The position numbers and the translations under genes are program-made. A stretch of 36,873 nucleotides of DNA from a virus, in IMG/VR virus record IMGVR_UViG_3300010413_000132, positions 1 to 36,873 of that record. One strand, written 5' to 3'. Under the pieces are notes generated by a model. It was not told the origin of the DNA, did not search any database, and saw nothing but the letters and a program-made list of their open reading frames with translations. Below are positions 1-36,873 of this stretch, in pieces (within the stretch, counting starts at the first letter, position 1; each line of letters starts with the position of its first letter).

Positions 1-55
1 GTCATTTTCTCTCTCGGGTGATGGCTCGCATCGCTTCGATCGATCGAGGTGATGG

Positions 56-304
56 GTGCCGGGGGTGAATCGGGCGCACTACGCCGGTGACTTCGCCGCT
101 CGGTCCCGCCGGGTGCGGGCAGCGGCCGAGGCCGATCCGTCGACGACGTGTTGGCGGTGTGGCCGCCCGGCGATCGAGGGCGATCCGTGGCAGGCCGGCC
201 ACGTCCGTGCCGGTGACCCCCGGTCCCCGCTCCTGGCCGAACACCGGTCGTGCAACGTGAAGGCCGGGCGGCGGATGCGGGAGCCCCGTCCCCGCCTGGG
301 GTGA
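56..304 (+). CDS. HNH endonuclease (small, packaging-associated)
   Basis: An 82-residue protein with a zinc-type HNH core. A CWRCG pair near residues 32-36 is followed by WQAGHV near 46-51 and an EHRSCN segment near 62-67, so two CxxC/CN-type metal ligand sites flank the catalytic histidine. HNH proteins beside the large terminase take part in DNA packaging in HK97-type cos phages (family knowledge). The GTG at 56 is the first usable start after an in-frame stop at 50-52, and GAGG lies 6 bases upstream. It ends one base before the terminase start, so the two are probably co-translated. No small terminase subunit is recognisable beside it. Confidence 0.8.
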   Translation: MPGVNRAHYAGDFAARSRRVRAAAEADPSTTCWRCGRPAIEGDPWQAGHVRAGDPRSPLLAEHRSCNVKAGRRMREPRPRLG

Positions 305-305
305 G

Positions 306-1727
306 ATGACCCGGGTCGGGTCGCAGACCCCCCGGTGGGAGTGCCGTGCCCCCGGCGCGGTCGGGTCGAAGGTCGACGACGTGGTCGAGGTTGGCGGCGG
401 CGCCGGCCTGGTGTTCGATCCGTGGCAGCTGTACTGGTTGGCCGCTGCGACGGCCGTGAGGGACACCGGGCTGTGGGCGGCGCTGGAGGCGGCTCTGCTC
501 GTCCCCAGGCAGAACGGGAAGACCGGACCGGTGGCGGCACTCATGCCGACGGCGGTGACCAGGTGGGGGATGAAGCAGGTCATCTACACCGCCCACGAGT
601 TCAAGACGGCGCTGGAGGCGTACGCCGCGACCCGGGCCGTGGTGGAGACGTCGCCGGATCTGATGGAGCTCGGCCCGAAGTTCCGCCGGTCGGGGGTGGA
701 GACGGGGATCGAGTTCCCGATGTTGGGGGCGAACATCCGGTTCTTGGCCCGGACCGGCGGGAGCGGGCGGGGCTTCACCGGTGACCTGATCGTGTTCGAC
801 GAGTCGTTCGCTCTGCGGGCCGACATGGTCGAGGCGCTCCTCCCCACGTTGTCGGCCCGGCCGAACCCGTTGGTGATCTACCTGTCGTCAGCGCCACTGT
901 CGTCGTCGGAGCAGCTCCACAACATCCGCCGGCAGGGCCTGGCCATGGCCCGGGGGGAGGCGTTGGACGAGGACCGTGACGAGGATCTGACGGTGTTGGA
1001 GTGGTCGGCGGAGGAGGGCGCGTCGCCGGGGGATTGGGATGCGATCTACCAGGCGAACCCGGCGCTCGGCCTGCGGTTGACGGAGCGGTTCGTGGTGAAG
1101 GAGCGCCGCCGCATGTCGGAGCGGGGGTTCGGGCGGGAGCGGTTGGGGATCCCGGACGACCCGGACGGTCTGGAGCAGGTCGATGTCGCCCGGTGGACGG
1201 CGTTGACGGACGAGGCCTCGGAGCCGTTGCGGCCGTTGGGGTACGGGATCGGGGTGACGTGGGAGCGGGACTCGGCTGCGATCGGCGCGGCCGGTGTCCG
1301 CCCGGATGGCCTGGTGCACGTCGAGGTGGTGGAACACCTCCCGGGGGTGGCGTGGCTGGTGGACCGGTGTGTGGAGATCTGGGATCGGCATCAGGTGCCG
1401 TTCTGGGTCGAGCTCGACTCGCCGGCGGTGTCGTTCGTGGGGCCGTTGGAGGCTCGGGGGGTGGAGGTTCGGACGAGGGCGAAGGGTGCCGGGCATGCGC
1501 CGTTGTTGGTGGATGGGGTGAAGGCGGCGTCGTTGCGGCATCTGGGGCAGGCGTCGCTGACGTCGGCGCTGGTGGGTGCGGCTCGGCGGAACGTGGGGGA
1601 TTCGTGGACGTGGAATCGGCGGTCGTCGGCGGATGACATCTCGCCGTTGGAGGGGGTGACGTTGGCTCACTACGGGGCGGTGGTGGAGCCGGCTCCTCCA
1701 CCGAAGCGGAAGGCCCGGGTGCTGTGA
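306..1727 (+). CDS. Terminase large subunit
   Basis: A 473-residue packaging motor that would translocate DNA into the prohead and cut it. The ATPase domain shows VPRQNGKT (66-73), the actinophage-type Walker A, and DLIVFDE (160-166), the Walker B with catalytic Glu. The C-terminal RNase H-like nuclease part has VELD (358-361) and SADDISPL (441-448), which look like the second and third metal-binding sites. At the first site, where relatives usually carry an Asp after a hydrophobic beta strand, this protein reads YGIGVTWERD (313-322), with Gly316 in that place and Glu320 nearby. Length is normal for the family. The ATG at 306 directly follows the HNH stop. Confidence 0.95.
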   Translation: MTRVGSQTPRWECRAPGAVGSKVDDVVEVGGGAGLVFDPWQLYWLAAATAVRDTGLWAALEAALLVPRQNGKTGPVAALMPTAVTRWGMKQVIYTAHEFKTALEAYAATRAVVETSPDLMELGPKFRRSGVETGIEFPMLGANIRFLARTGGSGRGFTGDLIVFDESFALRADMVEALLPTLSARPNPLVIYLSSAPLSSSEQLHNIRRQGLAMARGEALDEDRDEDLTVLEWSAEEGASPGDWDAIYQANPALGLRLTERFVVKERRRMSERGFGRERLGIPDDPDGLEQVDVARWTALTDEASEPLRPLGYGIGVTWERDSAAIGAAGVRPDGLVHVEVVEHLPGVAWLVDRCVEIWDRHQVPFWVELDSPAVSFVGPLEARGVEVRTRAKGAGHAPLLVDGVKAASLRHLGQASLTSALVGAARRNVGDSWTWNRRSSADDISPLEGVTLAHYGAVVEPAPPPKRKARVL

Positions 1728-1773
1728 GTCCGGTCATGCAACTGTGAGCGGCCGCTTGCTGTAGCATGCGGCC

Positions 1774-1932
1774 ATGGTTCTCGCCACTGCTGCCGCCCAG
1801 GTCGCCGCCCTGGTCGCCGTTGTCGCCGGGATCTGGCTGGTCGTCCTCGTCTCGGCCGAGGTCGGTGCGGCCACGATCCTGTCCGCTCTGGTCGTCGGTG
1901 GCGCTGCGTACGTGGTCGAGCGGGACCTCTGA
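1774..1932 (+). CDS. Small two-helix membrane protein
   Basis: A 52-residue reading frame between terminase and portal. It starts MVLATAAAQV and is almost wholly hydrophobic, with two likely membrane helices at about 5-28 and 31-48 and a charged tail ERDL. Its stop overlaps the portal ATG (TGATG at 1930-1934), the same joint used throughout this genome, which supports it being translated. Only weak ribosome-binding sequence is visible upstream. The function is unknown. A small membrane protein at this place could affect host membrane or head assembly, but nothing in the sequence decides this. Confidence 0.55.
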   Translation: MVLATAAAQVAALVAVVAGIWLVVLVSAEVGAATILSALVVGGAAYVVERDL

Positions 1933-3077
1933 TGCCGTTCGGGTCCCAGCTCCTGACCCGCAAGCAGGGACCCGTCCCCACGAGTCAGTGGCCGTCGGTG
2001 ATGGCCCGCCGTCCCGGTCAGTCGATGATCGCCCAGCGGGTCACCGAGGAACAGGCCGAGGGGATCTCCGCGTACCGCCGCGGGGTCCGCCTCATCGCCA
2101 GGACGATCGGGATGCTCCCGTTGCAACTGGAGGCCGACGGTGTCGCAACCGGGGTGGTCCCCCCGCTGCTCCAGCAGCCCGTGCCGTGGAAGACCAGGCA
2201 GGCCGCTGTCGAGACCGTGGTGAAGACCCTGATCGACCACGGGAACTACATCGGGATCCTGTGCCAGTGGGACAACGTGGGCCGGGCTCACGGCGTCGTC
2301 GAGGTCCACCCCCGGGAGGCGGCGGTGACGCTGCTCCCGTCCGGTCTGTGGTACCGGATCGGCCATGACCTCTACCACTCCACCGAGGTGATCCACATCC
2401 AGTCGGGGGGGTCGGCTGGTGACCTCGTCGGGAAGGGCGTGCTGCAGTCGTCGTGGGAGGCGCTGAGCGCTGCCCGATCGGTGTCGGGTGCCCAGGCGGA
2501 CTTCTACGCCGACGGGATGTACCCGGGGGCTGCGCTGGAGGTTGAGGACCCGGACATCTCGCAGGAGGAGGCGGACGAGCTCCGGGTCCGGTACATGGCT
2601 CGGGTGAAGCGGAACGAGCCGTTGGTGTTGCCGGCGGGGATCAAGTTCGTGCCGATGGTGCGGCCGACGGCTGAGCAGTCGCAGTTGACGCAGGCCAGCG
2701 ACATGAGTCGGCGGCAGGTGGCGGATCTGCTCGATCTGGATGGTGACTGGTTGGGCGTCCCGGCGTCGTCGTTCACGTACGCCAACATCGTGGATCGGTT
2801 GGACAACTTGGTGCGGTTGACGTGTCAGCCGTGGATGACGGCGATCGAGACGGCGTTCAGTGGTCTGATGCGGTCCGGGTCTGATGCGGCGTTCCAGACG
2901 TCGGAGTTGTTCCGGGCGCAGACCCTGGACCGGTACCGGGCGTACTTGATGGGGCAGAAGGGTGGGTGGCTCGACGTGGACGAGATCCGTCGTGATGATC
3001 GGCGTCCCCCGCTCCCTGACCGCCCGGAGCCACCGGCCGAGGACATGGGCGATGATGAGGAGGCCCCTGATGAGTGA
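1932..3077 (+). CDS. Portal protein (HK97 family)
   Basis: A 381-residue protein that would form the dodecameric ring at the head vertex through which DNA passes. It has the usual family features: an N-terminal stretch ending in ISAYRRGVRLIARTIGMLPL (about 45-64), a DHGNYIGIL wing segment near 102-110, and an FYADGMYPGAAL segment near 192-203. A helical clip/stem follows, then a ...SSFTYANIVDRLDNL region near 275-290, typical of this family just before the crown. The tail is acidic and Pro-rich. It is placed between terminase and protease as in HK97-like phages, and overlaps the protease start by 8 bases. Confidence 0.92.
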   Translation: MPFGSQLLTRKQGPVPTSQWPSVMARRPGQSMIAQRVTEEQAEGISAYRRGVRLIARTIGMLPLQLEADGVATGVVPPLLQQPVPWKTRQAAVETVVKTLIDHGNYIGILCQWDNVGRAHGVVEVHPREAAVTLLPSGLWYRIGHDLYHSTEVIHIQSGGSAGDLVGKGVLQSSWEALSAARSVSGAQADFYADGMYPGAALEVEDPDISQEEADELRVRYMARVKRNEPLVLPAGIKFVPMVRPTAEQSQLTQASDMSRRQVADLLDLDGDWLGVPASSFTYANIVDRLDNLVRLTCQPWMTAIETAFSGLMRSGSDAAFQTSELFRAQTLDRYRAYLMGQKGGWLDVDEIRRDDRRPPLPDRPEPPAEDMGDDEEAPDE

Positions 3078-3681
3078 GATCCTGTACCGCTCCTACGGCC
3101 TGGTCCAGGCGAGGGCCGCCGAGGGTGACGGCCGTACCCTGGACATCCGGGCGGTGCCGTGGGACACCGAGATCCAGGTCGGTCCGGCCGAGTGGGAGTC
3201 GTTCGACCGGGGAGCGTTCGACGCCCAGTTGCGGGCCGCTGACCGGATCAAGCTGACCCTCGGCCACCCGAGGCCCGGGGACCGGCTCACCGATTCGATC
3301 GTTGGCCGGGTGACCGGGATGCGGGTCGAGGACGACGGCCTCCACCTGGAGACCCGGATGGCGTCGACCCCGACCGCCAGCGACGCCCTGGCCCTGGTGA
3401 ACGACGAGGCCCTCGACGAGGTGTCGATCGGGTTCCTCGACATCTTCACCGACCGCAGTGACCGGCCTGGTGGTGGCCGCCTCCTCCGCCGGACCGCGGC
3501 CCGGCTCCACCACATCGCCCTCGTCGCTGACGGTGCGTACGGGCAGGGTGCCCGGGTGCTCGCCGTCCGGGAACACGCCGACCCGGAGCCGGCCCCGGTG
3601 GCCGACCAGGAGCTGGTCGAGGCCCGGTCCGGGCTCACGCTCGCTGACCTGCGCCTTGTGGCCAGGGGCATCACCGGGTAG
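3070..3681 (+). CDS. HK97-type prohead protease
   Basis: A 203-residue serine protease that would cleave the capsid N-terminal delta domain during maturation. The expected pattern is present: an ESFDRGAFDAQL segment near 40-51, LTLGHPRPGD near 58-67 (catalytic His candidate), and DEVSIGFLD near 117-125 (catalytic Ser in the VSIGF strand). The ATG at 3070 is chosen because a GAGGAG lies 8-14 bases upstream and the start overlaps the portal end; longer forms upstream would lie inside the portal gene. The last 40 residues are an acidic helical tail. The capsid gene follows after a repeat-bearing gap. Confidence 0.9.
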   Translation: MSEILYRSYGLVQARAAEGDGRTLDIRAVPWDTEIQVGPAEWESFDRGAFDAQLRAADRIKLTLGHPRPGDRLTDSIVGRVTGMRVEDDGLHLETRMASTPTASDALALVNDEALDEVSIGFLDIFTDRSDRPGGGRLLRRTAARLHHIALVADGAYGQGARVLAVREHADPEPAPVADQELVEARSGLTLADLRLVARGITG

Positions 3682-3692
3682 TATCCGGCCCA

Positions 3693-3789
3693 TCAGGCAC
3701 CCCCGGTTGTCGGGCACCCCTGGCCAGTTGAAGCCTCTCAGGCACCCCCGGAGCCGCTGACCCTCTCGGTCGCCGTCGGGCACCCCTGG
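3693..3789 (+). repeat. Four copies of a 14-base motif before the capsid gene
   Basis: The 127-base gap between protease and capsid holds four same-direction copies of TCRGGCACCCCYGG at 3693-3706, 3710-3723, 3738-3751 and 3776-3789. Copies 1 and 3 are identical (TCAGGCACCCCCGG), and copies 2 and 4 are identical and share an extra leading G (GTCGGGCACCCCTGG). Spacings are 17, 28 and 38 bases. The last copy ends 19 bases before the capsid ATG, with a weak GGAGA in between. It could be a protein-binding array or mRNA element controlling capsid expression; this is inference. Confidence 0.75.
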
Positions 3790-3808
3790 TCCCCTTACGG
3801 AGATTGGG

Positions 3809-5221
3809 ATGCCCAGCGCACTCCTGGCCCGCCTGCTCGCCGAGCGGGCCCAGGTCACGACCGACACGAACGGCCTCACCGAGCGGGCCGAGACCAGGAT
3901 CGCCGCTGCTGTCGCTGCAGCTGGCGATGGGGACCAGCCGGACACCCGGCTCACCGAGACCGAGGCCGCCGAGTTGCGGGCCTTGCAGGACCGGGCCGCG
4001 GAGCTCGATGAGCGGATCGGGGAGCTGAACGCGGTCGAGGAGCGGGAGGCCGCCGCTGCGGAGGTCGCTCTCCGGGTTGCTGGCCGGCCCTCGGTTGAGC
4101 AGTCGTTGGCTGGTGGCACCCCGCAGGGTGGGGCCGTGGTCCGGTCGGAGCCGGAGGTGTACGGCCCCCACTCCCGTGCGTCGTGGGTCCTCGACGCGGC
4201 GATGGCGGCCGGGATGTTCGCCGGCAGGGCCGGAGCCGTCGACGGATACCAGGAGCGGCAGGCCCGCTACGCCCAGGAGCTGGAGACCCGGGATACGACC
4301 ACCGCGGCGTACGCCTCGCTGATCCCGCCGCAGTACCTGCTCGACATGTTCGCCCGGATCCTCCGGGCCGGCCGGCCGTTCGCCGACGCCATCATGGGCA
4401 TGGGTCTCCCCGGGGTCGGGATGTCGATGATCATCCCCCGGATGACCGCCGGGATGACCGTCGCGACGCAGGCCACGCAGAACACGGCCCCGTCCACGAC
4501 CGACGTCGCGGTCACCGACCTCAGCGTCCCCGTCAACACGTTCCAGGGCCGGGGCGTGCTGTCCCGCCAGTCCGTGGAGAGGGGAGCGATCAACCTCGAT
4601 CAGCTCACCTTCCAGGACCTCGCCGCCGACGCCGCCCGGTACATCGACCAGCAGGCCCTGTACGGCACCGGTGCCGGCGGCAACGCCCTCGGCGCGATCA
4701 ACACCGGTTCGATCCTGACGGTGACCCAGACCGCTACCACGGGGCTGGCCACGATCCAGGCCGTCGCCAACGCCATCCAGCAGGTCAACACCGCTCGGTT
4801 CGTCCCGCCGGACCTGGTCGTGATGCATCCCCGCCGGTGGGGCGCGCTCACGGTCACGCTCGACTCCCAGAACCGTCCGCTGGTCTCGATCGAGGCGGGG
4901 CAGATGAACGTCCTCGGCCAGGGCGAGGCCGCCCAGATCGGGTACGTCGGCACGATCCTCGGTGTCCCTGTCCTGGTTGACCCGAACCTGCGGACCAACC
5001 TCGGTGCCGGCACGAACCAGGACGAGATCCTCGTGCTGTACCGGGGTGACGCCATGCTCTGGGAGGAGGCCGGCGGGCACCGCCAGTTCACCTTCGAGCA
5101 GCCCGTCGGGCCGCAGTCGGTGCAGCTGGCGATCTACGGGAACTTCGCGTTCACCGCTGCCCGGTACCCGGTCGGGATCGCGTACATCTCCGGCGTCGGG
5201 CTCGTTCCGCCCACGTTCTGA
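3809..5221 (+). CDS. Major capsid protein (HK97 fold, with delta domain)
   Basis: A 470-residue major head protein. Residues 1-95 are highly charged, Ala/Glu-rich and predicted coiled-coil, matching the scaffold-like delta domain removed by the upstream protease. The rest has the HK97 capsid pattern: an IPPQYLLDMFARILRAGRPFAD-type N-arm/spine region near 170-192, a GRGVLSRQSVERG segment near 248-260, DLAADAARYIDQQALYG near 270-286 (spine helix), and VVMHPRRWGAL near 331-341 in the A domain. The C-terminal strand region carries YGNFAFTAARYPVGI. The gene follows the protease directly, as expected. Confidence 0.95.
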   Translation: MPSALLARLLAERAQVTTDTNGLTERAETRIAAAVAAAGDGDQPDTRLTETEAAELRALQDRAAELDERIGELNAVEEREAAAAEVALRVAGRPSVEQSLAGGTPQGGAVVRSEPEVYGPHSRASWVLDAAMAAGMFAGRAGAVDGYQERQARYAQELETRDTTTAAYASLIPPQYLLDMFARILRAGRPFADAIMGMGLPGVGMSMIIPRMTAGMTVATQATQNTAPSTTDVAVTDLSVPVNTFQGRGVLSRQSVERGAINLDQLTFQDLAADAARYIDQQALYGTGAGGNALGAINTGSILTVTQTATTGLATIQAVANAIQQVNTARFVPPDLVVMHPRRWGALTVTLDSQNRPLVSIEAGQMNVLGQGEAAQIGYVGTILGVPVLVDPNLRTNLGAGTNQDEILVLYRGDAMLWEEAGGHRQFTFEQPVGPQSVQLAIYGNFAFTAARYPVGIAYISGVGLVPPTF

Positions 5222-5235
5222 TCAGGAGGAACACC

Positions 5236-5439
5236 ATGGCAACCACCACCGTCACCGGCGGAGGGGAAGTCGTCGACGCCAGCAAGCTCGGCGACGAGAC
5301 CCGGATCCGCAGGACCCTGCTGGCCGAGGAGCACACCGCTGCCCTCCGCTCCGGCGACGCCGCCGCGGTCAAGGATGTGGAGAAGCGGATCCAGGCCGAG
5401 TACAAGGACGACCCACTCCCCGCTCCCCCGGCCCCCTGA
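5236..5439 (+). CDS. Small acidic/basic head-region protein, function unknown
   Basis: A 67-residue protein with a strong ribosome-binding site (AGGAGG at 5223-5228) 7 bases before ATG 5236. It starts MATTTVTGGGEV, has a charged helix (about 16-55, rich in E, R, K and A) and ends in a Pro/Ala tail. Small proteins of this kind often lie between capsid and head-tail connector in actinophages. I do not recognise a domain. It could be a head decoration or assembly factor, but nothing in the sequence proves it. Its stop overlaps the next ATG (TGATG). Confidence 0.75.
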   Translation: MATTTVTGGGEVVDASKLGDETRIRRTLLAEEHTAALRSGDAAAVKDVEKRIQAEYKDDPLPAPPAP

Positions 5440-5978
5440 TGGCCATCGTCGACGGATACGCGACGCTCGAGGAGGTCAAGGCCGAGCTGCGGCTCGGGAC
5501 CCTCGTCGACGATGCACGCATCGAGCAGTGCATCGAGGCCGCGTCGCGCAACGTCGACGACTTCACCCACCGCACGTTCGTGGCCGGCGCCGTCGGAATC
5601 CGGGTCTACCGGTCCGACGGCCGCCACGTGTTCGTCGACCCGTGCGACACCCCGACCCTGGTCGAGGCATCCAACGACCAGGCCACGTGGTCCCCCGTCA
5701 CCGCCTACGTCCCGGTCGTCTCGGCCGGGGCGAAGGTCCGGTGGCTCGAATCCACGGCCGGGTTGTGGGCGACGTGGGTCCGGGTGACCGCCCCGTTCGG
5801 CGAGGCGCTCCTCCCGCAGGTGAAGCGGGCCACGATCCTCGAATCGATCCGCCTGTTCGTCCGCAGCAACTCCCCGGAGGGGGTCCTGGTCGGGGATTGG
5901 GGAGCGGCCCGCATGGCCCGCATCGACGCCGATTACCTGGCCCTGCTCCGCCCGCTCCGCCGGCAGGTCCTCGGATGA
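5439..5978 (+). CDS. Head-tail connector (gp6-like adaptor)
   Basis: A 179-residue protein of the head-to-tail adaptor type. The N-terminus YATLEEVKAELRLG and the helix DARIEQCIEAASRNVDDFTHR (about 25-45) are the typical opening of gp6/gp15-like adaptors, which form a ring beneath the portal. The C-terminal half ends in a helical segment IRLFVRSNSPEG...ARMARIDADYLALLRPLRR. Start ATG 5439 shares a base with the previous stop. Position after the capsid agrees with the role. Confidence 0.82.
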   Translation: MAIVDGYATLEEVKAELRLGTLVDDARIEQCIEAASRNVDDFTHRTFVAGAVGIRVYRSDGRHVFVDPCDTPTLVEASNDQATWSPVTAYVPVVSAGAKVRWLESTAGLWATWVRVTAPFGEALLPQVKRATILESIRLFVRSNSPEGVLVGDWGAARMARIDADYLALLRPLRRQVLG

Positions 5979-6391
5979 CCCGGCCCGGGGTGGCCCCGGC
6001 GCTGATCCGGGAGGCGTTGCGGCACACCCTCGACGTCGGACTCGGCGGTCAGGTCCAGATCATCGACCCGCTCACCAACCCGCAGCCCCCGTGCCTCGTG
6101 CTCGGCCAACCCCAGGTCGAGTACCACCGGGCCATGCAGCGGGGCCTCGGCGCCGTCGAGTGGCCGATCTGGGCGCTGTTCCCCTCGACCCACGACCTGG
6201 CCCCGGTGGACGCCGCCGACGAGCTCCAGGCCACGGACGGGGAACGGTCGATCCGTCGGATCTTGGAGGAGGACCGGTCGCTGGGCGGGGTTGTGCAGAC
6301 CTTGCAGGTGGTCCGGTCGTTGCCGGAGCTGTACCCGTACTCCCCGGCCGCTCTGCTCTCCGTGCGGTGGGATGTGGAGGTGTTCGCCTGA
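5975..6391 (+). CDS. Tail terminator / head-tail joining protein (probable)
   Basis: A 138-residue protein between the connector and the tail-tube genes. It opens with a helix VAPALIREALRHTLD, has beta-rich middle strands, then a helix RSIRRILEEDRSLGGVV (about 93-109) and ends ...ALLSVRWDVEVFA. This order, and the D-x-SLGG-V motif before a final strand, resemble tail terminator/completion proteins of siphophages. It could instead be the head-closure protein. ATGA overlaps join it on both sides, so it belongs to the head-tail operon. Confidence 0.6.
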   Translation: MTRPGVAPALIREALRHTLDVGLGGQVQIIDPLTNPQPPCLVLGQPQVEYHRAMQRGLGAVEWPIWALFPSTHDLAPVDAADELQATDGERSIRRILEEDRSLGGVVQTLQVVRSLPELYPYSPAALLSVRWDVEVFA

Positions 6392-7155
6392 TGGCCGCTC
6401 TCGTGCTGGTCGACGCCGAGGTCCTGGCCGGCCCGGTCCGCCTCGGCGGTGTCGCCAACCAGGTGAGCCTCTCCATGGAGGCGGAGACGAAGGACGTGAC
6501 CACGCTGACTCCGCCGTCGGCGGCCGATGCTGGTTGGCGGCGTCACCTGCCCGGTCTGCGGTCCCACGAGGTCGAGGTCGAGGGGTGGGTCGACACGGCC
6601 CCGCTGGAGACGGGTGCGTTGGCCCCCGACGCTGAGCTGTGGGCCCAGTTCGGGGGTGCCCAGGTCCCGGTGACGATCACCCCGACCGGTGCCGATGGGG
6701 GCGTGGCGTACATCTGCCCGACCCGGCGCGGTGACTACAAGGTGTTCGGCAAGGTCGGCGAGGTCAACCCGTTCTCGTCGAAGTCGGGGGGGGACGGGGC
6801 TGCCGCCCGTGGCCTGTTGATCCACCCGGCGTCCGTGGCCCGCACGGCGGGGGGGACGGGGACGGCTGTCGTGCTCGGCACGGTCCCGGCCGGCCGGTCG
6901 CTGCTGGTCGCTGTCCACGTCCTGGCCGTGGCGGGCACCAGCCCGCAGCTGACGGTGACGGTCCAGCGGGACGACAACGGCGGGTTCTCGTCGCCGACGA
7001 CGGTGGCCACGGTCGGTCCGACGGCGGTGCCGACGGCGGCCCTGACCACGGTCCTCGGGCCGGTCACGCCGGATGACCGGTACCGGGTCATCTGGACCCT
7101 GACCGGCACCACCCCCACTGCCCGGTTCGCCGCTGCTGTCGGCGTCACCCCATGA
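6391..7155 (+). CDS. Tail tube protein paralogue with extra C-terminal domain
   Basis: A 254-residue protein whose first ~150 residues match the next gene product in pattern. Both begin MAALVL(V/I)(D/N)A-V, both have LPGL-R/K-S-E in mid-domain (LPGLRSHEVEVEGW here), and both then have a D-LW-FG-Q-V-V series. That is the tail tube fold signature. Residues about 150-254 form an added beta-rich, Ser/Thr/Val-rich domain that looks immunoglobulin-like and is absent from the neighbour. It may be the main tube protein with a surface domain, or a specialised ring. Start ATG 6391 overlaps the previous stop. Confidence 0.72.
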   Translation: MAALVLVDAEVLAGPVRLGGVANQVSLSMEAETKDVTTLTPPSAADAGWRRHLPGLRSHEVEVEGWVDTAPLETGALAPDAELWAQFGGAQVPVTITPTGADGGVAYICPTRRGDYKVFGKVGEVNPFSSKSGGDGAAARGLLIHPASVARTAGGTGTAVVLGTVPAGRSLLVAVHVLAVAGTSPQLTVTVQRDDNGGFSSPTTVATVGPTAVPTAALTTVLGPVTPDDRYRVIWTLTGTTPTARFAAAVGVTP

Positions 7156-7165
7156 GGAGTACCTG

Positions 7166-7576
7166 ATGGCCGCTCTGGTCCTGATCAACGCCCGGGTCGA
7201 GATCGCCACGATCGACATGTCCCAGCACGTCACCGCCGTGGAGATCCCCGTCGAGGCCGACGAGGTCGGGACCACGACGTTCGGGACGAACGGGTGGAAG
7301 ACGATGCTGCCCGGCCTGAAGTCCGCGGAGTGCAAGATCTCGTGGAACGACGACTTCGCCGTGACCACCGTCGACGACCGCCTGTGGGGTTGGTTCGGGA
7401 CGGTCCAGGCCGTACGGGTGCGGGCCACCACGGCGGCGATCTCGGCGACCAACCCGTCCTACGACTTCTCCGTGGTCGTGAAGGAGTTCACCCCGGTGGC
7501 CGGCAAGGTCGGTGACCTCGCCACCCAGGACGTGTCGTGGCCGGTGACGGGCGCGGTGGTGAGGTCGGTGGCGTGA
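7166..7576 (+). CDS. Tail tube protein (major tail protein candidate)
   Basis: A 136-residue protein preceded by GAGGAG at 7154-7159. It has the compact tail-tube pattern: start MAALVLINARVEI, a TTTFGTNGWKTMLPGLKSA segment near 33-51, DRLWGWFGTVQAVRVRAT near 69-86, and a final strand pair. Tail tube proteins polymerise as stacked rings around the tape measure. It looks like the short single-domain form of the preceding gene product, so the two arose by duplication. The next gene starts inside its stop (GTGA). Confidence 0.75.
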   Translation: MAALVLINARVEIATIDMSQHVTAVEIPVEADEVGTTTFGTNGWKTMLPGLKSAECKISWNDDFAVTTVDDRLWGWFGTVQAVRVRATTAAISATNPSYDFSVVVKEFTPVAGKVGDLATQDVSWPVTGAVVRSVA

Positions 7577-7911
7577 CCACGGTCCCCGAGGTCGAGATCA
7601 AGGCCGTCGTCTACGAGGACGGCACCCGGCAGGTCGTCCCGTCAGCCCAGCCCCGCCCCGCTGACCTGGTGGCGTGGGAGCGGCACTTCGGCCGGCCGGC
7701 CACCAGCATGGCGGCCGTGCCCCGCTCCGAGGACGGGGTCCCCCTCATCGCCCTGGAGGAGGCCCTGTACCTGGTGTGGTTGCAGATCCGTCGGGGCACG
7801 GGGATGCCGGACGGGTTCGACGAGTGGCTGGACCGGGTCGCGGAGTTGGAGACCGGGGCGGTGGCCCTCGTGGAGGCGCCGGTCCCTTCCGACCCGGATC
7901 CGTTGGGATGA
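7573..7911 (+). CDS. Tail assembly chaperone, first part
   Basis: A 112-residue protein in the place of lambda gpG, between tail tube and tape measure. It contains W-E-R-HFG near 35-40, ALEEALYLVWLQIRRG near 58-73 and FDEWLDRVAELE near 79-90, the usual helical pattern of actinophage tail assembly chaperones. GTG 7573 overlaps the tail tube stop; an upstream in-frame start would lie inside that gene. In most relatives the following short frame is reached by ribosomal frameshifting. Here the next frame is -1 and also has its own ATG in an ATGA overlap. Confidence 0.8.
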   Translation: MTTVPEVEIKAVVYEDGTRQVVPSAQPRPADLVAWERHFGRPATSMAAVPRSEDGVPLIALEEALYLVWLQIRRGTGMPDGFDEWLDRVAELETGAVALVEAPVPSDPDPLG

Positions 7912-8039
7912 GGCTCGTCCGGCTCGCGATCGCGACGGGGACGGGTCCGGGCGAGTGGGGCCTCGACGCCGGGGACTGGCAGGTCGTCGTGTCGTTCGAG
8001 GCGGAGCTGCAACGCCAGGCCCAGGCGCGGGGGCGGTGA
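7908..8039 (+). CDS. Tail assembly chaperone, second part (-1 frame)
   Basis: A 43-residue frame starting at an ATG that overlaps the previous stop (ATGA at 7908-7911). It contains WGLDAGDWQVVV and ends FEAELQRQAQARGR, the kind of short acidic-helix tail seen as the T part of G-T chaperone fusions. It lies in the -1 frame relative to the first part and that frame stays open well upstream, so a -1 slip could give a fusion. I could not find a canonical slippery heptamer. Reinitiation at the overlapping ATG is the simpler reading. Confidence 0.65.
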   Translation: MRLVRLAIATGTGPGEWGLDAGDWQVVVSFEAELQRQAQARGR

Positions 8040-8043
8040 CGGG

Positions 8044-8472
8044 GTGGCTGGGGCGTCGAGGCAGGCCCTCTACATCGAGGGTCTCGATGAGACGTTGCGG
8101 GCGTTCCGTCGCCTCCCGAAGCACATCAAGGACGGTGCCGACGATCGGGTGAGGGAGATCACGGGGATGGTCGCTGACCGGACCCGTGCGGCGGCGTCGA
8201 CCCGTGCCGAGCAACTGGCTGCGACGACGATCAAATCCCAGAAGGGATCCGTGTCCCTCGGTGGTGGTGGCCGCCGGAACCGTGCCGGGAACATGGCGCT
8301 CGGCACCGAGTTCGGTGGGCAGGCCCGGAAGACCACGATGCAGTTCCGCCCCCACCGGGGCCGGGAGGGCTACTTCTTCTGGCCCACGATCCGGGACAGC
8401 AGCGCCGAGATCCGCGAGATGTGGGATGACCTCGTCGACGAGCTCGAAGCGGAGGTGACCCGTGGCCGGTGA
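8044..8472 (+). CDS. HK97 gp10-like tail/neck protein
   Basis: A 142-residue protein starting at GTG 8044. It opens YIEGLDETLRAFRRLPKHIKDG, has a long helix through about residue 60, then LGTEFGG near 93-99 and FRPHRGREGYFFWPTIRDSS near 107-126. This matches the gp10-like family, which has small tail-completion proteins with a central GTEFG turn and an aromatic FRP/F-P segment. In HK97-like genomes this gene usually lies before the tail tube gene; here it lies between the chaperones and the tape measure, an unusual order. It overlaps the tape measure by 11 bases. Confidence 0.72.
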   Translation: MAGASRQALYIEGLDETLRAFRRLPKHIKDGADDRVREITGMVADRTRAAASTRAEQLAATTIKSQKGSVSLGGGGRRNRAGNMALGTEFGGQARKTTMQFRPHRGREGYFFWPTIRDSSAEIREMWDDLVDELEAEVTRGR

Positions 8473-10441
8473 GCGCCGCATCGTGGTCCGGTTCCTCGGT
8501 GAGGCGAAGGACCTGGTCGACGCCGCCGGGGATTCCGAATCGGCCCTGAACCGGGTGGCGGGCACGGCCGGGAGCGTGGCGAAGGGGCTCGCTGTAGGCC
8601 TGTTCGGCGCGACCACGGCCGCCGCTGGTGGCCTCTACATGCTGGGCCAGGCGGGTGCCACGGAGGAGCAGTCCCAGGCATCGTTCGCCCAGTCGCTCCG
8701 CAACAGCGTCGGGGCGACGGAGGAGCAGATCGCCGCGACGGAACGGTCGATCTCGATCATGCAGTCCCAGACCGGGCTGATCGACGACGATCTCCGCTCG
8801 GCGTACACCCTGCTCAACGGGACCACGAGGGACACCGCGAAGACCCAGGAGTACATGGGCATCGCGATGAACATCGCCGCCGCCCAGCACATCTCCGCCG
8901 CCGAGGCCGCCGACATCATGGCCGCCGCCGGCCGTGGCGAGATGGACGCCATCGAGAACCTCGGTGTCGCCACCGAGAACGCCGCCGGCGAGGCGCTCAG
9001 CTTCGACGAGATCATGCGGAACGCCTCGGAGATGTTCGCCGGGCAGGCCGCCACGGCAGCTGGGACCACGGCCGGGCAGTACCAGATCCTGAAGACCCGG
9101 TTGGGGGAGGCCGCTGAGTCCCTCGGGCAGACCCTCCTCCCCGCCGTCGTCGCTGTCGGGTCGTGGCTGTCGGGGAACCTGGTGCCCGCCGTCGAGGACG
9201 CCGCCTCCTGGCTCGGCACCCACCTCGGCCCGATCGCCACCGACGTCGCCGCGTGGATGGAAGACGACCTCGTCCCCGCCATCGAATCCGTCGCGACGTG
9301 GATCGGTGACACCCTCGTCCCCGCCATCGAGGACGCCGTCGGATGGGTCCGAGACGACCTCGCCCCAGCGCTCGACACCGCCGCCACCACCCTCTCCGAG
9401 AACTTCGGGCCACCCCTGCAGACCGTGGCCGGGTGGCTGCAGGCCCTCGCCCCCCACATCGAGACCGTCGTCGGCTGGCTCGGTGACCTCACCACATGGA
9501 TCCTCGGGAACGAAGAGATCCTCACCGGGCTCGCTGTCGGCGTCGGCGTCGTCCTCGTCGGCGCGTTCGTGGCGTGGGCGATCTCCGCCGGGTCCGCGGC
9601 GGTGGCGACGATCGCGGCGACGTGGCCGATCCTCGCGATCATCGCCGCTGTCGCCCTCCTCGTCGCCGGCCTCATATACGCCTACGAGAACTGGGGTTGG
9701 TTCCGGGACGCCGTGAACGCCGTGAAGGATCACCTGGTCAACGACGTGTGGCCGGCCCTGCAGATGGGGTGGGGGATCCTGTCCGCGCTCGCCGTGTGGA
9801 TCTGGGACGCCGCGCTCGTCGTCACCGATTTCGCTGTCGCTGTCGGGGCCGCCGTCGCCGGTCTCGTGTCGTGGATCTGGCAGAAGACGGAGTGGCTGCG
9901 GGGGGTGTGGACAACCGGGTGGCGGATCATCTGGTCGGTCGTGTCGGGGATCTGGTCGGCGATCTCGTCGACCATCACCAACGCCATGTCCCGGGTCACG
10001 ACGTTCGTCTCGGACCACAAGGACCAGATCGTCGGCGCGTTCCGGACCCTGGTCTCGTCGGTGCGGAACATCATGTCGGGGATCGCCGGCGCCATCACCG
10101 GGCCGTTCCGTGCCGGGCTCGGCGCCATCAAGGGGATCTGGAACAACACGATCGGCGGGCTCGGCGTCAGCTTGCCCAGCTGGCCCGGGGGGAAGAGCTC
10201 CAAGATCCCCTTCCTGGCCGCCGGCGGCGTCGTCACCCAACCCACCCTCGCGATGCTCGCCGAGGGCTCCGAACCGGAGGCCGTGATCCCCCTGTCCCAG
10301 CTCGGCCGGTACGGGTCCGGTGGCGGCGGGGAGCTCGTCATCCGGTCCGACGGGTCCCGCCTCGCTGACCTCCTCATCGAGGTCCTCCGTGAGGGCATCA
10401 AGAACCGGGGTGGGCTGACCGCCACGTTCGGGCCGCTCTGA
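8462..10441 (+). CDS. Tape measure protein
   Basis: A 659-residue protein that would set tail length and help DNA entry. Residues 220-338 are a tandem array of 15-residue units of form W-L-x3-L-x-PAIEDVA, with Trp at 235, 250, 265, 280, 295 and 325. A strongly hydrophobic stretch (about 354-407) would give two membrane helices. The C-terminus has AAGGVVTQPTLAMLAEGSEPEAVIPLSQL-type sequence (about 586-614), common to tape measure proteins. GTG 8462 has GGAGGTGA just upstream. It is short for the family, which suggests a tail of around 100 nm (inference from length). Confidence 0.92.
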   Translation: MAGERRIVVRFLGEAKDLVDAAGDSESALNRVAGTAGSVAKGLAVGLFGATTAAAGGLYMLGQAGATEEQSQASFAQSLRNSVGATEEQIAATERSISIMQSQTGLIDDDLRSAYTLLNGTTRDTAKTQEYMGIAMNIAAAQHISAAEAADIMAAAGRGEMDAIENLGVATENAAGEALSFDEIMRNASEMFAGQAATAAGTTAGQYQILKTRLGEAAESLGQTLLPAVVAVGSWLSGNLVPAVEDAASWLGTHLGPIATDVAAWMEDDLVPAIESVATWIGDTLVPAIEDAVGWVRDDLAPALDTAATTLSENFGPPLQTVAGWLQALAPHIETVVGWLGDLTTWILGNEEILTGLAVGVGVVLVGAFVAWAISAGSAAVATIAATWPILAIIAAVALLVAGLIYAYENWGWFRDAVNAVKDHLVNDVWPALQMGWGILSALAVWIWDAALVVTDFAVAVGAAVAGLVSWIWQKTEWLRGVWTTGWRIIWSVVSGIWSAISSTITNAMSRVTTFVSDHKDQIVGAFRTLVSSVRNIMSGIAGAITGPFRAGLGAIKGIWNNTIGGLGVSLPSWPGGKSSKIPFLAAGGVVTQPTLAMLAEGSEPEAVIPLSQLGRYGSGGGGELVIRSDGSRLADLLIEVLREGIKNRGGLTATFGPL

Positions 10442-13209
10442 TGGCCTACCCGCAGACCCCGCTCCCGGTCGAGGTCGACGTCGAGATCGACGGGGCGTGG
10501 ACCTCGATGGTCACGACCGGTCAGGGGGTCCTCGAGCGGGACCCGGTCGGGGTGGCTGCTGGGCGGTCGTCGTGGGCTGGCAGGGTCGATCCGGGCCGGG
10601 GGTCGTGGACGGCTCGCACGGCGGACGGCAGGTGGTTGCCGGACTGGCAGGCGTCCCCGCTGCACAGGAAGTGGCGACGGAACCTCCGTGCCCGGATCGG
10701 TGTCGGCCTCGGCGCCTCCTACCTGCATCGGCGTGGAGCGGGGGCCAACGTGGCGTCCACCCCGGACCCGGGGAACCCGGCCGTGGATCTCGACGTGCGG
10801 GTCGACATGACCCTCACCGAGGACCTGCCCCACCTCGAATCCGTTGGGGGTCTGGCCCGCCGCATCGCGCACAAGAGCAACGGGTCGACGGGTGGGTGGG
10901 AGTGGTCGATCTACCGGGCCGCCGGGGAGGTCCGCTCCGCGATCCTGTGGCGGCCCGCTACCGGCCCAGCCATCCAGGTCTCCACCGACCAGTCCGGCGC
11001 CGAGCTCCCCCTGTCGTGGATGTGGCGGCGGGGCGCCCTGCGGTTCACGCTCGATGGGAACACCGGCGGCCGGGCCGCGACGTGGTGGACCGCCCCCACG
11101 ATCGCCGGGCCGTGGACCCAGCTCGGCCAGCCCGTCACCAACCCGGCGTCCACGTCGATCGGGTCGACCACCAACCCGCTCCGGGTCGGGGGGAACCCGG
11201 CAGACGCGTTCGTCGCTCCCCTCGGCGCGCAGATCCACGCGTTCGAGCTCCGGAACGGGATCGACGGCCCCGCCCTCGCCAACCCCCGCTTCGATCTCCA
11301 AGCCCCCGGTGTGACCAGCTTCGTCGACAGCGCCGGGAAGACGTGGACGGTCGGGACCGACGGGCAGGTCGCGAACACGCGGTGGCGGTGGCACGGCGAA
11401 CTGGCGTCCCTCCCCGCCCGGTGGGACCTGTCCGGTGTCGACGTCACCACCCCGATCGAGGGGGCCGGGATCCTGCGACGTCTCCGCCAGGGCCCCACCG
11501 TGCTCGACTCCGCCGTCTACCGGGCCATCACCCGACAGGCCGACGACCTGGTCGCGTACTGGCCGATGGAGGACGCATCGGACACGGGGATCACCAGGTT
11601 CGGCGCAGCGGTCGGCGGTGCCCCCCTCGTCGTCACGGTCGGCCGGCCCACCCCCGCCACGTCCACCCTGTTCCCGTCGTCGAAACCGCTCCCCACCGTC
11701 GGCGGTGCCGTCATGGCGTCCTGGCTCACCTCCTACCCGCAGGCCCCCAGCTGGCAGCTCAGATGGTTCATGGCCGTCCCCGCCGGCCTCACCGGGGCCG
11801 ACGTCCACGTCCTCCGGGTTGACACCGAAGACCTCACGTTCGATGTCCGCTGGCAGGAGAACGACGGGGGGAACCTCCGCGTCGTGATCCTCCGGGGCAA
11901 CGTCCAGATCTACACCTCCGGGTGGATCGTCATGAACTCCACCGGGAGGGCGCTCCGCCTCCACCTCGGGATCACCACCTCGGTCAGCGGGCAGGTGTCA
12001 TGGAACCTGGAATCCCGGACCGTCGGCACCGGGTTCGTCGGTGGCCTGTCCGCCAGCGACGTCGTCACCGGCACCGCCCGCCAGGCCCGGGGCCTCGTCG
12101 TCAACCCCTCCGGCCTGATGGGCGACACCGCCATCGGGCACATCACCCTGCAATCCATCCTCACCGACGCCAACGAGCTCGCCGACGGCCTCGATGGGTA
12201 CTTCGGTGAACGGGCCGGGGACCGGATCGACCGGCTCTGCCAGGAGGAAGGCATCCCGCTCCGGTTCCGGGGCGACCCCGCCACCACCGAGAAGATGTCG
12301 TACCAGCGGCCCGCCCCGCTCGTCGAGCTGCTCCAGGACTGCGCCGACGTCGACGGCGGGATCCTCGCCGAGGCCCGCGACAGCTTCGCCCTGTGGTACC
12401 GGGCACGGACCGATATGCTCGCCCAGGCTGGCACCACGCTCGACTACTCGGCCGGCCACGTCGCCGGCACTCCCGAGCTGGACCGGGACGACGCGACCCT
12501 CGTCAACGACGTCACCGTCTCCTCGCCTGGGGGGACGGGGCGGGCCGCCCTCGACGACGCCTCACCCCTGTCGGTCTCTCAGCCACCCGTCGGGGCCGGC
12601 CGGTACGCCACCGACGTCACCCTCCCCTGCCTGTCGTCGAGGGCGGCCGACATCGCCGGGTGGCGGCTCGAGCTCGGCACCGTCGACGAGCCCCGCGTGT
12701 CCCGTCTCGAGCTGGACACCAACCTCCCCGCCGTGGTCGCCTCCCCGGCGCTGACGGCCGCTGTACTCGACCTGGGGCTCGGGGACGTGGTCGACGTGGG
12801 CGGCCTCCCCGCCCTGATCGGCTCCACCCGGCAGATCGTGCAGGGCATCCGCGAGCGGATCGGCCTGTACTCCCACCGGGTCGAGCTGGCCACGACGCCG
12901 GCGTCGCCGTGGGACGTGGCCCTGGTCGGTGTCGACGCCCGGTACGACACCGCCGGGTCCACGGCCGCAGCCGCAGCCTCGGGGGCCACGACGCTGGTGG
13001 TGACCACGACCCTCGGCCCGGCGTGGATCACGACGGCGTCGCACCCCACCCACCTCCCCGTCGACATCGATGTCGACGGGGTCCTCGTCACCGTCACCGC
13101 CATCGTCTCGGCCACCTCCCCGCAGACCTTCACGATCACCCCCCTACCCCGCGCCGTTCCCGCCGGAGCCGCCGTCCGTCTGCGGCACCCGTCCCGGTAC
13201 GAGCTGTGA
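10441..13209 (+). CDS. Large minor tail protein (tail tip) with LamG-like inserts
   Basis: A 922-residue protein downstream of the tape measure, the usual position of distal-tail and tail-tip proteins. The N-terminal ~80 residues resemble a distal-tail ring start. Residues about 110-285 and again about 365-560 look like concanavalin/LamG-type sandwich domains; the second opens DDLVAYWPMEDASDTG, a typical LamG entry. A helix-rich part near 590-650 contains ERAGDRIDRLCQEEG. The remainder is beta-rich. Such inserts often bind surface glycans during adsorption (family knowledge). It starts at ATG 10441, overlapping the tape measure stop. Confidence 0.85.
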   Translation: MAYPQTPLPVEVDVEIDGAWTSMVTTGQGVLERDPVGVAAGRSSWAGRVDPGRGSWTARTADGRWLPDWQASPLHRKWRRNLRARIGVGLGASYLHRRGAGANVASTPDPGNPAVDLDVRVDMTLTEDLPHLESVGGLARRIAHKSNGSTGGWEWSIYRAAGEVRSAILWRPATGPAIQVSTDQSGAELPLSWMWRRGALRFTLDGNTGGRAATWWTAPTIAGPWTQLGQPVTNPASTSIGSTTNPLRVGGNPADAFVAPLGAQIHAFELRNGIDGPALANPRFDLQAPGVTSFVDSAGKTWTVGTDGQVANTRWRWHGELASLPARWDLSGVDVTTPIEGAGILRRLRQGPTVLDSAVYRAITRQADDLVAYWPMEDASDTGITRFGAAVGGAPLVVTVGRPTPATSTLFPSSKPLPTVGGAVMASWLTSYPQAPSWQLRWFMAVPAGLTGADVHVLRVDTEDLTFDVRWQENDGGNLRVVILRGNVQIYTSGWIVMNSTGRALRLHLGITTSVSGQVSWNLESRTVGTGFVGGLSASDVVTGTARQARGLVVNPSGLMGDTAIGHITLQSILTDANELADGLDGYFGERAGDRIDRLCQEEGIPLRFRGDPATTEKMSYQRPAPLVELLQDCADVDGGILAEARDSFALWYRARTDMLAQAGTTLDYSAGHVAGTPELDRDDATLVNDVTVSSPGGTGRAALDDASPLSVSQPPVGAGRYATDVTLPCLSSRAADIAGWRLELGTVDEPRVSRLELDTNLPAVVASPALTAAVLDLGLGDVVDVGGLPALIGSTRQIVQGIRERIGLYSHRVELATTPASPWDVALVGVDARYDTAGSTAAAAASGATTLVVTTTLGPAWITTASHPTHLPVDIDVDGVLVTVTAIVSATSPQTFTITPLPRAVPAGAAVRLRHPSRYEL

Positions 13210-13219
13210 GGAGACCCTG

Positions 13220-13666
13220 ATGCCCCTCGCCGGTCAGCGGATCACCGCCCTCGACTTCACCGCCGCCGTCACCGCGACGGATTCCAACGTTCAGGCCAAC
13301 ATAGGGACCACGATCGGGCCCGGCACTCCCGAGGTCGGGGTCGTGTTCATCGCGCCGACTTCGGGAAAGGTGATGGTGTCGATCGGGGGGTCCGCCGCGG
13401 ACGACGCCGGGGCGCACAAGGCCGTCATCGACTGGCAGTTGTACGCCGGGACCAACGCGTCGGGGACCCTGATCCTCAACGTCGGGTCCCTGGCCCGGAG
13501 GTTGATCATCGGTGGCGACGTCGAAGGCGTCGAGGCGGACAGGTCGAGCCTCGTGACCGGCCTCACGCCGGGGTCGTCCTACTACGCCCGGGTCATGGTC
13601 GCCGCCTACGCAGCGACCACCGACGTCTACAACCGGACCATCACCGTGGTCCCCCTACCAGCATGA
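13220..13666 (+). CDS. Minor tail protein, fibre-associated
   Basis: A 148-residue protein with a good ribosome-binding site (GAGGAG at 13207-13212). It is rich in Thr, Ala, Gly and Val with alternating strands. A VVFIAPTSGKVMVSIGGSA segment (about 36-54) and a LTPGSSYYARVMV segment (about 114-126) resemble the jelly-roll or FN3-like edge strands seen in small receptor-binding tail proteins. Function is inferred from position between the tail-tip gene and the fibre-like gene. No enzymatic motif is visible. Confidence 0.65.
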   Translation: MPLAGQRITALDFTAAVTATDSNVQANIGTTIGPGTPEVGVVFIAPTSGKVMVSIGGSAADDAGAHKAVIDWQLYAGTNASGTLILNVGSLARRLIIGGDVEGVEADRSSLVTGLTPGSSYYARVMVAAYAATTDVYNRTITVVPLPA

Positions 13667-13675
13667 GGAGCACCC

Positions 13676-13765
13676 ATGCCAGAGATTGTCACCGTGGCCG
13701 CGATAGCGGGCGTCCTCGCCGCAGGGCGAGCCGTCGAGCTCGTCGCACAGTGGTGGCGGCGCTGA
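13676..13765 (+). CDS. 29-residue hydrophobic peptide
   Basis: A tiny frame beginning MPEIVTVAAIAGVL and ending AQWWRR. It has a clear ribosome-binding site (GAGGAG at 13665-13670, 5 bases from ATG) and fills the space between two tail genes. One membrane helix followed by an aromatic and basic end is predicted. It may be a small membrane peptide, or its translation may feed the GTG start of the next gene 3 bases after its stop. Support is only the start site and composition. Confidence 0.45.
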   Translation: MPEIVTVAAIAGVLAAGRAVELVAQWWRR

Positions 13766-13768
13766 CCG

Positions 13769-15812
13769 GTGGAGACCAGGGCGACACCTCCACCAACCGG
13801 TCAGTCCGCCCGCCCGTCCGGGTGGATCCAGGTGGCCGCCCTGGTCGCTCTCGTCGCGCTCGCCGGCGTCGACGCCTACTCGGTCGGGTGGGATCCTCGA
13901 CGAGCACGGCCCCGCCGGTCTCGACGACTGGCTGTGGCCCACTGCCGAGGTCACCCCTGTCGCCGGTGCCGCCGTCGCCGTGGTCACCGCCGGTGCCACC
14001 GGGGCAGCGACCCGGACCGCTACCGGCGGCGCCCGCACGGCAGGGACCGCCACGGCCCGGGCGGCTACGATCAAGGTCGCCGCCGGGGCTTCCCGCTCAC
14101 CGGTGGCAGGTGGCGCCCGGGCCGCGGCTGCGAAGCTGGCCGGCGGAGCGGCCCGGGCCGCCACCCCCACCGTCGCCAGCGTCACCGGCGCAGCGCTCAC
14201 CTCGATCATCCAGGGCGCCGCCCGGTTCGTCGCCGCCATCCAGGGTCGGGCCACAGCTACCACGACCAGGGCCGGGGGCGGGCGGGCAGCGCTGACCGTG
14301 ACCGCCCGCGACCCAGCCGAGATCCTGTTCGTCGCAGCGACCCGGCCACCAACCGCCTCCGAACAGGCCACGATCGACACGATCCGGGCAGCGGGATGGA
14401 CCGTCACCGTCACCGACCCCGGCGCCGCCCCGCCCGGCAACCTCGACGACTGGGCCGCCGTCGTCCTGTCCGACACTGCGACCCTGCCCACAGGGTGGCT
14501 CAACCCCACCGTCCCCGTCCTCACCCTCAACCAGCAGACCTGGGCCGACACGGCCGCCCCCTACTTCTCGACCCTGACCCTCCTCTCCGCAGGGGCCGAC
14601 ACCCAAGGCGACGACATCGCCGTCAACGGGGGCCCCGTCCCCACCGGGCTCGGCTGGTCACCCGGCACCGTCCACGCCATCACCGGTGGATGGACCTACG
14701 CCTACGATCGGGCAGGGGCCGACCCCGACCTCACCATCCAGGCCGGGCACTGGTACGAGACCCCACCGACGCTGCTCGTGACGTGGTGGGTGGCTGACAC
14801 CGGGACCACGGTCGGGGCGGTCACCCTCCCGTCCCGCCGTGCCGGGTTCGCCATCGACCACGCCGCAGCCCCGGTGTCGTGGACCGCTGACGGCTCCAAC
14901 CTCCTCGACGGGACCCTGCGATGGCTCACCGGTCGCACATTCGGACCCGCCGTCATCCAGGGCGCCGCCCGGCTCCTGGCCACCGTCAACCCCCGGGCCA
15001 CGGCCGGCACGACCCGCCCCGGCACGGCCACCGGACCGACCGGCCCGACCGGGCGGGCCGCCGCCATCAAGCAGGTGACGGCCACGTGGCGGGCCCCCGC
15101 CTCGACCACGGCCAGAGCCACGGCCACCCGCACCGCCACCGGTGCCACCACCGCCCCCGCTCCAGTCGGGGCACGGTCGACGGCGTCGACCCTCCGCACC
15201 GGGACGGCACGGGCCACCACCGCCACCACGGCCAGGGCCGCCGGGTTGCGGTCCGTCGTCGCCGCCGTGATCGGTGGCCTGACCGTCACGGCCCGGACCG
15301 CTGGCGCCGCCGTCGGCGCAGGGATCATCCAAGGCACCGCCCGGATCGCCGCCGCCATCACCGCCAGGGCCACGGCCGCCACCACCCGCCCCGGGGCCGG
15401 CACCACCCCGACCCCAGCTGGAGCACGGGTCACAGCCACCACGACCCGCACCGGGACCGGGCGGGCCCCGGCCACCGCCTCGGCCAGGACCACGGCCACG
15501 ACGACCCGGGGCGGCTCAGCTCGAGCAGCCGCCCCGGCCGTGACCCGGGGCGGCGGGGTCCGCACGGCGATCACGTCGGCCCGCTCGGCCGGCGCCGTCC
15601 TGGCCCGCTCGGCGGCGAGGAAGCTCACCACTGGGGCGGCCCGGGTCGTGGCCGTAGCCACCTGGTCGGGGTCGACAGCGCCGCTCGTCCCGCCCCTCAA
15701 CGTCGCCCACACCGCCTGCGCCCGCACCGGGCACCGGGTGATCGCCCACCACGCCCACACCGCTACCGCCACGACGGCCCACCGGGCCGTGGCCAGGAGG
15801 CCTACATGCTGA
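13769..15812 (+). CDS. Repeat-rich tail fibre-like protein, split by a +1 frameshift near 13890
   Basis: From GTG 13769 the first frame gives about 41 sensible residues with a membrane-type helix, up to AYSVGW. After that this frame becomes Arg/Pro-rich noise, while the frame one base ahead reads ILDEHGPAGLDDWLWPTAEV and then runs open to 15812. Skipping one G in the GGG at 13890-13892 gives a continuous 680-residue protein. The second frame has no start before GTG 13980, so the shift is needed. The protein has long Ala/Thr/Arg/Gly-rich tracts and three copies of (I/V)IQG(A/T)AR...RATA-TTR-G (at roughly 146, 395 and 519 of the joined protein). A globular ~210-residue domain between them, starting EILFVAATRP and ending LRWLTG, is somewhat like ThuA/GATase-type folds. 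Confidence 0.65.
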
Positions 15813-16105
15813 CCCTCGAATCGACCACGGCCGAGCGGTTGGCGGTGACGATCACGACCACCGCCGACCCGACCGGGTCCGTCCCTGAGTTCGCCGTGAC
15901 GCAGGGCCCGGATCCGACGGTGTGGGTGCCGGGGTCGTGGACCGGGGGGTGGGATCCGATCTCGGGGGAGGTGTCGGCGGCCTCGGCGGTGATCGGCGCC
16001 GGACAGGTGTTGGCGGTGACGGCCGGGCAGTGGCGGCTCTACGCCCGGTGGCAGGTCGGCGCCGAACGACCGGTGCGTCTCGCGGCCGTGCTCCAGGTGA
16101 CGTGA
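15806..16105 (+). CDS. Small beta-rich tail-region protein
   Basis: A 99-residue protein with a strong ribosome-binding site (AGGAGG at 15795-15800) 5 bases before ATG. It overlaps the end of the fibre-like gene by 7 bases. The sequence is strand-forming and Thr/Val/Trp-rich (TVWVPGSWTGGWD near 38-50; GQWRLYARWQVG near 74-85), like a small sandwich domain. It is the last gene of the structural operon, before the hairpin at 16112. The function is unknown; a fibre cap or chaperone would fit the position. Confidence 0.7.
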   Translation: MLTLESTTAERLAVTITTTADPTGSVPEFAVTQGPDPTVWVPGSWTGGWDPISGEVSAASAVIGAGQVLAVTAGQWRLYARWQVGAERPVRLAAVLQVT

Positions 16106-16111
16106 CGCGGC

Positions 16112-16138
16112 ACCGCCCCCCGAGGGTGGGGGGGCGGT
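16112..16138. terminator. Hairpin terminator between convergent operons
   Basis: A perfect 10-base stem, ACCGCCCCCC (16112-16121) with GGGGGGCGGT (16129-16138), and a 7-base loop. It sits 7 bases after the last plus-strand tail gene and 9 bases beyond the end of the minus-strand operon, so it can serve both directions. There is no T-run, as is common in GC-rich actinomycete genomes. Confidence 0.75.
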
Positions 16139-16146
16139 CGGCCGGG

Positions 16147-16344
16147 TCAGGGCAGGTGGCGGGTCACCCACTGCCGGGCGGCGGTCCGGTCCCTCGACGG
16201 CATGCCGAGCAGGTCAGCGGTCTCCGTCCACGTCACCGTCCCCGCCCGCTGCGCCACAGCGGCCGACGAGGCGAACGAGGCCTCGGCGGCGGTGAGTGCC
16301 CGGCGGGCGGCACGCAACCGGGCAGCGGTCACAGCGGCCGCCAC
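16147..16344 (-). CDS. Small helix-turn-helix protein, start uncertain
   Basis: The last gene of the minus-strand operon, 65 residues from GTG 16344. The N-terminal half is an Ala/Arg helix. The C-terminal half, VTWTETADLLGMPSRDRTAARQWV in pattern, looks like a helix-turn-helix with a recognition helix near 48-60. No ribosome-binding site precedes the GTG. The same frame reads sensibly for 25 codons further upstream (GSGSWCWDPRQVPVDDTL...), back to a TAG at 16417-16419, which is the stop of the preceding membrane gene. The real start may therefore be a non-standard codon, or the TAG may sometimes be read through. Confidence 0.55.
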   Translation of the reverse strand: MAAAVTAARLRAARRALTAAEASFASSAAVAQRAGTVTWTETADLLGMPSRDRTAARQWVTRHLP

Positions 16345-16416
16345 GTCGACCAGGTCGGTGGACAGGGTGTCGTCGACGGGGACCTGGCGGGGATCCCAGC
16401 ACCAGCTGCCCGAACC

Positions 16417-16620
16417 CTACCAGGCCACCTCCAACAGGATCCCCACCCCCAGACCAGCCACCACCACGCACGCCACCGGCACCGCCGCCACCGCCACCCG
16501 GGCCACGAACGGCGCCCGCTCACCGTTCGGGCCCGGCGGCTCATCCGTCACGCCCCACCCCCACCAGCCAGCCACACCGGCCACCAGCACCGTCACCACC
16601 GCCACGACCATCGCCGTCAC
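16417..16620 (-). CDS. Two-helix membrane protein
   Basis: A 67-residue protein starting at GTG 16620, which overlaps the stop of the upstream nuclease-like gene (GTGA). Two membrane helices are likely, about 3-24 and 40-62, joined by a polar loop WGVTDEPPGPNGERAPF. It ends LLEVAW-TAG. It belongs to a run of membrane proteins in this operon. Function unknown. The end is in frame with the helix-turn-helix gene downstream, so a readthrough product would join both. Confidence 0.6.
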   Translation of the reverse strand: MTAMVVAVVTVLVAGVAGWWGWGVTDEPPGPNGERAPFVARVAVAAVPVACVVVAGLGVGILLEVAW

Positions 16621-17039
16621 CCCCGCTTCCCGACCAGCACCCGCCACCACCACTTCCGCAGCGGCGACGACTTCGACTTCGACCAATCCCACGGCGCCGC
16701 CCCCAGAGACAGCACCATCAACCAGTGCACCGGGACCACGCCAAGCACCCAGACCCGGCCCACCTCCCGACCCCAGTCGTCCACATCGGTCGGGACGACC
16801 ACGACCAGGCGGGGCCACAGCAGGAACCGGAGCCGCCACGTCGCCAACCTGCCCCGGACGGTTCCCCCATCGGGGGCATCGATCCGCCCCACCCGGATCC
16901 GCCGTCCGGCCCGGTCCACGACGGTGTCCCCGTCGATGATGCGGCTGATCAGGGTCACCCGCCGCCCGCCGGGGACGACACCGATCACGGCCAGCCACAC
17001 AACCCAGACCACGACAGCGGCGGCCACGACCCGGATCAC
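16617..17039 (-). CDS. Membrane-anchored staphylococcal-nuclease-like protein
   Basis: A 140-residue protein. Residues about 4-22 form a membrane helix. After it comes a compact SNase (thermonuclease) domain: ISRIIDGDTVVD (31-42), RIRVGRIDAPDGG (47-59) and DDWGREVGRVW (87-97). Compared with staphylococcal nuclease, the metal-site Asp residues (D36/D38, D54) and the two Arg residues (R49, R91) are kept. The general-base Glu43 position is Asp57. The domain lacks the usual long middle part. It starts at GTG 17039, overlapping the upstream stop. It may cut DNA at the membrane, or it may only bind it. Confidence 0.72.
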   Translation of the reverse strand: MIRVVAAAVVVWVVWLAVIGVVPGGRRVTLISRIIDGDTVVDRAGRRIRVGRIDAPDGGTVRGRLATWRLRFLLWPRLVVVVPTDVDDWGREVGRVWVLGVVPVHWLMVLSLGAAPWDWSKSKSSPLRKWWWRVLVGKRG

Positions 17040-17587
17040 AGGTCGAGATCCTCGAGGCGGCGCCGGTCGCGGCGGCTGGCCCGCAGCGTCGTCCGACCGG
17101 TCCGGCCGGCGGCGATGAAGTCGTCCAGCCAGAGCCGCTCGTCGGACGGGTCGAGCAGATCCTCGACGCTGGTCTTGGCTCGCTGTTCCCGCTGGACAGC
17201 GTGCGCCGTCTCCCACGTCCGCATCGCCGCCGGCGCCCACTCCGCCTCGGTGAGCTTCCCGTTCACCCAGCTGGCCGCCTTCACCGGCTCGGTGCCCTGC
17301 ATCGGGAGGAGCAGCATCCGGTTCGTCAGGTCCGACACCCGTAGCTCGCCCTCCAGTTCGGCCACCCGGGCCGACGTCTTCGGTGCCGCGGCCCGGGCCT
17401 CGGCCAGCTCCCGCCGGGCCCGGGCCCGCCACCGGATGTTGGCGGCCAGGAGCCCGACGGCGAACACGAGGACGACAGCCCCGAGGCCGGGAGCGGCGGC
17501 GCCCGCCTCGGCCACCCTGGTCAGCACCTTGAGGACCACGCCGAACACCAGGAGCCCGACGATTCCCTTCACGATTCCTGTTCTCAC
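17036..17587 (-). CDS. Membrane protein with coiled coil
   Basis: A 183-residue protein starting at GTG 17587 with GAGGAGGG 4 bases upstream. Two membrane helices (about 8-24 and 36-53) are followed by a charged coiled coil (about 54-85) with the heptad-like stretch RRELAEARAAAPKTSARVAELE. A basic C-terminus follows (RASRRDRRRLEDLDL). It is the first gene after a 161-base gap in the minus-strand operon. The next gene (SNase-like) overlaps its stop, so the two are probably made together. I do not recognise a named family. Confidence 0.68.
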   Translation of the reverse strand: MRTGIVKGIVGLLVFGVVLKVLTRVAEAGAAAPGLGAVVLVFAVGLLAANIRWRARARRELAEARAAAPKTSARVAELEGELRVSDLTNRMLLLPMQGTEPVKAASWVNGKLTEAEWAPAAMRTWETAHAVQREQRAKTSVEDLLDPSDERLWLDDFIAAGRTGRTTLRASRRDRRRLEDLDL

Positions 17588-17640
17588 ATCGCCCTCCTCT
17601 GGGCCGTGACGCGGGGAGCGGACACACTCCCCTACTGGAC

Positions 17641-17715
17641 GTTTCCCCTGGTCAGGACCCGGATGGTGTGTGACCTCACCGTCACACCGTCACACCGCCC
17701 CCGACCAGGGAAAAC
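17641..17715. promoter_or_regulatory. Nested inverted and direct repeats downstream of the translocase gene
   Basis: The gap 17588-17748 holds an outer inverted repeat, GTTTCCCCTGGTC (17641-17653) with GACCAGGGAAAAC (17703-17715), matching at 12 of 13 positions. Inside it is an inner inverted repeat GTGTGAC (17668-17674) / GTCACAC (17681-17687), and two tandem 8-base units CGTCACAC at 17680-17695. It precedes the 183-residue gene on the minus strand, so it may hold that gene's promoter and operator. It could also be a DNA site for the translocase encoded just upstream, since TraB-type proteins bind 8-base repeats near their gene. Function is inference. Confidence 0.6.
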
Positions 17716-17748
17716 ACGGCGTGGCACTGTGACGGCCGGACGAACCCC

Positions 17749-19803
17749 CTAGTCAGGGGCCGTCACATCGAATTCCTGCTCGAACGCGGCGACGACGTCG
17801 ATCTGCCGCCAACCCCAGACCTGCCGGCCGCCCGGCTCCGGGCGGAACCGCCGCGTCTTCACGGCCACCAGGTCGCGCAGCGCCTGCTCCGTCATCGCGC
17901 CGTACCGGTCCGGGTTCACGATCCGCAGGGACTCCAGCACGAACGCCACCTGGACCCCGTCGTCGGACGGTCCGTAGCAGCCCAACACGTCGTCCAGGAC
18001 CTGGCCACGGGACACCGCCTCAGCCACCGGGACCGGCGGCTCGACACCGGCCAAGCGGGCCACGATCGCCTCCGGCGTCGCCTCGGCCCACTGGACCAGG
18101 ACCGAGTCGCCCTCAGCGACCAGCCACGACAGGCCACGATCCGCCTGGGACAACTCCGCCGGGGCCACCCCCCGGGAGTGCTTCCCGTCACCGAGGACCG
18201 AGTTCCCGTCCCGCCAGTCCGCCACCGAGAAGCACGCCCGCGTCCCGCACGATTTCAGCAGGTCAGCGGGGATCGTCACCGGGCTGGGCCGCTGCGTCGC
18301 CAGGATCAGCATCACGCCGTACCCAGGGCCCTTCCGGGCCACCCGGCCCGACAGCTTCCCGATCTCCGGGCCGAGCTCCGGGTGTTCCATCGCCTCAGCC
18401 ACCTCGTCCGCCACCAGGGCGACGAGCTGCTGGCCGGGCGTGGCGTGGATCTCCGGCGTGATCCGGCTCCACCCGTTCGCCTTGTACTCGGTGGCCCGCC
18501 GCTTCCAGGTGGCGTCGAGCATCCGGAGCCGGGCCAGGATCGCCTCGGCGGCCTCGTCGTCGTCGGCCGTCGTGACCGAGCTGACCGCCTTGCCCTCGAG
18601 GGGGGCGCCGTCCGAGCCGCCCTTGGCCCACACGCAGTGGACCTCGGCGCCGCCGGCGATGAGGTCGGCGGCCAACTGGCGAACAGCGCCGGTCTTCCCC
18701 GTCCCGGACTGGCCGCCGATCACGACGGCCCGGTCCGGGAGTTGCAGGGTGACGGGGCGGCCATCCAACGTCTGGCCGATCGGGACGGCCCACAGGTCGA
18801 CGGGGGTGGCCGGGTCGGCCAGTGGCCACGGCACGGTGGCCGGTTCAGCGTCGAGGATCGTGACCCGGAGCCGGCCGGCCGAGTGGCCACGGCCAGCGTG
18901 GCCGAGGCGGAGCCGGTCGAGGGCGACGTCCATGGCCGAGCTGACCCCGGCGGCCACCTTGGCCACGTCGTCGGCGGCCACCCCTCCCGGGAGCTCGAGG
19001 ACCCCGGTCTCGCCGTGGCCGGTGTGGTGTGGCCGCTCCGCCCACCTGGCCTCATGACCGGCGGCCAGGGCCCTGGCCACGGCGGGGATCTTGGTGGCCA
19101 CGGCGGCCATGACGGCGGCGGCCACCAGGCGGCCACCCGTGGCCGGGTCGTCGTCGACCTCGGTGGCCACCTGCGGCCGGAGGCTGGCCACCAGGCCCAT
19201 GGCCACGGCCAGACGCCCGGCCGGCCAACCGGCGGCCACGGCCACGATGGCCACGACGGCGATGGCCAGCCACCGGCCACCGGCCACGAGCCACCACCCG
19301 GCGGCCACCACGGCGGCCACCGTGGCCACGGCCGTGAGGAACAGGGCGGCCACGATCACCGCGGTGTTGGCCACGAACGCGGTTCCGGCCACGGCGGCGG
19401 CCACCCCGTCGTCACCGGCCACGGTGGCGGTGGCCATGGCCGCTCCGGCCACGACGGCCAGGAGGACCACGGCGGCCACGGTGAGCCACCCGGTGGCGCC
19501 GGCCACGGTGGCCACGACCGAGACGGCCAGGGCGACGACGGCGGCAGCGGCGGCCCGTTCCTCGACGGGGGTGGCGAGTTCGGCCATCCGGGCCCGGCGG
19601 GCGGCGTGGAGGTCGCCGAGCTCCTGGCCGGTGGTCCCGGCGAGCTGGGCGGCGGCGATGTCCCGGGTCCAGGCCCGGCCGACGTCGCGGGCGTCGTGGT
19701 CGAGGCACCACCATGGCCACCATGCTCCGGCGGCTGCTGCGGGGCGCCAGGCGTGGCGGGCGGTGGCCCACCACCATGCGAGGAGGCGACGGATGCGGGT
19801 CAC
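17749..19803 (-). CDS. FtsK/TraB-like DNA translocase
   Basis: A 684-residue membrane-bound motor. After a Trp-rich N-terminus come several membrane helices (about 84-130, 137-165 and 168-205), then a linker and the RecA-like motor. GGQSGTGKT (363-371) is Walker A, VALVADEVAE (461-470) is Walker B, and LATQRPS (501-507) is the FtsK/SpoIIIE/TraB signature. The last ~85 residues look like a winged-helix DNA-binding domain, as in FtsK gamma or TraB. Actinomycete TraB proteins move double-stranded plasmid DNA between cells (family knowledge). GTG 19803 overlaps the upstream stop. A long open frame on the other strand is a codon shadow. Confidence 0.9.
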   Translation of the reverse strand: MTRIRRLLAWWWATARHAWRPAAAAGAWWPWWCLDHDARDVGRAWTRDIAAAQLAGTTGQELGDLHAARRARMAELATPVEERAAAAAVVALAVSVVATVAGATGWLTVAAVVLLAVVAGAAMATATVAGDDGVAAAVAGTAFVANTAVIVAALFLTAVATVAAVVAAGWWLVAGGRWLAIAVVAIVAVAAGWPAGRLAVAMGLVASLRPQVATEVDDDPATGGRLVAAAVMAAVATKIPAVARALAAGHEARWAERPHHTGHGETGVLELPGGVAADDVAKVAAGVSSAMDVALDRLRLGHAGRGHSAGRLRVTILDAEPATVPWPLADPATPVDLWAVPIGQTLDGRPVTLQLPDRAVVIGGQSGTGKTGAVRQLAADLIAGGAEVHCVWAKGGSDGAPLEGKAVSSVTTADDDEAAEAILARLRMLDATWKRRATEYKANGWSRITPEIHATPGQQLVALVADEVAEAMEHPELGPEIGKLSGRVARKGPGYGVMLILATQRPSPVTIPADLLKSCGTRACFSVADWRDGNSVLGDGKHSRGVAPAELSQADRGLSWLVAEGDSVLVQWAEATPEAIVARLAGVEPPVPVAEAVSRGQVLDDVLGCYGPSDDGVQVAFVLESLRIVNPDRYGAMTEQALRDLVAVKTRRFRPEPGGRQVWGWRQIDVVAAFEQEFDVTAPD

Positions 19804-20261
19804 CGGTCCACGTCCGACCATGGGCAGTGGAGCGTGATGGCCTCGTCGTCCTGGGCGGGTACCGAGCACGTCATCTCGTAGCCACCGGCGTTGGTGACCC
19901 TGATCGGGCCGTAGTCGACCGGGGCCGGCTCGCCACCGGGGAGCACAGCCCACATGGCCACAGGCAGCGACGCCAGCCAGATCCCGACTCCGACCGCCAG
20001 CCACACCCGCTGCCGCCGCCACAGCGGTGCCGTGGGCTCGGAGGCCGTGGCCCGGTCGTGCGCGTCGAGGAGCTCCTGGACCCGGCCCGTGCAGGTGTCC
20101 GGGGCCAGAGCCCAGACCCCGTCACCGTGGCGCAAGGTCTCGACCGCTACGAGCTGGGCCCGCTCAGCGGCCTCGGTCGGCAGCTCCGGCTCACCGGGCC
20201 ACCGGGCCACGTCGGCGGCGACCAGCGCCGCCAACGTGTGGTTGTCGACCTCGATCCTCAT
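19800..20261 (-). CDS. Single-pass membrane protein
   Basis: A 153-residue protein starting at ATG 20261. The first ~80 residues are soluble, acidic and helical (DNHTLAALVAADVARWPGE). A membrane helix lies at about 87-107 (VWLAVGVGIWLASLPVAMWAVL), then a ~45-residue outside part with two cysteines (TCSVPAQ and LHCPW) that could form a disulphide. It overlaps the DUF2637-like gene before it and the translocase gene after it by 4 bases each, so all three are probably made in fixed ratio and may interact. Family unknown. Confidence 0.7.
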   Translation of the reverse strand: MRIEVDNHTLAALVAADVARWPGEPELPTEAAERAQLVAVETLRHGDGVWALAPDTCTGRVQELLDAHDRATASEPTAPLWRRQRVWLAVGVGIWLASLPVAMWAVLPGGEPAPVDYGPIRVTNAGGYEMTCSVPAQDDEAITLHCPWSDVDR

Positions 20262-20980
20262 CCCACCTTCTCCTCTGCTCGCTCTTCCTTCATGTCCCGC
20301 GCCCAGTTGCTGACCGTCTTGCGGGGCACGTCGACCTCACGGGCCGTCTCCGACACCGACGTCCCGTCGGCCAGGAGCTCCCGGGCCCGGGCCACGGTGG
20401 CCGGGTCGTGCTGGCCGGCCGCCTTCCGTGCCGTCCGCTTCCTGCTCGGCCTCGGCGCCGGTGCCGGGGCGGGCACGGGGATCGGGGCCGGGTCGGCGTC
20501 GTCGGCGTGGACGACCCGGAGGCGGGCGGGGGCCACGGGCACCGCCTCCGGGTCGGGAGCCGTCACGGGCAGCGGGTTGGGGACTACCCGGCTGCCGGCT
20601 GGCTCGACCTCGGCCACGTCCTCATCCGGTCGGGCCCACAGCAGGTAGAGGCCACCCATCGTCATGATCAGATCCGCCAGGGCCGGGTAGACGGTGGCGA
20701 TCCACGCCTCCTCGGTGAGGCGGACGTAGGCCGAGATGTGCCCGTAGGACACGGCGGCGCCGATGGCCCACACCGACGCGCCGACCATGGAGATCACACC
20801 CCGCCGCCACCCGGCGACCCGGTGGCCCCGGACGATGAGCTCGAACGCGAGGAGCTGCCCGACGGGGGCGACCATGCGGGTCGCTCCGGCGGTGACGTCT
20901 GGGGCCATGAGGGCGTTGGCGGCCATGGATGCGGCGAGCCCTCCCCAGAGGCACAGGGCGGCGAGGCGCCGGTCGGTCAT
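20258..20980 (-). CDS. DUF2637-like membrane protein with C-terminal helix-turn-helix
   Basis: A 240-residue protein. The first 116 residues hold about four membrane helices in the order seen in DUF2637 (Spd-like) proteins. The second half of that part shows AIGAAVSYGHISAYVRLTEE and YPALADLIMTMGGLYLLW, where the YP-x-x-D turn is typical. A long Pro/Ala linker (about 118-188) leads to a DNA-binding helix-turn-helix (about 196-230; GTSVSETAREVDVPRKTVSNW). DUF2637 proteins occur next to TraB-type translocases in actinomycete plasmids and integrative elements. Start is ATG 20980; GTG 20983 in the same frame is also possible. Confidence 0.75.
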   Translation of the reverse strand: MTDRRLAALCLWGGLAASMAANALMAPDVTAGATRMVAPVGQLLAFELIVRGHRVAGWRRGVISMVGASVWAIGAAVSYGHISAYVRLTEEAWIATVYPALADLIMTMGGLYLLWARPDEDVAEVEPAGSRVVPNPLPVTAPDPEAVPVAPARLRVVHADDADPAPIPVPAPAPAPRPSRKRTARKAAGQHDPATVARARELLADGTSVSETAREVDVPRKTVSNWARDMKEERAEEKVG

Positions 20981-21270
20981 CACCCGAACACCGCCGAGAT
21001 CAGTGCGTTCCCGGTGGTCATGACCCACGTGATGATGACCCACAGGGCACCACCGAGCAGGACTCCGATGATCAACGGCCGCTTCATCACGGCCCCGATC
21101 GCGCCCCGGGGGATCTCCCCGGTGGCACCGCCGATCAGGAGCAGGATGAACCCGATCACGATGACGGCGTAGACACCCCACCTGGCGTAGTACTCGATGG
21201 TGCTCTTCGCCTCGCCGAGCTTGCTGTCGATGGCGGTGGACTGTGCGATGAAGGCGATCAGCGGAGCCAC
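20980..21270 (-). CDS. Small two-helix membrane protein (pilin-like layout)
   Basis: A 96-residue protein. GTG 21270 is chosen because GGAAGGAGG lies 8 bases upstream; a TTG 18 bases earlier would place that site inside the gene. An amphipathic start (IAFIAQSTAIDSKLGEAKSTIEYYARW) is followed by helix 1 (about 30-47), a short loop GATGEIPRG, and helix 2 (about 62-82). Size and two-helix layout resemble TrbC/VirB2-type proteins, but no signal peptide cleavage site is clear, so this is only a comparison. It ends inside the DUF2637-like gene start. Confidence 0.68.
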   Translation of the reverse strand: MAPLIAFIAQSTAIDSKLGEAKSTIEYYARWGVYAVIVIGFILLLIGGATGEIPRGAIGAVMKRPLIIGVLLGGALWVIITWVMTTGNALISAVFG

Positions 21271-21602
21271 GATCCGCCCTCCTTCCAATCACCGGACCGG
21301 CCCCACCGGGGGGTGGACTGGGCGACCTGGTCCCGTGCGGCGCCCCACCCACGGGCAGCGCCTCGCACGGCGGCCGAGCGGGCAGCGGTCTGGGCCTGGG
21401 CCCGTGTCGGGGCCTGCTTGCGGGCCTCGGTGGCCACATCGGCCCCGAACCCCTTGGCGGCACCCCAGCCCCGGGAGGCTCCCCGGGACGCCGTGCGGGT
21501 GGCGGTCCCAGCCCACCCGGTGCGGCCCTGGGGGCGGCGGGCCGGGGGCCGGCTCGAGGGGGCGCCGTTGGGCGCCTCGGTCTTCTTGCCTCGGCCCCAC
21601 AT
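21258..21602 (-). CDS. Basic Ala/Arg/Gly-rich protein
   Basis: A 114-residue protein starting at ATG 21602, which overlaps the previous stop (TGATG). It is low in complexity and strongly basic, with repeating RG-WGAA units (for example SRGWGAAKGFGAD and ARGWGAARDQVAQ). This suggests nucleic-acid or membrane-surface binding by an extended basic helix. No known domain. It overlaps the next gene by 13 bases, carrying that gene's ribosome-binding site within its own last codons. Confidence 0.65.
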   Translation of the reverse strand: MWGRGKKTEAPNGAPSSRPPARRPQGRTGWAGTATRTASRGASRGWGAAKGFGADVATEARKQAPTRAQAQTAARSAAVRGAARGWGAARDQVAQSTPRWGRSGDWKEGGSWLR

Positions 21603-21841
21603 CAGGCGTTCACCAGCTTCACGGCCTGGGCCCGGGAGTAGTAGAAGCTCTCGTCGCCGTACTGGGCGTGGTGGACGTAGATGATGCAGTGCACACCGTC
21701 GCCGCAGTACTCGACGCCGGTCACCCGGAACTCGGTGCCCTCGGCGTAGTCCTCGCATCCGGCGTGCTCGAAGACGTCGTCGATCCCGAGGTCCTCGGCG
21801 GCCACCTCGTCGCCGGTCGTGCTGTTCGATCCCCATCTCAT
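21602..21841 (-). CDS. Small acidic protein, first gene of the minus-strand module
   Basis: A 79-residue protein starting at ATG 21841, with GAGGTGA about 6 bases upstream. It is acidic, with three cysteines (GCEDYAEG, EYCGDGVHC) and aromatic strands near the end (YYSRAQAVKLV). The pattern suggests a small beta barrel. It is the promoter-proximal gene of the operon reading toward the translocase. Function unknown. Confidence 0.65.
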   Translation of the reverse strand: MRWGSNSTTGDEVAAEDLGIDDVFEHAGCEDYAEGTEFRVTGVEYCGDGVHCIIYVHHAQYGDESFYYSRAQAVKLVNA

Positions 21842-21876
21842 GGTCTGTCACCTCGCTGGTCGGCGGTAGGGGGAAC

Positions 21877-21950
21877 GGGGCCGGCCCCGGTGGTGGAGGG
21901 GGTCCACCTGGGGCCGGCCCCGGCGTGCGGTCCGGTCCGCCGTCCGGACC
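21877..21950. repeat. GC-rich dyad cluster between divergent genes
   Basis: Two copies of the self-complementary 14-mer GGGGCCGGCCCCGG occur at 21877-21890 and 21910-21923; they can pair with each other across TGGA (21894-21897) / TCCA (21903-21906). A second inverted repeat GGTCCGG (21929-21935) / CCGGACC (21944-21950) follows. The block lies upstream of both the minus-strand membrane operon and the leaderless plus-strand gene at 21997. It could insulate the two transcripts or bind a regulator. Confidence 0.65.
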
Positions 21951-21961
21951 AGCTCCGCCCC

Positions 21962-22010
21962 TTGATCGTAAACCCGATCCAGTTGATAATCAACACATGT
22001 CGTACGATCA
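21962..22010 (+). promoter_or_regulatory. Leaderless promoter inside nested inverted repeats
   Basis: TTGATC (21962-21967), 17 bases, then GATAAT (21985-21990), with 6 bases to ATG 21997, so transcription should start at or next to the start codon. The -10 box lies in the palindrome TTGATAATCAA (21983-21993). An outer inverted repeat TGATCGTA (21963-21970) / TACGATCA (22003-22010) surrounds it. The layout suggests a tightly repressed, operator-controlled start. Confidence 0.7.
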
Positions 22011-22383
22011 TCTACCGGACCAGGACGGAGGCCGTACCCTCGTGCTCGTGACCAGGCCCCGACAGGACGTCCCCCCCGACCTCGCCCGCCGTCTCGCCGA
22101 GGCCCGCGACCAAGGCGCCACCGACCACGCCGACTACGCCGGCCACGCCCCCACAGACCCCCTCGAACGGGTCGCCTGGTCCACCCCCCTCGGCATGGAC
22201 TCCGACCTCCACCTCGACGCCGTCACCGAATGCCGGGCACGCCTCATCCCCTGGCGGTGGATCTCCGTCGCCGCCGGCAACCCCGACGACGACCGGGTCA
22301 CCGACCTCCACCGCCGGGCACTGGAACGGGCACTCGACCGGCAGGCCGACCGCCGCCCCCCGCAACCTGACCGTAACAGGTAG
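21997..22383 (+). CDS. Protein of unknown function, leaderless
   Basis: A 128-residue protein starting MSYDHLPDQDGG. It is rich in Asp, Arg and His; the middle reads HADYAGHAPTDPLERVAW and the end is a basic helix RRALERALDRQADRR. No ribosome-binding site precedes ATG 21997, which instead sits 6 bases after a -10 box. It is a lone plus-strand gene between the minus-strand membrane operon and the minus-strand integrase, so it may be expressed from the prophage. No domain recognised. A hairpin follows at 22424. Confidence 0.62.
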   Translation: MSYDHLPDQDGGRTLVLVTRPRQDVPPDLARRLAEARDQGATDHADYAGHAPTDPLERVAWSTPLGMDSDLHLDAVTECRARLIPWRWISVAAGNPDDDRVTDLHRRALERALDRQADRRPPQPDRNR

Positions 22384-22423
22384 AATCACCCACGGCCCGT
22401 CCGCCAAGACCAGGGCCACACAT

Positions 22424-22452
22424 GAGGCCCCGGGAGTCGCCCCCGGGGCCTC
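22424..22452. terminator. Hairpin terminator between convergent genes
   Basis: A perfect 11-base stem, GAGGCCCCGGG (22424-22434) with CCCGGGGCCTC (22442-22452), and a 7-base loop. It lies between the end of the plus-strand gene at 22383 and the end of the integrase gene at 22543 (minus). No T-run is present. The rest of 22384-22542 shows G- and C-runs but no gene. Confidence 0.72.
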
Positions 22453-22542
22453 GCTGCGTCACCGCCGTAGGCTCACCGGGGAGGGGAGGGGACCACGGCT
22501 AGGCATCCCAACGCTGGCCTGAGGGCCCCCTCCCCCACCGAG

Positions 22543-23496
22543 TCACCCACGATCCAGATACGTCGCATCGAGTACGTAGTCGTGTAGATCGATCGCGGCA
22601 GCGTTCAGATACACCTCGGTAGAGCTGATCGACTCGTGGCCCAGGAGGCGCTGCAGGATCGGCATCGGGGTCCCCGCCAGAGCGTGCTCCAAGGCGAACG
22701 TGTGCCGCCACTGATGCGACGTCACATGCGCCCCCACCAGCCACGACGCCTCCAGCATCACCCGGGCCGCCGTCCCCGGCGTCACGTTGCCCTTCGCCCC
22801 CGGGCCCGGGCGCTTCGACGCCCACATCGGCCCCGCGTACCGGCCCTTGCACCACGCCTCCAGACCGGCGGCGGCCTCGGCCGGGACCGGTACCGTCCGG
22901 TCCTTCGCGCCCTTCCCCGTCACCGACAGCGATCCCTGACCCCGCTTCCCCTGGCCCCGCTTCCACTGCTCCCGGTGGAGCCCGGCGATCTCCGACACCC
23001 GCAGCCCGCAATGCAGGCCGAGCAGGATCATCGTCCTCGCCCGGTCCGGAGCCACGGCCAAGATGTCGGCCGCCAGCTCCGGCGTAACCGCCCTCGGGTG
23101 CCTGGTCCGCCGCCGGGCCCGGCCGATCAACGGCCACGGGTCGTGGTCGGTGAGACCGCTGGCGACGGCCCACCGCCAGAACGTCCGGTAGCTCGAGCAG
23201 TAGGCGTTGCGGGACTCGGGGGCCATGTGACCGAGGTCGATCGCGATCCAGGCGTCGAGCCTCGGCGTGGTGAACGCGGGGAGCGGGTCGGTCGGGAACC
23301 GCTTCGCGAAACACCGTATGTGCTTGTCAACGGAGACGCGGGTGAGGTGTGCGATGTCGTCTTTCATGGCCCGCCTGGTGTTCCAGGTCAGCATGAGGTC
23401 GACGACAGGTGTGCTGTCTGACTGCGCAACGGTCGACATGTCGCCCTTCGATGTGTCGGCCAGGCCACGCGTTGGGATGTGCCCAATTCGTACCAT
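22543..23496 (-). CDS. int: Tyrosine integrase
   Basis: A 317-residue tyrosine recombinase that would insert and excise the phage genome. An N-terminal SAM-like DNA-binding part covers about 30-120. The catalytic set is complete: R166 (GLRVSEI), K195 (TGKGAKDR), H261 and R264 (SHQWRH), H287 (LLGHES) and nucleophile Y296 (EVYLN). The ATG at 23496 is the longest start; ATG 23439 has a GAAGGG upstream and may be the real one. It lies directly downstream of the repressor on the same strand, an order known from phages with integration-dependent immunity. Confidence 0.93.
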   Translation of the reverse strand: MVRIGHIPTRGLADTSKGDMSTVAQSDSTPVVDLMLTWNTRRAMKDDIAHLTRVSVDKHIRCFAKRFPTDPLPAFTTPRLDAWIAIDLGHMAPESRNAYCSSYRTFWRWAVASGLTDHDPWPLIGRARRRTRHPRAVTPELAADILAVAPDRARTMILLGLHCGLRVSEIAGLHREQWKRGQGKRGQGSLSVTGKGAKDRTVPVPAEAAAGLEAWCKGRYAGPMWASKRPGPGAKGNVTPGTAARVMLEASWLVGAHVTSHQWRHTFALEHALAGTPMPILQRLLGHESISSTEVYLNAAAIDLHDYVLDATYLDRG

Positions 23497-23500
23497 AATG

Positions 23501-23540
23501 ATCTGAACGAATTCAACTAAAAGTCATGCAGCGTTCAGAT
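23501..23540. promoter_or_regulatory. Inverted repeat between repressor and integrase
   Basis: ATCTGAACG (23501-23509) and CGTTCAGAT (23532-23540) form a perfect 9-base inverted repeat around an AT-richer centre. It covers the repressor stop codon and ends 4 bases from the integrase ATG. It could be a repressor operator for the integrase promoter, an integrase arm or core-flanking site, or an mRNA hairpin. Confidence 0.7.
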
Positions 23541-23886
23541 GTAGGCAAGTACTTCGAGACTCTCCCAGTCGCCTAGTCAGGTAGCTGTAGACGTCGGCCT
23601 CGGAGCCTACGAATACGTCCTCGGGGATCGATTCTTTCCGGCCCGGTATTTCCTCTCCGAGCAGGTCACGGACGGCGGCAGCCTTGAACTTGTCCATGCG
23701 GGACACGTTGTTGACCCACGCCGAGACGGCGGAGCGGGAGACCCCGACACGCAGGGCGAACGATGCCGGGTTGTGTCGAGCGGCGGTGATGAGGAGGAAC
23801 AGGGCACGACCCGGGTTGGGTGTGAACTCCTCGGGTTCCTCGGTCGGGGCGGCGGCCTCGATGGGGGCAGAGGTGGGGCTGGCCAT
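23524..23886 (-). CDS. Immunity repressor (helix-turn-helix)
   Basis: A 120-residue protein. After a Pro/Glu-rich N-terminus, residues about 27-78 form a helical DNA-binding domain with the helix-turn-helix ASFALRVGVSRSAVSAWVNN (41-60). The C-terminal ~35 residues are loosely structured and end LHLNAA; a terminal Ala-Ala after hydrophobic residues is like an ssrA-type degradation signal. ATG 23886 lies 6 bases from a TAGGGT -10 box and has no ribosome-binding site, so the message is probably leaderless. It is divergent from a Cro-like gene, with operators between. Confidence 0.8.
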   Translation of the reverse strand: MASPTSAPIEAAAPTEEPEEFTPNPGRALFLLITAARHNPASFALRVGVSRSAVSAWVNNVSRMDKFKAAAVRDLLGEEIPGRKESIPEDVFVGSEADVYSYLTRRLGESRSTCLHLNAA

Positions 23887-23892
23887 ATCCAG

Positions 23893-23921
23893 ACCCTAGC
23901 CCATTGTCCAGGATCTGAGAA
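23893..23921 (-). promoter_or_regulatory. Repressor promoter (leaderless)
   Basis: Read on the minus strand: TTCTCA (23921-23916), a 17-base spacer, TAGGGT (23898-23893), then 6 bases to the repressor ATG at 23886. The left operator arm (23904-23920) overlaps the -35 box and most of the spacer, so the repressor can control its own gene. Confidence 0.6.
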
Positions 23922-23966
23922 TAGTCCCTAAGGTGAACTACCCAACAAATCTCAGACTCTGGACAA
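23904..23966. promoter_or_regulatory. Divergent operator pair of the lysogeny switch
   Basis: A 17-base inverted repeat, TTGTCCAGGATCTGAGA (23904-23920) and TCTCAGACTCTGGACAA (23950-23966), matching at 15 of 17 positions. Each arm overlaps the -35 region of one of two divergent leaderless promoters. This is the expected layout of a genetic switch where one regulator binds both arms. Confidence 0.78.
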
Positions 23967-23988
23967 AGTTCGGAGCAGGGAGTATGTT
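23960..23988 (+). promoter_or_regulatory. Promoter of the Cro-like gene (leaderless)
   Basis: TGGACA (23960-23965), 17 bases, TATGTT (23983-23988), then 7 bases to ATG 23996. The -35 box lies in the right operator arm. The message would begin at or just before the ATG, matching the lack of a ribosome-binding site. Confidence 0.68.
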
Positions 23989-23995
23989 CAGAGCC

Positions 23996-24238
23996 ATGAC
24001 TCCTCTCCGATCAGCGATCGAGGGGCTGCTCACTGCAAGAGGGGCGACCGAGACACTCGACAGTCTGGTCACCCGTCTACGCAGCGACGGCGCCAACTGG
24101 GACCAGGTTGTGGAGGCCATCGAGGCCGCCGCTGGTACCGCGCCGTCCCGGCAGACCCTCATTGATTGGTTCCCGACCCTGAACCGCCCACCCGGCCGAC
24201 GACCCTCCGTCGACACCGACGTCGAGGCCGCCGCCTAG
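23996..24238 (+). CDS. Cro-like DNA-binding protein
   Basis: An 80-residue protein, MTPLRSAIEGLL..., with a helix-turn-helix-like core at about 22-60 (LDSLVTRLRSDGANWDQVVEAIEAA, then RQTLIDWF). This pattern (long helix, NW turn, then TLxxWF) is common in small early regulators of actinophages. ATG 23996 is preferred over ATG 23984 because the promoter's expected start falls next to it. As the first gene of the rightward transcript, opposite the repressor, it would favour lytic growth. Confidence 0.72.
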   Translation: MTPLRSAIEGLLTARGATETLDSLVTRLRSDGANWDQVVEAIEAAAGTAPSRQTLIDWFPTLNRPPGRRPSVDTDVEAAA

Positions 24239-24243
24239 TTCGC

Positions 24244-24280
24244 CGGGTCGGCCCTGGTTACAGCGGACCGGGCCGACCCG
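24244..24280. terminator. Hairpin just after the Cro-like gene
   Basis: A perfect 11-base inverted repeat, CGGGTCGGCCC (24244-24254) with GGGCCGACCCG (24270-24280), starting 5 bases after the Cro-like stop. It has a 15-base loop and no T-run. It may end or attenuate the rightward transcript before the early operon. Confidence 0.65.
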
Positions 24281-24288
24281 CACACCGT

Positions 24289-24353
24289 CCCCGGCGCCCA
24301 CCCGCAGCCCCACCGACAAGGGGCCGGGTGCCCCGCCCGCACCGGCGCCGGGG
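24289..24353. promoter_or_regulatory. Large structured leader before the early operon
   Basis: An outer perfect stem CCCCGGCGCC (24289-24298) with GGCGCCGGGG (24344-24353) encloses an inner stem, CACCCG..GCCCC (24299-24311) with GGGGCCGGGTG (24320-24330), with a 2-base bulge and the loop ACCGACAA. It lies directly after the hairpin at 24244-24280 and before the ribosome-binding site of the 24399 gene. This looks like a folded mRNA or DNA element, possibly an antitermination or regulator site. Confidence 0.6.
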
Positions 24354-24398
24354 CAACAACTCCACCAACCCACGACCCCTCAAGGAGGGCTCTTCGCC

Positions 24399-24869
24399 AT
24401 GCCTCTGAACACGACCGAGACCACCACGACCACCGACACCAACCTCAAGGCCACGCTCCCCCCGGGACCGTGGCAGGACGAACCCGACAAGGCCCTGTGG
24501 AACGACGAGACCACCGGCCTCCACTGCCTCATCATCCGGCACCCCTCGGGCCACCTGTGCGGCTACGTCGGCATCGACACCGCCCACCCGTGGCACGGCG
24601 ACGCCTACAACGACCACTACGAGATCACGGTCCACGGCGGCCTGACCTACGCCGACAGCAGGGACGACGACGAGATCTGGTGGTTCGGCTTCGACTGCGC
24701 CCACCTCGGCGACCTGACCCCTCGGCACTTCCATGCCGACCCGGTCACCGAGGCCGCCATCGCCCTGTGTGGAGACGGAATCGGCGGCGGCAACACCTAC
24801 CGCGACTTCGGCTACGTCACCGCAGAGGTCACCCGCCTCGCCGAGCAGCTCGCGGCGGTGACGGCGTGA
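24399..24869 (+). CDS. Conserved-type early protein of unknown function
   Basis: A 156-residue protein with a strong ribosome-binding site (AAGGAGGG, 10 bases before ATG). After a Thr-rich start it shows PGPWQDEPDKALW, CLIIRHPSGHLCGYVGID, WFGFDCAHLGDL (about 93-104), and near the end NTYRDFGYVTAEVTRLAEQLA. The WFGFDCAH-GD plus TYRD-YV-E pattern recurs in phage proteins of unknown role. It is the first gene of the early operon and overlaps the next by 4 bases. Confidence 0.75.
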   Translation: MPLNTTETTTTTDTNLKATLPPGPWQDEPDKALWNDETTGLHCLIIRHPSGHLCGYVGIDTAHPWHGDAYNDHYEITVHGGLTYADSRDDDEIWWFGFDCAHLGDLTPRHFHADPVTEAAIALCGDGIGGGNTYRDFGYVTAEVTRLAEQLAAVTA

Positions 24870-25471
24870 CCATCAGCCTGAACACCGACCAGATCCTCAC
24901 CCGCCTCGACCACGGCAACCAATGGACCCAAGGCACCTGGGGCGACCCCGCCGACACCGAGGCACCCACCTGCCTCCACGGCGCCATCCGGGCCTGCCAA
25001 CCCACCCCCGGCGACGCCTACCTCATCCGACAGGTCGCCGAACGCCAGGGCTGGGGCACCACCTTCAACGACGCCGTCGGTACCGAGTGGCACGACATCG
25101 AAGTAGCGCTCCTCACCCACCGCGAGGTCACCGACGCCGACCTCGCTGACACGTTCGGCCCGACCTGGGAGATCACGGTCGACACGGTCCGCACCATCGC
25201 CGCCGCCACCCCCACCCAGATCCAGGCACTAGCCGCCGCCAGGGCCGCCGCCTGGGCCGCCGCCAGGGACGCCGCCTGGGCCGCCGCCAGGGACGCCGCC
25301 TGGGACGCCGCCAGGGACGCCGCCTGGGACGCCACCAATGCCGGCGTCGTGATCGATCTCGTCGGGCAGCACGGACTCCCCGCCGACCACATCCGCACCA
25401 TCGCCGGCCCGTGGTGCGCCGTGTTCCCCGACTCCGCCCTCGCCCACGCCGTCACCGCACTGGAGGACTGA
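24866..25471 (+). CDS. Protein with Ala/Trp 8-residue helical repeats
   Basis: A 201-residue protein starting at GTG 24866 (GTGA overlap). Residues 1-115 are a mixed globular part with a CLHGAIRACQPTPGDAYLIR segment. Residues about 123-154 are four units of AAARDAAW type, giving a helix with Trp at every eighth position. Residues 155-201 return to ordinary sequence (VVIDLVGQHGLPADHIRTIAGPW). Similar Ala/Trp/Arg repeats occur in phage and bacterial proteins of unknown role. A structural or interaction helix is likely. Confidence 0.7.
   Translation: MTISLNTDQILTRLDHGNQWTQGTWGDPADTEAPTCLHGAIRACQPTPGDAYLIRQVAERQGWGTTFNDAVGTEWHDIEVALLTHREVTDADLADTFGPTWEITVDTVRTIAAATPTQIQALAAARAAAWAAARDAAWAAARDAAWDAARDAAWDATNAGVVIDLVGQHGLPADHIRTIAGPWCAVFPDSALAHAVTALED
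25232..25327 (+). repeat. Four 24-base tandem repeats inside a gene
   Basis: Units at 25232-25255, 25256-25279, 25280-25303 and 25304-25327, each close to GCCGCCGCCAGGGACGCCGC plus CTGG. Units 2 and 3 are identical; units 1 and 4 differ by one base from these. They encode the 8-residue repeats of the host gene. Such exact repeats expand or shrink readily by slippage. Confidence 0.9.
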
Positions 25472-25473
25472 CC

Positions 25474-25827
25474 ATGACCGAACACACACCCAGCGAACGG
25501 CTCATCGCCGCCATCAACGCCCCAGCCACCTACCCCGTCGACACCTCCAGGCCCTACGGATATTGGGCCTACACCATCGGCGCCACCGCCAAGACCCACC
25601 AGGTCGGGGACCTCGTCGACTGCGTCGACGCCAGGGACGACTACGAGTTCACCGGCAGGATCGTCCAGTTCACCACCGACGACATCGGCCCCCGCGCCGT
25701 CGTCGTCCTCCACTCCGACACCACCGGGTTCGACCACGCGGCGCTCCGCTCCGCCGCCGGGGTCCGCTGCCCCATGACCGCCACCCTCGCCGTTGTCCTC
25801 AACCTCCGGGACGGGGGTGCCCAGTGA
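25474..25827 (+). CDS. Small SH3-like protein of unknown function
   Basis: A 117-residue protein (MTEHTPSERLIAAINAPATY...). The middle reads HQVGDLVDCVDARDDYEFTGRI and then AVVVLHSDTTGF, the VGD-V-x4-D...GRIV pattern of small SH3-like or KOW-like beta barrels. It lies in the early operon, with GGAGGACTG just upstream as ribosome-binding site, and ends overlapping the next gene. Role unknown. Confidence 0.68.
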   Translation: MTEHTPSERLIAAINAPATYPVDTSRPYGYWAYTIGATAKTHQVGDLVDCVDARDDYEFTGRIVQFTTDDIGPRAVVVLHSDTTGFDHAALRSAAGVRCPMTATLAVVLNLRDGGAQ

Positions 25828-26108
25828 CCCGGTTCCAGCTCACCATCTCCACCACCGTCGAACTCGACGTCCCCGACGACACCCTCGGCCACATCGACGA
25901 CATCGATGCCCACCTCACCCACCTCGTCGCCCTCGGCCACGGCACCGAGATCCGCAGCGGGAAGGCCGTCAGTGCCCACGTCCCCTACTACGACACCGAG
26001 AACCCCCGGTGGACGCAGATCAGCGTCGACGCCGGGACCGGTGTCCTGTGGGAGGACGTGCGGGACGCCCTGTGGCCCGCAGAGCACGCCGGAGGTGCAG
26101 CAGCGTGA
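25824..26108 (+). CDS. Small early protein, unknown
   Basis: A 94-residue protein from GTG 25824 (GTGA overlap). It has a strand-rich start (FQLTISTTVELDVP), an acidic helix with HIDDIDAHLTHLVALGHG, and ends WEDVRDALWPAEHAGGAAA. No catalytic motif seen. It overlaps the exonuclease gene by 4 bases. Confidence 0.65.
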   Translation: MTRFQLTISTTVELDVPDDTLGHIDDIDAHLTHLVALGHGTEIRSGKAVSAHVPYYDTENPRWTQISVDAGTGVLWEDVRDALWPAEHAGGAAA

Positions 26109-26692
26109 GCAAGCTCGTTTTCCTCGACACCGAGACCACCTCCCTCGACGCCGACACCGGCGAGATCTGGGAGGTCGGCGCCATCGTCCGTTTCGACGGG
26201 GCGCACATCGCCGAGTACCACTGGTTCCTTCCGGTCAGCCTGGAGCACGCCAGCTCGGTGTCGCTCGACATCGGCCGATTCCACTCCCGGCACCCGCAGG
26301 GCAACGACAGCCCCGACGCCAAGGTGCTCCGACTCGACGCTTTCGCCCAGGAGTTCGCCAGCCTCACCCACGGCGCCCACCTCGCTGGCAACGTCGTCAG
26401 CTTCGACGAGGAACGGCTCCGGAAGCTCCTCCGCAGGCACGGCCACATGCCATCCTGGCACTACCACCTCGTCGACGTCGAGACCCTGGCCGCCGGGTTC
26501 CTGGCCGGTCAGAGCGGGATGGCCAGAGACCTGCCGTCCGAGTGCGACAAGTGCTCCCCGCCGTGGAACAGCCGGGAGCTGTCCGAGGCGCTCGGTGTTG
26601 AACCTCCGTCCGACGAGGAGCGGCACACCGCCCTCGGCGACGCCCGGTGGGCGATGCGGATGTACGACGCCGTGATGGGCGGTGAGTCGTGA
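26105..26692 (+). CDS. DEDDh 3'-5' exonuclease
   Basis: A 195-residue exonuclease of the DnaQ/RNase T type. Exo I is LDTETTSLD (D8, E10), Exo II is GNVVSFDEE (D101), and Exo III is HTALGDA (H174, D179), so the whole DEDDh set is kept. A CDKC pair at 147-150 may bind zinc. It would trim single-stranded DNA ends or support replication and recombination. Start GTG 26105 overlaps the previous stop. Confidence 0.9.
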   Translation: MSKLVFLDTETTSLDADTGEIWEVGAIVRFDGAHIAEYHWFLPVSLEHASSVSLDIGRFHSRHPQGNDSPDAKVLRLDAFAQEFASLTHGAHLAGNVVSFDEERLRKLLRRHGHMPSWHYHLVDVETLAAGFLAGQSGMARDLPSECDKCSPPWNSRELSEALGVEPPSDEERHTALGDARWAMRMYDAVMGGES

Positions 26693-26973
26693 TCGCCCTC
26701 CAGCCCATCACCCTCACCTTCGCCGTCACCTGGCTCGCCGTCATCGCCATCCTCGGCGCCGCCGCATGGCACTGGTGGGACGCCATCACCGGCCCCGTCG
26801 CCCGGTTCCTGTTCGGCGACCCCGGCGAGCCGCTGGGGTGGGACGTGGAGCTCCACATCGTCGAGCTCCACCGGGCCGCCCGGACCCCCGACGAGATCGC
26901 CGAACGGCTCGGTCTCACCTCGGACGCCGTCGAGTGGATCATCGGCCGCTACGACGACGGAGACGCAGCATGA
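26689..26973 (+). CDS. Membrane-anchored helix-turn-helix protein
   Basis: A 94-residue protein from GTG 26689. A membrane helix (about 9-30, FAVTWLAVIAILGAAAWHWW) is followed by a short linker and a helix-turn-helix TPDEIAERLGLTSDAVEWIIGR (about 66-87). A DNA-binding domain tied to the membrane is unusual for such a small protein. It is in the middle of the early operon, overlapping both neighbours by 4 bases. Confidence 0.68.
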   Translation: MIALQPITLTFAVTWLAVIAILGAAAWHWWDAITGPVARFLFGDPGEPLGWDVELHIVELHRAARTPDEIAERLGLTSDAVEWIIGRYDDGDAA

Positions 26974-27452
26974 GCGACCTGCCGTTCGACGAAAACGAGA
27001 TCGTCACGATCTCCCAACTTCTCCTCGCCGCCGTCGGCGCCAGCCGTGCCCGAGACGAGGTCCGCTACAACGCCCTCACCGCCGAGGCGCTCGACCGGAT
27101 GGAAGCCCTCGACCCCGGCATGCACCGGGTGATGTGGCACATCAACCTCACCCTCATCGGTTCCGCCTGCCACATCGGCATGCAGGGCGACGACACCGAC
27201 TGGCGCCTCATCGCCACCGACATGGAGACCGGCGACGTCGTCAACCCCGACGACCGCCCCGAAGCCCGGCCCGCCGTGACCGCCATGCGCCTCATGGCCA
27301 CCTACAAGAACGGCGACATCGACACGTGCTGCGCCCTGCTCCAGGCGGCGATGGTCGACGAGGCCGCTGCCAGTGAGATCACCTGGGCGCTGGCCCGGGT
27401 CGTGCACCTGCTCGCCAAGGACGCCGGCCTCATCGAAGGAGCTACGGCATGA
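26970..27452 (+). CDS. Early protein, helical, unknown function
   Basis: A 160-residue, mainly helical and acidic protein. It shows DENEIVTISQLLLAAVGASRARDEV at the start and repeated helices with YKNGDIDTCCALLQAAMVDEAAAS near 117-140. No recognisable catalytic motif. ATG 26970 overlaps the previous stop. Confidence 0.68.
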   Translation: MSDLPFDENEIVTISQLLLAAVGASRARDEVRYNALTAEALDRMEALDPGMHRVMWHINLTLIGSACHIGMQGDDTDWRLIATDMETGDVVNPDDRPEARPAVTAMRLMATYKNGDIDTCCALLQAAMVDEAAASEITWALARVVHLLAKDAGLIEGATA

Positions 27453-27727
27453 CCCTGCTCCCCCTCAACGACGACGAGGTCGCCTACCTCGACCTCCTCC
27501 ACGGTGACGCCAGCGACTGGGCGTACCGGACCCTCGCCAACCCCGACTCCACCCCCGACGACACGATCACCGCCAAGGCCATCGTTCATCGGTGCGGGCC
27601 GGCACCCACCTGGCCCGAGGACGACGACCGCCTCATGGGCCTCGCCGGGCTCTGCGTCGTCGCCCTCACCTCCGGCGCCGTCGGGGTCTGCATCGGCGCC
27701 GCCGCCTTCTGGGCGGTGACCCGGTGA
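27449..27727 (+). CDS. Small protein with C-terminal membrane helix
   Basis: A 92-residue protein from ATG 27449, with GAAGGA 9 bases upstream. The N-terminal 60 residues are acidic and soluble (LNDDEVAYLDLLHGDASDW). Residues about 64-90 form a membrane helix (GLCVVALTSGAVGVCIGAAAFW). It overlaps the next small membrane gene by 4 bases. Confidence 0.62.
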   Translation: MTLLPLNDDEVAYLDLLHGDASDWAYRTLANPDSTPDDTITAKAIVHRCGPAPTWPEDDDRLMGLAGLCVVALTSGAVGVCIGAAAFWAVTR

Positions 27728-27867
27728 ACCCCGTCGCCGTCATCATCGCCGGCCTCGCCGTCATCGGCCTGGCCCTCGCCGCCTCCCTCGTCCTCGAAGC
27801 CGTCCTCGACATCACCGGGCGGGACGGGCGGCTCGACACCACCACCTACCGCAAGGAGACCCACTGA
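27724..27867 (+). CDS. Small single-pass membrane protein
   Basis: A 47-residue protein from GTG 27724. A membrane helix covers about 4-28 (VAVIIAGLAVIGLALAASLVLEAV), followed by a charged tail TGRDGRLDTTTYRKETH. Overlaps on both sides (GTGA before, TGATG after) support translation. Function unknown. Confidence 0.58.
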   Translation: MNPVAVIIAGLAVIGLALAASLVLEAVLDITGRDGRLDTTTYRKETH

Positions 27868-28019
27868 TGACCACCACCAAGAGCAAGGGCTGGAAGCTGC
27901 CCGAAGGGGCAACCAGGTGGGAGACGTTCCTCCGGCACACCGGCGACGGTGAGACCTGGGCCATGATCCGGTTCTACAACGACGCCGGAGACCTCGTCTA
28001 CGAGACGGCGGTCGGCTGA
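27867..28019 (+). CDS. 50-residue soluble protein
   Basis: A short gene from ATG 27867 that shares a base with the previous stop and ends sharing a base with the next ATG (28019). It has a basic start MTTTKSKGWKLPEG, then TRWETFLRHTGDGETWAMIRFYNDAGDLVYETA, a strand-turn-strand pattern. The exact fit between two neighbours and normal codon use support it. Function unknown. Confidence 0.6.
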   Translation: MTTTKSKGWKLPEGATRWETFLRHTGDGETWAMIRFYNDAGDLVYETAVG

Positions 28020-28360
28020 TGGGTGCCGCATCCCGACGCAAAGGCGCCGCCGCCGAGCGCCGCATCGCCGGCACCGACGACGCCCTCGGCGACATCACCG
28101 GCATCCCCGGCCTAGTGCTGGAGGTGAAGAACCAGAAGGCACTCAACCTCGCCGGATGGGTCGACCAGCTCGGTGACGAACTGGACACCGCCCAGACCAC
28201 CCATGGCGCCGTCATCCACAAGCGGGCCGGGAAGATCGACGTGGGGGAGTGGTACGCCACGATGCCCGTCTCCGTCCTCCTCGACCTCCTCCGGACCGCC
28301 GGGTACGGCGACGCCACGGCCCGCCCCCTCGCTGCCACGACCCCGGGGGTGGCGCTGTGA
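28019..28360 (+). CDS. Hjc-like Holliday junction resolvase / PD-(D/E)xK nuclease
   Basis: A 113-residue nuclease. The start GAASRRKGAAAERRIAG is the typical Arg/Lys-rich helix with Glu. D25 (GDITG) and E35-x-K37 (LEVKNQ) form the PD-(D/E)xK site. A QLGDELDTAQTTHGAVIHKR segment follows, like other actinophage resolvases. It would cut branched DNA made during replication or packaging. It lies beside other nuclease genes and overlaps both neighbours. Confidence 0.8.
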   Translation: MGAASRRKGAAAERRIAGTDDALGDITGIPGLVLEVKNQKALNLAGWVDQLGDELDTAQTTHGAVIHKRAGKIDVGEWYATMPVSVLLDLLRTAGYGDATARPLAATTPGVAL

Positions 28361-28728
28361 CCGCCTCCCGAACCGTCCTCATCATCAACGCCGAGTACAC
28401 CAACCTCTACACCGGCACCCAAGCATCCTCGCAGGTCTACCACCTCCCCGGCCTCGGCTGCATCGACAGGTCCGAACACAAGGTCGAGGTCGAAGAACGC
28501 CTCGCCGTGGCGTTCGGCCGGCGCCTCTGCGCCACCTGCACCAACCGGGTCAAGGCCACCGAGTACCTCGACGCCACCCACAAGGCACTCGTCGATGCCG
28601 GCTGGCCCGACCTCGACACCCTCGCCCACCTCGTCCCCGACGGCCTCGAGGTCCGCCTCTACGACACCCGAGGCCGAGGCCAGGCACGCCGGGTGTGGTC
28701 CTCCACCGACGCCAGGAGCAACCCGTGA
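28357..28728 (+). CDS. Small zinc-binding-type protein, unknown
   Basis: A 123-residue protein from GTG 28357. It holds a LCATC motif (near 57-61) and an earlier GCIDRSEH segment (near 34-41), which together could form a one-zinc site. Strands at the start (TVLIINAEYTNLYTG) suggest a small alpha/beta fold. It lies between the resolvase and RecB-like genes. No assigned function. Confidence 0.62.
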   Translation: MTASRTVLIINAEYTNLYTGTQASSQVYHLPGLGCIDRSEHKVEVEERLAVAFGRRLCATCTNRVKATEYLDATHKALVDAGWPDLDTLAHLVPDGLEVRLYDTRGRGQARRVWSSTDARSNP

Positions 28729-29864
28729 CCGCCATCGCCGTCGACTCCATCGCCCCACCGCAACTGTTCGACCAGTACGACCGGTACCTCCTCCCCCGCC
28801 CCAACGGAGAACGCGCCCCCCACACCAGGGCCAGCACCATCGCAGGCGTCCTCGACAACCGGTACAGCCTCGAACAGTGGCAGCAGCGAGTCGTGGCCAA
28901 GGGCATCGCCATGGACCAAGGCCTACGCGCCCTGGCCGCCAGCTGCGACGTCGACACCGACAAGAAGAAGTTCAAGGAGATCTGCGAAGACGCCATCAAG
29001 ATCGGCGGCGGGGAACGGGCGGCGAACGAGGGCACCGGGATCCACACCCTCACCGAAACCGTCGACAAGGGCGGATCGGTCTCCGACATCCCCGAGGAGT
29101 GGCGGGACCGGATCGAGTGCTACGTCCGGGAGCTCGACCGGGTAGGCCTACACGTCGACCCTGATCTGATCGAACGGATCGTGATCGACGACCGCAACCA
29201 GGTCGCCGGACGGTTCGACCGAGGCCTCACCCTCGACCGGGACATCACCCTCCAGTTCCCGCCCCGCAAGGGGAACAAGAAGGGACGGAAAGCCAACGTC
29301 CCCGCCGGGTCGATCCTGGTCGGCGACGTCAAGACCGGTGGGTACATGTCGTGGCTCAAGTTCACGATCCAGCAGGCCACGTACGCCAACCACACCGCTA
29401 CCTACGACGAGGCCACACACCATCGGGCGCCACGCATCGAGTTCAACACCGACGTGGCCGCCATCATCCACCTCCCCGCCAAGGGCGAACCGGAGTGCCG
29501 GATCCACTGGGTTGACCTCGTCGAGGGCTACGACGCCTACCTGACTGCCCTGGAGGCCTACGCCTTCAGGCGGGACGACAAGGCACTCACGGTCGCCGAA
29601 CCGGGCGACCCGTTCGCAGGCCTCGAAGTCGAGACCGCGGCGTGGGTCCGTGACCGGATCCGGACCCTCGCCGGGAACCCCGCCGCCGTCACCGACCTCC
29701 GCAACCGGTGGCCCGACACGGTCCCCCAACCGTTCCCCCCGGACGCGACCCGCGCCCAGATCGACCAGCTCGCCCGGGTTCTCGACGTCGTCGAGGCCCG
29801 CAACCAGATCCCCTTCGGAGCCACACGGCCCGGAGCCAACAACCAGAAAGCGAACCACCAATGA
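28725..29864 (+). CDS. RecB/Cas4-like PD-(D/E)xK exonuclease
   Basis: A 379-residue nuclease. The catalytic region has GRFDRG (D165), then GDVKTGG (D201-x-K203) and the QQATYANH helix, the RecB-family QxxxY motif. A TGIHTLTE segment near 105-112 supplies the early His/Glu site. This order is that of RecB/Cas4-like exonucleases encoded by many phages, often beside a single-strand annealing or OB-fold protein, as here. It would process DNA ends for recombination. Start GTG 28725 overlaps the previous stop. Confidence 0.82.
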   Translation: MTAIAVDSIAPPQLFDQYDRYLLPRPNGERAPHTRASTIAGVLDNRYSLEQWQQRVVAKGIAMDQGLRALAASCDVDTDKKKFKEICEDAIKIGGGERAANEGTGIHTLTETVDKGGSVSDIPEEWRDRIECYVRELDRVGLHVDPDLIERIVIDDRNQVAGRFDRGLTLDRDITLQFPPRKGNKKGRKANVPAGSILVGDVKTGGYMSWLKFTIQQATYANHTATYDEATHHRAPRIEFNTDVAAIIHLPAKGEPECRIHWVDLVEGYDAYLTALEAYAFRRDDKALTVAEPGDPFAGLEVETAAWVRDRIRTLAGNPAAVTDLRNRWPDTVPQPFPPDATRAQIDQLARVLDVVEARNQIPFGATRPGANNQKANHQ

Positions 29865-30310
29865 CCAGCATCAGCATCGACACCATCGCCGGCCCCGACG
29901 GGGACTCCTTCAAGTTCGACGCCATCGGCGACACCGTCAAGGGCCGCATCCTCCACCTCGAGGAGTTGGAGCGGGAAAACCGCTTCAACGGCAAGACCGA
30001 GAAGGTCCTCCGGATCTCACTGGAGCTCGACGACGGCGAGACCGCCATCATCTGGCCCGTCACCAGCACCGACGTCAACGGCAACGGGTACGCGTCCCGC
30101 ATGGCCAAGGCCATCGCCGCCGCTATCCGGGCCGCTGGGGAGACCGACCTCGCGACCGGCGGGATCCTCGCCGTGAAGTTCTCCGGGGAGCAGCCCACCG
30201 ACAAGGGCAACCCGGCGAAGTTGTTCCAGGCCCAGTACAAGGCGCCCGCCGAGGCTCCGGTTGCTGACGGGGACGCCGCCGACGGCGCCGTCAACGACCT
30301 CATCGGCTGA
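29861..30310 (+). CDS. Single-stranded DNA-binding-like OB-fold protein
   Basis: A 149-residue protein. Its shape is OB-like: DTVKGRILHLEEL near 24-36, then KVLRISLELDDGETAIIWPV near 48-67, a helix SRMAKAIAAAIRAAGE near 78-93, GGILAVKFSGEQP near 99-111, and an AKLFQAQYKAP strand before an acidic Ala/Asp tail. An acidic tail is also seen in SSB proteins, where it binds partners. Its position after the RecB-like nuclease suggests it protects or anneals single strands. It ends before a strong hairpin. Confidence 0.7.
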   Translation: MTSISIDTIAGPDGDSFKFDAIGDTVKGRILHLEELERENRFNGKTEKVLRISLELDDGETAIIWPVTSTDVNGNGYASRMAKAIAAAIRAAGETDLATGGILAVKFSGEQPTDKGNPAKLFQAQYKAPAEAPVADGDAADGAVNDLIG

Positions 30311-30333
30311 CCCGTCCGGCCGGCAGCCACTCG

Positions 30334-30361
30334 CCCACCAACCCCACGCCGGGTTGGTGGG
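30334..30361. terminator. Perfect hairpin after the OB-fold gene
   Basis: An 11-base perfect stem CCCACCAACCC (30334-30344) / GGGTTGGTGGG (30351-30361) with the loop CACGCC. It lies 24 bases after the end of the OB-fold gene, in the longest gap of the early operon. It has no T-run; it probably ends or weakens the transcript. Confidence 0.78.
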
Positions 30362-30436
30362 TGGGTGGATGCCTACCGGACCCTCCACCTCCTACCGCTT
30401 CCCCGCCGCAGCCACCCCCGACACCCTGGACATCCG

Positions 30437-30718
30437 ATGACAGAACGCCACATCGTCAACACCAAACAGGCCACCCTGCTCGACCTGTCCATCCACGGAC
30501 TCGGGGACTGGCACACCGACATCGCCACCCTCATCGTCCGCCTCGCCGAAGCCAGGGCCTGGCTCCACCAAGGCCACGACCCCCACGGCGTCGCCACACG
30601 AGCGGCCGCAGCCCTACCCAGGCTCCGGGAACTCGCCGACGAGCTCCCCGCCCTCCTCGACCGGGTCGAACAAGCCGCCTACCACCACGGCGTCGACCCC
30701 GGACAGGTCGCAGCGTGA
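30437..30718 (+). CDS. Small helical protein before the helicase
   Basis: A 93-residue protein, almost all helical: TKQATLLDLSIHGLGDWHTDIATLIVRLAEARAWLH, then a second pair of helices ending DRVEQAAYHHGVDPGQVAA. The first gene after the hairpin at 30334. No ribosome-binding site is obvious before ATG 30437. It is joined by overlap to the helicase gene, so a helicase-loading or accessory role is possible but unproven. Confidence 0.65.
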   Translation: MTERHIVNTKQATLLDLSIHGLGDWHTDIATLIVRLAEARAWLHQGHDPHGVATRAAAALPRLRELADELPALLDRVEQAAYHHGVDPGQVAA

Positions 30719-31824
30719 TGCCCCCCGACAAAGACGGGCCGTCCTGGCAGATGCCGGCCGACGAATGGGAACGCCAACAGGAAGCCGGGTGGCCAGAAAC
30801 CGACCGGCACCTCCGGGCCGTGGTCGACGCAGACGCCCCGGGAAGCTCCCCGATCGACTGGGCCACGTTCTGGACCGTCGATCAGGAAGCCGTCAGGTGG
30901 CTCTGCGAACCGATCATGCTCACCGGGAAAGCCATCCACCTCTACGCCCCCCGCGCCGAGGGGAAGTCGTCCCTGTCGCTCTACATCGCCGCAGCGCTCG
31001 CCACCGGCCGACAGGTCCTCGACCACCCGGCCGGGCCCGGCGTCAAGGTCGCCTACATCGACCTGGAGATGACCCCGGAAGACCTCCGGGAACACCTCAT
31101 CGACTACGGGTACGGGCCCGACTCCGACCTGTCGAACCTCGTCTACTACGTCGACCCGCCCTGGTCGAAGCTCGACACCGAGACCCACGCACTCAACATG
31201 CTCGCCTGGATCGACGACGTCGCCCCCGACCTCGTCGTCGTCGACTCGATCTCTCGGTGCATCTCCGGCGAGGAGAACTCGAACGACGTCTACGACGCCC
31301 TCTACGACCACGCCATCGGCCCGTTGAAGCGCCGCGGGGTGACCAACCTGTGGCTCGGGAACTCAGGGAAGGACAAGGAGAAGGGTTCCCGGGGCGGGTC
31401 ACGCAAGGAAGACGTGATGGACACCATCTGGGCCATGTCCCGAGGTGACGACGGCGCCGTCAAGCTCCGGAACACCAAGAGCCGGTCGAGGTGGATCCCG
31501 ATGGGTGGCGAAGTCGGGTTGCAACGGGCCGAGGACGACGACGGTGTCATCACCTACCGCACCTGCAACCCGTCGGCCCAGCTGCCCAAGGGGTCGATCG
31601 AGGTGGCCGCCCTCCTCGACAAGCTCACGGTCCCGCTCGACGCGTCGGTGAAGGCGGCCAAGGCGGCATTGACCGGGATCGGACAGGGCCGCCGGACCGA
31701 CACGGTTGCCGGAGCGTTGAAGTACCGGCGGTGGCAGGCGCAGACCATCCAGATCCGTGGGGAACGCTCGGGGAACGCCCCGATCGGGACCTCCGGGAAC
31801 GGTCGGGGAACGGATGACTTCTAA
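30718..31824 (+). CDS. RepA-like replicative helicase (RecA-fold ATPase)
   Basis: A 368-residue ATPase of the AAA_25/RepA type. Walker A is LYAPRAEGKSS (75-85), where the usual first Gly is Ala77. A VAYIDLEMTPEDLREHL segment (111-127) is the family's second conserved strand-helix, and DLVVVDSISR (171-180) is Walker B. A winged-helix-like end lies near 310-345 (SIEVAALLDKL...TVAGALKYRRW). RepA-type hexamers unwind DNA at plasmid and phage origins; iterons start within this gene's last 66 bases. ATG 30718 is chosen over GTG 30715. Confidence 0.85.
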   Translation: MPPDKDGPSWQMPADEWERQQEAGWPETDRHLRAVVDADAPGSSPIDWATFWTVDQEAVRWLCEPIMLTGKAIHLYAPRAEGKSSLSLYIAAALATGRQVLDHPAGPGVKVAYIDLEMTPEDLREHLIDYGYGPDSDLSNLVYYVDPPWSKLDTETHALNMLAWIDDVAPDLVVVDSISRCISGEENSNDVYDALYDHAIGPLKRRGVTNLWLGNSGKDKEKGSRGGSRKEDVMDTIWAMSRGDDGAVKLRNTKSRSRWIPMGGEVGLQRAEDDDGVITYRTCNPSAQLPKGSIEVAALLDKLTVPLDASVKAAKAALTGIGQGRRTDTVAGALKYRRWQAQTIQIRGERSGNAPIGTSGNGRGTDDF

Positions 31825-31962
31825 CCACCTCCGACTAGGCGGGGAACGCGGCGGGGAACGCCGGGGAACGCCCAGCAGCCAATCGGGGAACGCGTCCCCC
31901 CCCTATGGGGGGAACGCTTCCCCAGGCCGACACCACTCATCTCATCCACAACCTGTGGATAA
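31759..31962. other. Candidate replication origin: iterons plus DnaA boxes
   Basis: Nine copies of GGGGAACG(C/G) lie at about 31759, 31770, 31794 (one base short), 31805, 31841, 31853, 31863, 31885 and 31909; seven are exact GGGGAACGC. Downstream is TGTGGATAA (31954-31962), whose complement TTATCCACA is a perfect DnaA box. Facing it is TCATCCACA (31942-31950), one base off. The two boxes form the inverted repeat ATCCACA-ACC-TGTGGAT. The block lies at the end of the helicase gene, as in many RepA-type replicons. The gap 31825-31987 holds no clear gene. Confidence 0.75.
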
Positions 31963-31987
31963 CCACTCGACACCCACGGAGAACCCC

Positions 31988-32485
31988 ATGACCACCAACC
32001 CCACCGCCATCGTCATCCCCGACACCTGGGCCTGGACCACCGACGCCAACCAGGTCCACGCCATCGCCGTCGCCACCCCCACCGGCCGAGAGCAACCCAT
32101 CCTCACCGCCCGGGTCCGTGACGCCGTCGAAGGCATCCAGCTCATCCACCTCGGCTCCGTGCCCGCCACCTGGTCCGCCGGAGCTCCCTGCGGCGACATC
32201 ATCGCCCTCGACCTGTGGGGCGACCCCGAACGGCCCGGACGGATCTGGGCCATCGACCGTGCCCTCAGCACCGCCCTCCGCCACGCCGACGAGGTCCACG
32301 CCAACCCGAGCACGGAGACCGGCCCGCAGAGCACCCCGGTCGTGGCCGTCACCGGCGGGGTGGCCGTCGCCTGCGTCGCCCCGGTCCTGGTGCACCCGTG
32401 GGCCCAGCCCGGCACCGAGGCGGCCATCGAGGCCCTCACCGCCGGCGACGCCGAGCTGGAGCCGGCCCCCGGGGCGGTGGCGTGA
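31988..32485 (+). CDS. Protein of unknown function downstream of the origin
   Basis: A 165-residue protein with GGAG (31978-31981) 6 bases before ATG. Start TNPTAIVIPDTWAWTTDANQVHAIAVA is strand-rich. A PGRIWAIDRALSTALRHADEVH helix region follows, and the end is a hydrophobic-then-acidic tail AELEPAPGAVA. No motif recognised. It is the first gene after the origin candidate and overlaps the DUF4326 gene by one base. Confidence 0.65.
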   Translation: MTTNPTAIVIPDTWAWTTDANQVHAIAVATPTGREQPILTARVRDAVEGIQLIHLGSVPATWSAGAPCGDIIALDLWGDPERPGRIWAIDRALSTALRHADEVHANPSTETGPQSTPVVAVTGGVAVACVAPVLVHPWAQPGTEAAIEALTAGDAELEPAPGAVA

Positions 32486-32898
32486 TGCCCCGCCGCGTCC
32501 AGCTCTCCCGCCGCAAGGGGTGGCGCATGCCCCCCGGCGCCGTCTCCGTCGCCCGTCCCACCCGCTGGGGCAACCCGTTCCGCATCGAGGCCGCCCGGGA
32601 GGCAGGCTACGGCGAGGTCGTCGACGACGCCACCGGCAAGCTCCGCGACGCCACCGACACCGAGATGCGGGAGTTCGTTGTCTGGTGCTTCCGGCGCTGC
32701 ATGATCCGGGGTCCCCGCTCCGAGTGGTGGTCCCTCGACAGCGCCGCTCACCTCCAGCGCATCATCGACACCGTCCACGAGCTGGCCGATCTCGACCTGG
32801 CGTGCTGGTGCCCCCTCGACCAGCCCTGCCACGCCGACGTCCTCCTGGCCCTCGCCAACCCGGAGCCCGCCGCTCAGCTCGACTGGGAGGCGTCGTGA
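32485..32898 (+). CDS. DUF4326 protein
   Basis: A 137-residue protein of the DUF4326 family. It opens RRVQLSRRKGWRMPPGAVSVARPTRWGNPF in pattern, ending in the WGNPF signature, and near the end has LACWCPLDQPCHADVLL, the C-W-C...CHADVL metal-type site. The family is widespread in phages and its function is not established. ATG 32485 overlaps the previous stop. Confidence 0.85.
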   Translation: MPRRVQLSRRKGWRMPPGAVSVARPTRWGNPFRIEAAREAGYGEVVDDATGKLRDATDTEMREFVVWCFRRCMIRGPRSEWWSLDSAAHLQRIIDTVHELADLDLACWCPLDQPCHADVLLALANPEPAAQLDWEAS

Positions 32899-33260
32899 CC
32901 CGCCGGAAGAACACGAAGCGCACCGTCCGCTCCTGGGAGATCCAGTCCAACCGGCCCGGCCTGCGCCCGGCCGCAGCGGTCGAGCCGTGGGACATGCCGC
33001 TGCTCGTCAGCGAAGTCGTCTCCGAGTCGTCCGCCGCCCGCCGGGCCAACGACCGTCAGACCTGGGACCCGATGGTGATCGTCACCGTCAAGGGTCGCTG
33101 GAACGGCACCGACCAGACCGCCGAGCTGAAGCTCATCATCCCCGCCACCCACGCCGACGACATCGGCGCCGGGATCGTCATCGCCGGCCGGCATGCCCAC
33201 TCCGACGCCGCGGCGGGACTGCTCACCGACGCCCTCGACAACGATCCGGAGGCGTCGTGA
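32895..33260 (+). CDS. Protein of unknown function
   Basis: A 121-residue protein from GTG 32895 (GTGA overlap). It has a basic start TRRKNTKRTVRSWEIQSNRPG, a middle PWDMPLLVSEVVSESSAARRA and a strand pair MVIVTVKGRWNGTDQTAELKLIIPA. The C-terminal part is acidic. No known domain. It lies in an accessory run between the DUF4326 gene and the methyltransferase. Confidence 0.62.
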   Translation: MTRRKNTKRTVRSWEIQSNRPGLRPAAAVEPWDMPLLVSEVVSESSAARRANDRQTWDPMVIVTVKGRWNGTDQTAELKLIIPATHADDIGAGIVIAGRHAHSDAAAGLLTDALDNDPEAS

Positions 33261-33526
33261 TCATCGCCGCCTGGATCCTCCTCGTCACCGTCGGCGCCAC
33301 CGCCGGTTTCGCCGTCCTCGTCGCCCTCCACCACCACCTCGCCCACCGCCGCGACCGGTGGCGTGCCGACCAGACCGCCGACGCCGCCGTCGCCGAGAGA
33401 GCCGCCCGCCTCGCCGCCGGCCGCATCGACCACCGGATCGAGCACGGCGTGTGGGGCGGCCATTCGGCCCGGCAGCTCAAGGCCCTCGGCCCCGCCCACC
33501 GGGGCACCTCGAAGGGGGCGGCGTGA
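33257..33526 (+). CDS. Single-pass membrane protein with basic tail
   Basis: An 89-residue protein from GTG 33257. A membrane helix covers about 2-25 (IIAAWILLVTVGATAGFAVLVALHHH), followed by a basic, Ala/Arg-rich helix (AERAARLAAGRIDHRIEHGV) and a short tail ARQLKALGPAHRGTSKG. It overlaps the methyltransferase start by 4 bases. Function unknown. Confidence 0.62.
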   Translation: MIIAAWILLVTVGATAGFAVLVALHHHLAHRRDRWRADQTADAAVAERAARLAAGRIDHRIEHGVWGGHSARQLKALGPAHRGTSKGAA

Positions 33527-34941
33527 CCGTCACCCACCTCACCGGCCAGGTCCTCGACGTCATCCGCACCCTGCCCGACGGCTCCGTCGACGCCGCCATC
33601 GGTTCCCCGCCGTTCCTCGCTCTCCGGGACTACAACGGCCAGCCCGGCCAGTGGGGATCCGAGGCCAGCCCCGCCGAGTTCCTCGCCAACCTCCTCGACC
33701 TCTCCGCCGAGCTCCGCCGGGTCCTCGCCCCCCATGGCTCCCTCGCCCTCGAGCTCGGAGACACCTACTCAGGGTCGGGCGGCGGCGGCGGCGACTACCG
33801 GCCCGGCGGGCTCCGCGAGGGCCAGGTCGGGTTCGCAGGGTCCCAGGCCGCCCGGCGTCGAGGCGCTGAGCACTGGCGCCAGAAGCAGGTCGCCCGGACC
33901 GAATGGCCGTTGGCGAAGTCGATGTGTCTCACCCCGACCACGTTCGCCGCCTGCCTGAGCTACGGCCGGAACCTGCTCACCGAGCCGATGACGGCCGCCG
34001 AGGCCCTCGACTGGGTCGACCAGCTCCGGGCCGGTGGCATGTCGGCCGAGGCCGCCCTGGCTGCCGTCGGGGGGTGGGTTGTTGAACACGGTGACGCCCA
34101 CCGGTTCGACCCGTGGCGGGTCCGGAACCTCATCGTCTGGGCGCGCAACAACCCACCGGTAGGGGCGCTCGGCGACAAGGTCCGCCCGGCCACGAGCTAC
34201 ATCACGGTGGCGTGCATGTCGGACCGGAGGTGGTTCGACCTCGACGCCGTCCGCAGCGAGAACCCACGCGTCGCCGAGACGCAGGCCCAGCACCGCCGCC
34301 AGCCCTGCCGTGGAGGCGAGCGGGAGACGAACGACATCATCCGCCAGAACCCCGCTGGCGCCCCGCCCCTCGATCACTGGTGGGACGAACCCGACCCCGA
34401 CCTCGTCTGGCTCGTCAACACCCAAGGCTCCAGCCTGGCCCACTACGCCATGTGGCCGCCGAAGCTGGCCGAGCGGCTCATCCTGGCCATGGTCCCGGAA
34501 CGGGTGTGCCGTACCTGTGGGGAGCCGTCGAGGCGGATCACCGGGCCGGCCGAGTACCGCCGCACCGACTCCGACCGGGTCCCGGCCCGGCTGGCGATGC
34601 GTGACGGCAGCCGGCCCGCCGCTGGCGCGAACCAGCACACCCGCCCCAACGGCGCCAACACCAGCGTCACCCGCCACGCACCGACCATCGGCTGGTCCGA
34701 TTGCGGCCACGACGACTGGCGGCCCGGCGTCGTCCTCGACCCGTTCGCCGGAGCCGGAACCACCCTCGCCGTAGCGGACATCCACGGCCGGGACGCCATC
34801 GGCATCGACCTCGACCCGAGCAACCGGGCGCTGTACGAGCCCCGCTACGAGCAGTGCTGGAAAGCGCTCGGCCGGACCGATACGTCACCCGTCACCGAGC
34901 ACGGCGAGCAGCTCGGGCTCTTGGACGGTGTGGCGTCGTGA
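33523..34941 (+). CDS. DNA methyltransferase, beta class (probably N4-cytosine)
   Basis: A 472-residue enzyme. Motif IV is IGSPPFLALRDY (about 26-37), and motif I comes last, VLDPFAGAGTT (about 404-414) with IGIDLDPSN after it; this IV-then-I order is the beta class. SPPF rather than DPPY points to N4-cytosine methylation. The middle, about 80-330, is the target-recognition part. A CRTC (327-330) with a later SDCGH could bind zinc. No partner restriction gene is seen, so it is a solitary enzyme and could protect phage DNA from host restriction. GTG 33523 overlaps the previous stop. Confidence 0.9.
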   Translation: MTVTHLTGQVLDVIRTLPDGSVDAAIGSPPFLALRDYNGQPGQWGSEASPAEFLANLLDLSAELRRVLAPHGSLALELGDTYSGSGGGGGDYRPGGLREGQVGFAGSQAARRRGAEHWRQKQVARTEWPLAKSMCLTPTTFAACLSYGRNLLTEPMTAAEALDWVDQLRAGGMSAEAALAAVGGWVVEHGDAHRFDPWRVRNLIVWARNNPPVGALGDKVRPATSYITVACMSDRRWFDLDAVRSENPRVAETQAQHRRQPCRGGERETNDIIRQNPAGAPPLDHWWDEPDPDLVWLVNTQGSSLAHYAMWPPKLAERLILAMVPERVCRTCGEPSRRITGPAEYRRTDSDRVPARLAMRDGSRPAAGANQHTRPNGANTSVTRHAPTIGWSDCGHDDWRPGVVLDPFAGAGTTLAVADIHGRDAIGIDLDPSNRALYEPRYEQCWKALGRTDTSPVTEHGEQLGLLDGVAS

Positions 34942-35123
34942 CCGCTCGTTTGCTCTCAGCCCGGAAATTTGGCCCCTCTCAGGCCCGCCAGGGGTGCCGC
35001 AGGCATCCGGATCGCACCCGGAACGCCTCAGCGTCGCTCTGCGGGGCTGTGAGCGCCCCACCCATCCCACCCAACCCAAGGAGACCCATGACCGACCAGA
35101 CACCAGCGGAGGCGAGCGACTGA
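34938..35123 (+). CDS. Doubtful short gene before the endolysin
   Basis: From GTG 34938, which overlaps the methyltransferase stop, 61 residues follow with a noisy, Arg/Pro/Ser-rich composition. The stretch includes a hairpin (GGCCCCT 34971-34977 with AGGGGTGCC 34990-34998) and looks partly non-coding. A second start inside it, ATG 35088, has a strong AAGGAG ribosome-binding site and gives only 11 residues, MTDQTPAEASD, ending in TGATG with the endolysin. Either a 61-residue gene, or a short leader peptide coupled to the endolysin, is possible. Confidence 0.35.
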   Translation: MTARLLSARKFGPSQARQGCRRHPDRTRNASASLCGAVSAPPIPPNPRRPMTDQTPAEASD

Positions 35124-35884
35124 TGCCCAAGACCCTCGTCCTCCACACCACCGAAGGCTCGACCATCGCCTCGGCCCGGGCCGCCATGGACCGCAACCGA
35201 TCCTGGTCCAACTGGGTGTGCGACCCCGCCACCGGGGCCCTCGTCACCCTCCAAGCCTCCGAACGGGGCGACCGCAGCCTCCGGAACCTGTCCGGTGGTG
35301 TCGAGACCAACAACCGGCCCGGCGTGTGGCAGCTCGAGATCGTCGGCCGGGCCGCCCTCGTCCCTGGCTACGACGACGACTGGTACTACCACCTCGCCGC
35401 GATCGTCCGCCAGCTGTGCGACACGCACGGCATCCCGAGGCGGTTCCCGGCCCCGTTCGTGTCGTACCCGAGGTCGTATGGGGTGAAGGCCGCTCAGCGC
35501 ATGACCGGCGCCGAGTGGCTCCGATGTGACGGGATCGTCGGCCACCAGCACGTCCCGGAGAACGACCACGGCGACCCGGGGGACATCTCCCGGTTGATCC
35601 CGCTCGTGGTCGACCAGCCCCCCGCCCCGATCGAACCACCACAACCACCAACCACCGAGGAGGCCCGCATGGGCATCTACAGCCAGGCCATGGAAGACAT
35701 CGACGCCCTCTACCTCGCCTACGAGGGCGAAGTGGAGCCCGGCACACCCGAGCACGCCCAACGGGTCAAGAACCTGCGGATCTGGGGCCGTGACCTCGCC
35801 AAGACAGTCCTCGTCGACGGCAAGGACCCCGCCCCCACCGTCCGGTTCGTCGCCCTCCACCTCGCCGCCCAGGCCGGCCTGTGA
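35123..35884 (+). CDS. Endolysin: N-acetylmuramoyl-L-alanine amidase
   Basis: A 253-residue lysin. The amidase_2/PGRP-like domain (about 1-160) has LVLHTTEG (H8), VWQLEIVGRA (about 68-77), and GHQHVPENDHGDPGD (140-154), where H8, H141 and D151 fit the zinc ligands. A Pro-rich linker (about 165-178) leads to a ~70-residue C-terminal helical domain (EDIDALYLAYEGEVEPG...), probably for wall binding. It would cut the amide bond between sugar and stem peptide. ATG 35123 overlaps the previous stop. No signal peptide, so a holin would be needed for release. Confidence 0.88.
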   Translation: MPKTLVLHTTEGSTIASARAAMDRNRSWSNWVCDPATGALVTLQASERGDRSLRNLSGGVETNNRPGVWQLEIVGRAALVPGYDDDWYYHLAAIVRQLCDTHGIPRRFPAPFVSYPRSYGVKAAQRMTGAEWLRCDGIVGHQHVPENDHGDPGDISRLIPLVVDQPPAPIEPPQPPTTEEARMGIYSQAMEDIDALYLAYEGEVEPGTPEHAQRVKNLRIWGRDLAKTVLVDGKDPAPTVRFVALHLAAQAGL

Positions 35885-36165
35885 CACCCCCCGTCGTGGC
35901 CTGGGCGGTGGTCGGCGACCCGCCCGTCACGCTCGGAGGGCGCGGCGGTGTCCTCCACGGGCACGCCGCAGCGTGGTGGCAGTGCATGGCGCCGTCGTCA
36001 GCGACCGACCTCGTCGACGACGACGTCGTCAACGCGCTGCGCGGCGCCGCAGCGATGGCGACCCTCCTCGGAGCGCTCGGCACCGCCCGTGAGCTCGAGG
36101 CCATCATCGAGGTGTGGGGCCACACGGTCACGGCGACCACGACCAGCAGCGAGGTGGCGTCGTGA
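35881..36165 (+). CDS. Protein of unknown function, lysis cassette
   Basis: A 94-residue protein from GTG 35881 (GTGA overlap with the endolysin). It is Ala/Val/Gly-rich, with a strand part PPVVAWAVVGDPPVTLGGRGGVLHGHAAAWW and a helical part VVNALRGAAAMATLLGALGTARELEAI. Not clearly a membrane protein. Its position between endolysin and holin candidate suggests a lysis link; no motif supports a named role. Confidence 0.6.
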   Translation: MTPPVVAWAVVGDPPVTLGGRGGVLHGHAAAWWQCMAPSSATDLVDDDVVNALRGAAAMATLLGALGTARELEAIIEVWGHTVTATTTSSEVAS

Positions 36166-36266
36166 CCCACCTCGCTGCTGGTCTCGCCGGTGCTGCTGTG
36201 GCCCTGGCCGCCGTCGCGGTCGCTGCGTGGATCCTCGTCGACCGGGTCGACGCCCTCGTCGACTAG
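36162..36266 (+). CDS. 34-residue membrane peptide, holin candidate
   Basis: From GTG 36162 (GTGA overlap) the frame gives THLAAGLAGAAVALAAVAVAAWILV then a charged end DRVDALVD, and stops with TAG at 36264-36266. One long Ala/Val membrane helix with a short charged tail, next to an endolysin without a signal peptide, suits a tiny holin or pinholin. It is shorter than most holins, so this is an inference from position and topology only. Confidence 0.5.
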   Translation: MTHLAAGLAGAAVALAAVAVAAWILVDRVDALVD

Positions 36267-36297
36267 AATCCGCGTCCCGGTAGTAGTGACGGCCCTC

Positions 36298-36342
36298 GGC
36301 CTGGTGGAGACGCGTTGCCACCCGTCCTCAATCCACCAGGCC
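36298..36342. terminator. Hairpin after the lysis genes
   Basis: A perfect 11-base inverted repeat GGCCTGGTGGA (36298-36308) / TCCACCAGGCC (36332-36342) with a 23-base loop. It lies between the holin candidate and the next gene. The gap 36267-36367 otherwise shows no gene. It may end the lysis transcript or be a protein site. Confidence 0.6.
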
Positions 36343-36367
36343 CGGGGGTCGCTCCGCGTCCGGCATC

Positions 36368-36694
36368 ATGGTGGACATGACCTGGCACATGGAACCCCGC
36401 CCCGACGACACCGTCACCATCACCACCAGGGCCACGACCGGGACCGGGGACCGCGTCGACGCATGGCTCGCCCTCCACGCCTACGCCATCGACCTCACCC
36501 TCGTCGGTGGCGTCGAGTCACGGCCGGACACCTGGCCCCTCGCCCACGACATCGTCGCCGTCGCCACCCTCGACCAGCTCCCAGACCTCATCCGGGCCGT
36601 GCTCGACCTCACCCCCGAACCCATCACCATCACCCGGGGTGAACCCGGCGACCAGCCCACCCCAGCGCTATGGGCCATGGAACGGCCCTACTGA
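36368..36694 (+). CDS. Protein of unknown function near the right end
   Basis: A 108-residue protein. ATG 36368 is followed by an alternative ATG 36377 (MTWHMEPRP); neither has a clear ribosome-binding site. Strands (DTVTITTRATTGTG), then two helices (RVDAWLALHAYAIDL and LDQLPDLIRAVLDL) and a short Pro-rich end. No family recognised. It may be expressed with packaging genes if the genome is circular. Confidence 0.62.
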   Translation: MVDMTWHMEPRPDDTVTITTRATTGTGDRVDAWLALHAYAIDLTLVGGVESRPDTWPLAHDIVAVATLDQLPDLIRAVLDLTPEPITITRGEPGDQPTPALWAMERPY

Positions 36695-36873
36695 CCAGCA
36701 CCGCCACCGCACGGGCCCAGGCCCAGGGCACCACCCCACCCCCACCCCCCTCCACCCAGGCCCCCGCCGCCACGACCCCGGCGGCTACGGCCGCACCAGC
36801 CACCGACCCGGCACCCAGCGTCACCCCCCACCCCCCACCCCCACCCACGACGCCCACGACGTGGGTGATGCCG
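36670..36873 (+). CDS. Partial Pro/Thr/Ala-rich frame running off the right end
   Basis: From ATG 36670 (inside the previous gene, other frame) the frame is open for exactly 68 codons to the last base. It begins MGHGTALLTSTATARAQAQG and becomes Pro/Ala/Thr-rich, ending TTPTTWVMP. If the molecule is circular or the ends abut, the frame runs 6 more codons from base 1 and stops at 19-21, overlapping an ATG at 21. A CTG at 36691 in a CTGA overlap would be another start. Low complexity keeps this uncertain. Confidence 0.35.
   Translation, partial: MGHGTALLTSTATARAQAQGTTPPPPPSTQAPAATTPAATAAPATDPAPSVTPHPPPPPTTPTTWVMP

Follow-up and report, generated by a model that had tools for sequence, protein, structure and literature searches.

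Divergent, leaderless cI and cro genes are already known from PY54, a telomere phage of Yersinia, whose cI and cro mRNAs were reported to start at the AUG by RACE (PMC4488713). In its immB region, the repressor gene and the Cro-like gene diverge, as described there, around a single operator that is bound by Cro; by our measure they are 104 bp apart. In mycobacteriophage BPs, according to the account in PMC4557955, integration removes a tag from the repressor and thereby stabilises it. Its 32-33-34 cassette consists of integrase, repressor and a divergent Cro-like gene, PR and Prep diverge with operators in the gap, attP sits within the repressor gene, and the 12-bp palindromic operator has a second half site that varies. 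The BPs repressor binds five genome regions, and the binding sites of phi-C31 and L5 are scattered over the genome (PMC4557955). Nearly a quarter of mycobacterial transcripts are leaderless in the survey of PMC4633059, so leaderless starts are ordinary in that group. PY54 and BPs are the nearest cases that the literature on leaderless phage switches and integration-dependent immunity offered us, and nearer ones may be in print.

The window analysed here is the whole of a 36,873-base virus record with a G+C content of about 71%. Like immB, it holds a divergent pair of putative regulator genes about 100 bp apart with a candidate operator between them, and it shares with BPs, by the published description, the gene order and, as predicted features here, the divergent promoters and the position of the operators in the gap. 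It differs from PY54 in that leaderless starts are predicted here and measured there (PMC4488713), and in having a significant 17-nt inverted pair, which the PY54 gap lacks. It differs from BPs as portrayed in PMC4557955 in that its operator is one pair of long inverted arms, and in that no attP was found in its repressor gene.

Organisation of the lysogeny module

A terminase, an integrase and an exonuclease were recognised in the window by profile search. We infer that the phage is a temperate siphovirus and that its host is a high-GC, probably actinobacterial, organism. The lysogeny module spans 22543-24238, and its gene order is read directly from the sequence: a leftward integrase, a leftward repressor-like gene and a divergent gene of 80 aa.

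22543-23496, minus strand: tyrosine integrase gene, 317 aa (PF00589, E 5.5e-17; phrog_1 integrase, E 1.6e-34)
23524-23886, minus strand: repressor-like gene, 120 aa, C-terminus ...HLNAA (weak HTH_3 match, E 0.0036, under the Pfam cut-off, and position between integrase and divergent gene)
23996-24238, plus strand: small divergent gene encoding 80 aa; its likeness to Cro or Xis is one of position alone

Both genes flanking the gap are putative regulators. The 80-aa product matched no family in Pfam-type or phrog profile searches, and its structure model, a four-helix fold built from a single sequence (mean pLDDT 79.9), had no PDB match at E<=0.001; the model of the repressor-like protein (mean pLDDT 54.1) was too poor for a structure search. 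Homologues of either regulator were found neither in the viral contigs searched nor, with tblastn at E<=1, among 50,697 phage records, and the repressor had no match in 13 actinobacterial genomes, a blank that is uninformative as none of them was known beforehand to match. As a result, the arms, starts and promoters discussed below stand without comparative support. The DNA of positions 22400-24400 matched no phage record. The terminase retrieved no relative as a query, and with the integrase, the exonuclease and the gene at 24399-24869 (phrog_2164) as baits the same sister record alone came up each time. Searched against genome contigs, the integrase found 35 loci, all distant. Its start at 23496 is without a detectable Shine-Dalgarno sequence.

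A candidate paired operator in the intergenic gap

The gap between the two small genes (23887-23995) is 109 bp long with a G+C content of 50%. Inverted-pair and whole-record scans identified two candidate operator arms in it.

23904-23920, minus strand: candidate left operator arm, TCTCAGATCCTGGACAA
23950-23966, plus strand: candidate right operator arm, TCTCAGACTCTGGACAA

The sequence-only reading of this DNA had described the arms as near-perfect inverted copies of 17 nt, and this is borne out: they are identical at 15 of 17 positions, and at 18 of 22 when lengthened to 22 nt. Neither value was reached in any of 400 dinucleotide shuffles of the gap, nor was the 17-nt value in a second run of 300. 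Each arm carries the core CAGNNNCTG; with starts at 23909 and 23953, the two cores are 44 bp apart, and their centres fall on 23913 and 23957. With up to three mismatches allowed, the arm pattern occurs in the whole 36.9-kb record at these two arms only (2 matches against 0.46 expected), so that there is no scatter of sites like that described for phi-C31 and L5 (PMC4557955). Since at least two matches were also present in 9 of 100 shuffled records, the rarity of the pattern alone is weak evidence, and the strong point of the predicted operator is instead the pairing of its arms. The exact operator pattern was absent from the viral contigs scanned. At the sequence level, the candidate arms overlap the predicted promoters, and the sequence lends good support to the prediction of a compact, divergent switch built on paired operator arms.

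Promoters and start codons

The following elements were found on the side of the small gene by promoter scan and by Shine-Dalgarno scoring.

23960-23965, plus strand: right -35 box TGGACA, wholly inside the right arm
23972-23975, plus strand: GGAG, possible Shine-Dalgarno sequence of a rival start, ATG 23984
23983-23988, plus strand: right -10 box TATGTT, ending 7 nt before ATG 23996

The right promoter, TGGACA-17-TATGTT (23960-23988), matches the consensus at 9 of 12 positions, and its placing puts the predicted +1 on or beside the A of ATG 23996. A match of at least 9/12 with its -10 box 5-9 nt before the start arose in 0.08% (0.0008) of 5000 shuffled gaps, and one at any place in the gap in 26 of 1000. 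On both strands of the whole record there are five matches of at least 9/12, against 1.0 expected, two of which have an ATG or GTG 5-9 nt downstream (23996 and 21997); 0.1 such abutting matches are expected, and no more than one was seen in any of 100 shuffled records. The two ATGs open frames of 80 and 128 codons. The second match, TTGATC-17-GATAAT (21962-21990), ends 6 nt before ATG 21997 of the 128-aa gene, which makes the latter another candidate leaderless gene, and the occurrence of two such matches suggests that leaderless starts are probably used elsewhere in the phage too. ATG 23984 is in frame with the gene at 23996, has a Shine-Dalgarno energy of -5.8 kcal/mol via GGAG and would offer the right gene a conventional, leadered start; ATG 23996 scores -5.9 kcal/mol, but its GGAG sits too far upstream. 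Leaderless transcription of the right gene is thus likely.

On the side of the repressor gene, two left promoters have to be considered.

23893-23898, minus strand: left -10 box TAGGGT of the sequence-only reading, weak, ending 6 nt before ATG 23886
23916-23921, minus strand: left -35 box TTCTCA of the same reading (promoter scan), five of its six bases inside the left arm
23918-23923, minus strand: rival left -10 box TATTCT, with its -35 box TTGGGT at 23945-23940, giving a leader of about 25 nt

The distances of 6 nt (TAGGGT to 23886) and 7 nt (TATGTT to 23996) between -10 box and start codon are those originally noticed. Shuffling the gap 5000 times put a TANNNT motif 5-9 nt ahead of both starts in 0.3% of cases (4.6% and 6.5% for the single sides). 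The left promoter TTCTCA-17-TAGGGT scores 7/12, and this score or better at such a start spacing was found in 2.5% of shuffles. With spacers of 15-20, the minus-strand matches listed for 23840-24020 include seven of 7/12, one of the seven being TTGGGT-16-TATTCT (23945-23918), and 533 of 1000 shuffled gaps had a best score of at least 7 at some place. The left promoter is thus a weak prediction, inseparable from equally scored, leadered rivals. The repressor ATG at 23886 has a poor Shine-Dalgarno sequence (-3.8 kcal/mol); of 16 other starts in the record, chosen by hand, 13 have one of -6.0 kcal/mol or stronger, the weaker ones being 306, 10441 and 34928. The proposal that both promoters are leaderless therefore holds unequally: with the -10 box placed for a +1 at the start codon, the right side scores 9/12 and leaderless transcription there is likely, as the 0.08% of shuffles and the 0.1 expected matches indicate, whereas the left side scores 7/12 with rivals of the same score. 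Leaderless transcription of the left gene is only possible, and for this gene taken alone a leadered start appears about as likely.

The -35 boxes were also said to lie one in each arm, which is accurate for the right box and true of five of six bases of the left. Numbered relative to the start codons, the right arm runs from -46 to -30 with its core at -39, and the left arm -34 to -18 with its core at -27, a comparison that presumes TTCTCA-17-TAGGGT to be the true left promoter. The right arm covers the -35 box and DNA upstream of it, and the left arm reaches over the greater part of the -35 box and 12 bases of the 17-nt spacer. Each arm thus overlaps a -35 box, but with a different half. The suggestion that one regulator sees both promoters alike finds no support in this geometry, as an arm offset of 12 bp is not expected to allow identical action on the two.

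Proposed switch and alternatives

We consider it probable that the gap is a lysis-lysogeny control region working as follows. The rightward promoter TGGACA-17-TATGTT would give a leaderless mRNA from ATG 23996, encoding the Cro- or Xis-like regulator and the early genes behind it, and a leftward promoter would express first the repressor gene, then that of the integrase. Probably as one dimer per arm, the repressor would fill two inverted operators 44-46 bp apart; this is about four helical turns, so both would face roughly the same side of the helix, where one tetramer could bridge them. Bound to the right arm, the repressor would hide the -35 box and turn the early promoter off. On the left arm, it would cover the -35 box and the spacer (or the start point, if TATTCT is used) and so limit its own synthesis. 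The binding protein, its oligomeric state, the repression and the start points in this scheme are predictions.

The main alternative is a leadered switch, in which the repressor would be transcribed from TTGGGT-16-TATTCT with TAGGGT acting as a weak Shine-Dalgarno sequence, the small gene would be translated from ATG 23984 with GGAG and transcribed from farther upstream, and the left operator would cover the start point. The TATTCT promoter does tie with the proposed left promoter at 7/12, and AGGG and GGAG stand at sensible distances from their ATGs. Yet the right gene is then left without a good upstream promoter (TTGTCC-19-TAAGGT reaches just 7/12), the 9/12 promoter would stand in the wrong place, even though chance seldom puts a match there, and the repressor Shine-Dalgarno sequence is weaker than those of the 13 hand-chosen starts that reach -6.0 kcal/mol; we regard this arrangement as unlikely. 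Far less likely still, the inverted arms would be an RNA hairpin, an attenuator or stability element, rather than an operator. The gap does fold at -32.1 kcal/mol (z -2.08, equalled by 8 of 200 shuffles), but folding is expected of any near-perfect inverted pair, no terminator-like site was found in 21800-24500, and both arms would be untranscribed under the favoured start points.

Comparison with related phages

The integrase matches 335 phage records, all at less than 60% identity, of which 271 are Mycobacterium or Gordonia phages by name. Nine comparators were taken from 20 listed among the 335: GRU3, EricDab, Delian, SallySpecial, YungMoney, Clown, QueenHazel, Emperor and DirtyBoi. The order integrase, repressor, divergent small gene recurs in all nine; in some, one or two additional genes precede or follow the repressor. 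Six of the divergent genes carry the annotation HTH protein or excise and three are hypothetical; the GRU3 repressor is annotated only as DNA-binding. TANNNT lies 5-9 nt before the annotated start on 5 of 18 sides, namely the repressor side in YungMoney, Emperor and DirtyBoi and the other side in SallySpecial and Emperor, compared with 4.6% and 6.5% per side for shuffles of the window's gap. The annotated starts are uncertain, and the repressor-side start of Emperor and Delian belongs to an extra gene. This test is a poor detector, missing both sides of PY54, which is reported to be leaderless (PMC4488713). A significant 17-nt inverted pair is present in only one comparator, DirtyBoi (16/17, 0 of 300 shuffles); in the other eight, 22 to 281 of 300 shuffles were as good. 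Genes 40-43 of this Gordonia phage resemble the window in gene order and in their near-perfect 17-nt arms 44 bp apart, and TANNNT lies 7 nt before the repressor start. The DirtyBoi arms differ from those of the window in sequence and are nearer the small regulator gene than the repressor, an extra gene lies between repressor and integrase, and a T-arm lies within the repressor gene.

Integration-dependent immunity

The proposed switch would be compatible with, and could be extended by, integration-dependent immunity, in which attP would lie in the 3' part of the repressor gene, the ...LNAA end would destabilise the long, phage-borne repressor, and integration would remove this tag. The repressor gene (23886-23524) is directly upstream of and co-directional with the integrase gene (23496-22543), the repressor ends in AA as in all nine comparators, and GRU3, a Gordonia phage described with this system in PMC5559632, has one of the related integrases. 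Against it, the window's integrase does not end in AA, as four of the five comparator integrases compared do. A full tRNA T-arm is the mark of a tRNA-type attP; one is present in eight of the nine comparator repressor genes (Clown being missed) and none in 22400-24400. Rfam at E<=10 gave no tRNA in 21900-24500, an uninformative result, as it gave none in three comparators either. Among 396 actinobacterial genomes, with usually two candidates scored per genome, no attB-like match rose above noise: with 23440-23720 as query, 136 had a match at E<=0.1, all short and scattered over the query, and the four attB candidates fetched hold no tRNA. Such immunity, perhaps through an attP of non-tRNA type, is accordingly a doubtful, though still arguable, addition.

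A 13-mer, GCAGCGTTCAGAT, is identical at 22598-22610 and 23528-23540, and the repressor HLNAA thus resembles YLNAA of the integrase. The idea that the repressor C-terminus derives from the end of an integrase (alignment of RRLGESRSTCLHLNAA with RLLGHESISSTEVYLNAA) was rejected, the whole-protein alignment being at chance (568 of 1000 shuffles); the score of the C-terminal part alone was attained in 9 of 1000 shuffles, under a lenient gap penalty and with the part picked after viewing. CGTTCAGAT occurs three times around the integrase (23501-23509, 23532-23540 and 22602-22610), two copies being inverted across the repressor stop codon. At up to one mismatch it has 7 matches against 4.25 expected, and the copies are possibly integrase or excisionase sites, or chance. 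We think it improbable that all of the following hold together: leaderless mRNAs for both regulators, one paired operator whose asymmetric arms (-39/-27) make one protein act differently on the two promoters, and an unstable repressor C-terminus, resembling ...YLNAA of the integrase, that is cut off when the phage integrates through a non-tRNA attP within the repressor gene.

A sister phage without the module

The sister record, the near-identical phage IMGVR_UViG_3300009506_000165 (G001; 39,711 bp), was compared with the window over 21000-27000. Identity is 99% up to 22850, 94% over 24228-26108 and 100% over 26677-27000, and 22851-24227 has no match in place. G001 keeps only the last 101 integrase residues by tblastn, and its integrase profile match is confined to positions 125-169. 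The repressor was not found in it by a search that had no positive control. The N-terminal part of the integrase, the repressor and the small gene have thus been lost together, which is likely a natural loss of lysogeny; the module appears to be gained and lost as one block, and lysogeny by this route is probably closed to G001. It has weak HTH_3 matches under the cut-off at 18990 and 35303, and possibly another regulator.

In place of the module, G001 carries roughly 1 kb of DNA that has no match in the window and contains rightward ORFs (G001:C1:21547-22598). A second stretch of the window, 26109-26676, is also without a match in G001, and a repetitive Ala/Trp/Arg-coding stretch at 25229-25489 (G001 locus L002, 1607-1948) differs in length between the sisters (86 and 113 aa, in one antisense frame).

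Significance

The locus is an ordinary temperate phage switch, of a kind already known, in compact form. It adds a repressor and regulator pair, for which no relatives were found, in a very short and sharply bounded control region, and G001, without the module, provides a natural null. Should both transcripts be leaderless and the repressor act on both arms, this high-GC phage would have a lysogeny switch that is very small and well defined, a possible orthogonal part for high-GC hosts.
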